DNA of 64,000 nucleotides from an uncultured Lysobacteraceae bacterium (lineage in GTDB: Bacteria > Pseudomonadota > Gammaproteobacteria > Xanthomonadales > Xanthomonadaceae), in the NCBI GenBank assembly GCA_902825775.1, contig CADECF010000005.1, positions 62,001 to 126,000 on the forward strand, written 5' to 3'. Below, in pieces: positions 1 through 64,000 of the stretch. Made by a program: the position numbers and the translations under genes. Numbering within the stretch: position 1 is the first letter of the stretch; the number at the start of each line of letters is the position of its first letter. Under the pieces are notes generated by a model, which worked only from the letters and a program-made list of their open reading frames with translations, made no database searches and was not told the DNA's origin.

Positions 1-588
1 GTAATGGAATTCGACGTCGGTGAAGATTTCCGCGGCGGGCTTGAAACGCAACAGCGTTCCGCGCTTGTCGGAGGCTTCGAGTTGCTTGAGCGGGTACAGC
101 GGTTCGCCCAGCGAATATTCCTGCTGCCAGTGGAAACCGTCGCGCCAGATGTCCAACCACAGATGCTCGGATAATGCGTTGACGACGGACACGCCGACGC
201 CGTGCAAACCGCCGGAAACCTTGTAGCTGTTGTCGTCGAACTTACCGCCGGCGTGCAGCACGGTCATGATGACTTCCGCCGCCGACACGCCCTCTTCCTT
301 GTGCGTGTCGACCGGAATGCCGCGGCCGTTGTCGTACACGCCGACCGAGCCGTCCTCCAGGATCCGCACGATCACATCGTCGGCATGGCCGGCGAGCGCT
401 TCGTCGATCGCGTTGTCGACCACCTCGAACACCATGTGGTGCAGACCGGTGCCGTCGTGCACGTCGCCGATGTACATGCCGGGACGCTTGCGGACGGCTT
501 CGAGGCCGCGCAATACGGTGATCTTGCTGGAGTCGTAATTCTGGTTCTGGGTTTCGGGGATGATGTTGTCGTCGGTCGTTTCGGACAT
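1..588 (-). CDS. gyrB: DNA gyrase subunit B, N-terminal part (runs off the left edge)
   Basis: ATP-hydrolysing subunit of DNA gyrase, which introduces negative supercoils. The 196 codons present encode the N-terminal GHKL ATPase domain: RPGMYIGD at residues 35-42, [10 protein letters not shown] at 55-64 with the Mg-binding Asn, DNGRGIP at 86-92, and [14 protein letters not shown] at 126-139, which forms the ATP lid. The start is the ATG at 586-588, giving a leading [10 protein letters not shown]. The rest of the ATPase domain, the transducer and the TOPRIM domain lie outside the window. It is last in the leftward dnaA-dnaN-recF-gyrB order, but is separated from recF by a repeat and has its own promoter candidate at 665-673. 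Confidence 0.98.
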
Positions 589-664
589 GCTTTTCGCGCG
601 CTCCCGCGGCGCCGGCGCTTAGCTCGGCGTCGCGACACATTAGCTATAGGGGATTGCTCCGGGA

Positions 665-673
665 ATTATAGCA
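665..673 (-). promoter_or_regulatory. Candidate extended -10 promoter for gyrB
   Basis: On the minus strand the bases read TGCTATAAT, a perfect -10 hexamer with the TGn extension. No good -35 hexamer lies 16-18 bases upstream, where the start of the GTAG repeat at 687 is found. Extended -10 promoters can work without a -35. Transcription would start near 657 and leave a leader of about 70 bases before gyrB. Function is inferred from sequence only. Confidence 0.55.
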
Positions 674-686
674 TTTCGCTTCTCCC

Positions 687-756
687 GTAGCCCGGGTAAG
701 CGAAGCGCACCCGGGATCCCAACGGCCCCCGGGTGCGCTTCGCTTACCCGGGCTAC
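687..756. repeat. GTAG-ended inverted repeat, family A, between recF and gyrB
   Basis: Two perfect 29-base arms (687-715 and 728-756) with a 12-base loop. The left arm starts GTAGCCCGGG and the right arm ends CCCGGGCTAC. The last bases overlap the 3' end of recF: the recF stop codon TAG is the complement of 753-755, inside the terminal CTAC. Other family A copies are at 18802-18890, 46334-46557 and 55312-55391. It resembles the GTAG-type REP elements mobilised by RAYT transposases, but no transposase is in the window. It may also act as a transcription terminator. Confidence 0.9.
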
Positions 757-1838
757 GAGGTCTTCGTTATTTGGCCATGTTCCACGTGGAACCAGACGTC
801 ATCCGGCTGCCGGTCCGCTTCGCTCGGCGCTTCGGTGCCGGAAATGAAGACCTGGGCCCCGCTCTGCCGTAACTTGGCCAGCAATTGGCGTTGGTGCTGA
901 CGGTCGAGCTCGGAAGCCAGATCGTCCAGAGCCACTACCGGCCATTCCCCGCGACTTTCGGCGTAATCCTCGGCCTGGGCCAGCAGGCAGGCCAGTGCGG
1001 TCAGTTTGGCCTGGCCGCGAGATAGGGCTTCGCGCCCGGGCCGGGCCGCGTAGTCGATGCGCCAATCCGCCCGGTGCGGGCCGACCGAGGTGTGACCTGT
1101 CATCAGATCCCGTTCCCGCGCCAAAAGCAGGGCATCGGCCAGGGACAGATCATGGCGGCGCCAGCCGGGCTGGAAATGCAGCATGGCCACGCCCAGCGAC
1201 GGCACCAAATCGGCTGCCACCGCCGCCAAGCGGGTCTGCAGGCGTTCCAGGTACTGTTCGCGGCGCGTGGTCAGCGGTTCGCCGGCTTCGGCCAGCTCAT
1301 GCTCCCAGGCGTCGAGCTGCTCCGGGCGCGGCCGGCTCTTCAGCAAAGCATTGCGCTGTTTGAGGGCACGAGCATAGCGCCGCCATAACGGCAGAAAATC
1401 CTGTTCCACGTGGAACAGACCCCAATCCACCCATCGCCGGCGCAGTTCGCCGCCGCCCGCGATCAGGGCATGGCTCCCCGGTTCGAAGGTGACCACTGCC
1501 AGGGCCGCGCACAACTCGCCCAGAGCGACGGCCGGGACGCCGTCGAGCCTGCCCTGCCAAGACTGCCCCGCGTGGCGCAGGCCGACGCGGCGGACGCGTG
1601 GCGAGGCCGTCTCCTCCCACTCGGCGAATATTTCCAAGGCCTCGGCGCCGGTGCGGATCAGCCCATCGCGGACCGGACCGCGAAAACTGCGGCCATAGGC
1701 CAGCAGGTGGAGCGCTTCGAGCATGCTCGTCTTGCCGGCGCCGTTGTCGCCGCTGATCCAATTGAGCGCCGGTCCTGGCTGGATCGAGACGGGTTCTAGC
1801 CGGCGCAGATCGCGGATGTCGAGCCGGGTCAGGCGCAT
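753..1838 (-). CDS. recF: DNA replication and repair protein RecF
   Basis: SMC-like ATPase that loads RecA at gapped DNA with RecO and RecR. The 361-residue length is normal for the family. Walker A is GDNGAGKTS at residues 30-38, the ABC signature appears in SRGQAKL, and Walker B is in ALDDLASELD at 303-312. The start ATG is at 1836-1838. The gene lies 73 bases downstream of dnaN in the same direction. Two parS-type ParB sites fall inside the coding sequence and are translated as FHVE both times (near residue 142 and at 350-353). The stop codon TAG comes from the end of a GTAG repeat. Confidence 0.97.
   Translation of the reverse strand: MRLTRLDIRDLRRLEPVSIQPGPALNWISGDNGAGKTSMLEALHLLAYGRSFRGPVRDGLIRTGAEALEIFAEWEETASPRVRRVGLRHAGQSWQGRLDGVPAVALGELCAALAVVTFEPGSHALIAGGGELRRRWVDWGLFHVEQDFLPLWRRYARALKQRNALLKSRPRPEQLDAWEHELAEAGEPLTTRREQYLERLQTRLAAVAADLVPSLGVAMLHFQPGWRRHDLSLADALLLARERDLMTGHTSVGPHRADWRIDYAARPGREALSRGQAKLTALACLLAQAEDYAESRGEWPVVALDDLASELDRQHQRQLLAKLRQSGAQVFISGTEAPSEADRQPDDVWFHVEHGQITKTS
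778..793. promoter_or_regulatory. parS-like ParB-binding site 1 (inside recF 3' end)
   Basis: TGTTCCACGTGGAACC matches the bacterial parS palindrome except for the last base (C instead of A). It is embedded in recF codons for FHVE near the C-terminus. ParB binds such sites near the origin to organise and segregate chromosomes. parA and parB are not in the window. Its clustering with two further copies at 1402 and 1884 supports the call. Confidence 0.8.
1402..1417. promoter_or_regulatory. parS ParB-binding site 2 (inside recF), perfect palindrome
   Basis: TGTTCCACGTGGAACA is a perfect 16-base palindrome identical to the common form of the ParB-binding parS site. It lies within recF, where it encodes FHVE. 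It is the best of the three sites in this window, spaced 624 bases from site 1 and 482 bases from site 3. Confidence 0.9.
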
Positions 1839-1883
1839 TGCGCACCGTCAAAACGACACCGCCCGGGCAGAACCGGGCGGCGA

Positions 1884-1899
1884 TGTTTCACGTGGAACT
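1884..1899. promoter_or_regulatory. parS-like ParB-binding site 3 (dnaN-recF gap)
   Basis: TGTTTCACGTGGAACT is a parS match differing only at the last base and with a T at the fifth position. It lies in the 73-base gap between dnaN and recF. It is the only one of the three sites outside coding sequence. Confidence 0.82.
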
Positions 1900-1911
1900 G
1901 CACTTCATCCA

Positions 1912-3012
1912 TCAAAGTCGCAGCGGCATCACCACATGGCGGCAGCGATCATTACTGGCTTCGCGCACCAGGGCGGATGAATTGGCATCGCGCAGGGCGA
2001 TCACCACATGCTCGTCGCGCAGCGCGGAGAGGGCATCGAGCAGGTAATTGACGTTGAAACCGATCGCCAGGCCATCAACCTTGGTGTCGGCTTCGACTTC
2101 TTCCTGCGCTTCTTCCTGCTCAGGATTGTGGGCGTTGATCTTCAGCTGACCCGGCGAAACCTCGACGCGGACGCCGCGGTATTTCTCGTTGGACAAGATC
2201 GCCGCACGCTGCAGCGAGGCGCGCAGCGCCTCACGGTCGACTTTGACTTCGCGGTCGGCGCCGATCGGGATCACCGCTTCGTAATCGGGGAAACGGCCGT
2301 CGATCAGCTTGGAAGTGAAGGTGACATCGTCGCGCTTGACCCGGATGTGGCTGCGGCCGAGTTCCAGCTCGAGCGTGCGGTCGCCGCCTTCCAGCAGGCG
2401 CTGCAGCTCCTGCACGCCTTTGCGCGGCACGATGATCTGGCGCTTGCCGCCGCCGCCGCTTTCCAGGGGCGCCTCGCACAAGGCCAGGCGGTGGCCGTCT
2501 GTCGCCACGCAACGCAGGGTCTTGTCGCCCAGGTCGAACAGCAGGCCATTGAGGTAGTAGCGGACATCCTGCTGCGCCATCGCGAAAGCAGTGCGTTCGA
2601 TCAGCTCTTTCAGCGCGGCTTCGGGCACCTGTACGCGTTCGGTCGCTTCGACTTCGTCGATCGACGGGAAATCGTTCGCCGGCAAGCTGGCCAGCGTGAA
2701 CCGACTGCGCCCGGCCTGCACGGTGATCTTGTCGCCGGATTGGCTGACCACGACTTTGCTGCCGTCGGGCAGGGCACGGACGATTTCGAACCATTTGCGC
2801 GCCGGTACCGTGATTTCGCCGTCCTGCGCGTCGTCGACCGCAGCGCGCGCGATCATCTCCACTTCCAGGTCGGTACCGGTCAGCGACAGCTGGCCGTTCT
2901 TCACCTGCACCAACAAATTGGCCAGAACGGGCAGGGTCTGCCGGCGTTCCACGACATTGACGACTTGCGCCAACGGTTTGAGCAAGACTTCGCGTTGCAG
3001 ACTGAAACGCAT
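1912..3012 (-). CDS. dnaN: DNA polymerase III beta subunit (sliding clamp)
   Basis: Ring-shaped processivity factor that tethers DNA polymerase III to DNA. The 366-residue product has the usual clamp length and three-domain layout. It starts MRFSLQREVLLKPLAQV, carries the typical TDLEVEM segment, and ends HVVMPLRL, the hydrophobic C-terminus that contributes to the partner-binding pocket. It follows dnaA across a 225-base AT-rich gap that probably contains the origin, and precedes recF in the classical order. The start ATG is at 3010-3012, preceded by a G-rich ribosome-binding stretch. Confidence 0.98.
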   Translation of the reverse strand: MRFSLQREVLLKPLAQVVNVVERRQTLPVLANLLVQVKNGQLSLTGTDLEVEMIARAAVDDAQDGEITVPARKWFEIVRALPDGSKVVVSQSGDKITVQAGRSRFTLASLPANDFPSIDEVEATERVQVPEAALKELIERTAFAMAQQDVRYYLNGLLFDLGDKTLRCVATDGHRLALCEAPLESGGGGKRQIIVPRKGVQELQRLLEGGDRTLELELGRSHIRVKRDDVTFTSKLIDGRFPDYEAVIPIGADREVKVDREALRASLQRAAILSNEKYRGVRVEVSPGQLKINAHNPEQEEAQEEVEADTKVDGLAIGFNVNYLLDALSALRDEHVVIALRDANSSALVREASNDRCRHVVMPLRL

Positions 3013-3237
3013 GCGGCCCCGATCCCTTGTGCTCTGGTTCTAAATGGAAGGAATAAACAAAAGCTGGTGGTGATGGTGTTTTAGAATTCTGTGGGTAACT
3101 AATCTAACACTATGATTCTACTTGGTTTTTAGCTATGCCGCTGCGTGCTGGTAACGGGGGTCCCGGCTACTGCACAAGCTGTGGGTAAGTTTTTGGCCTA
3201 AAACGTTCCCCATCTTATCCACAGCCCTTAACGCGAG
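3013..3237. other. dnaA-dnaN intergenic region, likely chromosomal origin (oriC) or part of it
   Basis: A 225-base gap whose dnaN-proximal half (about 3036-3135) is much more AT-rich than its surroundings, fitting a DNA-unwinding element. A perfect DnaA box TTATCCACA is at 3215-3223 on the plus strand. Two one-mismatch boxes (TTACCCACA on the minus strand) are at 3090-3098 and 3180-3188. The flanking gene order is the conserved origin order, and three parS sites follow within about 2.3 kb. The rpmH-dnaA gap (4576-4817) shows no DnaA box on inspection. Whether initiation happens here needs experiment. Confidence 0.72.
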
Positions 3238-4575
3238 TTACTCACTGAGCTTGCGAATCAATTTGTCCCAATCTTCGTGCAACTTGCCGTCGGTCTCGAG
3301 CAGGCTCCGGATCTGACGGCAGGCATGCAACACGGTCGTGTGGTCGCGGCCGGCGAACGCATCGCCGATCTCCGGCAGGCTGTGTTCGGTCAGCTCCTTG
3401 GCCAGCGCCATCGCTACTTGGCGCGGCCGGGCCAGCGAACGCGTCCGCCGCTTGGACAACAGATCCTTCAATTGCAGGCCGTAGTAGTCTGCCACGGTCT
3501 TTTGGATATTGGGGATGCCGATCGCCTGCTGCTGCGCGCGCAACAGGTCGCGCAGGGTTTCTTGGGCGAATTCCGGCGTGATGCTGCGGCCGGTGAAATT
3601 GGCGCGCGCGGCCAGCGTGTTGAGCGCGCCTTCCAGGTCGCGCACGTTGCTGCGCATCTTCTTGGCGATCAGGAAGGCGACGTCTTCGGGGATCATCGTG
3701 CCGCGCTCGCGCGCCTTGGACAGTACGATCTGCGCGCGCGTTTCGAAGTCGGGCGGCTCGATCGCCACCGACAAGCCCCAGGCCAGCCGCGATTTCAGCC
3801 GCGGCTCCAAGCCTTCGACTTCGCGCGGATAGCGGTCGCAGGTGAGGATGATCTGCTGTTTGCCGTCGAACAGCGCGTTGAAGGTGTGGAAGAACTCTTC
3901 CTGGGTGCGGTCTTTGCCGGCGAAGAATTGGATGTCGTCGATCAGCAACGCATCGACCTGCTGGAACTGGCGTTTGAAGCCGTCCATCGCTTTGTCCTGC
4001 AACGCCTTCATCATCGCGCTGAAGAACTGCTCCGAGCGCAGGTACATGACTCGCGTGGCCGGATTGTGCGCACGCATCGCATTGCCGGCGGCGAACATCA
4101 GATGGGTCTTGCCCAGGCCCGTTCCACCGTACAAAAGCAGCGGATTATGCGAGCGGTCGCCAGGCCGCGTAGCCGCTTGCCAGGCCGCGGCGCGGCCGAG
4201 TTGGTTGCTGCGGCCTTCGACGAAGTTGTCGAAGGTGTAGTGGTTGTCGAGGTTGCCGTGGAAGGGCTCGGGCGCGCGCTGCGTAGCCGGCGCATACGAT
4301 GCGGCGGCGGGCGAGGGCGCGCGTTTCAACGCGCCGATTTCCAGGCTGACTTCGGGCGTGCCGGCGAAATGCGCGAGCAGTTCGCGGATCCGTTCCAGAT
4401 AGCGGTCGCGGACCTGTTCCACCACGAAAGCGTTCGGCGCGAACAGCACCAAGGCATCGTCGCGCTGCGTGGCTTGCAGGGGTTTCAGCCAGGTGTGCAC
4501 GTCTTCGGCCGGCAGTTCGGCTTCAAGGCGTTCCAGGCATCGCGGCCAGGCATCGAGGTTCGGAGTCAGGGTCAT
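3238..4575 (-). CDS. dnaA: Chromosomal replication initiator DnaA
   Basis: AAA+ ATPase that binds DnaA boxes and melts oriC. The 445-residue form starts at the ATG at 4573-4575 ([10 protein letters not shown]), the normal N-terminus of domain I; the longer open frame upstream reads through non-coding sequence. Walker A is GGTGLGKTH at residues 150-158, Walker B is LLIDDIQFF at 210-218, and the domain IV DNA-binding signature [14 protein letters not shown] is at 409-422. The linker domain II (about 82-105) is short and rich in Ala and Pro. It is transcribed away from rpmH. Confidence 0.98.
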
Positions 4576-4754
4576 TCGGAAAGGCTGGCCGCACGACGCA
4601 GTACGTCGCGAGATAGGTCGAAGCAGGGATGCAGCCAGACTATCACCGCACCCTTGGCCGCGCATCTGCGATCGTCGGGCGACGCGATGGACGGCGCCGA
4701 CCGGTTCGGGTGGGTCGGGCGCAATCAGACCCGTAATCAGGCAGCGCTTGGCAT

Positions 4755-4784
4755 TTGACCGCGGGGCCGGCGACCCGCTATCAT
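4755..4784 (+). promoter_or_regulatory. Predicted sigma-70 promoter of rpmH
   Basis: TTGACC at 4755-4760 and TATCAT at 4779-4784 are separated by 18 bases, about 35 bases upstream of the rpmH ATG. It would drive the rpmH-rnpA-yidC transcript and lies in the divergent gap with dnaA. Confidence 0.65.
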
Positions 4785-4817
4785 TTCCGGTCTTGTTCAC
4801 CGAAACCCGGCACGCTC

Positions 4818-4958
4818 ATGGCCACCAAGCGCACCTACCAGCCCAGCAACCTCAAGCGCAAGCGCGACCACGGCTTCCGTGCCCGCATGAAGACCGCCGA
4901 TGGCCGCAAGGTCCTCGCCCGTCGTCGTGCCAAGGGCCGTAAAGTCCTGTCGGCCTGA
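4818..4958 (+). CDS. rpmH: 50S ribosomal protein L34
   Basis: Small basic protein of the large ribosomal subunit, 46 residues. [20 protein letters not shown] is the family signature, followed by the Arg/Lys-rich helix and [12 protein letters not shown]. The ATG at 4818 is chosen over an in-frame upstream start because it gives the conserved N-terminus. It is divergent from dnaA and 35 bases upstream of rnpA. Confidence 0.98.
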
Positions 4959-4993
4959 GTCGACCTGCCGGCCGTCCCGGCCGGAGTTTCGAA

Positions 4994-5458
4994 ATGCCCA
5001 CGCGTGCCCGCTTTCCGCGCAGCGCACGCCTGACGGCAGCGTCGGACTACGACGCCGCATTCAAGTCCGGACAACGCCATAGCGACCCGCTGTTCGCCCT
5101 GCATTGGCGCCGCGGCGACGATGCTGCGCGTCTGGGCCTGGCCGTTTCGCGCAAAGTCGACCGCCGCGCGGTGGTCCGCAACCGCATCAAACGCGCGCTG
5201 CGCCAGCAATTCCGATCCCTTCGCGCCGATCTCGCCGGCGGCGATTACGTATTCGTAGCGCGCGCCGCCGCTGCCGGAGCGACCGCAACCGCGCTCGCCG
5301 AAGCGATGCGCGGCCTGCTCCAGCGCGCCGGCGCTTTGCCGCGCCAGTCGACTGCGGCAGCGCCGCCCGGCACAATGCGCGGCGTTGCATCCGCCGATGC
5401 CGCCCCCAATCCAGATGTTCCCGCCCACGATTCCATGCCGGTGTCCGATCCCGGCTGA
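4994..5458 (+). CDS. rnpA: Ribonuclease P protein component
   Basis: Protein subunit of RNase P, which helps the catalytic RNA remove 5' leaders from pre-tRNA. The core is at residues 1-112, with the RNA-binding RNR motif in VRNRIKRALRQQF (RNRIKR at 62-67). At 154 residues it is longer than the usual 110-125 because of an Ala/Pro-rich, low-complexity C-terminal tail (about 113-154). Only 15 bases separate it from yidC; the yidD gene often found at this position is absent. Confidence 0.95.
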   Translation: MPTRARFPRSARLTAASDYDAAFKSGQRHSDPLFALHWRRGDDAARLGLAVSRKVDRRAVVRNRIKRALRQQFRSLRADLAGGDYVFVARAAAAGATATALAEAMRGLLQRAGALPRQSTAAAPPGTMRGVASADAAPNPDVPAHDSMPVSDPG

Positions 5459-5473
5459 GCCTGCCGCTGCCTG

Positions 5474-7168
5474 ATGAACCAGACCCGTGTTTTCCTGATC
5501 TTCGCCTGGCTGATGGTGGCGACCCTGTTGTGGATGGAGTGGGGCAAGGAACAAGCCGCGCCCGCGTCGACGACTCCGACCGCATCCGCCGTACCCGCAG
5601 CGGCCGACGACGTTCCGCCTGCGAGCGCTGCCGCGTCGGGTCCGATCCCGAGCGCGACGCCGGCCGGCGCCGCGCCGCCCGCACCCGTCGCCCCTGCGGG
5701 CGCCGCACCCACGGTGACCGTGACCACCGACGTGCTCAAGATAAGCATGGACGGCAGCACGTTGAAGGTCGCCGACCTGTTGAAGTATCCGAGCACGGCC
5801 GACGAGAAGAGCGCGCCGGTGCGCTTGCTGGATCAGTCGCCGAACAGTTACTTCGAAGTGCGCAGCGGCTGGATCGACCAGCGCAATCCTTCGCAACGCA
5901 GCGTCTTCGTTCCCGAAGGCGGCCGTACAGACTTCGCGATGGCCCAAGGTTCGCGCACGCTCGACGTGCCGTTCGTGTGGCGCGGCCCGAACGGCGTGAC
6001 CGTGCGTCGCGTTTATACGTTCACGCGCGGCCTGTATTCGGTGAAGGTGCACGACGAAGTGAGCAATGCCGGCAGCGCGCCGTGGCAGGGCTACGTTTAC
6101 CGCGAACTCGAGCGCGTGCCGCGCGCATTGGTGCGCAAAGGCCCGACCAGCGCCGAGCAGTACAGCTTTCAGGGCGCCGCTTGGTATAGCGACCAGGACA
6201 AGTACGAAAAGCGCAAATGGGACGATTTCGCCGACGATCCGATGAGCAAGGAGATCACCGGCGGTTGGCTGGCCATGCTGCAGCACCATTATTTCGCCGC
6301 ATGGATTCCGCAGCGCGATCAGGCCGCACGTTACGAACTCGCCGTGCGCAACGGCCGTTATTCGATCGACGCCAAGGGCCCTGCGTTCAACGTCGCACCC
6401 GGCGCTACCCAAACGAGCGAAGCGCGCTTGTGGGTGGGCCCGAAGCTGGTCAACCAGATCAAGGCGCAACAGGTGCCTAGCCTGGATCGCGCCGTCGATT
6501 TCAGCAGCTACGCGCTCATGGCGACGCTGGCCGGTTGGCTGTTCTGGGTACTGGAAAAACTGCACGGCATCTTCGGCAACTGGGGCTGGGCGATCATCGG
6601 CCTGGTGGTGCTGATCAAGCTGCTGATGTATCCGCTGTCCGCGGCGCAGTACAAGTCGATGGCCAAGATGCGCAAGTTCCAGCCGCGCATCGCGCAGCTG
6701 AAAGAGCGCTACGGCGACGACAAGCAGAAGTTCCAGATGGCGATGATGGAGCTGTACAAGAAGGAGAAGATCAACCCGGTCGGCGGCTGCCTGCCGATCC
6801 TGCTGCAGATGCCGGTGTTCCTGGCGCTGTACTGGATGCTGTCCGAGTCGGTCGAGCTGCGCCATGCGCCGTGGATCGGCTGGATCCAGGATCTGACCGC
6901 GCGCGATCCGTTCTTCATCCTGCCGCTGATCAACCTGGCGGTGATGTTCGCGACCCAGAAGCTGACGCCGGTGGCGCCGGGCATGGATCCGATGCAGCAG
7001 AAGATGATGCAGTGGATGCCGGTGGTGTTCGGCGTGATGTTCGCGTTCTTCCCGGCCGGCCTGGTGCTGTATTGGTGCACCAACGGCGCGCTCGGCCTGC
7101 TGCAGCAGTGGTGGAATACCAAGCGCTACAGCGATCCGCCGGCAAAGGCCGGTACCGTCTCCTCATAA
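5474..7168 (+). CDS. yidC: Membrane protein insertase YidC
   Basis: Inserts and folds inner-membrane proteins alone or with SecYEG. The 564-residue product has an N-terminal membrane anchor (TRVFLIFAWLMVATLLW), an Ala/Pro-rich linker (about 25-75), a large periplasmic domain (about 80-335), and the conserved hydrophobic insertase core at about 345-550, including NPVGGCLPILLQMPVFLALY and the final PAGLVLYWCTNG segment. It is 15 bases downstream of rnpA, so probably co-transcribed. A large inverted repeat follows the stop codon. Confidence 0.98.
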   Translation: MNQTRVFLIFAWLMVATLLWMEWGKEQAAPASTTPTASAVPAAADDVPPASAAASGPIPSATPAGAAPPAPVAPAGAAPTVTVTTDVLKISMDGSTLKVADLLKYPSTADEKSAPVRLLDQSPNSYFEVRSGWIDQRNPSQRSVFVPEGGRTDFAMAQGSRTLDVPFVWRGPNGVTVRRVYTFTRGLYSVKVHDEVSNAGSAPWQGYVYRELERVPRALVRKGPTSAEQYSFQGAAWYSDQDKYEKRKWDDFADDPMSKEITGGWLAMLQHHYFAAWIPQRDQAARYELAVRNGRYSIDAKGPAFNVAPGATQTSEARLWVGPKLVNQIKAQQVPSLDRAVDFSSYALMATLAGWLFWVLEKLHGIFGNWGWAIIGLVVLIKLLMYPLSAAQYKSMAKMRKFQPRIAQLKERYGDDKQKFQMAMMELYKKEKINPVGGCLPILLQMPVFLALYWMLSESVELRHAPWIGWIQDLTARDPFFILPLINLAVMFATQKLTPVAPGMDPMQQKMMQWMPVVFGVMFAFFPAGLVLYWCTNGALGLLQQWWNTKRYSDPPAKAGTVSS

Positions 7169-7178
7169 TCGTCTTTTC

Positions 7179-7253
7179 GTGGGAGCGGCTTTAGCCGCGA
7201 GCTTTTGCAGGCGACTGCGATCTTGAAAAGCTCGCGGCTAAAGCCGCTCCCAC
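7179..7253. repeat. Inverted repeat family B, yidC-mnmE gap
   Basis: Perfect 28-base arms at 7179-7206 and 7226-7253 around a 19-base loop; each arm begins GTGGGAGCGGCTTTAGCCGC. Each arm is itself palindromic (AGCGGCTTTAGCCGC). Similar copies are at 15961-16053, 38423-38498 and 40421-40500. This sequence type is a common REP-like element in Pseudomonas and Xanthomonadaceae. A further small hairpin of related sequence lies at about 7265-7287. Confidence 0.9.
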
Positions 7254-7304
7254 AACAGCCTCTTGAGCCGCTCCTGCGAAGCGGCTCCGTGCGAACATGC
7301 GCGC

Positions 7305-8642
7305 ATGACCGAAGCCGCCGATACCATCGTCGCGATCGCCACCGCGCCCGGCGCCGGCGGCGTCGGCGTCGTACGGCTGTCCGGACCGCTTTCGCGCAGC
7401 ATCGCCGAAACCGTCTGCGGCCAGCGCCTGCGTCCGCGCCTGGCCAAACACGCGCGCTTCGGCGACGAACAAGGCCAAACGCTCGACGACGGCATCGCGT
7501 TGTACTTCGCCGCACCGGCCAGCTACACCGGCGAAGACGTCGTCGAACTGCAGGCGCACGGCAGCCCGGTCGTGTTGCAGCAGCTCGTCGCGCGCTGCTG
7601 CGCGCTCGGCGCCCGGCATGCGCGCCCCGGCGAATTCAGCGAACGCGCCTTCCTCAACGACAAGCTCGATCTGGCCCAGGCCGAAGCGGTCGCCGACCTG
7701 ATCGCCGCCGCCGACATCCACGCCGCACGCGCGGCGCGGCGCGCGCTGGACGGCATGTTCTCGCAGCGCGTCGATGCGATCGCCGACGAATTGCTGGCGT
7801 TGCGCGTGCACACCGAAGCGGCGATCGATTTCGCCGACGAACCGCTCGACACGCTCGGCGGCGCCGCGTTGCGCGCGCGGCTGTCGCAGGCCTTGCAGGC
7901 GATGGACGCATTGGCGCTCGAAGCGCGGCGCGGGCAGAAATTACGCGATGGACTGCATGCGGTGATCGTAGGGCCGCCCAACGCCGGAAAAAGTTCGCTG
8001 CTCAACGCGCTCGCCGGCAGCGAACGCGCCATCGTCACCGACATCGCCGGCACCACCCGCGACCTGTTGCGCGAGGCGGTGCGCATCGACGGCATCGAAC
8101 TGATGCTGGTCGACACCGCCGGCCTGCGCGATGGCGGCGACGCGATCGAACGCGAAGGCATGCGCCGCGCGCGCGACGAAGTGCAGCGCGCGGATCTGGC
8201 GATCGTCGTGCTCGATGCGCGCGATCCGATCGGCGGCCGCCAGGCCGTCGCCGACACCGTCGCCGGCGTGCCGCAGCGGCTATGGCTGCACAACAAGTCC
8301 GATCTGCTCGGCGCCGCGCCCGCGGCCGCCGAAGACGGCGCCTTGCGCGTTTCGGCCCGCACCGGCGAGGGCCTGGACAAGCTCCACGCCGCGCTGCGCG
8401 CCTACGCGACCGGCGACCCGGCCGGCGCCGGCGCGTTCACCGCCCGGGCGCGCCACGTCGAGGCCTTGCGCCGGGCCCGCGAAAACGCGGCCCTGGCCGA
8501 GCAGGAATTGGCGGCCGAGGCCCTGGATCTGGCTGCCGAACGGTTGCGCCTGGCCCACGAGGCCCTGGGCGAAATCACCGGCCGGGTCACCCCAAATGAT
8601 CTACTCGGTCACATTTTTGCCAGTTTCTGCATCGGCAAATAG
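7305..8642 (+). CDS. mnmE: tRNA uridine-5-carboxymethylaminomethyl modification GTPase MnmE
   Basis: With MnmG it modifies the wobble uridine of certain tRNAs. The 445-residue product has the N-terminal formyl-THF-binding domain, a helical domain, and an inserted GTPase domain with G1 GPPNAGKS at 223-230, DTAGLR, and G4 NKSD. It ends in the diagnostic FCIGK with Cys442. The start is the ATG at 7305 ([16 protein letters not shown]), which fits the family N-terminus; 14 extra in-frame residues upstream fall in repeat-like sequence. Confidence 0.97.
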
Positions 8643-8743
8643 CCGGAAACGGACCTGTGCGGCTATTCATGGTTGACAAACGTCTCCTGCTGTCGCGTGC
8701 TACGCATACGTGCGCGAACCGCACCACAGGGGAGAGTTGTCAC

Positions 8744-9802
8744 ATGTACGTTGTAAAGCCATTTTCGCGGCTGGCAGCTTCGCGCCGGCCTTATTTCCAT
8801 CTCACGCTCGGGCTGGCGCTCGCTTGCGTCGTCGTCGGCTGCAGCAAGGATGATCCGGCGACCGGCGCAGCCGCGCCAGGCGCTCCGGCCGCGCAAGCCG
8901 TCGCACCGCCGCAACCGGCGGTTTCCGCAGAAGTGGCGGCTATGGGCGCCGACCAGCTGCGCGAGTCGGCCAGTACCGCGCTGCGCGAGCAACGCCTCTA
9001 CGCGCCGGCCGGCAACAATGCGATGGAGTACTACCTCGCGTTGCGCGACAAGCAGCCCAACGATCCGGCCGTCGCCAGCGCGTTGACCGATCTGCAGCCG
9101 TACGCGCTGATCGCTACCGAGCAGAGCCTGGGCCGGGAAGACTTCGTCGAAGCGCAACGCTTGTACGCGCTGATGGAGAAGACCGACCCGCAAGCGCCGG
9201 CATTGCCGCGCCTGAAGACCAGCATCGCCGCCGCGCAACAAGCCGTGGCGCAGCGCGCGGTCGATGAGAAGACCCGGACCGAAGAAGAAGCCAAGCGTCT
9301 GGCCGACCTGGAAAAGCAGCGCGCCGCGCAGCAACAGCAGGAACAGCAACGTGCGGCGGCGCAACTCGCGCAGCAGCAGGCCGCCGCGCCGCCGCCCGCG
9401 CCCGCCGCGCCCGATGCCGCAGCGCAGGCCGCGCAACGCGAAGCCGCGCAGCGCGAGGCCGATCGGCGCGCCGCCGAACAACGCGCCGCGCAGCAAACCG
9501 CCGCGGCGGCGGCACCGCCGCCGGCTGCGCCTGCTGCCAGCGCTTCCGGCGATCTGCGTCCGATCAGCATGCCGCAGCCGCGTTATCCGGCCGCCGCATT
9601 GCGCGCGCGCCAGAGCGGGCAGGTGCAGGTGGAATTCACCGTGGCGCCGGATGGCTCGGTCAGCGCCGCGCGGGTGGTCAGCGCGCAACCCGATCGCGTG
9701 TTCGATCGCGAAGCGGTCGCGGCGGTCAAACGCTGGCGTTTCCAACCGGTCGATTCGCCGGTCACCACCCGCCGCACCATCGCCTTCAACCCGGGCAATT
9801 GA
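8744..9802 (+). CDS. Lipoprotein with coiled-coil and TonB C-terminal domain
   Basis: Predicted envelope protein of 352 residues. A strong Shine-Dalgarno (GGGGAGAG at 8729-8736) sets the start at 8744. A signal segment at about 18-32 ends in VVVGC, making Cys33 a likely lipidation site. Residues 60-170 are helical and resemble short repeat domains. Residues about 175-265 are a Gln/Ala/Glu-rich coiled coil, followed by a TonB C-terminal domain (about 270-352: PRYPAAALRARQSGQVQVEF). The family normally transduces proton-motive force to outer-membrane receptors, but a lipid-anchored TonB-like protein would need another role or partner. A strong terminator follows. Confidence 0.75.
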   Translation: MYVVKPFSRLAASRRPYFHLTLGLALACVVVGCSKDDPATGAAAPGAPAAQAVAPPQPAVSAEVAAMGADQLRESASTALREQRLYAPAGNNAMEYYLALRDKQPNDPAVASALTDLQPYALIATEQSLGREDFVEAQRLYALMEKTDPQAPALPRLKTSIAAAQQAVAQRAVDEKTRTEEEAKRLADLEKQRAAQQQQEQQRAAAQLAQQQAAAPPPAPAAPDAAAQAAQREAAQREADRRAAEQRAAQQTAAAAAPPPAAPAASASGDLRPISMPQPRYPAAALRARQSGQVQVEFTVAPDGSVSAARVVSAQPDRVFDREAVAAVKRWRFQPVDSPVTTRRTIAFNPGN

Positions 9803-9828
9803 TCCGGCCCTAGGCGTCCAACAGGCAA

Positions 9829-9863
9829 AACAAAAGCCCGGCGATTGCCGGGCTTTTGTTTTT
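9829..9863. terminator. Rho-independent terminator, probably bidirectional
   Basis: Perfect 14-base stem: arms at 9829-9842 and 9847-9860 with a GATT loop, flanked by A-rich sequence on the left and a T run on the right. It ends the transcript of the TonB-domain lipoprotein and insulates the ArsR operon that follows. Confidence 0.92.
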
Positions 9864-9921
9864 CAGGCCCCGCACCGCGCCCTGCGCCGATTGGACCTTC
9901 GGAAAACCCGCAAGCCGGGAC

Positions 9922-9958
9922 TTGACAGCCGCCCATTATTATATAACTATAAAGTTAT
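9922..9958 (+). promoter_or_regulatory. Promoter and candidate ArsR operator
   Basis: A perfect TTGACA -35 (9922-9927) is followed by an AT-rich stretch where the -10 must lie. Overlapping it is a perfect inverted repeat ATAACT-ATAA-AGTTAT (9943-9958). A related half-site, GGTTATGGAA, follows just before the start codon. AT-rich imperfect dyads overlapping the -10 are typical operators of ArsR-family repressors, so autoregulation of the operon is inferred. Confidence 0.7.
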
Positions 9959-9979
9959 GAAACTAAAAGGTTATGGAAT

Positions 9980-10408
9980 ATGACGCCCAGCCGGCTAGAC
10001 GCCACCTTCGCTGCGCTCGCCGATCCGACCCGGCGCGCGATCCTGGCCCGGCTGGCCACGGGCGAGGCCTCGGTGACCGAACTGGCCGAACCATTCGCGA
10101 TCAGCCAGCCCGCGATCTCCAAGCATCTGAAAGTGCTCGAACGCGCCGGCCTGATCTCGATCGGCAGCGATGCGCAACGGCGCCCGCGCCGGCTCGAACC
10201 CGAGCCGTTGGCCGAGGCCAACGAATGGCTGGAGCGCTACCGCGAATTCTGGGAAGCGTCCTTCCTGCGCCTGGACGACTTACTCGACGAACTGAAAGCC
10301 ATCGCCAAACCTTCCACGCAGACGACGAAAACCGCGCCATCGAAAAAAAGCCGAACCGACAAGGATCACATCACCGCGACGCCCAAAAAACGAGGAGAGA
10401 AGAAATGA
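9980..10408 (+). CDS. ArsR-family winged-helix regulator
   Basis: Transcriptional regulator of 142 residues. The winged-helix domain covers about residues 5-90 (ALADPTRRAILARLATGEAS, then FAISQPAISKHLKVLERAGL, the recognition helix). No Cys metal-binding motif is visible, so it is not a classical metal sensor. It belongs to the subgroup that sits beside SRPBCC (Aha1-like) genes. The C-terminal 35 residues are Lys/Thr-rich. Its stop overlaps the start of the SRPBCC gene (ATGA), so translation is coupled. It probably represses its own operon through the dyad at 9943-9958. Confidence 0.9.
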   Translation: MTPSRLDATFAALADPTRRAILARLATGEASVTELAEPFAISQPAISKHLKVLERAGLISIGSDAQRRPRRLEPEPLAEANEWLERYREFWEASFLRLDDLLDELKAIAKPSTQTTKTAPSKKSRTDKDHITATPKKRGEKK

Positions 10409-10905
10409 ACTTCGCAGGCACCTTCAAGATCAGCACGCCATCGGATACCGAAATCCAAATCAGCCGCGATTTCGCCGCGCCGCGGGAACTCGTCTTCGAC
10501 GCATTCACCCGACCTGAACTGCTCAAGCGCTGGCTGTCCGGCCCGCCGGGCTGGTCGTTCGTCGTTTGCGAAGTCGACCTGCGCGTAGGCGGCGCCTACC
10601 GCTTCGTGTGGCGCGGTCCGGACGGCATGGAAATGGGGCTGGGCGGCGTGCATCGCGAAATCGCGAGGCCCGAGCGCGTCGTCAACACCCAGCTTTACGA
10701 TCAGGACTGGACCGGCGGCGAAGCGGTCGGCACCTTGCAGCTCACCGGGAAGAACGGCGTCACCCACAGCACCAACACCGTTCGCTATCAGTCGAAGGAA
10801 GCGCGCGACGGCGCACTCGCATCCGGCATGGACCAGGGCATGGTCGCCGGCTACAACCGGCTCGAGGAACTGCTGCCGGCGCTGCAAGCGGAGGATGCGT
10901 CATGA
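10405..10905 (+). CDS. SRPBCC (AHSA1-like) domain protein
   Basis: A 166-residue START/Bet v1-fold protein of the Aha1-like subgroup: SRDFAAPRELVFDAFTRPEL and LRVGGAYRFVWRGPDG are typical, and the helix near the C-terminus (MDQGMVAGYNRLEELL) closes the hydrophobic cavity. Such proteins bind hydrophobic ligands; the ligand is unknown here. The start at 10405 follows a good Shine-Dalgarno (GAGGAGA at 10392-10398). It overlaps the ArsR stop and the next gene's start, making a tightly coupled operon. Confidence 0.9.
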   Translation: MNFAGTFKISTPSDTEIQISRDFAAPRELVFDAFTRPELLKRWLSGPPGWSFVVCEVDLRVGGAYRFVWRGPDGMEMGLGGVHREIARPERVVNTQLYDQDWTGGEAVGTLQLTGKNGVTHSTNTVRYQSKEARDGALASGMDQGMVAGYNRLEELLPALQAEDAS

Positions 10906-11342
10906 CCGCGCAAACGCTGTCGTCCGCACCGCGGCCGCGCCAGCTCGGGCGCAGCATACTGGCCGTGGTGGCCGGCTTTCTCACCGTCGTCGTGTTGTCG
11001 CTGGGCACCGACCAGCTGCTGCACGTGCTCCGCGTGTATCCGCCATGGGGCCGGCCGATGCACGCGCCGGAACTTAATCTGCTTGCGCTCGGCTATCGCC
11101 TCGTCTACACCGTGCTCGGCGGCTACGCGACGGCGCGGCTCGCGCCGCATTCGCCGATGCGCCATGCCTGGGTATTGGGCTTCATCGGTTTGTTCTTCGG
11201 CATCGTCGGCGCGGTGACGGCTATACCGATGAACCTCGGGCCGGCCTGGTATCCGATCGCGATCGTGCTGACCGCATTGCCGTGCGCGTGGCTCGGCGGC
11301 CGCTGGTGGCTGCGGCAATCTTCCGCACCCCGGTCGCGATGA
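10902..11342 (+). CDS. Hypothetical four-helix inner-membrane protein
   Basis: A 146-residue protein of unrecognised family, with about four predicted membrane segments (near residues 18-38, 62-82, 92-112, 118-135). The start overlaps the stop of the SRPBCC gene (ATGA) and follows GGAGG. It is the third gene of an ArsR/SRPBCC operon, so it may share regulation with the ligand-binding protein. No motif indicates transport or enzyme function. Confidence 0.75.
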   Translation: MTAQTLSSAPRPRQLGRSILAVVAGFLTVVVLSLGTDQLLHVLRVYPPWGRPMHAPELNLLALGYRLVYTVLGGYATARLAPHSPMRHAWVLGFIGLFFGIVGAVTAIPMNLGPAWYPIAIVLTALPCAWLGGRWWLRQSSAPRSR

Positions 11343-11410
11343 TCCACCTCGGCATCCGCAGCAGTGGCGCACCCGACTCGACCGGCCGCTGATCGCCGGA
11401 GGCGTACATC

Positions 11411-12208
11411 ATGAAAAAAGCCGTCGCGAAGAAAACCATCGCCAAAAGCGCCGCCAAAAAAGCCGCGGCGCCGCGCAAACGCGCGACAAAAGCGACGCAA
11501 GGCAAAGACGAAGCGGCAGGAACGCCCGATACGCGCGCGCAATCCGCGTTGACCTGGTTGAAACGCCATAGCAGCAAGGCCACCCGCGACGGCATGGCGC
11601 GATACGGCCTGCCATCGGATCGCGCGGTGGGCGCGACGATGGCGGACATGCTGGCGCTGGCCAAACGCCTGGGCCGCGACCGCGCGCTCGCCGCCGCGCT
11701 TTGGGACACCGGCGTGTACGAAGCGAGGATGGTGGCCGCGATGGTCGACGATCCCGCGCAGGTCACCGCCGCGCAGATGGATCGCTGGTGCAAGGATTTC
11801 GACAACTGGGGCATCTGCGACACGGTCTGCTTCAAGCTGTTCGATCGCGCGCCGCATGCCTGGGCGAAAGTGACGCAGTGGAGCGGCAAGCGCGACGAGT
11901 TCGTCAAACGTGCGGCGTTCGCCCTGTTGTGGGGCCTCACCGTGCACGACAAGCACGCCGAGGACGCGAAATTCATCGATGGCCTGCGCCTGATCGAGCG
12001 CGCGGCCGACGACGATCGCAACTTCGTCAAGAAAGCCGTGAATATGGCGTTGCGCGCGACCGGCAAACGCAATCGCGCGCTCAATGCCGCAGCCGTCGCG
12101 ACCGCGAAGCGGCTGGCGGATTCGCCCAACGCAGCGGCCAAGTGGGTGGGCAAAGACGCGCTCAGGGAGCTGACGAGTCCCGCCATGACCAGGCGTCTGA
12201 CGGCCTAA
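11411..12208 (+). CDS. AlkD-like DNA alkylation repair protein with histone-H1-like N-terminal tail
   Basis: A 265-residue protein. Residues about 45-260 form the HEAT-like repeat domain of AlkD-type DNA glycosylases, which excise alkylated bases. The signature around Asp137 (FDNWGICDTVC, Trp133 and Asp137) matches the family's WxxxD active-site region. Residues 1-35 are a Lys/Ala-rich tail with repeated AKK and KKA, like histone H1 or bacterial H1-like proteins, probably giving nonspecific DNA affinity. The start at 11411 is preceded by CGGAGG (11397-11402). It lies 68 bases after the ArsR operon and may be co-transcribed. Confidence 0.88.
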   Translation: MKKAVAKKTIAKSAAKKAAAPRKRATKATQGKDEAAGTPDTRAQSALTWLKRHSSKATRDGMARYGLPSDRAVGATMADMLALAKRLGRDRALAAALWDTGVYEARMVAAMVDDPAQVTAAQMDRWCKDFDNWGICDTVCFKLFDRAPHAWAKVTQWSGKRDEFVKRAAFALLWGLTVHDKHAEDAKFIDGLRLIERAADDDRNFVKKAVNMALRATGKRNRALNAAAVATAKRLADSPNAAAKWVGKDALRELTSPAMTRRLTA

Positions 12209-12217
12209 TCCGCTTCG

Positions 12218-12278
12218 GTAGGCGCGAATTTATTCGCACGCTCTTGGCTGAAAAGCGTGCGAATAAATTCGCACCTAC
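12218..12278. repeat. GTAG-ended inverted repeat, family J
   Basis: Arms of 25 bases at 12218-12242 and 12254-12278, starting GTAGGCGCGAATTTATTCGC and ending in CCTAC; one mismatch between arms. Each arm contains its own small palindrome (GCGAATTTATTCGC). It sits between convergent genes and may terminate both. It shares only the GTAG/CTAC ends with families A, E and H. Confidence 0.85.
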
Positions 12279-12326
12279 GAAAAGCGGATACGGCGGAGCG
12301 GGCCCTCCGCCGTAGCGGTTGGAACA

Positions 12327-13492
12327 TCAGGCGGAGATCGCCAGCTTCTCCTGGTGGTAGCGCCGCGTCGCCGCGAACCACAACAGTGCAGCCAGTCCGA
12401 AGCCGGCGACGAAATACACCATCCATTCGATCGGCTGCACCGCCTCGCTGCGCACCACCTTCAGCAGCATCTGGTTCTGCGCCAGGAACGGCACCGCGAA
12501 CATCCACAGCTGGTTCTTGACCGGGCTGACCATCAGCACGATGGTCGGGATCATCGGCATCAGCATCAGGAAGGTCATGTAGCTCTGCGCTTCCTTCACC
12601 GATTTCGCGCCCGCCGCGATGAAGGTCAGCAGGGACGTACCGATGAACAGCATCGGCAACAGCACCACCAGCATCTTGGCGATCGCCATCATGCCCATGT
12701 CCAGCTGCTTGGCGATGCCGGGCGCCATCGCTGCGCCGAGCTTGAACGCCAGCAACGTCAGCAGCAGGCTCGCCAGCCCGACGCTGCACGCCGCGGCGAT
12801 CTTGCCGCTGACCACCGCACCGCGCGCGGCGGGTGTGGCGAGCAGCGGTTCCAGCGACTGGCGTTCGCGTTCGCCGGCGGTCGCGTCGATGATCAGATAG
12901 GCGCCGCCGAGGAAGGCGCTGAGGATCAGCAGATAAGGCAGCATCGCCATGGCGATGCCCTTACGCGATTCGGGCGTGGACAGATCCTTGTGCGACACCG
13001 CCAGCGGCGCGGCGACGCTGGGATTGATGCCGCGCGACAGCAGCCGCAGCGCACCGACCTGCTGGCCGTAACGCGTGAGCGCATTCTCCAGCCGGCGCAC
13101 CGGCACTTCCGCATCCTGGCGCGTGCTGTCGTGCACGATCTCGACCAAAGCGGGCGCGCCTTCGCGCCATTGCTTGGCGTAATCGGCGCCGATTTTCAGG
13201 TAGACGTCTTCGTCTTGGCTGCGGATCGCCGCATCCGGATCGCCGGCGAATGGCTTGCGTTCGATGCCCTGGCCGCCGAGCCAGGCGACCAGGTTCGGCG
13301 CGTGTTCGGCGCCGACCATCGCGATCGACAGCGGCTTCTCCATCTGATCCTTGGCGCGAGTTTCGGCCAGCGTCAGCAGACCGACGAACAGCGCAGGCGC
13401 GAGCAGCGGGCCCATCACCAGCGCCAGCATCAGCGTGCGCCGGTCGCGCGAGAGCTCCAGCAATTCCTTCCACCAGACGATCCACATCGAAG

Positions 13493-13496
<4 letters not shown>
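12327..13496 (-). CDS. ABC-2 type permease (NatB-like)
   Basis: Membrane subunit of an ABC exporter, 389 residues. One transmembrane helix near the N-terminus (about 25-45) is followed by a large extracytoplasmic domain (about 50-175) and a cluster of five hydrophobic segments (about 180-375). The segment GERERQSLEPLLATPAARG between helices is typical of NatB/ABC-2 permeases. The start overlaps the stop of the ATPase gene by 4 bases, so the two form one exporter. The NatAB name refers to sodium extrusion, but the substrate cannot be told from sequence. Confidence 0.9.
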
Positions 13497-14239
<743 letters not shown>

Positions 14240-14257
14240 GACGAACCTTTTCTATTT

Positions 14258-14333
14258 GTCATCCCGAGCGCAGCGAGGGATCTGCTTGTGGCGCAGCGGC
14301 GGAAAGCAGATCCCTCGCTACGCTCGGGATGAC
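14258..14333. repeat. Inverted repeat family C
   Basis: Arms beginning GTCATCCCGAGCGCAGCGAG at 14258 and ending in GGGATGAC at 14333. The inner parts (CAGATCCCTCGC) also pair. A close copy is at 31309-31375. It lies between the NatA start and the hydrolase stop. Confidence 0.85.
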
Positions 14334-14343
14334 AGTCTTTGTT

Positions 14344-15873
14344 TCAGGGATCCCAACCGTTGAAATCGGTGAACGGCGGCGTGTACGCCAACTTGTCCAA
14401 ACATTTCGCATCGAGCGCTTTGGCGTCCGCGGTTTCCAGGAATTGCGCGAACAGCTTGGGCATGCAGCCGGCGCCGATCACGTTGTGGCCCTGGCCGCGC
14501 AGGGTCAGCGCGCGGCCGTTGCGCAGCGTCTTGACCACGCTGTCGGCATAGCTGGGCGGCGTGACCGGATCCAGTTCGCCGGAGATCAGCAACGCCGGCA
14601 CCGGCGTCGCCAGCGGTCGGTGGAAATCGGCCGGACGTACGCCTTTTGGCCATGCCGCGCACTGCGCGATCAGCGTATCGACGAGCGAGTTGCCGAGCAG
14701 CGACGTCGACATCGACGGATCGCCGCGTACGCCATCGACGTCCTCCGTGCAGATCACAGACAGCTGCATGCCGTAGGCCATTTGGTCCGCCAAGCCGCGG
14801 GTGAGCAGTTCGGACAGCGCCATCAAGCCTTCGTAGCGGCCCTGGCTGGCTTCGTTGATCTGCAACGGCAGCAGCGACGCGGCCACGGGGGCATAGGCGT
14901 ACATGCGCGCCAGGCCGGCGACGTGCGCGGGCAGCAGTTTTTCCTGCTTCTGCTCGCCGGTATTGGCGTCGCGGTACGTCACCAGCGGCGGCTCGGCTTT
15001 CAATTTCGCCATCAGCGCATCGAGGCGCTGGCGCGGATCGCCCAGCGCCTTGGCGCAACTGGGAATCTTGCCGCAGCGGCCGAACTGCAGATCGAGGGCA
15101 CTCTCTAGATTGCGCGCGAAATCGTTGCCCAGATAGATCGCATTCGGCGCGACCGAGTCGAGCGTGATCGTCCGCGTGCGCGCCGGATAGCGCATCGCAT
15201 ACTGCTGGGCGACGCGGGTGCCGTAGGAAATGCCGATCAGATTGATCTTGTCCGCGCCGATCGCCTTACGCACGCTATCCAGGTCGCGGATCGCGTCGGT
15301 GGTGGCGTAGAAGCGCAAGTCGGCATCTTTGGCTAAGGCATCGCGGCACTTCTCGGCGGCCGCGCGCGCGGCTTGCGCGGAGTCGTCGGCCGCATCGGTG
15401 TCGTCGCCCTTGCAAGCGAGCGGATGGGAATCGCCCGTGCCGCGTTGATCGACCAAGATCACGTCGCGCTTCTTGAGCGCTTCGCCGAAAGCCGGCGCGA
15501 CAGCGGGATAGCTCTCGGTCGCGGCCTGCCCGGGGCCGCCGGCGAGCATGAATACGGGGTCCGGCGCGTGATCGCCTTTTTCGTCGGCCGGCACCCATGC
15601 GATGTTGAGCGCGATCTTGCGCCCCGCCGGCAGCGCGGGATTCTCCGCGACCTGCAACGTGCCGCACTGCGCTTCGATGCTGCCCGCACCGAACTGCGAG
15701 GGCAGCGTGCATGGTTTGAACGCGAGGCTGCCGAGCTTGCGCGGTGCGACGTCCTGCGCGGCGGAGACGGTTTTGCCGGCCGGCGCTTCTTTCTTGTGAC
15801 CGCTGTAGTGGCGATAACCGAAGAAGGCGGCCAGGAACAGCACGATCACGACGATTCTGGTTTTACGGGACAT
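14344..15873 (-). CDS. Membrane-anchored or secreted alpha/beta hydrolase (S33, tripeptidyl-aminopeptidase type)
   Basis: A 509-residue exported hydrolase. Residues 6-20 are a hydrophobic signal or anchor after a basic MSRKTR start. The alpha/beta fold shows the oxyanion GGPG at 112-115, nucleophile Ser216 in GISYGTR, the acid in GELDPVTP and the base in GQGHNV. A C-terminal cap like the TAP/SlpD family (the segment around residues 400-500) follows. Such enzymes release short peptides from the N-terminus of polypeptides. The start at 15873 is preferred because the longer frame crosses a repeat. At least six Cys suggest disulfides outside the cytoplasm. Confidence 0.88.
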   Translation of the reverse strand: MSRKTRIVVIVLFLAAFFGYRHYSGHKKEAPAGKTVSAAQDVAPRKLGSLAFKPCTLPSQFGAGSIEAQCGTLQVAENPALPAGRKIALNIAWVPADEKGDHAPDPVFMLAGGPGQAATESYPAVAPAFGEALKKRDVILVDQRGTGDSHPLACKGDDTDAADDSAQAARAAAEKCRDALAKDADLRFYATTDAIRDLDSVRKAIGADKINLIGISYGTRVAQQYAMRYPARTRTITLDSVAPNAIYLGNDFARNLESALDLQFGRCGKIPSCAKALGDPRQRLDALMAKLKAEPPLVTYRDANTGEQKQEKLLPAHVAGLARMYAYAPVAASLLPLQINEASQGRYEGLMALSELLTRGLADQMAYGMQLSVICTEDVDGVRGDPSMSTSLLGNSLVDTLIAQCAAWPKGVRPADFHRPLATPVPALLISGELDPVTPPSYADSVVKTLRNGRALTLRGQGHNVIGAGCMPKLFAQFLETADAKALDAKCLDKLAYTPPFTDFNGWDP

Positions 15874-15960
15874 GGCGGCCTGCGGTTTCAGGGCGTAGCT
15901 GAGGGTCTCAGGATGATATGACGCGGCAGCAGGCCGCATGTGACAAGGGTTGGCTGTTTT

Positions 15961-16053
15961 TGTGGGAGCGGCTTCAGCCGCGAGCTTTTCGGATGACGGC
16001 AAAGACATCAAGAGCTCGCGGCTGGAGCCGCTCCCACAATGCCGCTCCCACAA
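15961..16053. repeat. Inverted repeat family B with an extra half-copy
   Basis: Arms starting TGTGGGAGCGGCTTCAGCCG at 15961 and ending CCGCTCCCACA at 16038, followed by a second truncated end (GCCGCTCCCACAA, 16041-16053). Arms carry small differences from the 7179 copy. It lies just downstream of the ferredoxin reductase gene. Confidence 0.88.
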
Positions 16054-16069
16054 GAGCGAAGCCAGCGGG

Positions 16070-16822
16070 TTATTTGCTGCTGACGTATTTCTCGCGGCGG
16101 ATCTGCGGCACCGGCAGACCGTACCCTTTCAACGTCTCGAAACAGGCGTCGACCATGTTCGGGTTGCCGCACAGATAAGCGATGTCGGTTTCCGGATTCG
16201 GCGCGAATTCGTCGAGGAATTGCTGCACATAGCCGTGGCGCACGTCTGCATGCGGGTTTTCGGGCAGCTCGCGCGAAAAACACGGCACGAAACGGAAACC
16301 CGGATGCGCTTGCGCGAAAGCGCGGAATTCGTCGCCATACAGCAGTTCGACCGGCGTGCGTGCGCCGAACAGCAGCACGACTTCGATGCCGCGCTCGCGG
16401 ATCAGGGTTTCGATCTGCGGCAGCATCGCGCGGTAGGGCGTCACGCCGGTGCCGGTGCCTATCAAAAGATAGCGGCGATTGACGTCGGCCGGCATCAGGC
16501 AGAAACGGCCGAACGGTCCGCTGGCATCGATTTGGCCGCCCACGTCCAGGCTTTCGAACAAAGCCGTCGCCGCGCCGCCGGGCACGTAACTCACCGCGAT
16601 TTCCACCGCTTCGCCTGCGCCCAGCGCATGGTCGTGGATCGTCGCCAACGAGTAGCTGCGCTTGGTCGCCGTGCCGTCGGCGTAGTGGAAATGCACCTGG
16701 ATGAACTGGCCGGGGATGTAATCCAGCGGCTGGCCGTCGTCGCGGACGAAGGCGTAATGGCCCACCGTCGGGGCCAGCATGCGGCGGGATACGAGTTTTA
16801 GCGGGAAATGCTGGATGGCCAA
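16070..16822 (-). CDS. Ferredoxin (flavodoxin)-NADP reductase
   Basis: FAD enzyme moving electrons between NADPH and ferredoxin or flavodoxin. FAD-binding KRSYSLATI and the NADP-binding GTGTGVTPYRAML are visible, followed by CGNPNM and the C-terminal YVSSK that packs against the flavin. Length is about 250 residues if translation starts at TTG (complement of 16820-16822), giving MAIQHFPLKLVSRRML. No in-frame ATG fits upstream without entering non-coding sequence, and the next ATG (MLAPTV) would cut a conserved strand. The start is therefore uncertain. It is divergent from the ABC exporter at 16926. Confidence 0.88.
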   Translation of the reverse strand: MAIQHFPLKLVSRRMLAPTVGHYAFVRDDGQPLDYIPGQFIQVHFHYADGTATKRSYSLATIHDHALGAGEAVEIAVSYVPGGAATALFESLDVGGQIDASGPFGRFCLMPADVNRRYLLIGTGTGVTPYRAMLPQIETLIRERGIEVVLLFGARTPVELLYGDEFRAFAQAHPGFRFVPCFSRELPENPHADVRHGYVQQFLDEFAPNPETDIAYLCGNPNMVDACFETLKGYGLPVPQIRREKYVSSK

Positions 16823-16925
16823 GGAAATACCGGCGGTGGCTGCAACAGTCCGTGGCCGGAATGGCGCCTCGGGGCCGCCTATACTAACGGTTATCGCCGC
16901 GCGGCTCGCGGCGCAGGCATGAGAA

Positions 16926-17912
16926 ATGACCCAGAACCAAGCGGTTTCAGCCGCCGAACCGGCGCTGTCCGTGCGCGGCTTGCGCAAAACCTACGACAAC
17001 CGCGTCGAAGCGCTCAAGGGCGTTTCCCTAGACGTGATGCCCGGCGATTTCTTCGCCCTGCTGGGGCCCAACGGCGCCGGCAAATCGACCCTGATCGGCA
17101 TCGTCAGTTCGCTGGTCAACAAGAGCGACGGCCAGGTGAACGTGTTCGGCGTCGATCTGACCGGAAACCGCAGCGCCGCGATGCGGCTGATCGGGCTGGT
17201 GCCGCAGGAGCTGAACTTCAACATGTTCGAGAAGCCGCTCGACATCCTGGTCAACTACGCCGGCTTCTACGGCGTGCCGCGCGCCGAAGCGATCGTGCGC
17301 GCCGAGCAGGAATTGAAGAACGCGCAGCTCTGGGACAAGGCGAACATGATGAGCCGCACGTTGTCGGGCGGCATGAAGCGGCGGTTGATGATCGCGCGGG
17401 CGATGATGACGCGACCGCGGCTGCTGATCCTGGACGAACCCACCGCCGGCGTCGACATCGAAATCCGCCGCGGCATGTGGAAGACGCTGAAAGACATCAA
17501 CGCCGCCGGCACCACCATCATCCTCACCACGCATTATCTCGAGGAAGCCGAGAGCCTGTGCCGCAATCTGGCGATCATCGACCGCGGCCGGATCGTCGAG
17601 CAGGGGCCGATGAAAGCCTTGTTGGCCAAGCTCGACGTCGAAGGCTTCCTGCTCGATATCGACGGCCAGTTGCCGGCGTCATTGCCCGCGATCGAAGGCA
17701 CCACGCTGCAAGCGCTGGACGACCACACGCTGGATATCGAGATGCCGCGCGCGATGGACCTCAACCGCGTGTTCGCATCGCTCGGTGCGGCCGGCATACG
17801 GGTGCGTTCGATGCGGACCAAGTCCAACCGCCTGGAAGAATTGTTCGTGCGGCTGACTGGCGAGAACGCAGCCGACAGTACCTCGCAGTTGCCGCCGGAG
17901 CAGGTGGCGTAA
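16926..17912 (+). CDS. ABC transporter ATP-binding protein (YadG-like)
   Basis: ATPase subunit of an ABC-2 exporter, 328 residues. Walker A LLGPNGAGKST near residue 45, signature LSGGMKRRLMIARAM, Walker B LLILDEPTAGVD, switch His in TTHYLEEAE. The C-terminal 100 residues are the extra domain typical of YadG-type proteins. It pairs with the permease 72 bases downstream; an inverted repeat sits in between. A TATACT hexamer at 16880-16885 may be its -10, without a clear -35. Confidence 0.93.
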   Translation: MTQNQAVSAAEPALSVRGLRKTYDNRVEALKGVSLDVMPGDFFALLGPNGAGKSTLIGIVSSLVNKSDGQVNVFGVDLTGNRSAAMRLIGLVPQELNFNMFEKPLDILVNYAGFYGVPRAEAIVRAEQELKNAQLWDKANMMSRTLSGGMKRRLMIARAMMTRPRLLILDEPTAGVDIEIRRGMWKTLKDINAAGTTIILTTHYLEEAESLCRNLAIIDRGRIVEQGPMKALLAKLDVEGFLLDIDGQLPASLPAIEGTTLQALDDHTLDIEMPRAMDLNRVFASLGAAGIRVRSMRTKSNRLEELFVRLTGENAADSTSQLPPEQVA

Positions 17913-17920
17913 CCTCACTC

Positions 17921-17946
17921 GTCATCCCAGCTTTCGCTGGGATGAC
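17921..17946. repeat. Inverted repeat family D between ABC genes
   Basis: A short perfect hairpin: GTCATCCCAGC (17921-17931), loop TTTC, GCTGGGATGAC (17936-17946). It lies inside an apparent two-gene operon, where it could reduce expression of the permease or stabilise the upstream mRNA. Related copies are in the clusters at 21352, 32060 and 41932. Confidence 0.88.
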
Positions 17947-17984
17947 GGCAAAAAAAGCAATCGCAGAAAAGCGCACGGAACTCC

Positions 17985-18785
17985 ATGAATCAAATCGCAG
18001 CCAAACCGCCCACCGACCTGCAGCGCAACTTCATCGCGCTGGGCACCATCGTCCGCCGCGAGGTCAATCGCATCCTGCGCATCTGGGGCCAGACCCTGGT
18101 GCCGCCGGCGATCACGATGACGCTGTACTTCCTGATCTTCGGCGGCCTGATCGGTTCGCGCGTGGGCACGATGGACGGCATCAAATACATGGATTTCATC
18201 GTGCCCGGCCTGGTGATGATGAGCGTGATCCAGAACAGCTACGGCAACATCTCCTCCAGTTTCTTCGGCGCCAAGTTCGGCCGCCACGTCGAGGAACTGC
18301 TGGTCAGCCCGATGCCGAATTGGGTGATCCTGGGCGGCTACGTCGCCGGCGCGGTGGTGCGCGGATTGATGGTCGGCGCGATCGTGCTGGTGATCGCGAT
18401 GTTCTTCACCAAGGTGCGCGTGCCGCATCCGCTGATCACCTTCAGCACAGTGCTGCTCGGCGCGACGATCTTCTCGCTGGCCGGTTTCATCAACGCGGTG
18501 TACGCGAAGAAGTTCGACGACGTGGCGATCGTGCCGACCTTCATCCTGACTCCGCTGACCTATCTGGGCGGCGTGTTCTATTCGGTCAAGCTGCTGCCGC
18601 CGTGGGCCGAAGCGATGACCCACGCCAATCCCATTTTCTACATGGTCAATGCATTCCGTTACGGCCTGCTGGACAGCAGCGACGTGCCGGTGTGGGTGGC
18701 GTATTCGCTGATGATCGGTTTCGTCGTCGTACTCGGTGCGTTGGCCTTGTGGTTGTTAAAAAGGGGCGTCGGATTGCGTTCGTGA
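17985..18785 (+). CDS. ABC-2 type permease (YadH-like)
   Basis: Membrane subunit, 266 residues, with six predicted transmembrane helices. The sequences MTLYFLIFGGLIGSRVG, YGNISSSFFGAKFGRHVEEL and the final FRYGLLDSSDVP region are typical of YadH-type permeases. It is the partner of the ATPase at 16926-17912. The substrate is not known for this subgroup. Confidence 0.93.
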   Translation: MNQIAAKPPTDLQRNFIALGTIVRREVNRILRIWGQTLVPPAITMTLYFLIFGGLIGSRVGTMDGIKYMDFIVPGLVMMSVIQNSYGNISSSFFGAKFGRHVEELLVSPMPNWVILGGYVAGAVVRGLMVGAIVLVIAMFFTKVRVPHPLITFSTVLLGATIFSLAGFINAVYAKKFDDVAIVPTFILTPLTYLGGVFYSVKLLPPWAEAMTHANPIFYMVNAFRYGLLDSSDVPVWVAYSLMIGFVVVLGALALWLLKRGVGLRS

Positions 18786-18801
18786 TCGGGAGGAGCAACT
18801 A

Positions 18802-18890
18802 GTAGCCCGGGTAAGCGAAGCGCACCCGGGACGCGGCCTCGCAGGCGCTAGCGCGATCCCGGGTGCGGCCTGCGGCCTTACCCGGGCTAC
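18802..18890. repeat. GTAG-ended inverted repeat, family A
   Basis: Starts GTAGCCCGGG (18802) and ends CCCGGGCTAC (18890). The two arms differ in the middle (one resembles the 687 copy; the other has GGCCTGCGGCC). It lies between convergent genes and ends exactly one base from the stop codon of the regulator at 18892. Confidence 0.88.
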
Positions 18891-18891
18891 G

Positions 18892-20847
18892 TCAATCGCA
18901 GATCGCGCCGTCTTTGCCGTCGGAGCGGCACACGTCCGGCCACCCATGCTCGCGCCAGAACGCGAGCAGGCCGCTGCGGCGGAGATAAGCCTGGAACGCG
19001 CGATCCTGGCGCAACGCGCGCGACTCCGGTTGCCAGAACACCATCTGATAACTGGCATAGCCTTCCTTCTGCACGCCGTCCAAGCCTGCGATATCGCGGG
19101 CGTAATCGCGTTGCGGCAATAGCAGCCGGGTGAAGTCGTAGGGCACCATGCCGTCCTTGGCCAGCGCTTCGTTGGCTTCGATGATCGGCATCACTTTCGG
19201 CCAGAGTTCGGGATCGTCCATGGCATCCAGCGCCGCCAGTTCCGAAGCCCGCCACGGAACGTCTTTGGGCAGCGCCTCGACTGCGCGTCGCGCGGTCGCC
19301 GGATCGCCGCGCCACAAGGCGTTGAAGAAGACCGCCGTCGGACTGAGGCTGGGGTCTGCGCGCATCAAATACGTTCGCGCCTCGTCATGCTGCCCCAACG
19401 TGTCGAGCAGCCTCGCGCGGGTGAAGTTGTGGACCGGGACCAGCGGATCGATCGCCTGCGCCTGCTCGGTCTCGCGCAACGCGGCGCGAACGTAGCCGAC
19501 GGTCGCCAAGCGGTTCGCGTACCAAGTGCGCCAGATGCTATCGGACGGCGCGAGTTCGACGGAGCGTTTGGATAGCGTCAGGCAGTCGCTCCAACGCTGT
19601 TCGTTGCAGGCCTTCGCGGCCAGCACTGCGTGCGCGTCGGCTTGGCGCGGATCCAGACGCAAGGCGTTGGCGGCGGCGCGTTCGGCCTCCCGACGCATTT
19701 CCCCGCGCTCGGGCGAGGGCCGCAGCGCGAGCATCCAGAGCGTGGCCGACAGTCCGCCCCAAGCGCGGGCATAGCCAGGATGCTCGGCGAGCATTTCGCG
19801 CAATGCGCGCTCCGCATCCAGACCTCCTTGTCGCGGATCCGAGGGGCTGGCCATGTTGGCGCCGCGCGCGAGCAGGTACCGGCGATACAGCCGAGGATCC
19901 TCGCCGGGACCGGGACGCGGCCTGGATCCGACATTGAGCTGCAACTGCAACGCCGCGCCGACCATGCGTGCGACGCTGTCCTGGATCGCGAAGATGTCGC
20001 GCAATTCGCGATCGTAGTTTTGCGTCCACAGCGTGCGGTCGGCGTCGACCTGGATCAGACGCAAGGTGATGCGCAGCCGCTCGCTGTCCTGGCGCACGCT
20101 GCCTTCCAGCAGGTGAGTGGCGTGCAGGCGCTTGGCGACTTCGCTGCGCGGCAAGGCGGCGCTGCGCAGCTGGAAGGAAGAGGCGTACGAAGTGACGCGC
20201 AGTCCATCGATACGGGCCAGCAGATTGATCAGTTCTTCACTCAAGCCGTCGGCGAAGGCCTGCCCGCGCGGATCGTCGCCCAGCGCGCGCAGCGGCAGTA
20301 CGGCGAGCACGGGATTGGCGACGGCCGTTGCGCCACCCGCAACGGCACCGCGTTCGCGATCGTCCTGCAACCGCCACCACGCCCACCCCGAAGCCGCGAC
20401 CAGCGCCAATCCCGCCAAAGTCCAGGCGGCGACGCGCCAACGCGACGGCGCGGCGATCTCCGCACGATCGCTGGCGCGGCGGAGCGGCGGGCCGTCGTCC
20501 GCCGCCTCTGCGGCCGGCGCGGTCGCCATCGTCGGCAGGTCGAAACGGTAGCCTACCCCGTGCAAGGTATGCAGATACTTTGGCGCATTCGCCTCCTCAC
20601 CCAGCGCATGCCGCAGCAGAGTCATGACCCGGTTCAGCACGCCGGGCGTGACGTGGCGATGGCCCCAGACCGCATCGAGGATGTCGTCGCGGCTGAACGC
20701 CCGTCCGGGCGCGCCCGCCAGTAACGCCAGCACGGCGAACGCCTTGGGCTCCAGCGGCTGCAGCTCGCCGCCACGCAATAGACGGCGGCCGGCGAAGTCG
20801 ATCACGACGTCGTCGAAGTTCAGCGGCAGGGAGTCCGGCTCGGACAT
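18892..20847 (-). CDS. CadC-like membrane transcriptional regulator with TPR domain
   Basis: A 651-residue one-protein sensor-regulator. Residues 1-105 are an OmpR/PhoB-type winged helix (KAFAVLALLAGAPGRAFSRDDIL, then GVGYRF). A single membrane helix lies at about 140-160 (WTLAGLALVAASGWAWW). Residues about 180-285 look like the TolB/FlgO-like domain often found in this family (VLPLRALGDDPRGQAFADGL). The C-terminal 360 residues are TPR-like helices in the periplasm, ending with two Cys. Targets are unknown. Two direct CCTAAG repeats upstream (20909-20925) are a candidate self-binding site. The stop abuts a repeat (TGA-C-GTAG on the minus strand). Confidence 0.88.
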   Translation of the reverse strand: MSEPDSLPLNFDDVVIDFAGRRLLRGGELQPLEPKAFAVLALLAGAPGRAFSRDDILDAVWGHRHVTPGVLNRVMTLLRHALGEEANAPKYLHTLHGVGYRFDLPTMATAPAAEAADDGPPLRRASDRAEIAAPSRWRVAAWTLAGLALVAASGWAWWRLQDDRERGAVAGGATAVANPVLAVLPLRALGDDPRGQAFADGLSEELINLLARIDGLRVTSYASSFQLRSAALPRSEVAKRLHATHLLEGSVRQDSERLRITLRLIQVDADRTLWTQNYDRELRDIFAIQDSVARMVGAALQLQLNVGSRPRPGPGEDPRLYRRYLLARGANMASPSDPRQGGLDAERALREMLAEHPGYARAWGGLSATLWMLALRPSPERGEMRREAERAAANALRLDPRQADAHAVLAAKACNEQRWSDCLTLSKRSVELAPSDSIWRTWYANRLATVGYVRAALRETEQAQAIDPLVPVHNFTRARLLDTLGQHDEARTYLMRADPSLSPTAVFFNALWRGDPATARRAVEALPKDVPWRASELAALDAMDDPELWPKVMPIIEANEALAKDGMVPYDFTRLLLPQRDYARDIAGLDGVQKEGYASYQMVFWQPESRALRQDRAFQAYLRRSGLLAFWREHGWPDVCRSDGKDGAICD

Positions 20848-20908
20848 GGACGGCCAAGGGTTTGCGGGGTCGGCATGCTAACGATACGGCAGACGCCGCG
20901 GAGGACGG

Positions 20909-20925
20909 CCTAAGCATTTCCTAAG
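20909..20925. promoter_or_regulatory. CCTAAG direct repeat upstream of the CadC-like gene
   Basis: Two CCTAAG hexamers at 20909-20914 and 20920-20925, with an 11-base period. OmpR-type winged-helix dimers bind direct repeats of about one helical turn, so this could be an autoregulatory site. It lies in the 189-base divergent gap between the regulator and the gene at 21037. Confidence 0.35.
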
Positions 20926-21036
20926 GCCCCTAATCGCATCCCCACGAGTCCCGCAGGTTCGCCTCAAGCTTGCCGGCGCCGGCGGCGGGAGGCTGGGGAC
21001 GCCGGAAAACGTCCGGATCCGCCACAGGTCCTCGCC

Positions 21037-21339
21037 ATGAACGCCATCGCCCGCACCTCGATTTTCGCTCTCGGTTTCTGCGCCGCGCTGTCTGCCGGCG
21101 CCGCCGAAACGCCATCGCCGTCGATCACTATCGACTGCGCCCATCCCGTCCTGCCCAGCCAGGCCGAAGTCGCCTCGCTGACCGGCATCGAAAACTTCGG
21201 CCAGGCCTATGCCGAACGCACCCGCTTGATGCAGCAGGCCGCCCGCGCCTGCCGGGGCGGCGTCAAGCAGGTAGTGCTCGTTCGCGATCCGCAGCAGCGC
21301 GATCCGCAGCAAGTGGCGCGCACCGAAACCAACCGATAG
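21037..21339 (+). CDS. Small exported hypothetical protein
   Basis: A 100-residue protein with a clear signal peptide (MNAIARTSIFALGFCAALSAGAAE, cleavage near residue 23). The mature part has two Cys (in DCAHPVLP and RACRGG), which could form a disulfide, and an internal RDPQQ duplication near the C-terminus. No family recognised. It is divergent from the CadC-like regulator and could be its target. A large repeat cluster follows. Confidence 0.7.
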   Translation: MNAIARTSIFALGFCAALSAGAAETPSPSITIDCAHPVLPSQAEVASLTGIENFGQAYAERTRLMQQAARACRGGVKQVVLVRDPQQRDPQQVARTETNR

Positions 21340-21351
21340 CGCCCGGCTTTC

Positions 21352-21612
21352 TGTAGAGCGGAGCTTGCTCCGCTGCTCTTGCTCATGCCGTCATCCCAGC
21401 GAACGCTGGGACCCATTTTGCTTTTTGCTCTGAAACTGTCATCCCGGCGAACGCGGGATCCAAGCTCGATGTCCTTTTGGCCCAACAAATGGACAGCAAA
21501 TAGCAGCGGAGCAAGCCCCGCTCTACAAAGCAACGGCAGCGGCGCTGGATCCCGGCTTGCGCGGGGATGACGGCTTAAGGGCAAGAGCCGCGGCGCAGGC
21601 TCCGCCCTACAA
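21352..21612. repeat. Cluster of nested inverted repeats (families E and D)
   Basis: The 355-base gap 21340-21694 is almost entirely repeat. Family E half TGTAGAGCGGAGCTTGCTCC starts at 21352 and is mirrored at 21502-21527. Inside are family D units at about 21389-21412 and 21438-21461, and outside is another at 21546-21572. A degenerate E end (CTCCGCCCTACA) is at about 21600-21610. It looks like repeats inserted into repeats. The remaining bases to 21694 hold only the Shine-Dalgarno AGGGGG (21681-21686) of the next gene. Confidence 0.85.
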
Positions 21613-21694
21613 AGCGAGAGAGCCTTGCGGCAGCTCGGACCCGTGTGCAAACTTCCTCCCGGGGCGTGGGGACGTCCATCAGGGGGATAAAACG

Positions 21695-22585
21695 ATGTGG
21701 GCAAAAGGACTGCTGCTCGGCCTGTTGGCCGCGAGCACGGGGGCGTTCGCGCAGGACAACGCCGAGGCCGCCAAGGCCAGGCAATTCGTAGAGTCGCTGC
21801 ATTACCGCAAGGGCGAGATCGCGGTGCCGGAAGCGCAGGCGCACTTCCGCCTCGGTAGCGAATTCCAATATCTCGACAAGACCGATGCACGGCGCGTGCT
21901 GGAAGAATTCTGGGGCAATCCGCCCGACGACACCGTGCTCGGGCTGGTGGTACCGGCCGCGACGCCGCTGGACAGCAACGAGTCGTGGGCCGTGGTGGTC
22001 ACCTATTCCGACGAGGGCTACGTGTCGGACGAAGACGCCGCCAAGACCGACTATGACAAATTGCTCAAGGAGCTCAAGGAAGGCACCGAGGAAGAGAACG
22101 CCGAGCGCAAGAAAGCCGGTTACGAAAGCATTCGCTTGGTCGGTTGGGCCGTTCCGCCGCGCTACGACGGCGACAGCAAGAAGCTGTACTGGGCCAAAGA
22201 GCTCGATTTCGAAGGCAGCCAGCAGCACACGCTCAACTACGACATCCGCGTGCTCGGCCGGCGCGGCTATCTGAGCTTGAATGCCGTCTCCGGCATGTCG
22301 GAATTGGACACCGTGCGCACCGGCATGCAGCAACTGTTGCCGATGACCGAGTTCGACAGCGGCGCGCGCTATGCCGACTACAACGCCGACACGGACAAGA
22401 TCGCCGGCTACGGTATCGCCGCGCTGATCGGCGGCGGCATCGCGGCCAAGGCCGGCCTGTTCGCCAAGCTCGGCGCCTTGCTGCTGGGCTTGAAGAAGCT
22501 GCTGATCCCGCTGGTGCTGGTGGTAGTGGCGTTCGGCAAGAAGATCCTCGGCTTGTTCAGCCGCGACAAGCAGGACCGGGCTTAA
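21695..22585 (+). CDS. DUF2167 membrane-anchored protein
   Basis: A 296-residue protein of the DUF2167 family, function unknown. It has a signal peptide (MWAKGLLLGLLAASTGAFAQ), a conserved periplasmic domain (LDKTDARRVLEEFWGNPP, VVTYSDEGYVSDEDAAKTDYDKLL split by acidic linkers, VGWAVPPRYD), and a Gly/Ala-rich hydrophobic C-terminus with two or three membrane segments (about 235-285), then a basic tail. The ATG at 21695 is supported by AGGGGG and the signal peptide; the longer frame crosses repeats. It is followed by a perfect 11-base hairpin at 22596-22623. Confidence 0.85.
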   Translation: MWAKGLLLGLLAASTGAFAQDNAEAAKARQFVESLHYRKGEIAVPEAQAHFRLGSEFQYLDKTDARRVLEEFWGNPPDDTVLGLVVPAATPLDSNESWAVVVTYSDEGYVSDEDAAKTDYDKLLKELKEGTEEENAERKKAGYESIRLVGWAVPPRYDGDSKKLYWAKELDFEGSQQHTLNYDIRVLGRRGYLSLNAVSGMSELDTVRTGMQQLLPMTEFDSGARYADYNADTDKIAGYGIAALIGGGIAAKAGLFAKLGALLLGLKKLLIPLVLVVVAFGKKILGLFSRDKQDRA

Positions 22586-22889
22586 CGGAGGCCGGCGAGG
22601 ACGGCCCATCGCGGCCGTCCTCGGCCAAAGCAGGACACGCATGCTGCTTGCGACGCAGCGCAGAAATGCGCGGCGCTAAAAGCGACCGGTTTCACATTCG
22701 CCGCCGATTCTTAGCCACAACAGGCGGTCGGGCCCTGAATTGGCCGCATTTTTCCCGGATTTCGTCTTTTAAGGATCGCTGCCATGGCAGCCAGCCCGAG
22801 GAAGCCGATCCAATGGAAATGAGCCACATCTTCGCGCCTCGCGCGGCCATCGCGGCTGGCGCCGGCTTCAACGTGGGCGGGTAACGGCG
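22586..22889. other. Intergenic region with hairpin and two tiny open frames
   Basis: 304 bases. A perfect hairpin (CGAGGACGGCC, 22596-22606; GGCCGTCCTCG, 22613-22623) lies just after the DUF2167 stop but lacks a T run. A 12-codon frame (22784-22822, MAASPRKPIQWK) has a good Shine-Dalgarno (AAGGA at 22772). A second frame (22813-22884, MEMSHIFAPRAAIAAGAGF...) overlaps it in another phase and ends just before the next gene. They could be leader peptides or one small gene broken by a frameshift. Confidence 0.45.
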
Positions 22890-23138
22890 ATGAACGCAAT
22901 GTTCCCGGCCGTGGCGTTCGCGCTGGGCTGCGCAATGCTGGTCTTCGGCATCACCGGCATCTCGCACGTGCGCCGTAGCAAAGCCAAGCGCCGCAACACG
23001 ATCGTGCTGAGTCTGGACGAGTTGTTGGGCTATGGCGTCGGTTCGGTCATGCGGCGTGAAGCGCGGATCGAAATGATGTCCAGGACGCTGATCGTCCTGG
23101 GTGGCGTGATCGGTCTGGTCGCCTATCTCAAGTTTTAA
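22890..23138 (+). CDS. Small hypothetical membrane protein
   Basis: An 82-residue protein with two predicted membrane helices (about 4-24 and 66-81) flanking a basic cytoplasmic stretch (HVRRSKAKRRNT). No family recognised. The start ATG is preceded by a G-rich stretch (GGGCGGG). Two hairpins and a terminator follow, consistent with a real transcription unit. It may be co-transcribed with the tiny frames upstream. Confidence 0.6.
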   Translation: MNAMFPAVAFALGCAMLVFGITGISHVRRSKAKRRNTIVLSLDELLGYGVGSVMRREARIEMMSRTLIVLGGVIGLVAYLKF

Positions 23139-23140
23139 CT

Positions 23141-23195
23141 ATTCGGAGCGGACCCTGACGCTCCGAATCTGCTGTCCCGATGAGAACAGGACAGC
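23141..23195. other. Two consecutive perfect hairpins after the small membrane gene
   Basis: Hairpin 1: ATTCGGAGCG (23141-23150) and CGCTCCGAAT (23159-23168). Hairpin 2: GCTGTCC (23171-23177) and GGACAGC (23189-23195). Neither is followed by a T run. They may protect the mRNA 3' end, with true termination at 23236. The whole gap 23139-23497 has no gene. Confidence 0.5.
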
Positions 23196-23235
23196 AAGCA
23201 GGCAAGCCTCTTCCCCAGGAGGTTTGACCCTTTCC

Positions 23236-23260
23236 GCGCCGCTCCGGCGGCGCATTTTTT
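23236..23260 (+). terminator. Rho-independent terminator
   Basis: Stem GCGCCGC (23236-23242), tetraloop TCCG, GCGGCGC (23247-23253), then A and six T. A strong terminator for the small membrane gene, isolating the adhesin gene that follows. Confidence 0.9.
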
Positions 23261-23286
23261 GTTCCGTGGCGGCTTCGCTAAAAGCA

Positions 23287-23384
23287 ATTTATAGCGCTGC
23301 ATTTCTGCGGATCTAAAGATCGATATCCGACCGCTTTCTCGAGCATCGCAATTTTCTGCATCCGCCGCTATTTATAGCGATGCA
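23287..23384. promoter_or_regulatory. Duplicated ATTTATAGCG motif upstream of the adhesin gene
   Basis: Two direct 15-base copies, ATTTATAGCGCTGCA (23287-23301) and ATTTATAGCGATGCA (23370-23384), 83 bases apart and differing at one base. They lie in the AT-richer leader region of the autotransporter gene, 114-200 bases before its start. Each contains a TATAGCG/A core, so they may be a duplicated promoter element or regulator site. Confidence 0.4.
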
Positions 23385-23497
23385 AAATCACCGATGCGGC
23401 CGAAAATACGTTATGCCGTGGCGGCCTCTTTTTTAGCGGACTCCGTCTTGTAACGCACGACCGAATTGGCGGCGAACTACAACTACGGAATCCCCTC

Positions 23498-25324
23498 ATG
23501 AAATGTCCGAATTACTCACCTCTGCATCGCCCCGCCATGCTCGTGCTGGCCTTGCTCGCAGCGATGATCGCCCTGCCGGCCTATGCGGAGAGTTGCGAAC
23601 TGGTCGACGCCGATCCCGGCGAATTCACGGGTAGTAGCACGGCTTCCGGCTCGAACGCGGTGGCATGCGGATACGGCAATACCGCCGATGGTGCGAATGG
23701 TAGTGCGCTGGGTAACAACAATTTCGCAAAGAGTAGCTTTAGCAGCGCGTTGGGAGTTCAAAACGATGCCCTCGGCGATAGCAGCACGGCGGTAGGCTAC
23801 GACAACCACGCGAACGTCGGATTCAGCAGCGCCGTCGGATATTTCAATACGACCGATGGGTTAGAAAGCAGCGCGCTGGGTTATTTCAATCATGCAAAGG
23901 GCAATTCAAGCAGCGCGCTGGGAAGAAAAAACCACGCCATCGGCAACAACAGCACTGCGGTAGGGTTCGAAAACTGGTCCAGGGCGCTGGATGCCAGCGC
24001 GGTCGGACGCAGCAATGAAGCGAACGGAGAGGCCAGCTCGGCCATGGGCTTCGAGAACATTGCGGGAGACGAAGAGAGCGGCGCCATTGAGGCAAGCGCA
24101 TTCGGTTTCAGCAACGAGGCTATCGGCAGCCAGAGTTTCGCTGCGGGCTACGACAACAAAGCCAACAATGCTCAGGCCAGCGCAGTCGGTTACCAGAACG
24201 AGGCGACCGGGTCGGCTAGCAGCGCAGTGGGCAATCAGAACAAAGCCAAGGGGTTTGCAAGCAACGCCTTCGGTCTTGCCAACGAGGCTTCCGAGACGGG
24301 CAGCATGGCTTTCGGTATCAACAACAAAGCGATCGGTGTGCAAAGCATGGCTGTGGGTAATGCCACCACGGCCAGTGGGGTTGGGAGCCTGGCGATCGGC
24401 GGTTGGTTCGACGAAGACAATAACGACGAATTCGAGAACGACGTCGACACCGACAACAACGGCATGGTCGACGCCAGCAGCGAATTGACGCGAGCCGGCG
24501 GCACGCACGCCATCGCCATCGGTGCCGGGGCCTGGGCGACCGGGGAACGGGCGATTGCTTTCGGCACCGGCAGCCGAGCCGCCGTGGATGATGGCGTCGC
24601 AATCGGCACCGGCTCCGTCGCCGACCGCGTCGACACGGTATCGGTCGGTTCGGCTGGCAACGAACGCCAAATCACCCATGTCGCCGCCGCTACCGAGCTG
24701 ACCGATGCGGTCAACCTGGGCCAGCTGCAGAGCGAGCTGGAAGCCAATCTGGCTTCGGCCTTCGCTTACACCGACACCGCAGTAGCCACCGGCGGCACCG
24801 CCGCCAACGCCTATACCGACGACCAGATCGCCAACGTCAAACAAGATCTGGAAGCCGGCGACGTCGCCACGCTCTCCGCCGCCAACCAGCATGCCGATGC
24901 CGGCGATGCCGCCACGCTCTCCGCCGCCAACCAGCACGCCGATGCCGCCACGCTCTCCGCGGCCAACCAACGCGCCGATGTTGGCGATGCCGCCACATTG
25001 TCGGCGGCCAATAGCTACACCGATAGCAAATTCGCTGGTATCAACGATCGTTTCGAAGTCGTCGACCAGCGTATCGGCCGTTTGGACGATCGATTGAATC
25101 GTGCCGGCGCGTTGAGCGCGGCCATGGTGGGCATGGCGTCGAGCGCCGCGGCAGTGGAAGGCGGGCGGACGCGCATCGGCATCGCGGCGGGTACCTACGG
25201 CGGCAAGCAGGCCATGTCGGTGGGCGTGCAGCACCGCCTGGGCTCTCGCGCTGCGCTGACGCTGGGCGGCGCGTTCAGCGGTTCGGAGCATTCGGCGACG
25301 GTGGGTGTGGGTTTCGGGCTCTGA
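23498..25324 (+). CDS. YadA-like trimeric autotransporter adhesin (Hep_Hag repeats)
   Basis: A 608-residue surface protein. Signal peptide at 1-30 (ends ALPAYA). Residues about 45-300 and 335-380 are left-handed beta-roll head repeats of about 14 residues of the type SSALGxxNxAxG and SAVGYxN. An Asp/Asn-rich insert at 305-329 contains DTDNNGMVDASSE (317-329), which fits an EF-hand-like calcium loop. A neck is at about 395-415 (AATELTDAVNLGQL). The stalk carries tandem ATLSAANQ units (454-509). The C-terminal 60-70 residues are the YadA anchor beta strands, ending in Leu after aromatic GFG. It is short for the family. Such proteins mediate adhesion and aggregation. Confidence 0.93.
   Translation: MKCPNYSPLHRPAMLVLALLAAMIALPAYAESCELVDADPGEFTGSSTASGSNAVACGYGNTADGANGSALGNNNFAKSSFSSALGVQNDALGDSSTAVGYDNHANVGFSSAVGYFNTTDGLESSALGYFNHAKGNSSSALGRKNHAIGNNSTAVGFENWSRALDASAVGRSNEANGEASSAMGFENIAGDEESGAIEASAFGFSNEAIGSQSFAAGYDNKANNAQASAVGYQNEATGSASSAVGNQNKAKGFASNAFGLANEASETGSMAFGINNKAIGVQSMAVGNATTASGVGSLAIGGWFDEDNNDEFENDVDTDNNGMVDASSELTRAGGTHAIAIGAGAWATGERAIAFGTGSRAAVDDGVAIGTGSVADRVDTVSVGSAGNERQITHVAAATELTDAVNLGQLQSELEANLASAFAYTDTAVATGGTAANAYTDDQIANVKQDLEAGDVATLSAANQHADAGDAATLSAANQHADAATLSAANQRADVGDAATLSAANSYTDSKFAGINDRFEVVDQRIGRLDDRLNRAGALSAAMVGMASSAAAVEGGRTRIGIAAGTYGGKQAMSVGVQHRLGSRAALTLGGAFSGSEHSATVGVGFGL
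24857..25024 (+). repeat. In-frame tandem repeats in the adhesin stalk
   Basis: Four consecutive units encode GDVATLSAANQHADA, GDAATLSAANQHADA, ATLSAANQRADV and GDAATLSAANSYTD (45, 45, 36 and 42 bases). Near-identity of the DNA between the first three suggests recent duplication and possible length variation of the coiled-coil stalk among strains. Confidence 0.85.
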
Positions 25325-25351
25325 CGGGCCGCGCAAAAAAAGCGGCATCAC

Positions 25352-25380
25352 AACGCGGCGCCAAACGGCGTCGCGTTTTT
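25352..25380 (+). terminator. Rho-independent terminator after the adhesin gene
   Basis: Stem AACGCGGCGCC (25352-25362), loop AAAC, GGCGTCGCGTT (25367-25377) with one G-T pair, then more T. Well placed 28 bases after the stop. Confidence 0.88.
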
Positions 25381-25481
25381 CTCGGCTTGTTCCATACGCG
25401 CGCAACCCGGGTGCGCCGTCTCGCGCATACGCCGGTGATGCGCGCAACGGCTAGACTCCGCCTTATCGAGCGCCGGCGGAG

Positions 25482-26747
25482 ATGCGAATGGATGCCGTGG
25501 CCAATCCATGGTGGCAAGGCTTGCTGGCTGCGCTCGGCATCGGCTTGCTGATCGGCGCGATGCGCGAACGGCGCAAAGACGACCCCGATGCGGGACCGAC
25601 CGCCGCAGGCCTGCGCACGCATGCGCTGACGGCGCTGTTGGGCGCGGTGGCCTGGCAGCTCGGCCTGGCCGTGTTCGTGGCAGCGTTCGCCGCCGTCGCG
25701 CTGCTGACTTTCGCCGGCTACCGGCGCAGCGCCGAGCATGATCTGGGCCTGACCGGCGAAGTCGCCTTGCTGTTCAGCGCGCTGCTCGGCGCGCTGGCGA
25801 TGCGCACGCCCGCGCTCGCCGCTGGGCTCGGCGTCGCGGTCGCGGTGCTGCTGTACGCCAAGACCGCGTTGCACCGCTTCACCCGCCAGCTGATCAGCGA
25901 ACGCGAATTGCGCGACGGCTTGTTGCTGCTGGCCAGCGCATTGATCGTGCTGCCGTTGTTGCCGCGCGAGGCGGTCGATCCCTGGGGCGTGTTGAAACCG
26001 GCGGAGCTTTGGAAACTGGTCGTGTTGGTGATGGCGGCGGGCGTCGCCGGGCATGTCGCCCAGCGCCTGGTCGGCGCGCGCTACGGCATGCCGGTGGCGG
26101 GTTTCTTCGCCGGCTTCGCTTCGTCCACCGCCGCGGTTGCCGGTTTCGGGCAACGTGCGAAAGACGCGCCGGCGCTGCGTCGTTATGCGGTTTCGGCGGC
26201 GCTGTTCGCCAACCTCGGTTCATTGCTGTTGCTGGCCGGCGTGCTGGCCGCGGGCAATCTCACCTTGCTGCGAGCGAGCGCGGGATCGCTGTTCGCGGCG
26301 GGGTTGGCGTTGACGGCATTCGCCGCGTTCGGCCTGTGGCACACGCCAGCCGAGGAGGGGCAACGCGAGCAGGCGCAGACGCGCGCGTTCAAGCTCAGCC
26401 ATGCGCTGTCGTTCGCGCTCGCGGTGGCCGGCTTGCTGCTGCTGACGGCGTGGTTGCGCGAATGGGTCGGCGATCGCGGCGCACTGCTGGCCGCGGCGAT
26501 CGCGGCGATGGCCGAATTGCAGGCAGCGGCGGTCGCCGTCGGACAACTGGCGAATGCGCAGGCGTTGACGCTGGCGGAAGCGCGCTGGGGCATCGTGGCG
26601 CTGCTGGCGACCAGCTCGGCCGCCAAGTCCGTGCTCGCATTCTTGAGCGGCGGCGCGGGCTACGGTTGGCGTGTCGCGACGGGTTTGTTCGCCATGACCG
26701 TGGCCGCAGCGTGCGCCGCGTGGTGGTTGCCGACAGGAGCCATTTAG
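25482..26747 (+). CDS. MgtC/SapB-DUF4010 family membrane protein
   Basis: A 421-residue inner-membrane protein with about 12 helices. The N-terminal 135 residues resemble MgtC/SapB (LAALGIGLLIGAMRERR, then GLRTHALTALLGAV, the conserved Arg-rich loop). The rest is the DUF4010 domain (LWKLVVLVMAAGVAGHVAQR, GFASSTAAVAGF). MgtC proteins affect magnesium or phosphate homeostasis and virulence in other bacteria; here the role is unknown. Start at 25482 or two codons downstream at 25488, both after GGCGGAG. Confidence 0.85.
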   Translation: MRMDAVANPWWQGLLAALGIGLLIGAMRERRKDDPDAGPTAAGLRTHALTALLGAVAWQLGLAVFVAAFAAVALLTFAGYRRSAEHDLGLTGEVALLFSALLGALAMRTPALAAGLGVAVAVLLYAKTALHRFTRQLISERELRDGLLLLASALIVLPLLPREAVDPWGVLKPAELWKLVVLVMAAGVAGHVAQRLVGARYGMPVAGFFAGFASSTAAVAGFGQRAKDAPALRRYAVSAALFANLGSLLLLAGVLAAGNLTLLRASAGSLFAAGLALTAFAAFGLWHTPAEEGQREQAQTRAFKLSHALSFALAVAGLLLLTAWLREWVGDRGALLAAAIAAMAELQAAAVAVGQLANAQALTLAEARWGIVALLATSSAAKSVLAFLSGGAGYGWRVATGLFAMTVAAACAAWWLPTGAI

Positions 26748-26844
26748 TGCGTTCTGCGTGAGCCACTCGTGCTGCTGACAGCAGGCTGTCAGCAGCACCG
26801 CCCGAAGCTGTCGGCGTGCGCTGCGCACGACAGACGAGACCGGC

Positions 26845-27483
26845 ATGCCAATCCACGATCCAGACCGCCGCGACGCGATGCCGGACATCGACGCCTCGCG
26901 CCGGCGCTTGCTCGTGTCGGCCGCAGGCAGCGCCATCGCGTTGCCGTTCGTCGCCGCGTTCGCTCAAAACCCTTCCGCACAGACAGGACACGCCATGCAA
27001 GCACCCGCGCAACCGCAAGACGGCCGCCACGATTTCGATTTCTACCTCGGCCGCTGGCAGGTGCATAACCGGCGCCTCAAACAACGCTTCGTCGGCAGCG
27101 ACGAATGGGAGGAGTACGAGGCCACCGACGAAAGCCGGCCGATCCTCGGCGGCCTGGGCAGCATCGACGATTACCGCACCGAACATTTCGGTGGCGGTTT
27201 CCGCGGCATGGCGATCCGCTTCTTCGATCCCGCCACCGGCTTGTGGAGCGCGTACTGGTCGAGCAACCGCACCGGCAAGCTCGATCCGCCGGTCGTCGGC
27301 GGATTCAAAGACGGCATCGGCACGTTCTACGGCTGCGACAAGGACGGCGAGCGGCCCGTATCCGTGCGCTGCCTGTGGTCGGAGATCGCCGCCAAGCACG
27401 CGAAATGGGAACAGGCCTTCTCGATCGACGAGGGCCGCAACTGGGAAACCAATTGCGTCATGCACATGACGCGCATCGGCTGA
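26845..27483 (+). CDS. Tat-exported lipocalin-like protein of unknown function
   Basis: 212 residues (or 201 if translation starts at the ATG at 26878). A twin-arginine signal SRRRLLVSAAGSAIALPFVA precedes a mature domain of about 155 residues (DGRHDFDFYLGRWQVHNRRL ... GMAIRFFDPATGLWSAYWSS ... WETNCVMHMTR). The layout resembles DUF1579-like/lipocalin-like beta barrels that bind small ligands. The next gene encodes a close cytoplasmic paralog. Export by Tat suggests folding or cofactor binding before secretion. Confidence 0.75.
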   Translation: MPIHDPDRRDAMPDIDASRRRLLVSAAGSAIALPFVAAFAQNPSAQTGHAMQAPAQPQDGRHDFDFYLGRWQVHNRRLKQRFVGSDEWEEYEATDESRPILGGLGSIDDYRTEHFGGGFRGMAIRFFDPATGLWSAYWSSNRTGKLDPPVVGGFKDGIGTFYGCDKDGERPVSVRCLWSEIAAKHAKWEQAFSIDEGRNWETNCVMHMTRIG

Positions 27484-27496
27484 GGATACGACCGCC

Positions 27497-27982
27497 ATGA
27501 ACGACATCGCCAACGAATACGACGGCCGCCACGATTTCGACTTCTTCCACGGCCGCTGGCAGCTGCGCAACGAACGCCTGCGGCAACGCCTGGCCGGCAG
27601 CGGCGACTGGGAAGTCTTCGCTTCCACCCAGGATTGCGAACCGATCCTCGGTGGCCTGGGCAACATCGACAATTTCCTCACCGAATGGGATGGCGGCTTC
27701 ATCGGCATGAGCCTGCGCCTGTTCGATCCGCAGACGCGGCAATGGAGCATCTACTGGGCCAGCAACCGCACCGGCGTGCTGGATCCGCCCGTGGTCGGCC
27801 GATTCGAGGACGGCGTCGGCACTTTTTACGGCCACGACACGCACGAAGGCCGGCCGGTGCGGGTGCGTTTCGTCTGGTCCGAGATCACCGCGACCAGCGC
27901 GCTGTGGCAGCAGGCGCTGTCGATCGACGACGGCCGGACCTGGGAAACCAACTGGTATATGCGCATGACGCGCGTGGCCTGA
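27497..27982 (+). CDS. Cytoplasmic paralog of the preceding lipocalin-like protein
   Basis: 161 residues, no signal peptide. It aligns along its full length with the mature part of the upstream protein (DGRHDFDFFHGRWQLRNERL, EPILGGLGNIDNFLTEW, GMSLRLFDPQTRQWSIYWAS, WETNWYMRMTR), so the pair is a tandem duplication. Only 13 bases separate them, implying one transcript. Function unknown; the conserved Trp and Asp residues line a possible ligand pocket. Confidence 0.8.
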   Translation: MNDIANEYDGRHDFDFFHGRWQLRNERLRQRLAGSGDWEVFASTQDCEPILGGLGNIDNFLTEWDGGFIGMSLRLFDPQTRQWSIYWASNRTGVLDPPVVGRFEDGVGTFYGHDTHEGRPVRVRFVWSEITATSALWQQALSIDDGRTWETNWYMRMTRVA

Positions 27983-28000
27983 CCGCAGCGCTGCCTGCTC

Positions 28001-28076
28001 TGTAGAGCGGAGCTCGCTCCGCTGTCGCTCTCCCCGCGTCGATAAACGAAGCAGCGGGGCAAGCTCCGCTCTACAG
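28001..28076. repeat. GTAG-ended inverted repeat, family E
   Basis: TGTAGAGCGGAGCTCGCTCC at 28001, mirrored by GCAAGCTCCGCTCTACA ending at 28075. It lies between the lipocalin-like pair and the NIPSNAP gene, 18 bases after the stop codon. Confidence 0.88.
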
Positions 28077-28120
28077 AGCCAGGATCGAGGGCCGAACCCA
28101 GCATCACTAAGGAAAATTCT

Positions 28121-28873
28121 GTGGAAACCGCAATCCAAGCTGAGCGCTACCCCATCGTGGAGCTTCGCCAATACACGCTCCATCCCGGACAGCGCGACAC
28201 CTTGATCGACCTGTTCGAACGCCACTTCATCGAATCGCAGAACGAAGTCGGCATGGACGTGCTGGCGCACTACCGCGACATCGACGATCCCGATGTCTTC
28301 GTCTGGTTCCGCGGCTTCCGCGACATGGTTTCCCGCGGAGAATGCCTGTCCGCGTTCTACATCGATGGCGCGGCATGGCGCATGCATCGCGAGGCCGCCA
28401 ACGCCACCATGCTGGATTCGGACAACGTGCTGCTGCTACGCGAGGCGCGCGCGGGCAGCGGGTTCGCGCCGGCGTCGCAGCCGCGTGCTGCGATAGGGAC
28501 GTCGCCCGCGGCCCCGCCTTTGGTCGTCGTCACGACCTACTCGTTCGCCGAGGCCGCCGATGCGGACTTCATCGATTTCTTCGAAAGCACGCTCGTGCCG
28601 GGCATCACGGCTGCCGGGGCGAAACTGCTCGCAGCGTACGCGACCGAGCAAAGCGCCAACAACTTCCCGCGCCTGCCGGTGCGCGAGGGCGAGAACGTAT
28701 TCGTTTGGGTGGCGCAGTTCGATAGCCAGGCCGGGTACGAACGCTATCGGCGGGCGATCGATGCATCGCCGCATTGGCGCGACGCGGTGCAACCGGAACT
28801 GTCGCGGCGCCTGATCGCGCCGCCGGCGGTGCGTCGGCTGGCGCCCGCCGCGCGTTCGCTGGTGCGGGACTGA
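28121..28873 (+). CDS. NIPSNAP family protein
   Basis: 250 residues, starting at GTG 28121 after a good Shine-Dalgarno (AAGGAAA, 28109-28115). Two ferredoxin-like NIPSNAP domains: residues 8-105 (VELRQYTLHPGQRDTLIDLF, GFRDMVSRGECLSAFY) and about 128-225 (VVTTYSFAEAADADFIDFF, FVWVAQFDSQAGYERYRRA). Family functions are poorly known (in eukaryotes linked to mitochondrial vesicles). The gene is followed 46 bases on by a WYL regulator. Confidence 0.88.
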   Translation: METAIQAERYPIVELRQYTLHPGQRDTLIDLFERHFIESQNEVGMDVLAHYRDIDDPDVFVWFRGFRDMVSRGECLSAFYIDGAAWRMHREAANATMLDSDNVLLLREARAGSGFAPASQPRAAIGTSPAAPPLVVVTTYSFAEAADADFIDFFESTLVPGITAAGAKLLAAYATEQSANNFPRLPVREGENVFVWVAQFDSQAGYERYRRAIDASPHWRDAVQPELSRRLIAPPAVRRLAPAARSLVRD

Positions 28874-28919
28874 GCGATGCGGACATTGAGTCGCGAAGAG
28901 CTCCGCGCGATGATGCCGC

Positions 28920-29609
28920 ATGCGCCGCGCCGACCGACTGTTCCTGATCATCCACGCCTTGCGCGGACGCCGCTCGGCGATGCCCGCGCGCGCCCTGGCC
29001 GAGACGCTAGACGTGTCGTTGCGCACCGTGTACCGCGACGTCGCCGACCTGCAGCTGTCGGGCGTACCGATCGAGGGCGAAGCCGGCGTGGGCTATATGC
29101 TCCGCAAGGGCTCGGACATACCGCCGCTCATGTTCAACATCGATGAGCTCGAGGCGCTGGTGGTGGGCACGCGCTTCGTGCGCGCGTTCGGCGGCGAGCG
29201 GCTGGGCCTGGGCGCGAAAGCCGCATTGCTGAAGATCGAGGCGGTATTGCCGCCGGAGTTGCGCGAGCGCAGCCAGCGCACGCGCATTTTCGCGCCGACG
29301 CTGGCCGAACGCATCGAATCCACCGGCATGATCGACCGCCTGCACGCCGCGATCGAGGCACGCAAGCTGCTGCGCCTGGACTATCGCGATAAGGACGAAC
29401 GCATCACCACGCGCGAGGTCGAACCCCTGTGCCTGGCCTTCTGGGGCGGCACCTGGACGCTCGGCGCCTGGTGCCGGTTGCGCGAGGATTTCCGCAACTT
29501 CCGGCCCGATCGCATCGCCGCGATCCACGACGACGGGATTATTTTCCCGGAAACCGACGCGCATGGCTTCGATGCCTATCTGCGCGCGGTCAACGCATCG
29601 CCGCTTTAA
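28920..29609 (+). CDS. YafY-type HTH/WYL domain regulator
   Basis: 229 residues. Winged helix at 1-60 (RADRLFLIIHALRGRRSAMP, SLRTVYRDVADLQLSG), then a WYL domain (about 130-225) that in this family senses a ligand or nucleic acid. The WYL triad appears as LRLDYRD rather than WYL. It may regulate the preceding NIPSNAP and lipocalin-like genes. An ATG at 28877 is in another frame and is not the start. Confidence 0.9.
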   Translation: MRRADRLFLIIHALRGRRSAMPARALAETLDVSLRTVYRDVADLQLSGVPIEGEAGVGYMLRKGSDIPPLMFNIDELEALVVGTRFVRAFGGERLGLGAKAALLKIEAVLPPELRERSQRTRIFAPTLAERIESTGMIDRLHAAIEARKLLRLDYRDKDERITTREVEPLCLAFWGGTWTLGAWCRLREDFRNFRPDRIAAIHDDGIIFPETDAHGFDAYLRAVNASPL

Positions 29610-29614
29610 AGGCT

Positions 29615-29786
29615 CCCTCTCCCGCTTGCGGGAGAGGGCTGGGGAGAGGGCGCGCGGAATCTCAGATCGCGTCAAACCGAGATGGGGGCGGTGCGTTCTT
29701 TGCCGGCAAGCGCGCGAATCGAACCGGCGTCGCCATCTGCAATCGCGCGCGCCCTCTCCCAACCCTCTCCCGCAAGCGGGAGAGGG
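29615..29786. repeat. Large inverted repeat, family G
   Basis: Arms of about 38 bases (29615-29652 and 29746-29786) built from CCCTCTCCCGCTTGCGGGAG plus a GGGAGAGGGCGCGCG tail, separated by about 95 bases. Each arm is itself a hairpin. A single arm copy occurs at 59032-59071. It occupies the gap between convergent genes (WYL regulator and phhA). Confidence 0.88.
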
Positions 29787-29802
29787 CTAAAGCGAAGCGC
29801 AA

Positions 29803-30690
29803 TCACACATCGCCATCGCTCGCCCAACCCTCGCCTGTGCCGCGCGTAAAGACCTCATCGCCATCGAGCACCGTGCCCGCCGGATACGAATCCTGCGACG
29901 CCAGCCTCGCATAGATCGGCGTGAAGTCCGGCTCGGTCGCCTCGATCAGCTGTTCGAAGCTGTCGATCACGAAATAAGTCTTCTGATAGGTATCGATGCG
30001 GTACCGCGTGCGCATGATCCGCTCCAGATCGAAGCCGATCCGGTTCGGCGCATCGCTCTCCAGGCAATAGATCGACTCGCCTTTCGACGAGACGATGCCG
30101 CTGCCGTAGATGCGCAGGCCTTCCTTCTGCCGGATCAGGCCGAACTCCACCGTGTACCAATACAGCCGCGTCAACGCCGTCAGCGCCTCGGGGCCGATGC
30201 CGTGCGCCTTTACGCCGCCGCGGCCGTAGGCCTGCATGTAGTCGGCGAACAAGGGATTCATCAGCAGCGGCACGTGGCCGAAAAGATCGTGGAACAGGTC
30301 GGGTTCTTCGATGTAGTCGATCTGTTCGGGCTTGCGGATCCACCACGTCACCGGGAAGCGGCGGTTGGCCAGATGGTCGAAGAAATCCAGCTCCGGCAGC
30401 AGGCCTTCCACGCCGATCAGTTCCCAACCGGTGGCGTCGCGCATCACCCGGTTGAGATCGCTGAATTTCGGGATGCGATCCGGCGTCATGCCCATCGCGT
30501 CCTGCGCCACCAGGAATTCGTCGCTGGCGCGGCCGAGCAGGACCTGGCGCTGGCGTTCGTACAGCTGGCGCCAGACATCGTGGTCTTGCGCGGTGTAATC
30601 GGCCCAGGGCTGCTCGACGATGCCGGTGGCATAGACCGGCACCTTGCCCTTGTCGGTATGCAGGTTTTCGACGCGGCGCGGTTGGTTCAT
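29803..30690 (-). CDS. phhA: Phenylalanine 4-monooxygenase
   Basis: Iron- and pterin-dependent hydroxylase converting phenylalanine to tyrosine, 295 residues. The iron ligands are His134 and His139 (FHDLFGHVPLL) and Glu182 (YWYTVEFGL). GSGIVSSKGES and the C-terminal catalytic-domain signature are intact. The regulatory and tetramerisation domains of the animal enzyme are absent, as usual in bacteria. Start at 30690 (MNQPRRVENL), supported by CAGGAG upstream. It is divergent from an Lrp regulator, with Lrp-type dyads between them. The pterin recycling gene phhB is not adjacent. Confidence 0.97.
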   Translation of the reverse strand: MNQPRRVENLHTDKGKVPVYATGIVEQPWADYTAQDHDVWRQLYERQRQVLLGRASDEFLVAQDAMGMTPDRIPKFSDLNRVMRDATGWELIGVEGLLPELDFFDHLANRRFPVTWWIRKPEQIDYIEEPDLFHDLFGHVPLLMNPLFADYMQAYGRGGVKAHGIGPEALTALTRLYWYTVEFGLIRQKEGLRIYGSGIVSSKGESIYCLESDAPNRIGFDLERIMRTRYRIDTYQKTYFVIDSFEQLIEATEPDFTPIYARLASQDSYPAGTVLDGDEVFTRGTGEGWASDGDV

Positions 30691-30734
30691 GGCGGCAACT
30701 CCTGGACGATCTACGACTTTAATCGCGAATCCGC

Positions 30735-30787
30735 GCAACAAGGTTGCATAATTGCGGCGGATAGCCGATTTGATGCAATATTATTGC
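30735..30787. promoter_or_regulatory. Two Lrp-type dyads in the phhA-lrp divergent gap
   Basis: Perfect dyads GCAAC-AAG-GTTGC (30735-30747) and GCAATA-T-TATTGC (30775-30787), centres 40 bases apart (about four helical turns), with a partial GCATAATTGC between. GCAA/TTGC half-sites and helical phasing are typical of Lrp/AsnC binding regions. The sequence is AT-rich compared with the flanks and must contain both divergent promoters. Confidence 0.65.
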
Positions 30788-30813
30788 GTTATCAGTCGAT
30801 AAGTTGGCCGAAA

Positions 30814-31287
30814 ATGCCTAAAACAGCGCTAGACCGCACCGATTTATTGCTCCTGGCCGAGCTGCAGCGCAATGGCCGCCTGACCAATGCGGAGCTGGCC
30901 GAGCGTGTGCACTTATCGGCCTCGGCCTGCCTGCGCCGCGTGCAGCGGCTCGAACGCGAAGGCGTGGTGGCGGGCTATCGCGCCGAAGTCGATCCCGAAA
31001 AGGTCGGCCTGGGCCTGCAGGCCTTCGTGCGCGTGCATTTGACGCACCACGATGCCGCATCGGTCGCTGCGTTCGCGCATTTCGTCAACGAGTGGGACGA
31101 GGTGGTCGCCTGCCATGCGCTCACCGGCGACATGGATTACCTGCTGCAGATCGCGGTGCGCGATCTAGAACACTTCTCGCGCTTCCTGCTCGACCGGCTG
31201 CTCGGCCAGAGCGGCGTGGCCGACGTCAATTCCAGTTTCGTGTTGCGCACGGTGAAGGCCTTGCGCGGTTTGCCGCTGCCCGCGTAG
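30814..31287 (+). CDS. Lrp/AsnC-family regulator
   Basis: 157 residues. N-terminal helix-turn-helix (LDRTDLLLLAELQRNGRLTN, LSASACLRRVQRLEREGVV) and a C-terminal RAM ligand-binding domain (about 70-150, GDMDYLLQIAVRDLEHFSRF). The start ATG at 30814 is the only one placing the HTH at the N-terminus. By position it probably controls phhA, with an aromatic amino acid as likely effector. Confidence 0.92.
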   Translation: MPKTALDRTDLLLLAELQRNGRLTNAELAERVHLSASACLRRVQRLEREGVVAGYRAEVDPEKVGLGLQAFVRVHLTHHDAASVAAFAHFVNEWDEVVACHALTGDMDYLLQIAVRDLEHFSRFLLDRLLGQSGVADVNSSFVLRTVKALRGLPLPA

Positions 31288-31308
31288 CTTCGCTTTTCGT
31301 GCGTTCCT

Positions 31309-31375
31309 GTCATCCCGAGCGAAGCGAGGGATCCGCTTTCCGGGCGAGTAGATCCCTCGCTTCGCTCGGGATGAC
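31309..31375. repeat. Inverted repeat family C, second copy
   Basis: Begins GTCATCCCGAGCGAAGCGAG (31309) and ends CTCGGGATGAC (31375). It lies between the Lrp gene and the DUF2238 gene and matches the 14258 copy. Confidence 0.88.
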
Positions 31376-31430
31376 AGCTAAAAGAATAGGCGGGATACCG
31401 CCCCCGCTAAAAATGCAACGGAGACCCGCG

Positions 31431-32063
31431 ATGAGCGCACCGATCGCCCAACCCCCATCGCGAATCGAACGGATCCTCCTGCTCGCGCTGGTCGCCGGTG
31501 CGTTGGTCTATTCGGGCATCGCGCCGAAAGACCGCCTGACCTGGTTCATGGAAGTGGTATGGGTGATCGTGGCGTTGCCGCTGATCTATTTCCGCTGGCC
31601 GCGCTTTCCGCTGACGCGATTGTTGTGCTGGTTGCTGGCCGCGCATGCGTTGGTATTGATCCATGGCGGCGCTTACACCTATGCAGAAACGCCGTTGGGA
31701 TTCTGGTTGCGCGACGTCTTCCATTTCGAGCGCAATCCGTGGGACCGCGTCGGCCATTTCATGCAGGGCTTCGTGCCGGCGATCCTGGCCCGCGAGCTGC
31801 TGTTGCGGCTGACACCGCTCAAGCGCGGCGGTTGGCTGGTGTACCTGGTCTTGGCGGCGTGCCTGAGTTTTTCGGCGTTTTTCGAGCTGATCGAATGGTG
31901 GGCGGCGCTGGCGTTCGGCGCCGATGCCGATGCGTTCCTGGCCACGCAGGGCGATCAATGGGATACGCAGTGGGATATGTTTTTGTGTTTGGTTGGTGCG
32001 GCGTTGTCGCTGTTGGTGTGGTCGCGCCTGCACGACCGCCAGCTCGGCGTTCAAGTTCTGTAG
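31431..32063 (+). CDS. DUF2238 (YjdF-like) membrane protein
   Basis: 210 residues, about six membrane helices. The conserved HGGAYTYAETPLG, DRVGHFMQGFVPAIL and FFELIEWWAAL segments are the DUF2238 hallmarks (buried His and Glu residues). Start at 31431 after GGAGA. Function unknown. The stop codon TAG (32061-32063) is the GTAG of a family E repeat. Confidence 0.88.
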   Translation: MSAPIAQPPSRIERILLLALVAGALVYSGIAPKDRLTWFMEVVWVIVALPLIYFRWPRFPLTRLLCWLLAAHALVLIHGGAYTYAETPLGFWLRDVFHFERNPWDRVGHFMQGFVPAILARELLLRLTPLKRGGWLVYLVLAACLSFSAFFELIEWWAALAFGADADAFLATQGDQWDTQWDMFLCLVGAALSLLVWSRLHDRQLGVQVL

Positions 32064-32375
32064 AGCGGAGCTTGCTCCGCTGCTGTTGCCCTTAAAGCCG
32101 TCATCCCCGCGAAGGCGGGATCCAGCGACTTTGCTCTGCTCTTCGTAGAGCGGGGCTTGCTCCGCTGCTCCTTGCTTGTGGCTTCTCGCGACCTGCATCA
32201 CTGCGTTCGTGGTTCCGTCCGCTAAAAACGCGACCGGGTACCCTCGGCAAGCTCAAGCCTGTCCTGAGCTCGACGAAGACGGTTTGAAGGCAAGGGCAAA
32301 ATGGGTCCCAGCGTTCGCTGGGATGACGGTTTTTGAAGGGCAAGAGCAGCGGAGCAAGCTCCGCTCTACAGAGCG
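32060..32375. repeat. Cluster of inverted repeats (families E, D and another)
   Basis: The 345-base gap 32064-32408 is mostly repeat: E at 32060-32085, D at about 32099-32123, E at about 32145-32170, a fragment resembling a further dispersed repeat (CAAGCCTGTCCTGAGCTCGA, near 32254-32273), D at about 32305-32331 and an inverted E end at about 32349-32373. The order E-D-E...D-E' is like that at 21352. No gene seen. Confidence 0.82.
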
Positions 32376-32408
32376 AGTTCTGCAAGTACTGAACCCTTCT
32401 TCGGACGC

Positions 32409-33395
32409 TTATCGCCGTTCGGCCATGAAATCACGAATGGCGGCGACGAATTCCGCATTATTTTCGTAGTACGAAATGTGCCCGCCGTCCAGCGTCACCG
32501 TCTTCTGATTGGGGAAACGGAAGCGCTTGTACTCGTCCGGCCCTACCGCGTAATCCTTACTGCCGGTTATGACGAGCACCGGCGATTCGATATCCGCGGT
32601 CGCCGGCGCGTAGTCGATCCAATACTCGGGATAAGCATCGCGCTGATCGAAGATCGCGTTGCCGAAGCCCCTCGATCGCTCGTAGCCGCCGTCGATCTCG
32701 CTCATCGCACGGATGCTGTCCGTATCCTCGGTGAGGAAGCGATAGCCCTTGCCGCTCTGCATCAGTGCCGCGCGCGCTTTTTCGCGTCCCTCGGCCAGCG
32801 CGGCTTCGTCCGCGTCGTCGGCCACCGATACCACGGTCTTGCCCAGCAGCCGATTGACGAAATCGATCTGCATGCGCGAATTTTCGGGACCGAGGAAATG
32901 CAGAGTGATATTGGCCAGGATCAGTTCCGACACGTGCTGCGGATAGCGCTTGGCGTAATCCACGGCCAGGATGCCGCCGAACGAATGCGCGATCAGGCAC
33001 AGCTTGTCCACGCCCAACGCCTGGCGGGCTTCTTCGAGATCCTGGACGACGCGATCGAGGCGATAGTTCTGCGCATCCGGCGATTTGCCGGAACCTCGCT
33101 GGTCCAGCCATACCATCGTCAGGAAATCTTCGAGCTTGTCGGCGCCCATCTTTTCGGTCGACAGCGAGCCCTGGCCGGGCCCGCCGTGCACGAGCATGCA
33201 AACCGGGCCTTTGCCGGCGACTTTCAGATAAATTTCGGCGCCGTCGGACATCTTGATGCGCCGTTCGCCGGCCGCGAGTGCGGGCGTCGGTGCCGCCGCC
33301 GACGCTGCGGCCGCGGGAGGCGGCGAAGGCGCCGTGGCGGGCCGTGCGCAGGCGGCCAGGGCGAGGATGAGGAGGCTGCAGGGAAGGGTGCGCAT
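32409..33395 (-). CDS. Alpha/beta hydrolase lipoprotein (S33, proline iminopeptidase-like)
   Basis: 328 residues. Lipoprotein signal with lipobox LAAC (Cys16), an Ala/Pro-rich linker, then the hydrolase: HGGPG at 70-74, nucleophile Ser138 in AHSFGG, acid in GSKDYAVG and base in GGHISYYE. Likely releases N-terminal residues from small peptides, in the periplasm or at the outer membrane. The start at 33395 is fixed by the signal. It is divergent from the TonB-dependent receptor, suggesting shared substrate handling. Confidence 0.87.
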   Translation of the reverse strand: MRTLPCSLLILALAACARPATAPSPPPAAAASAAAPTPALAAGERRIKMSDGAEIYLKVAGKGPVCMLVHGGPGQGSLSTEKMGADKLEDFLTMVWLDQRGSGKSPDAQNYRLDRVVQDLEEARQALGVDKLCLIAHSFGGILAVDYAKRYPQHVSELILANITLHFLGPENSRMQIDFVNRLLGKTVVSVADDADEAALAEGREKARAALMQSGKGYRFLTEDTDSIRAMSEIDGGYERSRGFGNAIFDQRDAYPEYWIDYAPATADIESPVLVITGSKDYAVGPDEYKRFRFPNQKTVTLDGGHISYYENNAEFVAAIRDFMAERR

Positions 33396-33578
33396 GAGGA
33401 TCCATCCGTCGGGGCTCGTCGACACGTTAGCCGGCGGCGGCCGCCGTATGGAATGCCACACGTCACGGAGCCAATCCGTATGGTGCGACGCCGCCGTGGC
33501 CCGCACATTACGAATCTGTAACAATTGCCGGGCGAGGGGAACACCGCCGCGTCCGCCCAGCCTTCCGAGGAAACCGCC

Positions 33579-35885
33579 ATGTCCGTGCTACGCCGCTCGT
33601 CGTCGCGCTCCGCCCAGTTGCGCCCGCTCGCGATCGCCATCGCGATGCTATTGCCCACCGCTTCCGCGCTGGCGCAGGACGTCGCCGCCGACCAGACCAC
33701 CGCGCAGAAGGAAGCGATCACACTGGATACGGTGCAGGTCACCGCGCAACGCCGCGTCGAGAACGCGAAAGACGTGCCGGTGTCGCTGACCGCGATCGAC
33801 GGCGAAAAACTCAACGTGCTCGCTTCCGGCGGCGAAGACGTGCGCTTCCTGTCCGGCCGCGTGCCGTCGCTCAACATCGAATCGTCGTTCGGCCGCGCCT
33901 TCCCGCGCTTCTACATCCGCGGCCTGGGCAATACCGACTTCGATCTCAACGCATCGCAGCCCGTGTCGCTGATCTACGACGACGTGGTGCAGGAAAACCC
34001 GATCCTGAAGGGTTTCCCGGTATTCGATCTGGACCAGGTCGAAGTGCTGCGCGGCCCGCAGGGCACGCTGTTCGGCCGCAATACGCCGGCCGGCGTGGTC
34101 AAGTTCGAATCGCGCAAGCCGAGCCAGGAAACCGACGGCTACGCGCAGGTGTCGATCGGCAGCAACGAAGCCCTCAATGTCGAAGGCGCTTTCGGCGGCC
34201 CGTTGAGCCAACATTGGTCGGCGCGCGCATCGGTGCTCTATCAGAAACGCGACGCGTGGGTCGACAACACCTTCGCCGCGGGCCCGGAGCGCGAACTCGA
34301 AGGCTTCGAGGAAATGGCCGCCCGCCTGCAGCTGCTGTACGAAAGCGGCGACGGTTTCGAAGCGCTGTTCAACGTGCATGCGCGCGACCTGGGCGGTACC
34401 GCGCGCCTGTTCCGCGCCAATATCTTCCAGAAGGGCACCAACGATTTCGTGCCCGGTTTCGATCGCGACAAGGTCTCGATCGACGGCAACAATTTCCAGA
34501 AACTGGAATCGCAAGGCGCCAGCGCGCGCCTGTCGTGGGATCTGGGCCGCACCACGCTGTATTCGATCACCGGCTACGAGAGCGTGGATACGCTCAGCCG
34601 CGGCGACATCGACGGCGGCTTCGGCGCCGTGTTCCTCGGCCCGGGCAACTCCGGTCCGGGCCTGATCCCGTTCTCGGCCGAATCCGCCGACGGCCTGCCC
34701 GACCATTCGCAGTTCAGCCAGGAATTCCGCATCGAATCCAACGAATGGGGCCGCTTCGACTGGCAGGCGGGCCTGTTCTATTTCGACGAAGACATCACCG
34801 TCGACAGCTTCAACTACGATTCGTTGGCCGGCGGCGTGCAGAACGGCCACGCGGTGCAGGAGCAGCGCAACAAGGCCTGGGCGGTATTCGCTTCGGGCGA
34901 ATACGACGTCACCGACAAGTTCAAGCTGCGCGGCGGCCTGCGCTACACGCAGGACAAGAAGGATTTCAGCGCCAGCGTGCTGCAGGCGGCGCCGTTCGGT
35001 ACGCCGGTTTCGGGTCCGTTCCTGGTCGACACCGACGCCAACGACGTCAGCTGGGATTTGAGCGGCACTTACGCGATCAATTCCGACGTCAATTTCTACG
35101 CGCGCGTGGCCAAGGGCTTCCGCGCGCCGTCGATCCAGGCGCGCCTGCTGTTCTCGCCGGCGCCGTCGATCGCCGATTCCGAGGAAGTGATTTCCTACGA
35201 GGCCGGCATCAAAGCCGACTTGTGGAACAAGCGCGCGCGCATGGGCTTCAGCGTGTTCCGCTACGACGTCAAGGACCAGCAGCTGGTCGCGGTCGGCGGC
35301 GGCAACAACTCGGCGATCCTGCTCAATGCCGACAAGAGCCTGGGCCAGGGCTTCGAATTCGACATCGAAGCGTATCTGACGCCGGATCTGCTGGTGACGT
35401 TCGGCAGCAGCTACAACGACACCGAGATCAACGACGCATCGCTGGCGGTCGGCGTCTGCGGCGGCACGTTCTTCGCCACGCCGCACTGCACGGTCACCGA
35501 TCCGACCCAGATGCTGCCGAACGGCACCACCGTGGCCTTCATCGACGGCAATCCGCTGCCGCAGGCGCCCAAGTGGATCCACAACTTGACCGCGCGATGG
35601 GGCATTCCGGTGGGCGAAGGCGAATTCTTCGTCTACACCGACTGGGCCTACCGCAGCGAGATCAACTTCTTCCTGTACGAAGCCCGCGAATTCACCGGCA
35701 AGTCGCTGGTCGAAGGCGGCCTGCGCCTGGGCTACAACTGGGATGCGGGCAATTACGAAGTGGCGCTGTTCGGCCGCAACATCACCGACACCGAACGCGC
35801 GGTCGGCGGCATCGACTTCAACAACCTGACCGGCTTCATCAACGAGCCGCGCAACTGGGGTTTGGAGTTCACCGCCAAGTTCTGA
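33579..35885 (+). CDS. TonB-dependent outer-membrane receptor
   Basis: 768 residues. Signal peptide cleaved near residue 33 (SALAQ), TonB-box-like ITLDTVQVTA near 46-55, plug domain about 55-170 (RGLGNTDFDLN, DDVVQENP, VEVLRGPQGTLFGRNTPAG), then a 22-strand barrel ending in the C-terminal Phe (EFTAKF). Start ATG 33579 after GAGGA. The plug resembles the siderophore and catecholate branch, but the ligand is unknown. The divergent peptidase-like lipoprotein hints at peptide-derived substrates. Confidence 0.93.
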   Translation: MSVLRRSSSRSAQLRPLAIAIAMLLPTASALAQDVAADQTTAQKEAITLDTVQVTAQRRVENAKDVPVSLTAIDGEKLNVLASGGEDVRFLSGRVPSLNIESSFGRAFPRFYIRGLGNTDFDLNASQPVSLIYDDVVQENPILKGFPVFDLDQVEVLRGPQGTLFGRNTPAGVVKFESRKPSQETDGYAQVSIGSNEALNVEGAFGGPLSQHWSARASVLYQKRDAWVDNTFAAGPERELEGFEEMAARLQLLYESGDGFEALFNVHARDLGGTARLFRANIFQKGTNDFVPGFDRDKVSIDGNNFQKLESQGASARLSWDLGRTTLYSITGYESVDTLSRGDIDGGFGAVFLGPGNSGPGLIPFSAESADGLPDHSQFSQEFRIESNEWGRFDWQAGLFYFDEDITVDSFNYDSLAGGVQNGHAVQEQRNKAWAVFASGEYDVTDKFKLRGGLRYTQDKKDFSASVLQAAPFGTPVSGPFLVDTDANDVSWDLSGTYAINSDVNFYARVAKGFRAPSIQARLLFSPAPSIADSEEVISYEAGIKADLWNKRARMGFSVFRYDVKDQQLVAVGGGNNSAILLNADKSLGQGFEFDIEAYLTPDLLVTFGSSYNDTEINDASLAVGVCGGTFFATPHCTVTDPTQMLPNGTTVAFIDGNPLPQAPKWIHNLTARWGIPVGEGEFFVYTDWAYRSEINFFLYEAREFTGKSLVEGGLRLGYNWDAGNYEVALFGRNITDTERAVGGIDFNNLTGFINEPRNWGLEFTAKF

Positions 35886-35906
35886 GCACGACGGCGGGCT
35901 TTGATG

Positions 35907-36107
35907 TTCCTCCCCCTTTGAAAAAGGGGGATCGAGGGGGCGAGGACTGCTGCTTGCAAGCCGGAGGCTTGCAGCTGGCCGAGCGCCCTCGCGCGAGCGA
36001 GGGCCGGGAATCGCGCGCGATTTGCTTTTGCTAGCCGTCTAAAGGCAGCAGCAAAAGCAAATCCCCCGTCCGCTTCGCGGCCCGCCCCCTTTTTCAAAGG
36101 GGACAAC
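35907..36107. repeat. Large imperfect inverted repeat region, family I
   Basis: Outer arms TCCTCCCCCTTTGAAAAAGG (35908) and GCCCCCTTTTTCAAAGGGG (to about 36103); an inner perfect 14-base dyad GATTTGCTTTTGCT / AGCAAAAGCAAATC (36019-36032 and 36050-36063); and a small hairpin GCTTGCAAGCCGGAGGCTTGC near 35955. It lies between convergent genes. Confidence 0.78.
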
Positions 36108-36125
36108 AGCAACGGCACCGCCAAA

Positions 36126-37115
36126 TCACTCGACCGGATACAACCCGTCCTCGAACGACGGGCCGTGATACCCCTTGATGCCGATCGCCTGCGCCAACGG
36201 GCTGCGCGGGTCTTCGCCGGCGCGCAATCTATCCAACAAATAGGCGAAGTCGTAACGCGGCCGCCAGCCCAGGGCCTGCCGCGCCGCGGCGTTGACGTAG
36301 ACGCGTTCGATGCCGGGGAACATGCGCCAGCCGCGGCGCGCGTATTCGGCTTCGTACCCGGGTACGCGGCGGGCGACGATCGCCGGCGCATCGCGGCGCA
36401 ATTGCGCGCGGTCTTCGAATTGGAAGGGCGTGGTGGCGCTGATGATGTAACGGCCGAAGCCGATTTCGGCCGCGCGCGCGATCGCCAGCAGATGCGCATC
36501 GACGATGTCCTGCACGTCGACGCGCCGGTACAGGAATTCGTTGGCCTTGATGTTGCCGTCGGCATAGGCCGAACGCAGCGCCGGATTGTCGTCCGGCTCG
36601 GGAAAGAAACGCGACGTTCGCAACACCACGCAAGGCAGTCTCTGCTTGCGGTGGAACAGACGGCAAAGATCCTCGGCGGCGGTTTTGGTGGCGCCGTAGA
36701 TGTTTTTCGCCACCGGGGCCACGTCTTCGGTGATCCAGGCCGCGGGTTCGCCCTCAGGCGGCGTCAGCGCATCGCCGAACGCGCTGGTGGTGCTGGTGTA
36801 AACGAACGCGCCGACGCCGTTGGCCGCGGCCGCTTCCAGCAGGTTGAGCGTGCCGGTGATATTGGTGTCGACGAAATCCTGGCGCGTGTGGGTGGCCACA
36901 TGCGGCTTGTGCAGCGTAGCGGTATGCAGCACGGCCTGTACGCCGCGCATGCAGCGATCGACGAAATCGCGATCGGCGACCGAGCCCACCGCATCGGTGT
37001 AAGGCGATGCTGCGATGTCTAACCCGATCGCATCGTGCGCGGCGCCGCGCAGCGTGCGCATGAGCGCTTCGCCGAGATGGCCGGCGCTGCCGGTGACAAG
37101 TATGCGGCCGGTCAT
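36126..37115 (-). CDS. NAD-dependent epimerase/dehydratase (extended SDR)
   Basis: 329 residues. Rossmann motif ILVTGSAGHLG (5-15), STTSAFG and the active-site YGATK. The C-terminal half fits nucleotide-sugar epimerases or dehydratases (RRVPGYEAEYARRGWRMFP). The substrate is not evident. Start at 37115 overlaps the stop of the Coa1-like gene (ATGA on the minus strand), so the two are coupled. Confidence 0.87.
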   Translation of the reverse strand: MTGRILVTGSAGHLGEALMRTLRGAAHDAIGLDIAASPYTDAVGSVADRDFVDRCMRGVQAVLHTATLHKPHVATHTRQDFVDTNITGTLNLLEAAAANGVGAFVYTSTTSAFGDALTPPEGEPAAWITEDVAPVAKNIYGATKTAAEDLCRLFHRKQRLPCVVLRTSRFFPEPDDNPALRSAYADGNIKANEFLYRRVDVQDIVDAHLLAIARAAEIGFGRYIISATTPFQFEDRAQLRRDAPAIVARRVPGYEAEYARRGWRMFPGIERVYVNAAARQALGWRPRYDFAYLLDRLRAGEDPRSPLAQAIGIKGYHGPSFEDGLYPVE

Positions 37116-37522
37116 GGCTGCGCCGGCGCCAGATCGATTGCGCGGTCGTCCGGCATGCGCACCTGCAGTGTCGGATACTTCCACGGTCCGCCGTCGCGAT
37201 GCGCGACGATATGCAGCGTCGCTGCAGATTTCGGGCCTTGAATCGGTACTGAGAAGCGAGCCTCTCCGCGCTGACCGGCGACCGAAATATTGCCTGTGAA
37301 GAATGTCCCGGCTTCGATCGGTCGGCCCAGCGCCGCGACGACCTGCGCGTCGGACTGCGCCGCTGCCAGCCCGTGGCGGTAGGGTTCGGACCCTCGCATC
37401 GCCCCCATCACGAAGTTTACGAACGCCCATACCGCTGCCGCGATGATGAGCGCGCCCACTGCGATGATCGCGATCAGCAACCAGGAGTTGTCGCGCCTTG
37501 CGGTCTGAGCGGTGACGGCCAT
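37112..37522 (-). CDS. Coa1-like membrane protein
   Basis: 136 residues. One membrane helix at about 14-40 (WLLIAIIAVGALIIAAAVWA), then a soluble domain of about 85 residues with GLAAAQSDAQVVAALGRPIE and LHIVAHRDGGPWKYPTLQV, matching the Coa1/Tim21-like domain linked to cytochrome oxidase assembly in mitochondria. In bacteria its role is unknown. It is upstream of and coupled to the epimerase. Confidence 0.65.
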   Translation of the reverse strand: MAVTAQTARRDNSWLLIAIIAVGALIIAAAVWAFVNFVMGAMRGSEPYRHGLAAAQSDAQVVAALGRPIEAGTFFTGNISVAGQRGEARFSVPIQGPKSAATLHIVAHRDGGPWKYPTLQVRMPDDRAIDLAPAQP

Positions 37523-37592
37523 GGTCGCCTGCCACGTTGCGAAGGAGTCGCCGCGAAGTCTAACGGCTCGATCGCGCAGATCACATCCCGAT

Positions 37593-38369
37593 TCACCGCC
37601 CGTCGCGCGGCGGAAACTTCAGCACGACGCCGCGCTCTTCCTCCTGCCGCTGCCACAGCACCGGCACGTCGCGCGGCCGCTCCGGTTCGAACTGCTCGCG
37701 TTCGATGCGCGCGGCCTGTTCGGCGAGTTCTTCCTCGATTTCCCAGCTGTATTTGCGGCGCGGCAACGGCGGGTCGCGACGGCGGAACAGGAATGCGGCG
37801 ATCACGCCGGCCACCGCGCCGCCCAGATGCGCTTGCCAGGAAACGCCGGCCTCGCGCGGCAATACGGTCAACAACATGCCGCCATACAACATGAAGGCGA
37901 TCATCGCCGCAGCGATCGCGGGCCGGTCGCGACGCAGCAGGCCCAGCACGAACACCAGGAACATCAGGCCGTGGGTAACGCCGCTCGCGCCCAGGTGATG
38001 CGTGCCGGTCTGGCCCAGCAGCCAGGCGCCCAGGCCCGAGCCTAGCCACAGCAGCGGCAGCGCACGCACGGTGGCTTGCGGATAGACGCTGCCGGCCAGC
38101 GTGCCCAGCAGGATCAGCGCGGCGGCATTGGCGGTGATGTGTTCGAACGAGCCGTGCAGGAGCGGTGCCGTCAGCACGCCGAGCAAGCCCGCGAGTTCGT
38201 GCGGCGCCACCGCCCAGTCGCGCAGATCGAATGCGTGCTGGGCGGCGAAGACGGCCGCCAGCAGCAACACGAAGCCCAGGCTCAGGTTGAGCGCGCGCAT
38301 GATGCGGCCCTTGTCGATCCGGCCCTGGGCCTTGGCATCGGTGGGCGCGTCGTTGCTGTGCAGGTGCAT
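37593..38369 (-). CDS. Rhomboid family intramembrane serine protease
   Basis: 258 residues (235 if translation starts at Met24, 38300). Six helices; HGSFEHITANA at 72-82, catalytic Ser129 in LGASGVTHG and His181 in WQAHLGGAVAG. The C-terminal 60 residues are charged and cytoplasmic. Rhomboids cleave within membrane helices. The upstream start has no good ribosome-binding site, so the true N-terminus is uncertain. Confidence 0.9.
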   Translation of the reverse strand: MHLHSNDAPTDAKAQGRIDKGRIMRALNLSLGFVLLLAAVFAAQHAFDLRDWAVAPHELAGLLGVLTAPLLHGSFEHITANAAALILLGTLAGSVYPQATVRALPLLWLGSGLGAWLLGQTGTHHLGASGVTHGLMFLVFVLGLLRRDRPAIAAAMIAFMLYGGMLLTVLPREAGVSWQAHLGGAVAGVIAAFLFRRRDPPLPRRKYSWEIEEELAEQAARIEREQFEPERPRDVPVLWQRQEEERGVVLKFPPRDGR

Positions 38370-38422
38370 TCCAGCAGCATGGCGGCGGAATCTACGGATG
38401 CAAGGGCTAGTTCCTGCCCTTC

Positions 38423-38498
38423 GTGGGAGCGGCTTTAGCCGCGAGCTCTAGGCCGATCATCGCGACCCACAAAGCTCGCGGCTGAAGCCGCTCCCACA
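38423..38498. repeat. Inverted repeat family B
   Basis: Starts GTGGGAGCGGCTTTAGCCGC (38423) and ends GCCGCTCCCAC (about 38497); the arms differ at one base. It sits in the divergent gap between the rhomboid gene and rlmI, only about 22 bases before the rlmI start. Confidence 0.9.
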
Positions 38499-38519
38499 AG
38501 AGCGGCGTAAAATGCGGGA

Positions 38520-39689
38520 ATGAATGAGCCGCTGCCCACCGTCCGATTGAAAAACGCTTGGCGCTCCAGCCATCCCTGGATCTTCCAGAAACTGGTCGAC
38601 AAGCCCGCGCAGCGGCCCAAGCCCGGCAGCCTGGTCGATGTGTTCGGCGTGGATGGGGAATGGATCGGCCGCGGGTTCTACAACGGCCATTCGCGGATCG
38701 CCGTTCGTATCCTCGAAGCCGATCCCGATAGCGTCGTCGATGCCGATTGGTTCGCGCGCAAGATCGCCGCCGCGGTGGGCCTGCGCCGCGAAGTATTGAA
38801 GCTCGACGAAGTATCCGACGCCTGGCGCGTCGTGCACAGCGAAGGCGACGGCCTCAGCGGCCTGGTCGTGGACCGTTACGGCGATCTGCTGGTGGTCGAA
38901 TTCTTCAGCGCCGGCATGTTCCGCTACCGCGAATGGATTTACGACGCGCTGAAACGGCAATTCCCAGGCGCGCGTTTCTACAGCTTCGCCGAAGAGCACG
39001 TGCAGAAGCAGGAAAGCTTCGATTTCCGCGGCACCGAGGCGCCCGCGCCGAGCATCATCACCGAATACGGCGTTAAATTCCGCGCCGACCCGGCCGGCGC
39101 GCACAAGACCGGCTTCTTCGCCGATCAGCGCGAGAATCGCGAATGGCTGTCGCGCCAGGTCGCCGGCAAGCGCGTGCTGGATCTTTGCTGCAACACCGGC
39201 GGCTTCGGCGTGTACGCCAAGGTCCGCGGCGCCGAGGAAGTGGTCGGCGTCGACATCGACGAGGACGTGCTGTCCATCGCCAAGGGCAACGCCAAGTTGA
39301 ACGACGTGCGCGTGCGCTTCGTGCAGGCCGACATCTTCCCGTGGCTGCGCGACGCCGGCAACGCTCGCGATCTGTACGACGTGGTGATCCTCGACCCGGC
39401 CAAGATGACCCGCGATCGCGAGCAGGTGATCCCGGCGCTGAAGAAATACCTCGACATGAACAAGCTCGCGCTGGGCGTGGTCAAGCCCGGCGGCCTGTTC
39501 GCCACGTTCTCGTGCACCGGTCTGGTCAGCGAGGAACAATTCCTCGACATGCTGCGCCGCGCGGCGTTTTACGCCAACCGCACGATCCAGGTGCTGAAGG
39601 TGTCGGGTGCCGGCGCCGATCATCCGTTCCTGGCCAATGTGCAGGAATCGCGTTATTTGAAGGCGGTGTTTTGCCGTGTCCTGGACTGA
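38520..39689 (+). CDS. rlmI: 23S rRNA cytosine-5 methyltransferase RlmI
   Basis: 389 residues, close to E. coli RlmI, which makes m5C1962. PUA domain at about 1-75 (KPGSLVDVFGVDGEWIGRG), then a SAM-binding Rossmann domain: motif I LDLCCNTGGFG (220-230), GVDID (243-247), motif IV DPAKM (292-296; the common form is DPPxF) and the Cys motif SCTG (331-334). The start ATG lies 22 bases after a family B repeat. The stop is followed after one base by a GTAG repeat. Confidence 0.9.
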   Translation: MNEPLPTVRLKNAWRSSHPWIFQKLVDKPAQRPKPGSLVDVFGVDGEWIGRGFYNGHSRIAVRILEADPDSVVDADWFARKIAAAVGLRREVLKLDEVSDAWRVVHSEGDGLSGLVVDRYGDLLVVEFFSAGMFRYREWIYDALKRQFPGARFYSFAEEHVQKQESFDFRGTEAPAPSIITEYGVKFRADPAGAHKTGFFADQRENREWLSRQVAGKRVLDLCCNTGGFGVYAKVRGAEEVVGVDIDEDVLSIAKGNAKLNDVRVRFVQADIFPWLRDAGNARDLYDVVILDPAKMTRDREQVIPALKKYLDMNKLALGVVKPGGLFATFSCTGLVSEEQFLDMLRRAAFYANRTIQVLKVSGAGADHPFLANVQESRYLKAVFCRVLD

Positions 39690-40407
39690 CGTAGGGTGGG
39701 CCTTGGCCCACCGTCCTGCGCGCAACGGCCACGCTGGTGGGTCAAGGCCCACCCTACGAGCATCGTTGCTGCTGGCGGTGCTGTTGACGGCATGCGTTCC
39801 GGCTAAGCAGACGGACTGGCAGCCGCTGTTCGATGGCATCAGCACGCAGGGTTGGCACAACGTCGGCCGCGATACGCTCGATCCGCGTTGGCAGGCGATC
39901 GACGGCACGCTCGCGCTCACGGCCGGCGGCGGCGGCGATATCGTCAGCGATGCCGAGTACGGCGATTTCGAACTCGAATTGGAATGGCAGATATCGCCCG
40001 GCGGCAACAGCGGCATTTTCTACCGCGCCGTGGATAGCGATCCGGTTTGGAAGACTGCGCCAGAGATGCAGGTTCTCGATGATGTTTTGGCCGAGGACCG
40101 CCACGATCCCAAACACCGCGCCGGCAGTGTTTACGATCTGTATGCGCCGTCGCAGGCGACCGCGAAGCCGGCGGGTGAATACAACCGGGTGCGCATCGTC
40201 GCGCGCGGCGGCCGCGTCGAGCACTGGCTCAATGGCCGTCAGGTCGTAGCCTACGACCTGGACAGCGACGGTTGGAAGCGGCGCGTGGCCGCCAGCAAGT
40301 TCGCCGCCTATCCGGGATTCGCCGTTTCGCGGCACGGACATATCGTGCTGCAGGATCATGGCGATCCGGTGCGGTTCCGCAATATCCACCTGCGGCCACT
40401 GGACTGA
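39676..40407 (+). CDS. DUF1080 (3-keto-disaccharide hydrolase-like) lipoprotein
   Basis: 243 residues. Concanavalin-like DUF1080 domain at about 48-243 (WQPLFDGISTQGWHNVG, LEWQISPGGNSGIFYRAV, PEMQVLDD, HWLNGRQV), a family of carbohydrate-active proteins. Lipobox LTAC with Cys40. The only plausible start, ATG 39676, overlaps the rlmI 3' end, and codons 6-28 (WTDVGWALAH... to TLR) are encoded by a GTAG-ended repeat. The hydrophobic core SLLLAVLLTA starts right after the repeat; a later start would lack the basic n-region. Confidence 0.8.
   Translation: MSWTDVGWALAHRPARNGHAGGSRPTLRASLLLAVLLTACVPAKQTDWQPLFDGISTQGWHNVGRDTLDPRWQAIDGTLALTAGGGGDIVSDAEYGDFELELEWQISPGGNSGIFYRAVDSDPVWKTAPEMQVLDDVLAEDRHDPKHRAGSVYDLYAPSQATAKPAGEYNRVRIVARGGRVEHWLNGRQVVAYDLDSDGWKRRVAASKFAAYPGFAVSRHGHIVLQDHGDPVRFRNIHLRPLD
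39691..39757. repeat. GTAG-ended inverted repeat, family H, inside a signal-peptide coding region
   Basis: GTAGGGTGGGCCTTGGCCCACC-like left arm (begins 39691) and right arm ending CCCACCCTAC (39757). It begins one base after the rlmI stop codon and is read through in frame as the N-terminal region of the DUF1080 lipoprotein. Confidence 0.88.
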
Positions 40408-40420
40408 AGCGGCGAGTTTT

Positions 40421-40500
40421 TGTGGGAGCGGCTTTAGCCGCGAGCTCTTGATCTTCTCCTCGACAGGCAAAAAAGCTCGCGGCTAAAGCCGCTCCCACAA
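40421..40500. repeat. Inverted repeat family B
   Basis: TGTGGGAGCGGCTTTAGCCG at 40421, mirrored to the TCCCACAA at 40500; arms of 28 bases as in the 7179 copy. It separates the DUF1080 gene from rmuC. Confidence 0.9.
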
Positions 40501-40568
40501 AAGCCGCTTTTGCAAGAGGCCGTTCCGACACTCGCAGCTCCTGAGACCGCCCCGGCTACACTATCGGC

Positions 40569-41915
40569 ATGCCCGGAACCTCCCTACTGCTGATCCTCCT
40601 GCTGATCGCGGCGGCGGTCGCCATCGTCATGCTGGCGCTGTTGCTGCTGCGCAAGCCCGAACAGTCGCTCGAGCGCGCGTTGCGCGACGAACACCGCGAA
40701 GGCCGCGGCGAGTTGCGCCAACAGCTCGATAGCCTGTCGGCGGCCCAGGAACAGCGCATCGAAGGGTTCGGCGCCCGCCTGACCGAGATGAGCGTGCGCA
40801 CCGACAAGCGCCTGGACGACTTGCGCGCCGCGCTTACCGAAGACGCCCGCAAGGCGCGTAGCGAAGGCGCCGACCAGCAACAGCGCCTGGCGGACACGCT
40901 GGGCCAGCGCTTGAACGAACTCACCCAGCGCAACGAACTGCGCATCGGCGAGATGCGCGCCACGCTGGAGCAGAAGTTGCGCGAATTGCAAAGCGACAAT
41001 GCGGCCAAGCTCGAGCAGATGCGCGCAACGGTCGACGAGAAGCTGCAGGCCACCCTGGAAACGCGGCTGGGCGCATCGTTCAAGCTGGTCTCCGAACGCC
41101 TCGAACAAGTGCAGCGCGGGCTGGGCGAGATGCAGCAGCTCGCTACCGGCGTCGGCGATCTCAAACGCATGCTGACCAACGTCAAGACCCGCGGCACGTT
41201 CGGCGAAGTGCAGCTGGGCGCGCTGCTCGAACAGGTGTTGACCATCGAGCAGTACGAAACCAACTGCATCACCGTGCCGGGCAGCAGCGAGCGCGTCGAG
41301 TTCGCCATCAAGCTTCCCGGCACGCAGGGCGACCAGCCGATCCGCTTGCCGATCGACGCCAAATTCCCGCGCGAGGACTACGAGCGCCTGATGGACGCGC
41401 AGGACCGCGTCGACGTGGAAGCGGTGGCGTCATCCTCCGCGGCGTTGGAGCGGCAAGTGCGGGTCGAGGCCAAACGCATCCGCGACAAATACCTGGCGCC
41501 GCCGCATACCACCGATTTCGCGCTGCTGTTCCTGCCGACCGAGGGCCTGTACGCCGAAGTGCTGCGCCGTCCCGGATTGTTCGATGGATTGCAACGCGAA
41601 TTCCGCGTCACATTGGTCGGCCCGACCACGTTGCTGGCCTTGCTCAACAGCCTGCAGATGGGCTTCCGCACGCTGGCTATCGAGAAGCGTTCCAGCGAGG
41701 TCTGGCAATTGCTCGGTGCGGTGAAGGCCGAGTTCGGCAAGTTCGCCGGCATACTCGAGAAGGCGCACGGGCAGCTGGATACCGTGCAGAACAGCCTCAA
41801 ACAGGCGGGCGTGCGCACGCGCGCGATCGAGCGGCAGTTGAAAGGCGTGGAGACGCTGCCGGGGGCGGAAGCCCAACGCATGCTCGGCGACTCCGGAGCA
41901 GACGAGGCCGAATGA
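40569..41915 (+). CDS. rmuC: DNA recombination protein RmuC
   Basis: 448 residues. An N-terminal membrane helix (LLLILLLIAAAVAIVMLAL), a long coiled coil (about 35-200), then the RmuC domain (GTFGEVQLGALLEQVL, PIDAKFPREDYERL, DFALLFLPTEGLYAEV, VGPTTLLALLNSLQMGF). RmuC proteins limit recombination at inverted repeats in E. coli, which is notable in a genome rich in them, but a link is only inference. The start ATG follows a family B repeat at 60 bases. Confidence 0.93.
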   Translation: MPGTSLLLILLLIAAAVAIVMLALLLLRKPEQSLERALRDEHREGRGELRQQLDSLSAAQEQRIEGFGARLTEMSVRTDKRLDDLRAALTEDARKARSEGADQQQRLADTLGQRLNELTQRNELRIGEMRATLEQKLRELQSDNAAKLEQMRATVDEKLQATLETRLGASFKLVSERLEQVQRGLGEMQQLATGVGDLKRMLTNVKTRGTFGEVQLGALLEQVLTIEQYETNCITVPGSSERVEFAIKLPGTQGDQPIRLPIDAKFPREDYERLMDAQDRVDVEAVASSSAALERQVRVEAKRIRDKYLAPPHTTDFALLFLPTEGLYAEVLRRPGLFDGLQREFRVTLVGPTTLLALLNSLQMGFRTLAIEKRSSEVWQLLGAVKAEFGKFAGILEKAHGQLDTVQNSLKQAGVRTRAIERQLKGVETLPGAEAQRMLGDSGADEAE

Positions 41916-41931
41916 GGCAGATCTTCACATC

Positions 41932-42043
41932 GTCATCCCAGCGAAAGCTGGGACCCGACTTGATCTTGCTTCTTAGTTAGAGCGCAGGAGCAAATTAGTT
42001 AGAGCGCAGGAGCAAAATGGGTCCCGGCTTTCGCTGGGATGAC
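41932..42043. repeat. Family D inverted repeat with an internal 22-base tandem duplication
   Basis: Ends GTCATCCCAGC (41932) and GCTGGGATGAC (42043). Inside, a 22-base unit (starting TTAGTTAGAGCGCAGG) occurs twice exactly in tandem at 41973-41994 and 41995-42016. It lies between convergent rmuC and mlaA. Confidence 0.88.
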
Positions 42044-42088
42044 GGTTTAAAAGGCAAAGCGGCTCGCGACGAAGAAGTTCGCCGCGGC

Positions 42089-43078
42089 TCAGTTGATATC
42101 GAAGTTCGCATCCGTCGGCATGATCGGCATCGCATCGGCCGGCACGCTGGGGTTGTCTTCTTCTTCGCGCAGATAATCGGGCAGGTCGTCCTGCTTCTCT
42201 TGGTTGCGGTCGCCGAAGATCTGGTAATTGCGGCGCTGGCTCCAGCCGTCGCGGAACAGGGCGTATTCGTCGGTGGCGCCGTCGCGCAACGCGTCCAGCG
42301 GCAGCAGCTGCGCGCGCACGTCGACCAATTGCAGGCCCTGGGTGAAGACGCGCACCTTGTCTTCTTCGATCTGGCGGATCGGCGACAACGGCGCATCGCC
42401 GATCAGGCCGAAGGTGTCGCGCACGGTGCGCGGACCGAACAGCGGCAACTCGACGTAGCGCGAACGCTTCCAGCCCCAGACGCCCAGCGTCTGGCCGAAG
42501 TCTTCGCTCTTGTTGGGGATCTTGGCGTCGCTGGCCGGGTCGAAGATGCCGCCGATGCCCAGCGTGGTGTTGAGCGCGAAGCGGCCCAGCGATTGCGCGG
42601 CCTGCTTGGGTTTGCCCTGCAGCAAGGCGTTCAACGCGCTGACCGGCTGGCCCAGGTTGTTGAAGAAATTGGTCACGCCCAGCCGGATCGGGCGCGGCAC
42701 CGCTTTCACGTAAGCCTTGGCCAGCGGTTTGGCGACGACGCGATCGACACCGTTGTTGAACTTGTGCACACGGCGATTGAATTTTTCCCACGGGTCGAAC
42801 GCAGCGGTCGATTCGACGCCGGGCGGCAGGGTGGGATCGGCGACCGGATCGTATTGCTGCGAGCCGTAGAGATCGTTGTAATCCTGCTCGGCCGCCGTCG
42901 GCATGTCGGCTGCAGGTGCCGTTTGCGGCGCGGACTGCGGCGTTTGCGCACCGTCCTGATCCGCGGAAGCGGCCGCCGCGGCCGGCGCCTCGTCGGCAGG
43001 CACAGACGATTGCGCCCACGCCTGGGCGGACAGCGTGAGCGCAAGGGACAACGCCAGGGGCAGGATTAATGGACGCAT
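42089..43078 (-). CDS. mlaA: MlaA (VacJ) outer-membrane lipid transport protein
   Basis: 329 residues. MlaA removes phospholipids from the outer leaflet. The conserved domain is at about 85-285 (DPWEKFNRRVHKFNNGVD, RFALNTTLGIGGIFDPA, LPLFGPRTVRDTFGL). The signal peptide (LALSLALTLSAQAWAQ) is type I; unlike E. coli MlaA there is no lipobox Cys near the N-terminus. An Ala-rich, Asp/Gln-rich segment (about 24-80) separates it from the domain. Last gene of mlaFEDCBA. Confidence 0.94.
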   Translation of the reverse strand: MRPLILPLALSLALTLSAQAWAQSSVPADEAPAAAAASADQDGAQTPQSAPQTAPAADMPTAAEQDYNDLYGSQQYDPVADPTLPPGVESTAAFDPWEKFNRRVHKFNNGVDRVVAKPLAKAYVKAVPRPIRLGVTNFFNNLGQPVSALNALLQGKPKQAAQSLGRFALNTTLGIGGIFDPASDAKIPNKSEDFGQTLGVWGWKRSRYVELPLFGPRTVRDTFGLIGDAPLSPIRQIEEDKVRVFTQGLQLVDVRAQLLPLDALRDGATDEYALFRDGWSQRRNYQIFGDRNQEKQDDLPDYLREEEDNPSVPADAMPIMPTDANFDIN

Positions 43079-43125
43079 CGGTTCACTATACCGGAGGCGG
43101 GCCGCGCAGTGCGGGTCCGCGGGGG

Positions 43126-43416
43126 TCAGGCTTCGAAAGCCAGGTCGGGGGCGAGCCGGTAGGCGGCGCGCAGTTCCGCCAGGCCGGGCGGGTCGCCGTC
43201 CAGGCCGAGGGCGTAGTCGCGGCGCGCGGCGAGCTCGGTCAGCAAGGCCAAGCCGGCGCTATCGACATGGCTCACCGCGCGCAGGTCCAGGCGCTGCGTC
43301 TGGCCGATCGCGGCCAGCGCGACCGGCCACAACGCGGCGACGGCCGGGCGGTCGAGTGCGCCGGCGAACACCAGCGCGTCGCCGTCCACCCTCAGGCTGG
43401 CGTCACTTGGTGGCAT
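43126..43416 (-). CDS. mlaB: STAS-domain protein MlaB
   Basis: 96 residues. Small cytoplasmic STAS protein that stabilises the MlaFE ABC transporter. AVSHVDSAGLALLTELA carries the conserved DSAG at the anti-sigma-antagonist position. It overlaps mlaC by 14 bases and is followed by mlaA 47 bases later. Confidence 0.85.
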   Translation of the reverse strand: MPPSDASLRVDGDALVFAGALDRPAVAALWPVALAAIGQTQRLDLRAVSHVDSAGLALLTELAARRDYALGLDGDPPGLAELRAAYRLAPDLAFEA

Positions 43417-44050
43417 CGGCCTGCATGCTGCCGGCTTTCAGTTCGGCGGCGACCTGGGCGATGGATTTCTGCGACAGCGGCGTATCGAACTGGCTGCGGA
43501 AGGTCTGCACGTAAGACACGCCTTCCACCATCACGTCGAACACTTTCCATTGGCCGCCGACCTGACGCATCAGATAGTCGACCGGCACCGGCTCGGCGCC
43601 GGGACGCAGGAATTCGCTGGATACGCGCACGCCGCGTCCGCCCGGCAATGCCGTTTCAGACTTCACCCGCACTTTCAACTGCGCGTTGAAATCCAGCAGC
43701 GCCGTGCCGTAACGCTGCATCAGGTTTTCGGCCAGCGCATCGGAGAACAGCTTCACGTCCGCATCGGACGCGCCGCGTCCGTGGCGGCCCAGCACCAGTC
43801 GGCCGGAATAATCGCGGTCGAACATCTGGTTGAACTCGCTGGTCATGAACTGGCGCAACGCAGCGCGGTTCTGGGTGAACTCGGCACGGCGGTTCTCGAG
43901 CGTGCTCAGGATGCGGGTGCTGTTGGTGAGCACGATCTGGCTCGGCGAATTCTGCCGCGCCGTCGTGCTGGCCTGCTGCGCCTGCGCGGCGGCGGGAACG
44001 AAAGCGGCGACGGCCGCAGCGATCATGATCGAAAGAAGGGACTGCTTCAT
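43403..44050 (-). CDS. mlaC: Periplasmic lipid carrier MlaC
   Basis: 215 residues. Signal peptide (MKQSLLSIMIAAAVAAFVPAAAQAQ), then the MlaC fold (about 35-200: NSTRILSTLENRRAEF, VRVSSEFLRPGAEPVPVDY, VFDVMVEGVSYVQTFRSQF). MlaC shuttles phospholipids between MlaA and MlaFEDB. Its start overlaps mlaD's stop (ATGA). Confidence 0.93.
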   Translation of the reverse strand: MKQSLLSIMIAAAVAAFVPAAAQAQQASTTARQNSPSQIVLTNSTRILSTLENRRAEFTQNRAALRQFMTSEFNQMFDRDYSGRLVLGRHGRGASDADVKLFSDALAENLMQRYGTALLDFNAQLKVRVKSETALPGGRGVRVSSEFLRPGAEPVPVDYLMRQVGGQWKVFDVMVEGVSYVQTFRSQFDTPLSQKSIAQVAAELKAGSMQADATK

Positions 44051-44613
44051 GGGGTTTCTTCCGTGGGAGTCTGCTGGGGAGTGGGTGCTGCGGGTTGCGC
44101 AGGCGCTTGCGGCGCCGTTTGCGGCGCTGCCTGCGCGCCGGCCGGAGGCTGGCCGCCGCCGCCGAACATGTATTTGCCGACCAACTGCATCAGGTCGACC
44201 GCGGATTGGGTGTAGACGATTTCGTCGCCGGGCTTGAGCACGTCCGGATCGCCGCCCGGTTGCATGCCGATGTAGCTTTCGCCCAGCAAACCGCTGGTGA
44301 AGATGCCGGCCGAGGTGTCCGCCGGCAGATCCTTGTACCGGTTGTCGATGTCCAGGGTAACGATGGAGTCGAATTTGACCGGATCAAGCTGAATCTCGCC
44401 CACACTGCCGACGATCACGCCGCCGATCTTCACCGGCGCCGAGGGCCGCAGCTGGCCGATGGTGCCGAAGCGGGCCTTGAGCGGATAGGTGTCGCTGCCG
44501 CCGAAGCTCAGCTTGCCGTTGGTGGAAGCGATCGCCAGCACCAGCAGCGATGCCAGCGCCAGCAGCAGGAAAGCGCCGACCGCGAATTCGAGACGTGGAC
44601 CACGGATGGCCAT
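44047..44613 (-). CDS. mlaD: MCE-domain protein MlaD
   Basis: 188 residues. One N-terminal membrane helix (LEFAVGAFLLLALASLLVLA) and an MCE domain (about 40-125, FGTIGQLRPSAPVKIGG, VTLDIDNRYKDLPADTSA, GLLGESYIGMQPG), then an amphipathic helix (VDLMQLVGKYMFGG) that forms the pore, and a Gln/Ala/Pro-rich tail. It forms the hexameric ring over MlaE. Confidence 0.95.
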   Translation of the reverse strand: MAIRGPRLEFAVGAFLLLALASLLVLAIASTNGKLSFGGSDTYPLKARFGTIGQLRPSAPVKIGGVIVGSVGEIQLDPVKFDSIVTLDIDNRYKDLPADTSAGIFTSGLLGESYIGMQPGGDPDVLKPGDEIVYTQSAVDLMQLVGKYMFGGGGQPPAGAQAAPQTAPQAPAQPAAPTPQQTPTEETP

Positions 44614-44617
44614 AGCG

Positions 44618-45370
44618 TTAACTCCGGAACAACAAAGCGGAAAGTACGAAATTGAACATCAGCACCAGCAGCGAAGCATTGACTACGGCGCGGGTGGTCG
44701 CGACCGAGGTGCCTTCGATCGTCGGTTCGGAATGGAAGCCGACATAGGACGCGACCAGCGCGGCGGTACCGCCGAATACCGCAGCCTTCAGGAAGGCCTG
44801 GCCGAAGTCGTCGGTCAGATCCACGCTGTCTTTCAGCGTCTGCCAGAACGTGCCCGAATCCACCCCGATCACGTGCACGGCTTCGAAATAACCGGCGCTG
44901 ATCGCCAGGCTGCAGAAGAACGCGGTCAGCAGCGGCACGCACAGCACCGCGGCCCAGAAACGCGGCGCGACGGCTTTGGCGATCGGATCGATGGCCATCA
45001 GTCCCAACGCGGTGATCTGGTCGGTCGCGCGCATCAAACCCAGCTCGGCGGCGATCGACGAACCGGCGCGGCCGACGAACAGCAGCGCGGTCAGCACCGG
45101 ACCGAGCTCGCGGTACAGGCCCAGGCCCAGCAGCACGCTGACCTGGTTGGTGGCGCCGTAGGTTTCCAGTGCGCGATAACCCAGCAAGGTCACCGACAAA
45201 CCGACGAAGGCGCCGCCGGCGGCGACGATGGGCAGGCTGCGCGCCCCGATCTTGTAGATCTCGCGGACCAGTTCGCGCCAGAAATCGCGGGTCGGTTTCG
45301 AAGCGCGCAGCACCGACAGCGAAAACAGCCCGGCCTGACCCAGCGAGCGGATCGAATCGAAGAAACTCAT
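44618..45370 (-). CDS. mlaE: Lipid ABC transporter permease MlaE
   Basis: 250 residues. Permease with five to six helices; EIYKIGARSLPIVAAGGAFVG, LGPVLTALLFVGRAGSSIAAELG (the conserved EExA-like segment) and DLIKAAVFGG-like FLKAAVFGG are diagnostic. It pairs with MlaF; start overlaps mlaF's stop. Confidence 0.95.
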   Translation of the reverse strand: MSFFDSIRSLGQAGLFSLSVLRASKPTRDFWRELVREIYKIGARSLPIVAAGGAFVGLSVTLLGYRALETYGATNQVSVLLGLGLYRELGPVLTALLFVGRAGSSIAAELGLMRATDQITALGLMAIDPIAKAVAPRFWAAVLCVPLLTAFFCSLAISAGYFEAVHVIGVDSGTFWQTLKDSVDLTDDFGQAFLKAAVFGGTAALVASYVGFHSEPTIEGTSVATTRAVVNASLLVLMFNFVLSALLFRS

Positions 45371-46152
45371 GCGGCTTGCGTCCTGGCCACGGCGTCGAAG
45401 GCGATCGGGCCGTCGGGTTCGCCCTTCAGGAACTGATTCACCAGCGGATCGCCGCTGTTCTCCAGCTGCGCCGGCGTGCCGGAGAAGACGATGCCGCCGT
45501 TGGCGATGACCACCGCGTGGTCGGCCACCGGCATGGTTTCGTGCACGTGGTGGGTGACGATGATGCTGGTCAGGCCGAGCGTGTCGTTGAGGCGCTTGAT
45601 CAGGCTCATGATCACGCCCGAGGCGATCGGGTCCAGGCCGGTCAGCGGCTCGTCGTAGATCATCAGCGGCGGATCCAGCGCTAGCGCACGCGCCAATGCG
45701 ACGCGTCGCGCCATGCCGCCGGACAACTCGCGCGGAAACAGATCCGCGGCGGCGCGCAGGCCGACCGCGTGCAGTTTCATTTCCACCAGCCGGCGGATCA
45801 CCGGCTTGGGCAGGTCGGTATGCGTCTGCAGCGGCAGGCCGACGTTCTCGGCTACGGTCAGATCGGTGAGCAGGCCGTTACCCTGCAGCAGCACGCCGAC
45901 GCCTTTGCGCATCTCCAGCAGCGCCTTGGTGGCCTGCGGCACCGGCCGGCCGAACACTTCGACCGTGCCCGCGGCAGGCGCGAGCTCGCCGGTCAACGCC
46001 GCCAGCAGCGTCGATTTGCCGCTGCCGCTGGGGCCCAGCACCGCGGTGATGCTGCCGCGCGGCACCTGCAGCGAGATGTCGCGCAGCACGGCGCGGCCGC
46101 CGCGATCGAGGCGGACATCGGCGAGGCGGACGATGGGCGTGTCGGCGGTCAT
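45367..46152 (-). CDS. mlaF: Lipid ABC transporter ATP-binding protein MlaF
   Basis: 261 residues. Walker A LGPSGSGKSTLL (38-49), signature LSGGMARRVALARAL, Walker B LMIYDEPLTGLDPI, and switch His in VTHHVHE. First gene of the six-gene operon; the gap upstream is mostly repeat sequence. Confidence 0.95.
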   Translation of the reverse strand: MTADTPIVRLADVRLDRGGRAVLRDISLQVPRGSITAVLGPSGSGKSTLLAALTGELAPAAGTVEVFGRPVPQATKALLEMRKGVGVLLQGNGLLTDLTVAENVGLPLQTHTDLPKPVIRRLVEMKLHAVGLRAAADLFPRELSGGMARRVALARALALDPPLMIYDEPLTGLDPIASGVIMSLIKRLNDTLGLTSIIVTHHVHETMPVADHAVVIANGGIVFSGTPAQLENSGDPLVNQFLKGEPDGPIAFDAVARTQAA

Positions 46153-46263
46153 GCGATGGGCGTTCTATCTAAAGATCGGGCGCGCGAGCGCAAAGGGGCG
46201 CAGCTTGGCGGCCGGCGGCTGAACAGGGTCATAGCGAAGCCATTGTCGCAGAGCGCAGCCGGG

Positions 46264-46557
46264 TCATACGCTGGCGATATTGCCCCAACGCGCCGCCGCG
46301 CGCTGCGGAATGGCCGACGCGACGGCTTTGCCCGTAGCCCGGGTGGAGCGCAGCGATACCGCGCCGCTGGGCCATTTGCTTGCGATGCGAGCCCAACGCG
46401 CCGCCGCGCGCTGCGAAATGACCGATACGGAGGCTTTGTCCGTAGCCCGGGTGGAGCGCAGCGATACCCGGGGCTTTTTGGTCGCCATTTCATTGAGGCC
46501 ACGCTTGATTCCTGAAAAATGGCGTTCCCGGGTTTCGCTGCGCTCCATCCGGGCTAC
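46264..46557. repeat. 108-base direct duplication containing family A repeats
   Basis: The 484-base gap 46153-46636 (mlaF/recC divergent) carries two direct copies of about 108 bases (46264-46371 and 46372-46479). Both contain CCCAACGCGCCGCCGCGC and end with GTAGCCCGGGTGGAGCGCAG (from 46334 and 46442). A third inverted family A end, GGGCTAC, is at 46524-46557. Open frames here are artefacts of the repeats. Promoters of mlaF and recC must lie around or within it. Confidence 0.85.
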
Positions 46558-46636
46558 GGTGACTCGGCCGGTTTAAGAATTCTTTGGGATCGGACCCGTC
46601 TCGGCGGATGCGACCTCGCTGCGGCAAGATGTCCGG

Positions 46637-49600
46637 ATGCCCGCATCCGCGACGTCCGACTTCCGGCTTTATCCGTCCAACGATCTGGACGTGTTGGCCG
46701 GCGTGCTGGGCCAGTGGCTGCGCACGCCCAAGGAGGGCGACTGGTGGCGCGAGGAATGGGTCCTGGTCCCGCAATTCTCGATGCGCCGCTGGCTGCAGCA
46801 GCAGCTCGCAACGGATCTGGGCATCTGCGCCAACGTGCGCTTCCTGACGCCGGGCGAGTTCGTCGATATAGCGCTGGATGCCCAGCTCGGTCCGGCGCCG
46901 CGCGGCGATCGCCTGCTGCCCGAAACGCTGCGCTGGCATCTGCTGCGCGAACTGCGCGCGCAAGCACCGGCGGAATTCGCGGATTTCCTGACCGGGGCCG
47001 ATCCGCGCCGCGCCTGGTCGCTGGCGGGGGTGCTGGCGGACAGCTTCGAGAACTACCAGGCCTGGCGTCGCGATCTGCTGCTGGGCTGGGAACAGCGCGC
47101 GCCGCGCGACGACGGCCAGGCGCAGTTGTGGCGGCGCGTCGGCGCGGGCCGGCAGCATCGGGCGCGCCGCATCGAAGAATACCTGCGTCGCTTCGGCGCA
47201 GAAGGCGCGCAGACGCCCGTCGGATTGCCGGTGCGTTTGTTCGTGTTCGCCTGCCAGAACGTGTCGCCCGATGTGCTGCAGGTGATCGCCAGCCAGGCGC
47301 GCGCCGGGGAACAGCATTTCTTCCTGCACACGCCGTCCCGCGTCTACTGGGGCGACCTCGGCCGCTGGGCGGCCGAATACCGCCCCGACCTGGACGATCG
47401 TTTCGGCGGCGAGAATCCATTGCTCGCGGCCTGGGGGCAGGCCGGCCGCGATTTCATCGCCGCGCTGGGCGGCGGCGAGACGGTGCGCGCCCACTTCGAA
47501 GCGCCCGCCTTCGCCGAACCGGACGGCGACAGCTTGCTGGGCCGCCTGCAAACCGACGTGCTGGAGAACCGGGCGCCGCTTACCGTCACCGACAGCACAT
47601 GGCCGCGCCGCGAAGTCGATCTCGCCGACGCCAGTCTGCAATTCCACGCCTGCCACACGCGCTTGCGCGAAGTGCAGGTGCTGCACGATCAATTGCGCGC
47701 GATGCTCGAAAGGCCCGCCGAAGCCGGGCGCGAACGCATCTCTCCTCGCGATGTCGCGGTGCTGATGCCCGATATCGATGCCTATGCGCCGTTGGTGGAA
47801 GCCGTATTCGGCGGCGCATTAGGGACCGCGCGCGAGATTCCGTACACGATCGCCGACACCAGTCCGCTGGCCACGGCGGCGATCGCGGAAGCTTTTCTGC
47901 GTCTGCTGAAGCTGCCGATCGAACCGCTCAGCTTGCCGCATCTGGTCGGTTTGCTGGCCGTGCCGGCGCTGGCCGAACGTTTCGATATCGACGATGCCGA
48001 CCGCGACCGCCTGCAAGACTGGCTGCAGGCCGCCGGCGCGCGCTGGGGCATGGACGGCGCCGACCGCGAGCGTCACGACGCAGGCAGCGAGGCCGCCTAC
48101 ACCTTCGAATTCGCGCTCGATCGTCTGCTGTTGGGCATGGCCAGCGGCGAAGAAGAGCCGATCGCCGGCGTCGCGCCCTGGCCGCAGCTGGAAGGCCAGG
48201 CGACGCGTTCGCTCGATTCGCTGGTGCGCCTGCTCGCGGCGCTGCGCGGTTACGTCACGCGCATGCAGCAGCCGCAGGCGCCGCGCGATTGGACGAACCT
48301 GCTGTCGGAACTGATCGCCGCCGTGTTCGCGGCCGAGCCGCGCGATACGGCCGAGCGCTCGGTGCTCGAACGCCTGCATCGCGCGATCGGCGCGTTCGCC
48401 GACAGCGCCGCGCTGGCCGGCTTCGACCAGCCGGTCGAGCACAGCGTGGTGCTGGACCATTTCCAATCCGAACTCGGCAGCAGCGATGCGCGCGCGCCGT
48501 TCCTGTCCGGCGGCGTCTGTTTCGGGCGCATGGTGCCGATGCGGCTGATTCCCTTCCGCGTGATCTGCCTGTTGGGCATGGAAGAAGCCGCCTTCCCCGC
48601 GCGCGACGGGCGCGATCCGATCAACCGGATCAATCAGGCGCTGGATGGACCCGACCGCCGGGTCGGCGATCCCTCGCGCCGCGATGCCGACCGCTTTCTG
48701 TACCTGCAATTGTTTTCCTCGGCCGGCCGCGTGTTCTACAACAGCTGGGTCGGCATGGACGCGCGCGACGGCAGCCGGCGCGAACCGTCGATGCTGGTGT
48801 CGGAGCTGCTGGACGCCGCCGCGCGCTATCACCAGGGCGATGCGGCCGCAGTGCGCGAAGCGCTGATCGTGCGCCATGCTTTGCAGCCCTTCTCGCCTGC
48901 GGCTTTCGGCGCGGCGCTGCCTGACGAAGGCCGCCCCGATCCGCGCCGTTTCAGTTACGACGAGCGCTGGTATCCGGCGGCCGCTGCGACGATCGGGCAA
49001 GGCGAGCGCACCGCTTTCGCATTGCCGTTGGCGACGCAGATGGATGAAGAGGACAACTTGTCCCTGATCGGCCTGCGCAACGCGCTAATGCGACCGCACG
49101 CGTTCTATCTGCAGGACGGCCTGGGCCTGCGCCTGCCGGAAGAAGAAGCGCCGCTCGACGAACACGAACCTTTCGGAACGCCCGATGCGCTTGCGCGGCA
49201 TCGTTTGCGCGAAATCGTCTTCGATGCGTGGCGCGAAGCCGGTGTTGCGCCCGATCTCGGCGGTCTGCAGGCGCGGTTGTTGGCGCGCGGATGGCTTGCG
49301 CCCGGCGCAGACGGCAGTGCGGTGCTGCAAGACATCATGGACGAAGTCGCGCCGTTCGCCGAACTCGCTATCGCCGAAGGTTTCGGTGGCGCCGGGGAAA
49401 CGATGCCATTCGGCTTGGCGCTCGAAGGAAGAACGCTGATCGGGCATCTGGACCGCATTCATCCTCAAGGCGTGTTCCGCGCCGCGCTCAACCCCAATGG
49501 CCGGCATGGCGGCCATGCGGTCCGGCACGGGCTGGACCGGCTGGTCGCTTCGGCGCACGGCCTGACGCTGCACGAGTTGTCGGCGGAGAAGAAAGGCGCC

Positions 49601-49975
49601 GCACCGCGCATCGTCGCGCCTCCGCCGTTGCCGCCTGCGCAAGCGCTGGCGGCTTTGTCCGCATTGGCGGCGTTGCGGCATCGCGCCGCGCGCGCGCCGC
49701 TGCGCTTCCTGCCCAAGAGCGGCTACGTATTCTGGCAACTCGCCGAGGAAAACGCCGAACGCGCGCTCGAAGAAGCGCAGAAAACCTGGGCCGGCAGCGA
49801 CGGCGACTTCGGCGGTCCGGGCGAAGCGCAGCGGGCCACTGGGATCGCCTTGCGCGGCCGCGATCCTTTCATCGATGGCGATCTCGATTCCCGCGATGCG
49901 TTCGAACACCTGTCCTACGTCATTTTCAACGCGCTCGAGCGCGGCGAAACTTTCGATGCCGGAGCGTTGCCGTGA
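46637..49975 (+). CDS. recC: Exodeoxyribonuclease V gamma subunit RecC
   Basis: 1112 residues. Structural subunit that splits DNA and recognises Chi in RecBCD. Diagnostic segments: YPSNDLDVLAGVLGQWL, VPQFSMRRWLQQQLA, VFACQNVSPDVLQVI and FRVICLLGMEEAAFPARDGRDPINRINQ. Length fits the family. Start ATG 46637; stop overlaps recB (GTGA). Confidence 0.95.
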   Translation: MPASATSDFRLYPSNDLDVLAGVLGQWLRTPKEGDWWREEWVLVPQFSMRRWLQQQLATDLGICANVRFLTPGEFVDIALDAQLGPAPRGDRLLPETLRWHLLRELRAQAPAEFADFLTGADPRRAWSLAGVLADSFENYQAWRRDLLLGWEQRAPRDDGQAQLWRRVGAGRQHRARRIEEYLRRFGAEGAQTPVGLPVRLFVFACQNVSPDVLQVIASQARAGEQHFFLHTPSRVYWGDLGRWAAEYRPDLDDRFGGENPLLAAWGQAGRDFIAALGGGETVRAHFEAPAFAEPDGDSLLGRLQTDVLENRAPLTVTDSTWPRREVDLADASLQFHACHTRLREVQVLHDQLRAMLERPAEAGRERISPRDVAVLMPDIDAYAPLVEAVFGGALGTAREIPYTIADTSPLATAAIAEAFLRLLKLPIEPLSLPHLVGLLAVPALAERFDIDDADRDRLQDWLQAAGARWGMDGADRERHDAGSEAAYTFEFALDRLLLGMASGEEEPIAGVAPWPQLEGQATRSLDSLVRLLAALRGYVTRMQQPQAPRDWTNLLSELIAAVFAAEPRDTAERSVLERLHRAIGAFADSAALAGFDQPVEHSVVLDHFQSELGSSDARAPFLSGGVCFGRMVPMRLIPFRVICLLGMEEAAFPARDGRDPINRINQALDGPDRRVGDPSRRDADRFLYLQLFSSAGRVFYNSWVGMDARDGSRREPSMLVSELLDAAARYHQGDAAAVREALIVRHALQPFSPAAFGAALPDEGRPDPRRFSYDERWYPAAAATIGQGERTAFALPLATQMDEEDNLSLIGLRNALMRPHAFYLQDGLGLRLPEEEAPLDEHEPFGTPDALARHRLREIVFDAWREAGVAPDLGGLQARLLARGWLAPGADGSAVLQDIMDEVAPFAELAIAEGFGGAGETMPFGLALEGRTLIGHLDRIHPQGVFRAALNPNGRHGGHAVRHGLDRLVASAHGLTLHELSAEKKGAAPRIVAPPPLPPAQALAALSALAALRHRAARAPLRFLPKSGYVFWQLAEENAERALEEAQKTWAGSDGDFGGPGEAQRATGIALRGRDPFIDGDLDSRDAFEHLSYVIFNALERGETFDAGALP

Positions 49976-52900
49976 GCGACCCGGTCTTCGACTCCGATCT
50001 GCGCGCGCGCAGCCTGATCGAGGCCAGCGCCGGTACCGGCAAGACCTACGCGCTGGCCGGGTTGTTCGCGCGCGCGGTGATCGTCGAACGTTTGCGCGTA
50101 CCGCAAATATTGGCGGTCACCTACACCGTCGCCGCCACCCAGGAACTGCACGAACGGGTGCGTCAGCGGCTGCAGCAAGCATTGGCGCTGGCGCAAGAAT
50201 GGCGCGAAGGCGATTCCGCCACGAGCGACGGCGACAAGCCGGAAACCGCCATGCTGCGACGTTTGCTGCACGCTGCGTTATCCGACGACGCACGCGAATC
50301 CCCCGCCGCGCTGCGCGAGCGCTTGGCGCGCGCGCTGGGCGAGATGGATTTGGCCGCGATCGCCACCATCCACGGCTTCTGCCAGCGCGTGCTGCGCGAG
50401 CATGCGCTGGATACCGGGCAGCCGCTGCTCGCCGCAACGCTGGAAACGGCCGATGCGGCGGCCAGGGAGCGGCTCGCGGCGGATTTGTGGCGACAGTTTT
50501 CCCGCGATGGCGAAGGCGCAGGTTTTCTGCGCAGGCAGTTCGGGCGCTTGGATGATTTGGCGCGCGCCTTGCGCGACCTGCTCGCGCCGGAACCTTTATT
50601 GCCGCGGCCTCCGGCGAGTCTCGACGACCCGCGTCCCTCCTTGGCGCAAGCGTGGCGCTGCGTGGCCGTGGCGCACGCCGCCCACGGCGAGTCCGCGCGC
50701 GCCGAAGTCGAGTTGGCCATCGCCGATGCCGTGCTCAAGAGCAACGAATACAAACCCGATCATGTCGCCTCGTTGTGGCAATGGTTGAATGCCGCCGCGC
50801 GTTCGGCTGCTGCGCCGGCGGCGCCGCACGAAAAGCTGCACAAATACGTACCCGATACCCTGCGCAAAGGCACGCTCAAGGCCAAGGCGGGGCGCACGCC
50901 GCAGTCGCCGTTGTTCGAAACGCTGCAGCCCTGCATCGATGCGATGGCCGCGGTGGATCGCTGGCAACAAGCCCGCGACCTGCAACTGCTGCATCGCCTG
51001 CGCGAAGAGGCGATCCGCCGCGACCGTGCGCGCAAGCAGGCATTCAACGTCCGCGACTACGACGATCTGATCGGCGAACTGCAGGCCGCAGTCGACGACG
51101 AAGGCCGGCGCGATCGCCTCGCGAAAGCGTTGCGACGCCAATTCCCGTGCGTACTGGTCGACGAATTCCAGGATACCGACGCCCGGCAATGGCGGATCTT
51201 CGAAGCGTTGTTCGGCGAAGGCGGGCTGGTACTGGTCGGCGACCCCAAGCAGGCGATCTACCGGTTCCGGGGCGGCGACGTGAACGCATACGTCGCCGCT
51301 GCGGGCACCGCCCGGCGCGCGGAGGCGCTGCGCCGCAATTTCCGTTCGCGACCCGCGGCGATCGCCGCGGTCAACACGCTGTTCGCGCAAGCGCCGCGCG
51401 ACATCCTGGGCGAAGGCATCGCTTTCATGGCGACCGAGCCGGGCGGGAAAACGGCCGACGAAGATCTGCTCATCGAAGGACATTCCGCGCCGGCGATCCA
51501 TTTCCATGCCGTGCCGCCGAACGAAAACGGCAAGGACTGGACCAAGCCCGCTTCGGTACGCGCCGCCGCCGATCTGTGCGCCGATGCGATCGCGCAGCGC
51601 TTGCAGGGACCGATGCAGCGCAAGGACGTGCGCAGCCGGGCGATGAGGCCGCTCAGACCCAGCGATTTCGCGGTGCTGGTGCGCGACCACCGCCAAGCCG
51701 CGGCCATGCGCCATGCGCTGTCGCTGCGCGGCGTGCCTGCGGTCGCGGCGGGCAAGGACAGCCTGTACGAAGGCGAAGAAGCGCAGGATCTGCTGGCCCT
51801 ACTGTTGGCCTTGCGCGCGCCGGGCGACGATCGCCGCCTGCGCGCCGCGCTGGCGACGCCGCTGTTCGGATGGAACGCCCCGAGCATCCTCGCGCTGGAC
51901 GGAGACGGCGCCACGTTGCGCGATTGGCAGCAACGGCTGGTGGCCTGGCGCGCGGGCTGGGAAAGGCACGGGCCGCAAGCGATGCTGGCCGATGTGCTGG
52001 CGAACCGGGCCGACGAAACCCCATCCAATGCCGAACGCTTGCTGCAACAGGCCGGCGGAGAACGCTACCTCGCCAACTTGCTGCAGTTGGGCGAACTGAT
52101 GCAATCGACCGCCGGCCGAAATCTCGGCACGCAGGGACAAGTCGATGCCTTGCGCCACGGCATGGCTCGCGCCGACGGCGATAACGAAGCCCAGCAACCG
52201 CGGCTGGAGTCCGATGCCGGGCGTGTGCAGATCCTCACGCTGCACAAGAGCAAAGGGTTGGAATTCCCGTTGGTTTATCTGCCTTTCGTCGGCATCGGCC
52301 GCAAGGAAACGGTGAACGGATTGGCGATGTACACCGACGCGCAGGGCCGGCGCGTGCGTCAATGGCAGACGGCGCAAGCCTTCGATGGCGCGCCGGATTG
52401 GGCCCAGGCCAAAAGCCAACACTTGAAGGAAGAATCCGCCGAGGACATGCGTCTGCTGTATGTCGGCCTGACGCGCGCCAGCGATGCGCTCTGGGTCTGC
52501 TGCGGCTACTTGTCGCAACGCCAGAATGCGTCGATGCACCGCTTGCTCGGCGGACCCGAACCTTCGCAGGCCTTGATCGCTGCATTGGGCAACCATGCGA
52601 CGATAAGCGCCGGATTGCCGAGCCGGGAACGCGTCGGTCGCTTGCCTCCGGTCGAACCCGAAAGCGTGCCGGCTTCGCGCAAAGCCCTGCGGCGTTTGCA
52701 TCGCGACTGGTGGATCCACAGTTTCAGCCAGCTGCACAAACAGCAATCCCAAGGCGCGGGCGTGCTCGCCGAGGCGCGGCCCGCCGACGACGAAGCGCCG
52801 CTGGCGGCCGTCATCGTGCCCGCCGCCGCGCGCGCCTTCGCCGGTACGCGCTTCGGCAATGCGCTGCATTACGCGCTGGAGCGCGTCGACTTCGCAGCCT

Positions 52901-53571
52901 GGCGCGATCAGAGCGGCGAGCGGGCGCCGGCGGGACAGGCGCAAATGCTGATCGATGCGCTCAACGACCAGGGATATGCGGAAAAGCTGCACGAGGCGGG
53001 CCTGCGCGAACTGGCGCCGCTGGTTTCGCGCACGCTCAATGCGCGCCTGTCCGAAGGCGTGCGTTTGTGCGATTTGCCTGCGTCGTCGCGGATCTCCGAA
53101 CTCGAGTTCCATCTGGCCCTGCGCGGCGCGGGCGTGGCCCCGCTGCTGGCGTTGCTGCATCCTTACGGCGTGGCGTCCGGTCGCGACGATTTCGGCGTTT
53201 GGACGCAGTTGGCCGGCTTGTTGAACGGCAAGATCGATCTGACCTATCGCCATGAAGGCCGCGTCTACGTGTTGGATTACAAGTCCAACGTTCTGCCCGC
53301 CTACGATGCCGCGGCGCTGTCGCAGGTCATGGCCTCGAGCGAATACGACCTGCAGGCCCTGCTCTACACGCTGGCGGTGCATCGCTGGCTGCGGCTCCGC
53401 ATCGGCGAAGGCTACGACTACGAACGCGATTTCGGCGGCGTGCGCTACGTGTTCTGCCGCGGGCTCGATCCGGCCGATCCGACGCGCGGCGTGTACGAAC
53501 CGCGTTTCCCGCGGGAACTGATCGAAGCGGTGGATGCGTTGCTGATCGCGCCGATGGAACGGGCCGCATGA
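49972..53571 (+). CDS. recB: Exodeoxyribonuclease V beta subunit RecB
   Basis: 1199 residues, starting with GTG at 49972 that overlaps the recC stop. SF1 helicase and nuclease of RecBCD. Helicase motif I ASAGTGKT (18-25), motif II VDEFQDTD (396-403), VGDPKQAIYRFRGGD, motif V TLHKSKGLEFPLVY and motif VI YVGLTRA. The nuclease domain has Asp1089 in GKIDLTYR and Asp1102-Tyr-Lys1104 in VLDYKSN, 13 residues apart as in E. coli. All key residues intact. Confidence 0.97.
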   Translation: MSDPVFDSDLRARSLIEASAGTGKTYALAGLFARAVIVERLRVPQILAVTYTVAATQELHERVRQRLQQALALAQEWREGDSATSDGDKPETAMLRRLLHAALSDDARESPAALRERLARALGEMDLAAIATIHGFCQRVLREHALDTGQPLLAATLETADAAARERLAADLWRQFSRDGEGAGFLRRQFGRLDDLARALRDLLAPEPLLPRPPASLDDPRPSLAQAWRCVAVAHAAHGESARAEVELAIADAVLKSNEYKPDHVASLWQWLNAAARSAAAPAAPHEKLHKYVPDTLRKGTLKAKAGRTPQSPLFETLQPCIDAMAAVDRWQQARDLQLLHRLREEAIRRDRARKQAFNVRDYDDLIGELQAAVDDEGRRDRLAKALRRQFPCVLVDEFQDTDARQWRIFEALFGEGGLVLVGDPKQAIYRFRGGDVNAYVAAAGTARRAEALRRNFRSRPAAIAAVNTLFAQAPRDILGEGIAFMATEPGGKTADEDLLIEGHSAPAIHFHAVPPNENGKDWTKPASVRAAADLCADAIAQRLQGPMQRKDVRSRAMRPLRPSDFAVLVRDHRQAAAMRHALSLRGVPAVAAGKDSLYEGEEAQDLLALLLALRAPGDDRRLRAALATPLFGWNAPSILALDGDGATLRDWQQRLVAWRAGWERHGPQAMLADVLANRADETPSNAERLLQQAGGERYLANLLQLGELMQSTAGRNLGTQGQVDALRHGMARADGDNEAQQPRLESDAGRVQILTLHKSKGLEFPLVYLPFVGIGRKETVNGLAMYTDAQGRRVRQWQTAQAFDGAPDWAQAKSQHLKEESAEDMRLLYVGLTRASDALWVCCGYLSQRQNASMHRLLGGPEPSQALIAALGNHATISAGLPSRERVGRLPPVEPESVPASRKALRRLHRDWWIHSFSQLHKQQSQGAGVLAEARPADDEAPLAAVIVPAAARAFAGTRFGNALHYALERVDFAAWRDQSGERAPAGQAQMLIDALNDQGYAEKLHEAGLRELAPLVSRTLNARLSEGVRLCDLPASSRISELEFHLALRGAGVAPLLALLHPYGVASGRDDFGVWTQLAGLLNGKIDLTYRHEGRVYVLDYKSNVLPAYDAAALSQVMASSEYDLQALLYTLAVHRWLRLRIGEGYDYERDFGGVRYVFCRGLDPADPTRGVYEPRFPRELIEAVDALLIAPMERAA

Positions 53572-55325
53572 ATTTGATCGCGCGCCTGCAAAAACAAGGC
53601 GATAACCTACGCGCAGTCGACGTCGCACTGGCCGATACGTTGCGGCGGCTGGAGCCGGGTACCGACGAACGCGTGCTCGCCGGCGCGGCATTGGCGTCGC
53701 TGGCGGTCAGCGCCGGCCATGCGGCTTTCGACCCCGCGCGGCCGCAGGGGTTGGTCGGCGACATCGAAGATTTTCCGGTGCCCGCGGATTGGGCGGCCGC
53801 TTGGCGCGCGTCGCCGTGGGTCGGCGAGCCCGAATCGCAAGAAGTCGCGGCCACGAGTACGCCGTTGGTCTTCGAGAACGGTTTGCTTTATCTGCGGCGC
53901 TATCGCGAATACGAACGCCGTCTCGCTCAGGGATTGTTACGCATCGCGGCGCAGGCGGCTCGGGCTGCCGACGAACCAACGCCCTTGTTCGCAGCTTTAT
54001 TCCCCGATCCCGACGACGGAGGCCAAGCGCGCGCCGCGGCTTTGGCCTTGGCGCGTTCGCTGGTGTTGATCACCGGCGGTCCCGGCACGGGCAAGACGAC
54101 CACGATCGCGCGTTTGTTGTTTCTGTCGATCGCGCAAGCGCGACAGGACGGTAAGGCGTCGCCGCGGATAGCGCTCGCCGCGCCGACCGGCCGCGCCGCC
54201 GACCGTATGGCCGAAAGCCTGCGCGCGGCGTCGGTGCGATTGAGCGCCACGCCCGGCGTCGACGGTGCGTTGTGCGATGCGTTGCCGCTGGATGCGCGCA
54301 CGCTGCACCGTTTGCTCGGCCCGATTCCCAACCAGCCGCAGTTCCGTTATCGAGCGGACAATCCCTTGCCTTACGACCTGATCGTGGTCGACGAAGCCTC
54401 CATGGTCGATTTGCCGTTGATGTGCAAATTGGTGGAAGCGGTGCCCGACGGCGCGCGGCTCATCCTGCTCGGCGACCGCGATCAGCTGCCCTCGGTGGAG
54501 GCCGGCGATGTGCTGGCCGCGATCGTCGACGCCGCCGACGAAAACGAATCCGGCCGGGGCCTGTCCGGACATCGCGTGCAGTTGCGGCGCGGCTATCGTC
54601 AGTCCGATGCGCTCGACCTGGCTTCCCTGGCCGAAGCGATGCGCGAAGGCGACGGCGACAGGTCGTTGGCATTGCTCCGCGGCGACTTGCGCGGCGTGCG
54701 CTATCACGAAGGCATGCTCGATCCTTTGGCCACCGCGTCCCGGGAAGCGCTGCTCGCGCCTTGGCGCGCCTTGGCGCAAGCGCGCGATCCCGCCTCGGCA
54801 TTGGCCTTAGCCGCGCGGTCGCGCCTGTTGACGGCATTGCGCGAAGGCCCGCAGGGCGCCGCCATGCTCAATGCGCGCATTGAGGAAGCATTGGCCGGGC
54901 CGCACCGCGATCCCTACTTCCACGGCCGTTTGTTGCTGATCGCCGAGAACAGCTACCGCCACGGCTTGTTCAACGGCGATATCGGCGTATGCCTGGACGA
55001 CGGCGGCGGCCCGGTCGTCTGGTTCGCCGGCGGCGCAGAGGGCGTTCGCGGTTTCCATCCCGCCGCGCTGCCCGCCCATAGCGGCGGATTCGCGATGACC
55101 GTGCACAAGGCGCAAGGCTCCGAGTTCGACGCCGTCTGGCTGCAATTGCCGGCGGCCGACACCCGCGTGGCGTCGCGCGAATTGCTGTACACCGCGATCA
55201 CCCGGGCGCGCAGCGAACTGCACGTCTGCGCGAGCGAGCCGGTGTTGCGCGCCGCGCTGTCGCGCCACGCGGTGCGCGTGTCGGGCCTGGCTACGCGCCT
55301 TCGCGATCCGAGTAGCCCGGGTTGA
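53568..55325 (+). CDS. recD: Exodeoxyribonuclease V alpha subunit RecD
   Basis: 585 residues. 5'-3' helicase of RecBCD. Walker A GGPGTGKT (170-177), Walker B VVDEASMVD, MTVHKAQGSEFDAVWL and YTAITRARSELHV. Starts 4 bases inside recB (ATGA). The last four codons (SSPG) and the TGA stop lie inside a family A repeat, which has replaced the original 3' end. Confidence 0.97.
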   Translation: MNLIARLQKQGDNLRAVDVALADTLRRLEPGTDERVLAGAALASLAVSAGHAAFDPARPQGLVGDIEDFPVPADWAAAWRASPWVGEPESQEVAATSTPLVFENGLLYLRRYREYERRLAQGLLRIAAQAARAADEPTPLFAALFPDPDDGGQARAAALALARSLVLITGGPGTGKTTTIARLLFLSIAQARQDGKASPRIALAAPTGRAADRMAESLRAASVRLSATPGVDGALCDALPLDARTLHRLLGPIPNQPQFRYRADNPLPYDLIVVDEASMVDLPLMCKLVEAVPDGARLILLGDRDQLPSVEAGDVLAAIVDAADENESGRGLSGHRVQLRRGYRQSDALDLASLAEAMREGDGDRSLALLRGDLRGVRYHEGMLDPLATASREALLAPWRALAQARDPASALALAARSRLLTALREGPQGAAMLNARIEEALAGPHRDPYFHGRLLLIAENSYRHGLFNGDIGVCLDDGGGPVVWFAGGAEGVRGFHPAALPAHSGGFAMTVHKAQGSEFDAVWLQLPAADTRVASRELLYTAITRARSELHVCASEPVLRAALSRHAVRVSGLATRLRDPSSPG

Positions 55326-55404
55326 GCGTAGCGATACCCGGGACCGAGTCGCGACATGTTCCCGGGTATCGCTACGCTCAACCCGGGCTACGATTCCGGG
55401 CTAC
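55312..55404. repeat. GTAG-ended inverted repeat, family A, plus a truncated end
   Basis: Perfect 31-base arms, 55312-55342 (GTAGCCCGGGTTGAGCGTAG...) and 55361-55391. It contains the recD stop (55323-55325). A further CCGGGCTAC end at 55396-55404 contains the complement of the lysR stop (55401-55403). Confidence 0.92.
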
Positions 55405-56477
55405 TCCACCAGCGCTTCGTCTTCGTCGTTGCGCGTGGCCTCGACGCCCGCCTCGGCCGGCTTCTTGGCCTTCTGTTGCTTCGACACCTTGGCCAGTTCG
55501 GCCGCGATCGCCGCGGCGGAAGCTTTCTCCGCCTCCATGCAACGGCCGCGCGCGTCCGGGCACAGGATCTGCATGTAGTCGGCGTCGAAGTTCAAACGCT
55601 CGACCAGGAAGTCGACGAAAGCCCGCACCTTAGGCGCGGTGACCTGGCCGCGCGGGAACACCGCGTTCAATTCGTATTCCGGGCCGGTCCAGCCGGCCAG
55701 TACGCGGCGCACGTAACCCTGTTCCGCGTAAGCCTTGACCATGATGTCGCTGGCCAGCATCAAGCCCTCGCCGCACAGCAGAGCGCCGCGCACGCCGGCC
55801 GGATCGTTGGCGACCATCACCGGATCGATGCGGTATTCGACCATGCGCTCGCCGTCGCTCAGCGGCCAGTAGTACTGGCCGTTGCGGTGCATCTTCTGCA
55901 TGCCCAGCGTGCGGTGGTGCTGCAGATCGTCCGGATGCAGCGGCTCGCCGTGGCGTTCCAGATAGCCTGGGCTGGCGTAGACCTGGGTGCGGAACACCGA
56001 CAGCTTGCGCGCGATCAGATTCGAATCGGGAAGATTGCCGACGCGCAGGGCCACGTCGATTTCCTTGTCGATCAGGTCCAGCGGCTCGTTGCTCAACAGC
56101 ATTTCCACCCGCACTTCCGGATGGCGCGCGTGGAATTCGCCCAGCAGCGGCGCGATCCGCTCGATGCCCAGCGAATACGGCGCGGTGATGCGCAGCCAGC
56201 CGCGCGGCCCGCCCTGCAACTGTCCGACCGCGCTCTCGGCTTCGTCGAGTTCGCGGGCGATGCGTTGCGAATGTTCGTAATAGATGTTGCCGGCTTCGGT
56301 GAGGCCGAGTTTGCGCGTCGTGCGATGCAATAGCTGCGCGCCCAGTCGCGTTTCCAGCTCCTGCACTTTGCGGCTGACCGTGGTCTTGGGCAGGCGCAAG
56401 GTTTTGGCGGCGGCGATGAAACTGCCGTGCTCCACCACTTTGACGAAGATCAGGGTGTCGTTGAGATCGCGGGCCAT
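55401..56477 (-). CDS. LysR-family transcriptional regulator
   Basis: 358 residues, start at 56477 (MARDLNDTLIFVKVV). N-terminal HTH (ETFxAAA-type GSFIAAAKTLRLPKTTVSRKVQELE) and a ligand-binding domain (about 90-300). A charged, Ala/Lys/Glu-rich C-terminal extension of about 55 residues is unusual. It is divergent from the membrane protein-SDR pair and near the RND system, so it probably regulates them. The stop is part of a repeat end. Confidence 0.92.
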   Translation of the reverse strand: MARDLNDTLIFVKVVEHGSFIAAAKTLRLPKTTVSRKVQELETRLGAQLLHRTTRKLGLTEAGNIYYEHSQRIARELDEAESAVGQLQGGPRGWLRITAPYSLGIERIAPLLGEFHARHPEVRVEMLLSNEPLDLIDKEIDVALRVGNLPDSNLIARKLSVFRTQVYASPGYLERHGEPLHPDDLQHHRTLGMQKMHRNGQYYWPLSDGERMVEYRIDPVMVANDPAGVRGALLCGEGLMLASDIMVKAYAEQGYVRRVLAGWTGPEYELNAVFPRGQVTAPKVRAFVDFLVERLNFDADYMQILCPDARGRCMEAEKASAAAIAAELAKVSKQQKAKKPAEAGVEATRNDEDEALVE

Positions 56478-56500
56478 GGGGGAGGCTCCAAGTGAGGGGA

Positions 56501-56535
56501 ATGGGCATTGGCCCATGTCAGGGACAATTATTCCC
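56501..56535. promoter_or_regulatory. Dyads in the lysR divergent gap, candidate operators
   Basis: Perfect dyad ATGGGC-ATTG-GCCCAT (56501-56516) and imperfect GGGA-CAATTAT-TCCC (56521-56535), within the 128-base gap (56478-56605). Both are of the size bound by LysR dimers and are close to each other (centres about 19 bases apart), as in activation and regulatory sites. Confidence 0.55.
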
Positions 56536-56605
56536 CGATTCACCGTCTAATCAAGAGGCGCTGGCGCGACTACTGTGTATCGCACCCCGAACCACAGCCG
56601 CCGCC

Positions 56606-56863
56606 ATGTTGACCCCCGCCCAAGCCCGCATCGCTTATCTTCCTCTCGCTCTGGCCGCGCAAGCGCTGCTGGTAGCCCTCATCGCAGCCGTTTTAAATCA
56701 ATGGTTTGCGCTTGACGGCAAGCATGCGTGGCTGGTGGCTGGCATCGTCTCCGTACCGGCCGCCATGTTCGTCATGCCGGTCACCGGTGCACTGCTGGCC
56801 TGGCTCAGCCGCGACCATATCGTCCCATTTACGGGAGGGAAAATCCCGGGAGCGGGACAATGA
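56606..56863 (+). CDS. Small hypothetical membrane protein
   Basis: 85 residues with two predicted helices (about 13-33 and 42-66). No family recognised. Stop overlaps the start of the SDR gene (ATGA), so it is translationally coupled. Its upstream dyads suggest control by the divergent LysR protein. Confidence 0.7.
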   Translation: MLTPAQARIAYLPLALAAQALLVALIAAVLNQWFALDGKHAWLVAGIVSVPAAMFVMPVTGALLAWLSRDHIVPFTGGKIPGAGQ

Positions 56864-57783
56864 AAGCTGCCCTGATTGTCCTGGGCGCCACGGGTGCCGT
56901 CGGCCGCGGCGTGGTGCAGGCCGCGCTAGACGGCGGCTGGCCGGTGATCGCCATCGCCCGCGACGTTGCAGCGCTGGATGCGCTGCGCCAGGAACATGGC
57001 GCCTCCGACTTCACCGCCATCAGCGCCTCGGTCGGCAGCGAAGCCGATGCGGCGCGATTGGGCGATGAACTGCGCGCGCTCGGCCGTCCGCTCGGCGGCG
57101 TGGTCGCCACGGTCTGCGGCGGCAGCAAGCGCGGCCGCCTGCTCGACCAGCCGGCCGACTTCTTGCGCCGCACGCTCGACGAAGACCTGCTGCCGCATCT
57201 GGCCGCCGCCCGCCATCTGCTGCCTTTGCTGGCCGAGTCCGACCGCGGCGGCGCTTACGTGCTGATCGGCGGACCGGGCGGCGAACATCCATGGGCCGGC
57301 TACGGACACGATTCGATCGCCGCCGCGGCGTTGCGCATGCTCGCGCGCGTGCTGCACGACGAAGCGCGGGCCTATCCGATCCGTGTGCAACTGCTGGCCG
57401 TCGATTCGCCGCTGCAGACCGACGCCAACCGCAAACATGCGTGCTCGCAATGGCCGAACGCGCTGTCGGTCGGCCGGCGCGCGCTCGCGCTGATCGAACA
57501 TTCGGCCGCGGCCGCGCCTGCCCACGCGGTGGTGCGTTATGCCGCGCGGCCCTTGGCCGGATCGCAGGCGAATTCTCCCTGGTCGGACGACATCGATCTG
57601 CCGGCTACGGCGCCCATCGCCGAAGCGATCGCGCCTCCTGTCGAAAACGCCGCCGCCGAAACGACTAATACGCAAGAACCGGATAGCGACGCCGGCCTGC
57701 TGCCACCACGCTGTCTGCATGACGCGCGCACGCTGCTGCAGACGCTCGCTTTCAGCAAACCTCGCTCCCATCAAAAAACCTAG
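56860..57783 (+). CDS. SDR-like NAD(P)-binding protein lacking usual catalytic residues
   Basis: 307 residues, start 56860. Rossmann motif LGATGAVGRGVV at 8-19. The position of the catalytic Ser reads GGPGG, and the YxxxK motif reads YGHDS, so the usual Ser and Lys are missing. It may be a binding or regulatory protein or use another mechanism. A C-terminal extension of about 70 residues (after residue 235) is acidic and Pro-rich, ending in CLHDARTLLQTLAFSKP. Just upstream of the RND genes (38-base gap). Confidence 0.78.
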   Translation: MKAALIVLGATGAVGRGVVQAALDGGWPVIAIARDVAALDALRQEHGASDFTAISASVGSEADAARLGDELRALGRPLGGVVATVCGGSKRGRLLDQPADFLRRTLDEDLLPHLAAARHLLPLLAESDRGGAYVLIGGPGGEHPWAGYGHDSIAAAALRMLARVLHDEARAYPIRVQLLAVDSPLQTDANRKHACSQWPNALSVGRRALALIEHSAAAAPAHAVVRYAARPLAGSQANSPWSDDIDLPATAPIAEAIAPPVENAAAETTNTQEPDSDAGLLPPRCLHDARTLLQTLAFSKPRSHQKT

Positions 57784-57821
57784 CTCACCGCAACGCAACC
57801 AGGAAAGGAACCCTCCCCCCG

Positions 57822-59021
57822 ATGAACGCTCCCAATAAACTCCAAGTACGTTCGGGTACCCGATACTCGATCGCCGCGCTCGCGTTGAGCGCCGTGATCG
57901 CAGCGGCGATCGCCGCATGCAGCAGCCAGGCCGCGCCGGGCGAAGGCGCAGCGCCGCCCGCGCCGGAAGTCAGCGTCGCCACGGTGCTGTCCAAGCCGGT
58001 GCGCCAGTGGGACGATTTCACCGGCCGCGTCAGCGCCGTCGAAACCGTCGAACTGCGACCGCGCGTCAGCGGTTATGTCGAACGCGTCGCTTACAAGGAA
58101 GGCCAGGAGGTCAAGAAAGGCGATCTGCTGTTCGTGATCGACCAGCGCCGCTACCGCGCCGAACTCGCCCGCGCCCAGGCCAATCTGGAACGCGCGCGCA
58201 GCGAAGCGCGCCTGGCCCAGACCCAGGACGTGCGCGCGCAGACGCTGCTCGAAGCCAAGGCGATCTCGCGCGAAGAATTCGATTCGCGCAAGGCCGCCAC
58301 CGCGCAGGGCAACGCCGGCGTCAACGCAGCCCAGGCGGCGGTGCAAAGCGCGCAGCTGGATCTGCAGTTCACCCAGGTGCGTTCGCCGATCGACGGCCGC
58401 GCCGGCCGTGCGATGGTCACCGAGGGCAACCTGGCCCAGGCCGACGCGACCTTGCTGACCACGGTGGTATCGCTGGACCCGGTGCACGTCTACTTCGAAA
58501 GCGACGAGCAGACCTACCTGCGCTACAACCAGCTCGCGCGCGACGGCGAACGCGCCGACGCCGGTAATCCGGTCCGGATCGGTTTGGCCAACGAGGAAGG
58601 CTATCCGCACACCGGCAAGCTCGACTTCACCGACAACCAGGTGGATTCGACCACCGGCACGATCCGCGCCCGCGCCGTGGTGCCCAATGCCGACCGCGTG
58701 TTCACGCCGGGCCTGTTCGCGCGCGTGCAGATCGAAGGCAGCGCGCAGTTCAAGGCGATGCTGATCGACGACAAGGCCGTGCTCACCGACCAGGACCGCA
58801 AGTACGTCTACGTGCTCGGCCCGCAGAACAAGGCCGTGCGCAAGGACGTGGTGCTCGGGCGCATGGTCGATGGCTTGCGCGTGGTCAATTCCGGCCTGAC
58901 CCCGACCGACAAAGTGGTCGTGCACGGCGTGCAGAAGATCTTCTTCCCCGGCATGCCGGTGGCGCCGAAGCTGATCGCGATGGGCGCACCCGCACCGACG
59001 CAGCAAGTCGCAATGAAGTGA
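57822..59021 (+). CDS. RND efflux periplasmic adaptor (AcrA/MexE-like)
   Basis: 399 residues. Lipoprotein signal with IAACSS (Cys33). Barrel-sandwich, hairpin and MP domains: EVSVATVLSKPVRQWDDFTG, YVERVAYKEGQEVKKGDLLF, QARANLERARSEARLAQTQ, RSPIDGRAGRAMVTEGNLAQ. It links the RND pump to the outer-membrane factor. A fragment of the family G repeat lies in the gap to the pump gene. Confidence 0.94.
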   Translation: MNAPNKLQVRSGTRYSIAALALSAVIAAAIAACSSQAAPGEGAAPPAPEVSVATVLSKPVRQWDDFTGRVSAVETVELRPRVSGYVERVAYKEGQEVKKGDLLFVIDQRRYRAELARAQANLERARSEARLAQTQDVRAQTLLEAKAISREEFDSRKAATAQGNAGVNAAQAAVQSAQLDLQFTQVRSPIDGRAGRAMVTEGNLAQADATLLTTVVSLDPVHVYFESDEQTYLRYNQLARDGERADAGNPVRIGLANEEGYPHTGKLDFTDNQVDSTTGTIRARAVVPNADRVFTPGLFARVQIEGSAQFKAMLIDDKAVLTDQDRKYVYVLGPQNKAVRKDVVLGRMVDGLRVVNSGLTPTDKVVVHGVQKIFFPGMPVAPKLIAMGAPAPTQQVAMK

Positions 59022-59031
59022 CGTGATTTAG

Positions 59032-59071
59032 CCCTCTCCCGCTTGCGGGAGAGGGTTGGGTGAGGGCGCGC
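59032..59071. repeat. Half of a family G repeat inside the RND operon
   Basis: CCCTCTCCCGCTTGCGGGAG hairpin and the adjoining GAGGGTTGGGTGAGGGCGCG tail, matching one arm of the 29615-29786 element. It lies between adaptor and pump genes. Confidence 0.85.
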
Positions 59072-59160
59072 GATCCGACAGTCTCGCGCCGAACCGAACA
59101 AGCAAGCCTGGCTGCGTAAACACGCGGGCCAAGCCCACCGATTGCCTAAGGATTTTCCCC

Positions 59161-62100
59161 ATGGACTTTTCAAAATTCTTCATCGACAGGCCGATCTTCG
59201 CCGCCGTGCTGTCGATCGTGATCTTCGCCGCAGGCCTGATCTCGATCCCGCTGCTGCCGATCGGCGAATACCCGGAAGTGGTGCCGCCCTCGGTGATGGT
59301 GCGCACGGTCTATCCAGGCGCCAATCCCAAGGTGATCGCCGAAACCGTGGCCACGCCGCTGGAGGAATCGATCCGCGGCGTCGAAGGCCTGATGTACATG
59401 AAGTCGGTCGCCAGCTCCGACGGCGTGCTGTCCACCACCGTCACCTTCCAGCCCGACATCGATGCCGATGAGGCGACGGTGCGCGTGCAGAACCGTGTCA
59501 GCCAAGCGCTGGCGCGGTTGCCGGAGGACGTGCGCCGGCAAGGCGTGACCACCCAGAAGCAATCGCCGGTGTTCCTGATGGTGGTGCATCTGGTCTCGCC
59601 CAGCGGCAAGTACGACACGCTGTACCTGCGCAACTACATGCGCCTGCACATCAAGGATCGGCTGGCCAGCATTCCCGGCGTCGGCGACGCGCAGCCGTTC
59701 GGCGGCGGCGACTACGCGATGCGGCTTTGGCTGGATCCGGACAAGATCGCCGCGCGCGGCATGACCGCCGGCGACGTGGTGCGCGCGGTGCGCGAGCAGA
59801 ACATCCAGGTCTCCGCGGGCCAGCTCGGCGCCGAGCCGATGGCCAACGGCAGCCAGTTCCTGACCCCGATCAACGCCCGCGGCCGGCTCGAGACGCCCGA
59901 AGAGTTCGGCAACATCGTGCTCAAGAGCGGCGAAGGCGGCGAAGTCGTGCGCTTGTCCGACGTCGCGCGCGTCGAGCTCGCCGCCGGCGACTACACCATG
60001 CGCGCGCGCCTGGACGGCGAAAACGCGGCCGCGATCGGCATCTTCCAGGCGCCGGGCGCGAACGCGCTGCAGATCCGCGACGAGGTCATCTCGCGCATGG
60101 ACGAAGCCGCCAAGCGCTTCCCGCCGGGCATCGAGTACAAATCGATCTACGACACCACCGTGTTCGTGCGCGACTCGATCAAGTCGGTGATCACCACGTT
60201 GCTCGAGGCCACATTGCTCGTGGTGCTGGTGGTGATCCTGTTCCTGCAGACCTGGCGCGCGTCGATCATTCCGCTGATCGCGGTGCCGGTGTCGGTGATC
60301 GGTACGTTCGGAGCGCTGTACCTGCTCGGATTCTCGATCAACACATTGACCTTGTTCGGATTGGTGCTGGCGATCGGCATCGTGGTCGACGACGCCATCG
60401 TCGTGGTCGAGAACGTCGAGCGCCACATCGAGGAAGGCGCTACGCCGCTCGAAGCCGCGCACCTGGCGATGAAGGAAGTATCCGGGCCGATCATCGCGAT
60501 CGCGCTGGTGCTGTGCGCGGTGTTCGTGCCGATGGCGTTCCTGTCCGGCGTGACCGGCCAGTTCTACAAGCAGTTCGCGGTGACCATCGCGATTTCGACC
60601 GTGATCTCGGCGATCAACTCGCTGACCCTGTCGCCGGCGCTGGCCGCGCGCCTGCTCAAGCCGCACGGCGCGCCCAAGGATGCAGGCGCGCGGCTGATCG
60701 ATCGCCTGTTCGGATGGCTGTTCCGCCCGTTCAACCGCTTCTTCACCAAGAACGCGCAGCGCTACGAGCACGGCGTGTCGAAGGCGTTGGGCCGGCGCGG
60801 CGCGGTGTTCGCGATCTATGCCGTGCTGTTGCTGGCGACCGGGCTGATGTTCCAGGTCGTGCCGCGCGGCTTCATCCCGGTGCAGGACAAGTCCTACATC
60901 ATCGCCGGCGTCAAGATGCCCGAAGGCGCGTCGATCGAGCGTACGGACGCGGCGCTGAAGAAGATCGGCGCGATGGCGATGGAGATCGAAGGCACGCAGA
61001 ACGATGTCGCCTTCCCCGGCTTCAATCCGTTGCAGTTCATCAACACGCCCAATTACGGCGTCACCTTCATCAACCTCAAGCCGTTCGGCGAACGCACGCG
61101 CAGCGCGTCGGAGATCAATGCGGAGTTGAGCGCCAAGCTCGCCGGCATCCAGGAAGGCTTCGCGTTCTCGCTGCTGCCGCCGCCTATCCAGGGCCTGGGC
61201 AACGGTTCGGGCTATTCGCTGTTCGTCGAGGATCGCGGCAACCTGGGCTACGGCGCGCTGCAGAGCGCGGTGCAGGGCTTCCAGGGCGCCGGTGCGCAGA
61301 CGCCGGGGCTGGGCTTCATGAATACCAGCTACCAGGCCAACGTGCCGCAGCTGGACGCAGAGGTGGATCGCGTCAAGGCGAAAGCGCAGGGCGTGCCTCT
61401 GACCGAGTTGTTCGACACGCTGCAGACCTATCTCGGCTCGGCTTACGTCAACGACTTCAACCTGTTCGGCCGCACCTGGCAGGTGATCGCGCAGGCCGAT
61501 GGCCCGTATCGCGACGGCGTCGAAGACATCGCCAACCTGCGCGCCCGCAACGACCGTGGCGAGATGGTGCCGATCGGCAGCATGGTGAAGGTCACCCAGA
61601 CCTACGGCCCCGATCCGGTGATCCGCTACAACGGTTATCCGGCCGCGGACCTGCTCGGCGAGGCGGATCCGAAGATGCTGTCCTCGGCGCAAGCCATGGA
61701 GAAGATCGAACAGCTCGCGCAACAAGTGCTGCCCAACGGCATGGACATCGAATGGACCGACCTGAGCTACCAGCAGGCCACGCAGGGCAAGGCGGCGCTG
61801 ATCGTGTTCCCGCTCGCGGTGCTGCTGGCGTTCCTGGTGCTGGCCGCGTTGTACGAGAGCTGGACCCTGCCGTTGGCGGTGATCCTGATCGTGCCGATGT
61901 GCATGCTCGCCGCGCTGATCGGCGTGGGCTTGACCGGCGACAACAACGTGTTCGTGCAGGTCGGACTGGTGGTGCTGATGGGCCTGGCGTGCAAGAACGC
62001 GATCCTGATCGTCGAATTCGCGCGCGAACTGGAAATGCAGGGCAAGGGCATCGTCGAAGCCGCGCTGGAAGCCTGCCGCCTGCGCTTGCGCCCGATCGTG

Positions 62101-62328
62101 ATGACCTCGATCGCCTTCATCGCCGGCACCGTACCGCTGGTGCTCTCGCACGGCGCCGGCGCGGAAGTGCGCCAGGCCACCGGCATCACCGTGTTCTCCG
62201 GCATGATCGGCGTGACCTTGTTCGGCCTGTTCCTGACGCCGGTGTTCTACGTCGCGCTGCGCAAGTTGGTGACGCGCGGCAAGACCGCTACGCCGCCTGA
62301 GGCGCTGTATGGGGTGAACCATGCCTAA
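59161..62328 (+). CDS. RND multidrug efflux transporter (HAE1 family)
   Basis: 1055 residues, starting MDFSKFFIDRPIFAAVL at 59161. Proton-driven drug exporter with 12 helices. Key acidic residues are Asp410-Asp411 in TM4 (GIVVDDAIVVVENVER) and Lys945 in TM10 (GLACKNAILIVEF). The two large periplasmic loops are present. The order adaptor-pump-OMF is a classical tripartite efflux operon. Confidence 0.96.
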   Translation: MDFSKFFIDRPIFAAVLSIVIFAAGLISIPLLPIGEYPEVVPPSVMVRTVYPGANPKVIAETVATPLEESIRGVEGLMYMKSVASSDGVLSTTVTFQPDIDADEATVRVQNRVSQALARLPEDVRRQGVTTQKQSPVFLMVVHLVSPSGKYDTLYLRNYMRLHIKDRLASIPGVGDAQPFGGGDYAMRLWLDPDKIAARGMTAGDVVRAVREQNIQVSAGQLGAEPMANGSQFLTPINARGRLETPEEFGNIVLKSGEGGEVVRLSDVARVELAAGDYTMRARLDGENAAAIGIFQAPGANALQIRDEVISRMDEAAKRFPPGIEYKSIYDTTVFVRDSIKSVITTLLEATLLVVLVVILFLQTWRASIIPLIAVPVSVIGTFGALYLLGFSINTLTLFGLVLAIGIVVDDAIVVVENVERHIEEGATPLEAAHLAMKEVSGPIIAIALVLCAVFVPMAFLSGVTGQFYKQFAVTIAISTVISAINSLTLSPALAARLLKPHGAPKDAGARLIDRLFGWLFRPFNRFFTKNAQRYEHGVSKALGRRGAVFAIYAVLLLATGLMFQVVPRGFIPVQDKSYIIAGVKMPEGASIERTDAALKKIGAMAMEIEGTQNDVAFPGFNPLQFINTPNYGVTFINLKPFGERTRSASEINAELSAKLAGIQEGFAFSLLPPPIQGLGNGSGYSLFVEDRGNLGYGALQSAVQGFQGAGAQTPGLGFMNTSYQANVPQLDAEVDRVKAKAQGVPLTELFDTLQTYLGSAYVNDFNLFGRTWQVIAQADGPYRDGVEDIANLRARNDRGEMVPIGSMVKVTQTYGPDPVIRYNGYPAADLLGEADPKMLSSAQAMEKIEQLAQQVLPNGMDIEWTDLSYQQATQGKAALIVFPLAVLLAFLVLAALYESWTLPLAVILIVPMCMLAALIGVGLTGDNNVFVQVGLVVLMGLACKNAILIVEFARELEMQGKGIVEAALEACRLRLRPIVMTSIAFIAGTVPLVLSHGAGAEVRQATGITVFSGMIGVTLFGLFLTPVFYVALRKLVTRGKTATPPEALYGVNHA

Positions 62329-62899
62329 CACCATTCCGCAGATCCCGTCGCACGACGACATCCGCGACATCATGGCCGGCGAGGCGCGCATTGCGCCTCG
62401 CCGCTCGCCGACGGCCGACGAACGTTTCGAGATCGTCGATGCGCTGTACCGTTTCGGCGCAGGACAGGACTTGCGCGATCGCGGCCTGTTCGAGTCGGCG
62501 TTCGCGGCGCAGGCCACGCTGGATTTCACCGGGCCGGCGCAGCGGCTGGGCGCGCGGATCCCGGTGTTCTCGGGCCGCCAGGCGATCGCCGATGCGGTGT
62601 TCGCCAACATCGGCGATCTGGATACCACCCACACCGTCACCAATCCGCGCGTGACCGCTTTCGACGGCGAACGCGCGACCTTATCCGCCCTGGTCGAGGC
62701 GCAGCATCTGCCGCGCAACGACCACAGCCGTCATCTGCTGCTGAAGAATCTCTACACGGCCGAACTGTCCCGGCAGGGCGACCGGTGGGTGATCGAAGCG
62801 CTGCGGATCGGCAACGCCTGGTTGACCGGCGAGCCTTCCGTGCTGTTTCCGGAAGCCGCCGATGCGTCGGACGAATCTTTGGAGAATTCCCATGCATGA
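62321..62899 (+). CDS. SnoaL/NTF2-like protein
   Basis: 192 residues. A cone-like SnoaL-type fold: DERFEIVDALYRFGAGQDLRD, LFESAFAAQATLDFTGPA, DTTHTVTNPRVTAFDGERAT, LLKNLYTAELSRQGDRWVIE. SnoaL-like proteins are often enzymes or binders of small aromatic molecules. It overlaps the pump stop by 8 bases and the OMF start by 8 bases, so it is part of the same operon. No signal peptide, so cytoplasmic. Confidence 0.85.
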   Translation: MPNTIPQIPSHDDIRDIMAGEARIAPRRSPTADERFEIVDALYRFGAGQDLRDRGLFESAFAAQATLDFTGPAQRLGARIPVFSGRQAIADAVFANIGDLDTTHTVTNPRVTAFDGERATLSALVEAQHLPRNDHSRHLLLKNLYTAELSRQGDRWVIEALRIGNAWLTGEPSVLFPEAADASDESLENSHA

Positions 62900-64000
62900 C
62901 TTGAAACAGCCCGCGATCGCGATGCTGAAAACCGCCGCGCTGACGTTGGCGCTCGGCGCGTGCGCCGTCGGCCCCGATTTCGTGAAGCCGACCGTGGCGA
63001 CGCCCGACAAGTTCGCCCGCGCCGAAACCGCGGCGGCCACGCCGACCGCGGCCGATATCGCGCTGCGCGAAGCCGATGCGGAGTTCTGGCGCGGCTTCGA
63101 AGATCCGCAGCTGACCTGGCTGGTCGAAGAATCGCTGGCCGCCAACCACGATCTACGCATCGCGCTGTCGCGTTACGACCGCGCCAATGCGTTGCTGCGC
63201 GAAGCCAAGTTCGACCGCTTCCCCACCGTCACCGCCGAGGCGCAGGCCAGCGACGCGCGCAGCAGCGCCGACCAGGCGCCCGGCGTATCGCGCGGCGATC
63301 GCGACGGCGAAAGTTATAGCGCGGGCATCTCGGCGGGCTGGGAATTGGACTTGTTCGGCCACATCCGCCGCAACGTCGAGGCCAACCGCGCCGATGCCGC
63401 CGCTACCGCGGCCGATCTGGAAGCGCTGCAAGTGGCGATCGTCGGCGAAGTCGCGAGCACCTACATCGAGTTGCGCGGCTTGCAGGAACGGCTGCGCGTG
63501 GCGCGCGAGAACACCGACAACCAGCGCGAGACGCTGCGCCTGGTGGAGGCGCGCCTGAGCGCCGGACGCGACACCGAATTCGACACGTCGCGCGCCCGCG
63601 CCCAGCTGGAAACCACTTCGGCGCGCATCCCGGCGCTGGAAACGCAGGTCGCAGTGGCCATGCACCGCCTCGCCGTGCTGAGCGGCAAGACGCCGGATGC
63701 GCTGATCGGCGAGCTCGATGCGCAGAAACCGCTGCCCGTCCTGCCCGCGCGGCTGGATGCCGGTACGCCCGGCGAATTGCTGCGACGCCGACCCGACATC
63801 GCCGCCGCCGAAAACCGGCTGCATGCGGCCACGGCGCGGATCGGCGTGGCCACCGCGGATCTGTTCCCGCGCTTCACGTTGGGCGGGCTGATCGGCAGCC
63901 ATGCGATCGACAGCAGCGCGCTGTTCGAGCGCGACAGCGAGACGCGATTGGTCGCGCTGGGCATCGACTGGTCGTTCCTGGACATCGGCCGGGTACGCGC
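62892..64000 (+). CDS. RND outer-membrane factor (NodT/OprM-like lipoprotein), truncated by window end
   Basis: 369 codons seen. Signal with lipobox LGAC (Cys24) and CAVGPDFVKP, the hallmark of NodT-type outer-membrane factors. The repeated OEP helices and the strand region ERDSETRLVALGIDWSFLDIGR are typical. The C-terminal half is outside the window. Shine-Dalgarno GGAGA precedes the start. Confidence 0.95.
   Translation, partial: MHDLKQPAIAMLKTAALTLALGACAVGPDFVKPTVATPDKFARAETAAATPTAADIALREADAEFWRGFEDPQLTWLVEESLAANHDLRIALSRYDRANALLREAKFDRFPTVTAEAQASDARSSADQAPGVSRGDRDGESYSAGISAGWELDLFGHIRRNVEANRADAAATAADLEALQVAIVGEVASTYIELRGLQERLRVARENTDNQRETLRLVEARLSAGRDTEFDTSRARAQLETTSARIPALETQVAVAMHRLAVLSGKTPDALIGELDAQKPLPVLPARLDAGTPGELLRRRPDIAAAENRLHAATARIGVATADLFPRFTLGGLIGSHAIDSSALFERDSETRLVALGIDWSFLDIGRVR

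Follow-up and report, generated by a model that had tools for sequence, protein, structure and literature searches.

Three 16-bp parS-like palindromes at the left end of the window (the whole stretch of 64,000 nucleotides that was analyzed, G000:C5:62001-126000) most probably form the centromere of this chromosome. Two of them appear to be dual-coding within recF, where selection for ParB binding would set both the codons and the amino acid residues, in an arrangement that would have existed since early Gammaproteobacteria and would decay with the loss of ParB. The probability of this reading is put at roughly 0.9. A recF location of parS has been published for Pseudomonas aeruginosa, so the kind of element is already known; new here is the host, and the class-wide breadth and consequences of the arrangement were not found in the literature searched.

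The genome (3.76 Mb in 26 contigs, 98.7% complete) carries dnaA, dnaN, recF, and gyrB in this order on the minus strand at the left end of the window. The gene dnaA (3238-4800, the longest open frame, whose actual start may differ) was identified from sequence and place, dnaN for the beta clamp (1912-3012) from TIGR00663 (346.4 bits, cut-off 137.65), recF (753-1838, 361 aa) from TIGR00611 (317.6 bits, cut-off 172), and the 5' part of gyrB (1-588), which is cut by the window start and served as the gyrB query, from sequence. Two of the 16-mers are contained in recF. The site in the middle of the gene (1402-1417, TGTTCCACGTGGAACA) is a perfect palindrome, read in frame as CTG TTC CAC GTG GAA CAG (LFHVEQ) with FHVE at RecF residues 142-145, and the C-terminal site (778-793, TGTTCCACGTGGAACC) has one mismatch at an end base and is read as TGG TTC CAC GTG GAA CAT (WFHVEH) with FHVE at residues 350-353. 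The third site (1884-1899, TGTTTCACGTGGAACT), also with one end-base mismatch, lies in the recF-dnaN spacer, 12 bp past the dnaN stop. Relative to the TGTTNCACGTGNAACA-type 16-bp palindrome, the three sites carry 0, 1, and 1 mismatches. The sequence-only reading had placed all three 16-mers at these coordinates, with a perfect middle copy, a single deviating end base in the other two and FHVE encoded at both recF sites, and it was accurate on each of these points; the span that it gave for the cluster, 1402..1899, holds two sites, one of them intergenic, and omits the recF site at 778-793.

A search of the whole genome, proposed beforehand as a check on the cluster, found that the 16-mer is not common. 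Only three matches with ≤1 mismatch exist in the 3.76 Mb, and they fall in a 1.13-kb stretch adjoining dnaN-dnaA. From base composition, 0.18 matches would be expected for the genome and 0.003 for the window, and a chance origin of the 16-mers was rejected on this count; the reversed control pattern had 0 matches in the genome at the same threshold. With ≤2 mismatches, 7 matches including the three sites were found genome-wide versus 9 for the reversed control, so the four extra matches are no more than background. The distance to the DnaA-box region, earlier given as 1.1-2.5 kb, was close to the 1.3-2.4 kb measured to the sole TTWTNCACA match in the window (3215-3223, plus strand, in the dnaA-dnaN spacer). 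Chance alone would yield about one match to this box (0.89), and the origin was therefore located via the order dnaA-dnaN-recF-gyrB and not via the box.

One ParB match was present in the genome, on contig C14 and so on another contig than the sites (ORF L008:1384-2295). It reached about 200 bits with TIGR00180 (198.8 on NCBIfam, cut-off 58), and its four closest PDB relatives are all named ParB. The ORF immediately upstream of parB is ParA-like, its top NCBIfam match being a ParA model with 116 bits, under the cut-off of 180. The Noc model TIGR04285 scored the same ParB at 219 bits, above the general ParB model yet below the Noc cut-off of 315.

In ParABS systems, ParB loads on parS and slides outward, and ParA moves the origin region to the daughter cells. 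In this chromosome, ParB encoded beside the ParA-like gene would load on the three sites and slide outward across recF and its neighbors, and ParA would then carry the origin region into the daughter cells. At the two dual-coding sites, one set of bases would serve as parS and as RecF codons, so that selection for ParB binding would fix the codons TTY CAC GTG RAA and, via the codons, the residues FHV[E/K], mostly with L, V, or M before and H, Q, or P after. The arrangement would date to early Gammaproteobacteria in the GTDB sense. Clusters of parS in non-coding DNA near oriC are built of a 16-bp site bound by the ParB family; site, protein family, and region are alike in the window, and some recF-less genomes described below provide examples of such clusters. 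The window differs in that its two recF sites make up codons in a conserved gene, at positions that are fixed and homologous.

According to the passages available from the published accounts, parS1 and parS2 of P. aeruginosa are located in recF (PMC5521831, PMC3909081), ParB binds parS1-4 with high affinity, a single one of these sites being enough (PMC4368675), intragenic parS sites have been mutated with the protein unchanged (PMC5521831, PMC3909081, PMC4368675), and excess ParB lowers the expression of genes in the recF region (PMC5521831). The sequence of parS1 and parS4 is TGTTCCACGTGGAACC, identical to window 778-793, and that of the perfect parS2 and parS3 is identical to window 1402-1417 (PMC4368675). 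The likeness extends to two sites in recF near oriC, and the frame in the window gives FHV[EK]. The two organisms differ in the number of sites, ten putative ones being given for P. aeruginosa compared to three here, and probably in which 16-mer occupies which recF position, judging from the parS numbering. Class-wide conservation and an amino acid constraint do not appear in the available passages of the P. aeruginosa accounts. Neither was found in the literature searched, in the parts of it that were available, and a prior report is possible, for example, in the survey of Livny et al. 2007, which is probably the one closest to the subject.

In the available parts of the Xanthomonas accounts, Xanthomonas citri is given 'at least one' parS site, next to the 3' end of dnaN (PMC3937727, after Livny et al. 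2007), which is the place of the third site of the window, and X. campestris is credited with a single site (PMC7333895). Xanthomonas is listed with one site (PMC3937727), whereas the recF pair was also present in six Xanthomonas loci here, which points to an undercount of parS sites in some bacteria. In Caulobacter, as far as the excerpt goes, a screen of inserted parS gave hot spots over recF, gyrB, and a neighbor as well as close to the native cluster (PMC5815017); that hot spot reflects engineered insertions, while the sites of the window are native.

In the first sample of 40 genomes including the present one, each genome held 1-4 matches at ≤1 mismatch, some of them outside recF; L002 and L003, duplicates of the present locus, were omitted throughout. 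Both recF sites were present at ≤1 mismatch in 46/46 loci from named genomes (mostly Stenotrophomonas, six Xanthomonas), a set found partly via site-overlapping peptides (WVDWGLFH, QPDDVWFH) and biased towards kept sites. The recF pair, with 1 mismatch per site, was present in the six Xanthomonas loci and in the Stenotrophomonas loci, and the intergenic sites of the named loci varied in number and place, unlike the recF pair. In several Lysobacteraceae relatives, sites recurred upstream of the recF coding part.

The class sample comprised 143 gammaproteobacterial genomes, approximately one per family, with recF over the cut-off in 120 and ParB over the cut-off in 136. The sequence-only reading had expected recF to be a fixed part of the centromere. 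It is the usual carrier of parS, both sites being present at homologous positions with ≤1 mismatch in 88 and one in 21 of the 118 recF genes whose genome gave a ParB hit, but it is not obligatory, since 9/118 had neither site and recF-less lineages often use the gap between dnaN and gyrB. The middle site was found in 101/118 genes and the C-terminal site in 96/118, seven class rows in which no residue aligns at the latter position owing to truncation, a split, or misalignment, some with sites nearby, being scored as site absent. The two recF sites were spaced 600-669 bp apart (median 621, n = 88). Exactly two sites genome-wide were found in 87/143 genomes, and the reversed control pattern occurred once each in 13/143. 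The 120 recF-bearing genomes had 249 sites, of which 202 fell within recF (198 of these at one or the other homologous position), and all sites were confined to recF in 80/120 genomes; these inside-recF counts start at the aligned Met, and the stop-to-stop frame gives 205/249 sites and 83/120 genomes. The first relatives (L009-L037, with L021 and L030 lacking recF) stand outside the class counts except for G000 and G013, and G076, whose ParB hit is probably below the cut-off, was scored as ParB-bearing in the class site tallies and codon counts.

Codons at the two positions did not vary freely in relatives, which supports the sequence-only reading. Among rows reading FHV[EK], CAC, GTG, and GAA or AAA occurred together in 100/102 at the middle site and in 93/96 at the C-terminal site, the codon use of the individual genes predicting 6.6 and 6.8. 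In a codon-conservation scan of 156 recF columns, residues 144, 352, 143, 351, 141, and 145 ranked first to sixth and residue 353 eighth; seven of the top eight columns are site codons, and rank seven fell to residue 122, off the sites. The synonymous base at the third position of the F codon and the base that opens the E/K codon covary in the way required of a palindrome. At the middle site, K was accompanied by TTT in 12/12 rows and E by TTC in 58/88 (Fisher p = 1e-5), and the covariation at the C-terminal site had p = 9e-4, codon P values taking families as independent. Relative to the genes' own codon usage, TTT at the middle site was seen in 30 E rows against 51.9 expected, a clear deviation, and in 12 K rows against 8.4, a weak one, so base composition may account for part of the F-E/K contrast.

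Loss of a site was accompanied by diversification of the protein. The tripeptide following F took 46 forms in the 81 rows with a lost middle site (at least 3 mismatches) and 38 forms in the 39 rows with a lost C-terminal site, compared to 3 forms in 128 rows and 4 forms in 171 rows, respectively, where the site was kept (≤1 mismatch); kept rows read HV[EK] largely by definition, and rows with exactly 2 mismatches are omitted from the tally. F was retained in 74/81 rows with a lost middle site, and W-G stood ahead of the middle site in most rows. In ParB-bearing genomes missing the middle site alone, the residues there also varied (FHSE, FYHD, and FYRQ).

From the enteric GTDB order, 109 genomes around G290 were taken, of which 102 gave a RecF match. 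Among 80 loci with ParB, the C-terminal site was kept at ≤1 mismatch in 73, the middle site in 28, and neither in 7. Neither site was present in 15/16 loci without any ParB hit and in 4/4 with ParB hits below the cut-off (19/20 without ParB over the cut-off). Genomes with only divergent or probably plasmid-borne ParB (G426, G483, and G500), with neither site in 2/3, were tallied apart in the site counts and, along with G076, left out of the tree test; G433, with two recF loci, was scored twice in the order sample, and L160-L188 were left uncounted. With both samples pooled, a site was present in 180/196 ParB-bearing versus 2/22 ParB-lacking rows (Fisher p 1.5e-16, uncorrected for relatedness). 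On the RecF tree, ParB changed 4 times, and in the 3 supported independent pairs the site changed the same way in approximately 2 and the opposite way in none, three pairs being too few for a phylogenetically corrected test to reach significance. E. coli RecF reads FHNE and FTVE, the FTVE position being 3 mismatches from parS. According to the available passages of PMC3909081 and PMC4368675, Enterobacteriaceae and Pasteurellaceae have lost the par genes.

Some individual genomes were peculiar in this respect. A 1-mismatch C-terminal site encoding FRVE was present in G414 (no ParB hit) and G500 (divergent ParB only). The locus L055 of G169, a 95% complete genome in which no ParB was found, keeps a recF site at the C-terminal position and another immediately past the gene; parB may be absent from the assembly. 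These three genomes, like the ParB-bearing ones with neither site (9/118 in the class, 7/80 in the order), speak against the main reading. In the ParB-bearing G453, whose own recF is site-less, ten parS-like sites were located in 1.2 kb on the recF contig (L296).

The slot of recF was often occupied by parS in genomes without the gene. The repair gene recF was below the cut-off in 23 class genomes, of which 22 were searched and G056, with 0 matches genome-wide, was left out. A match was found in 14/22 and none in 8/22. In 9 of the 14 (eight and G120), the matches lay between dnaN and gyrB; in G051 and G155, a site adjoined gyrB on a locus that gave no dnaN hit, and the matches in G040, G145, and G147 did not fit dnaN-gyrB placement. 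In G147, a recF pseudogene with several stops retains a 2-mismatch parS remnant near the position of the middle site (L157), and G155, without recF over the cut-off, has twelve parS-like sites (TGTTTCACGTGAAACC) with a 43-bp period upstream of gyrB (L301:1286-1774). Outside the class, 19 recF loci from a sample of 90 genomes (one per family, recF with up to 1.5 kb on each side) had 0 sites at ≤2 mismatches, and FHV[EK] was absent at the aligned positions of the 19 RecF proteins. An origin of the arrangement beyond Gammaproteobacteria was rejected, as 0/19 of these loci had a site.

The parS likeness might be a by-product of a functional FHVE motif in RecF, arising from protein conservation and codon bias with no segregation role of its own. 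RecF is a conserved protein, and both the F retained after loss of the middle site and the W-G ahead of it fit such a motif. The codon choice at both sites, far above the approximately 7 rows expected, and the covariation of a synonymous base with E/K are hard to explain by it, and the residues after F diversify upon site loss in ParB-bearing and ParB-lacking genomes alike. The motif is also missing from the RecF proteins outside the class, and recF-less genomes place sites in the dnaN-gyrB gap. A protein motif alone was rejected by the codon, covariation, and loss data, and we regard this explanation as very improbable. Another CACGTG-binding regulator in place of ParB, for example, one controlling the dnaA-dnaN-recF-gyrB operon, is hardly credible either; occupancy of the sites could be regulatory, and the lowered regional expression under ParB excess in P. 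aeruginosa points in that direction (PMC5521831, in the part available), but the sites vanish together with ParB, and the identical 16-mers are ParB targets in P. aeruginosa according to the available text of PMC4368675.

A third possibility accepts the recF sites as genuine ParB sites and takes them for an accessory relic, the spacer site at 1884-1899 being the working centromere in this lineage. The single site credited to Xanthomonas, which in X. citri adjoins the end of dnaN (PMC3937727, PMC7333895, as far as these were available), and the recurrence of sites upstream of recF in Lysobacteraceae speak for it. However, the perfect palindrome sits in recF while the spacer site has a mismatch, the recF pair is kept in all 46 named loci where intergenic sites vary, and two-thirds of the recF-bearing class genomes (80/120) have every site inside recF. 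The sufficiency of any one of parS1-4 in P. aeruginosa, as given in the accessible part of PMC4368675, also counts against a relic status, and we consider this alternative unlikely. Preference is given to a centromere made of all three sites, in which the DNA would have shaped the protein.

Two genomes showed a concerted change of both recF sites. In G135, both sites read TGTTTCATATGAAACA with a CATATG core and encode FHMK twice (L139), and they are the only two matches to the relaxed pattern in that genome. In G062, both read TGTTCCACATGGAACA with a CACATG core and encode FHME (L066/L383), again as the only relaxed-pattern matches of the genome. From the sequences, the concerted change suggests that both sites track a shifted ParB preference.

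For most Gammaproteobacteria with recF and ParABS, the centromere is likely to be gene-embedded and dual-coding, with ParB specificity and not RecF function dictating two stretches of RecF. The residues would shift with ParB specificity, as in G135, and drift after the loss of ParABS, so that the C-terminus of E. coli RecF (MFTVEKG, 3 mismatches) would be a centromere fossil, and the recF slot would stay a parS address in many genomes after recF has been lost. If so, this is an unusually clear, class-wide case of a DNA-level function dictating the amino acids of an unrelated conserved protein, and it makes the reason for the location of parS readily testable. Shifts of ParB specificity would then be predictable from RecF sequences alone, and an FHVE-type motif conserved among aligned RecF sequences should not be taken as a sign of protein function.

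Several loci from two families of the enteric order (L196, L197, L198, L201, and L206; L231, L236, L237, and L240) have CATGTG as the core of the C-terminal recF site. The locus L313, titled Bacillus subtilis subsp. subtilis SK7B5, encodes a RecF with 65% protein identity to that of the window, as in the Stenotrophomonas matches, and its assembly is probably mislabelled or contaminated.
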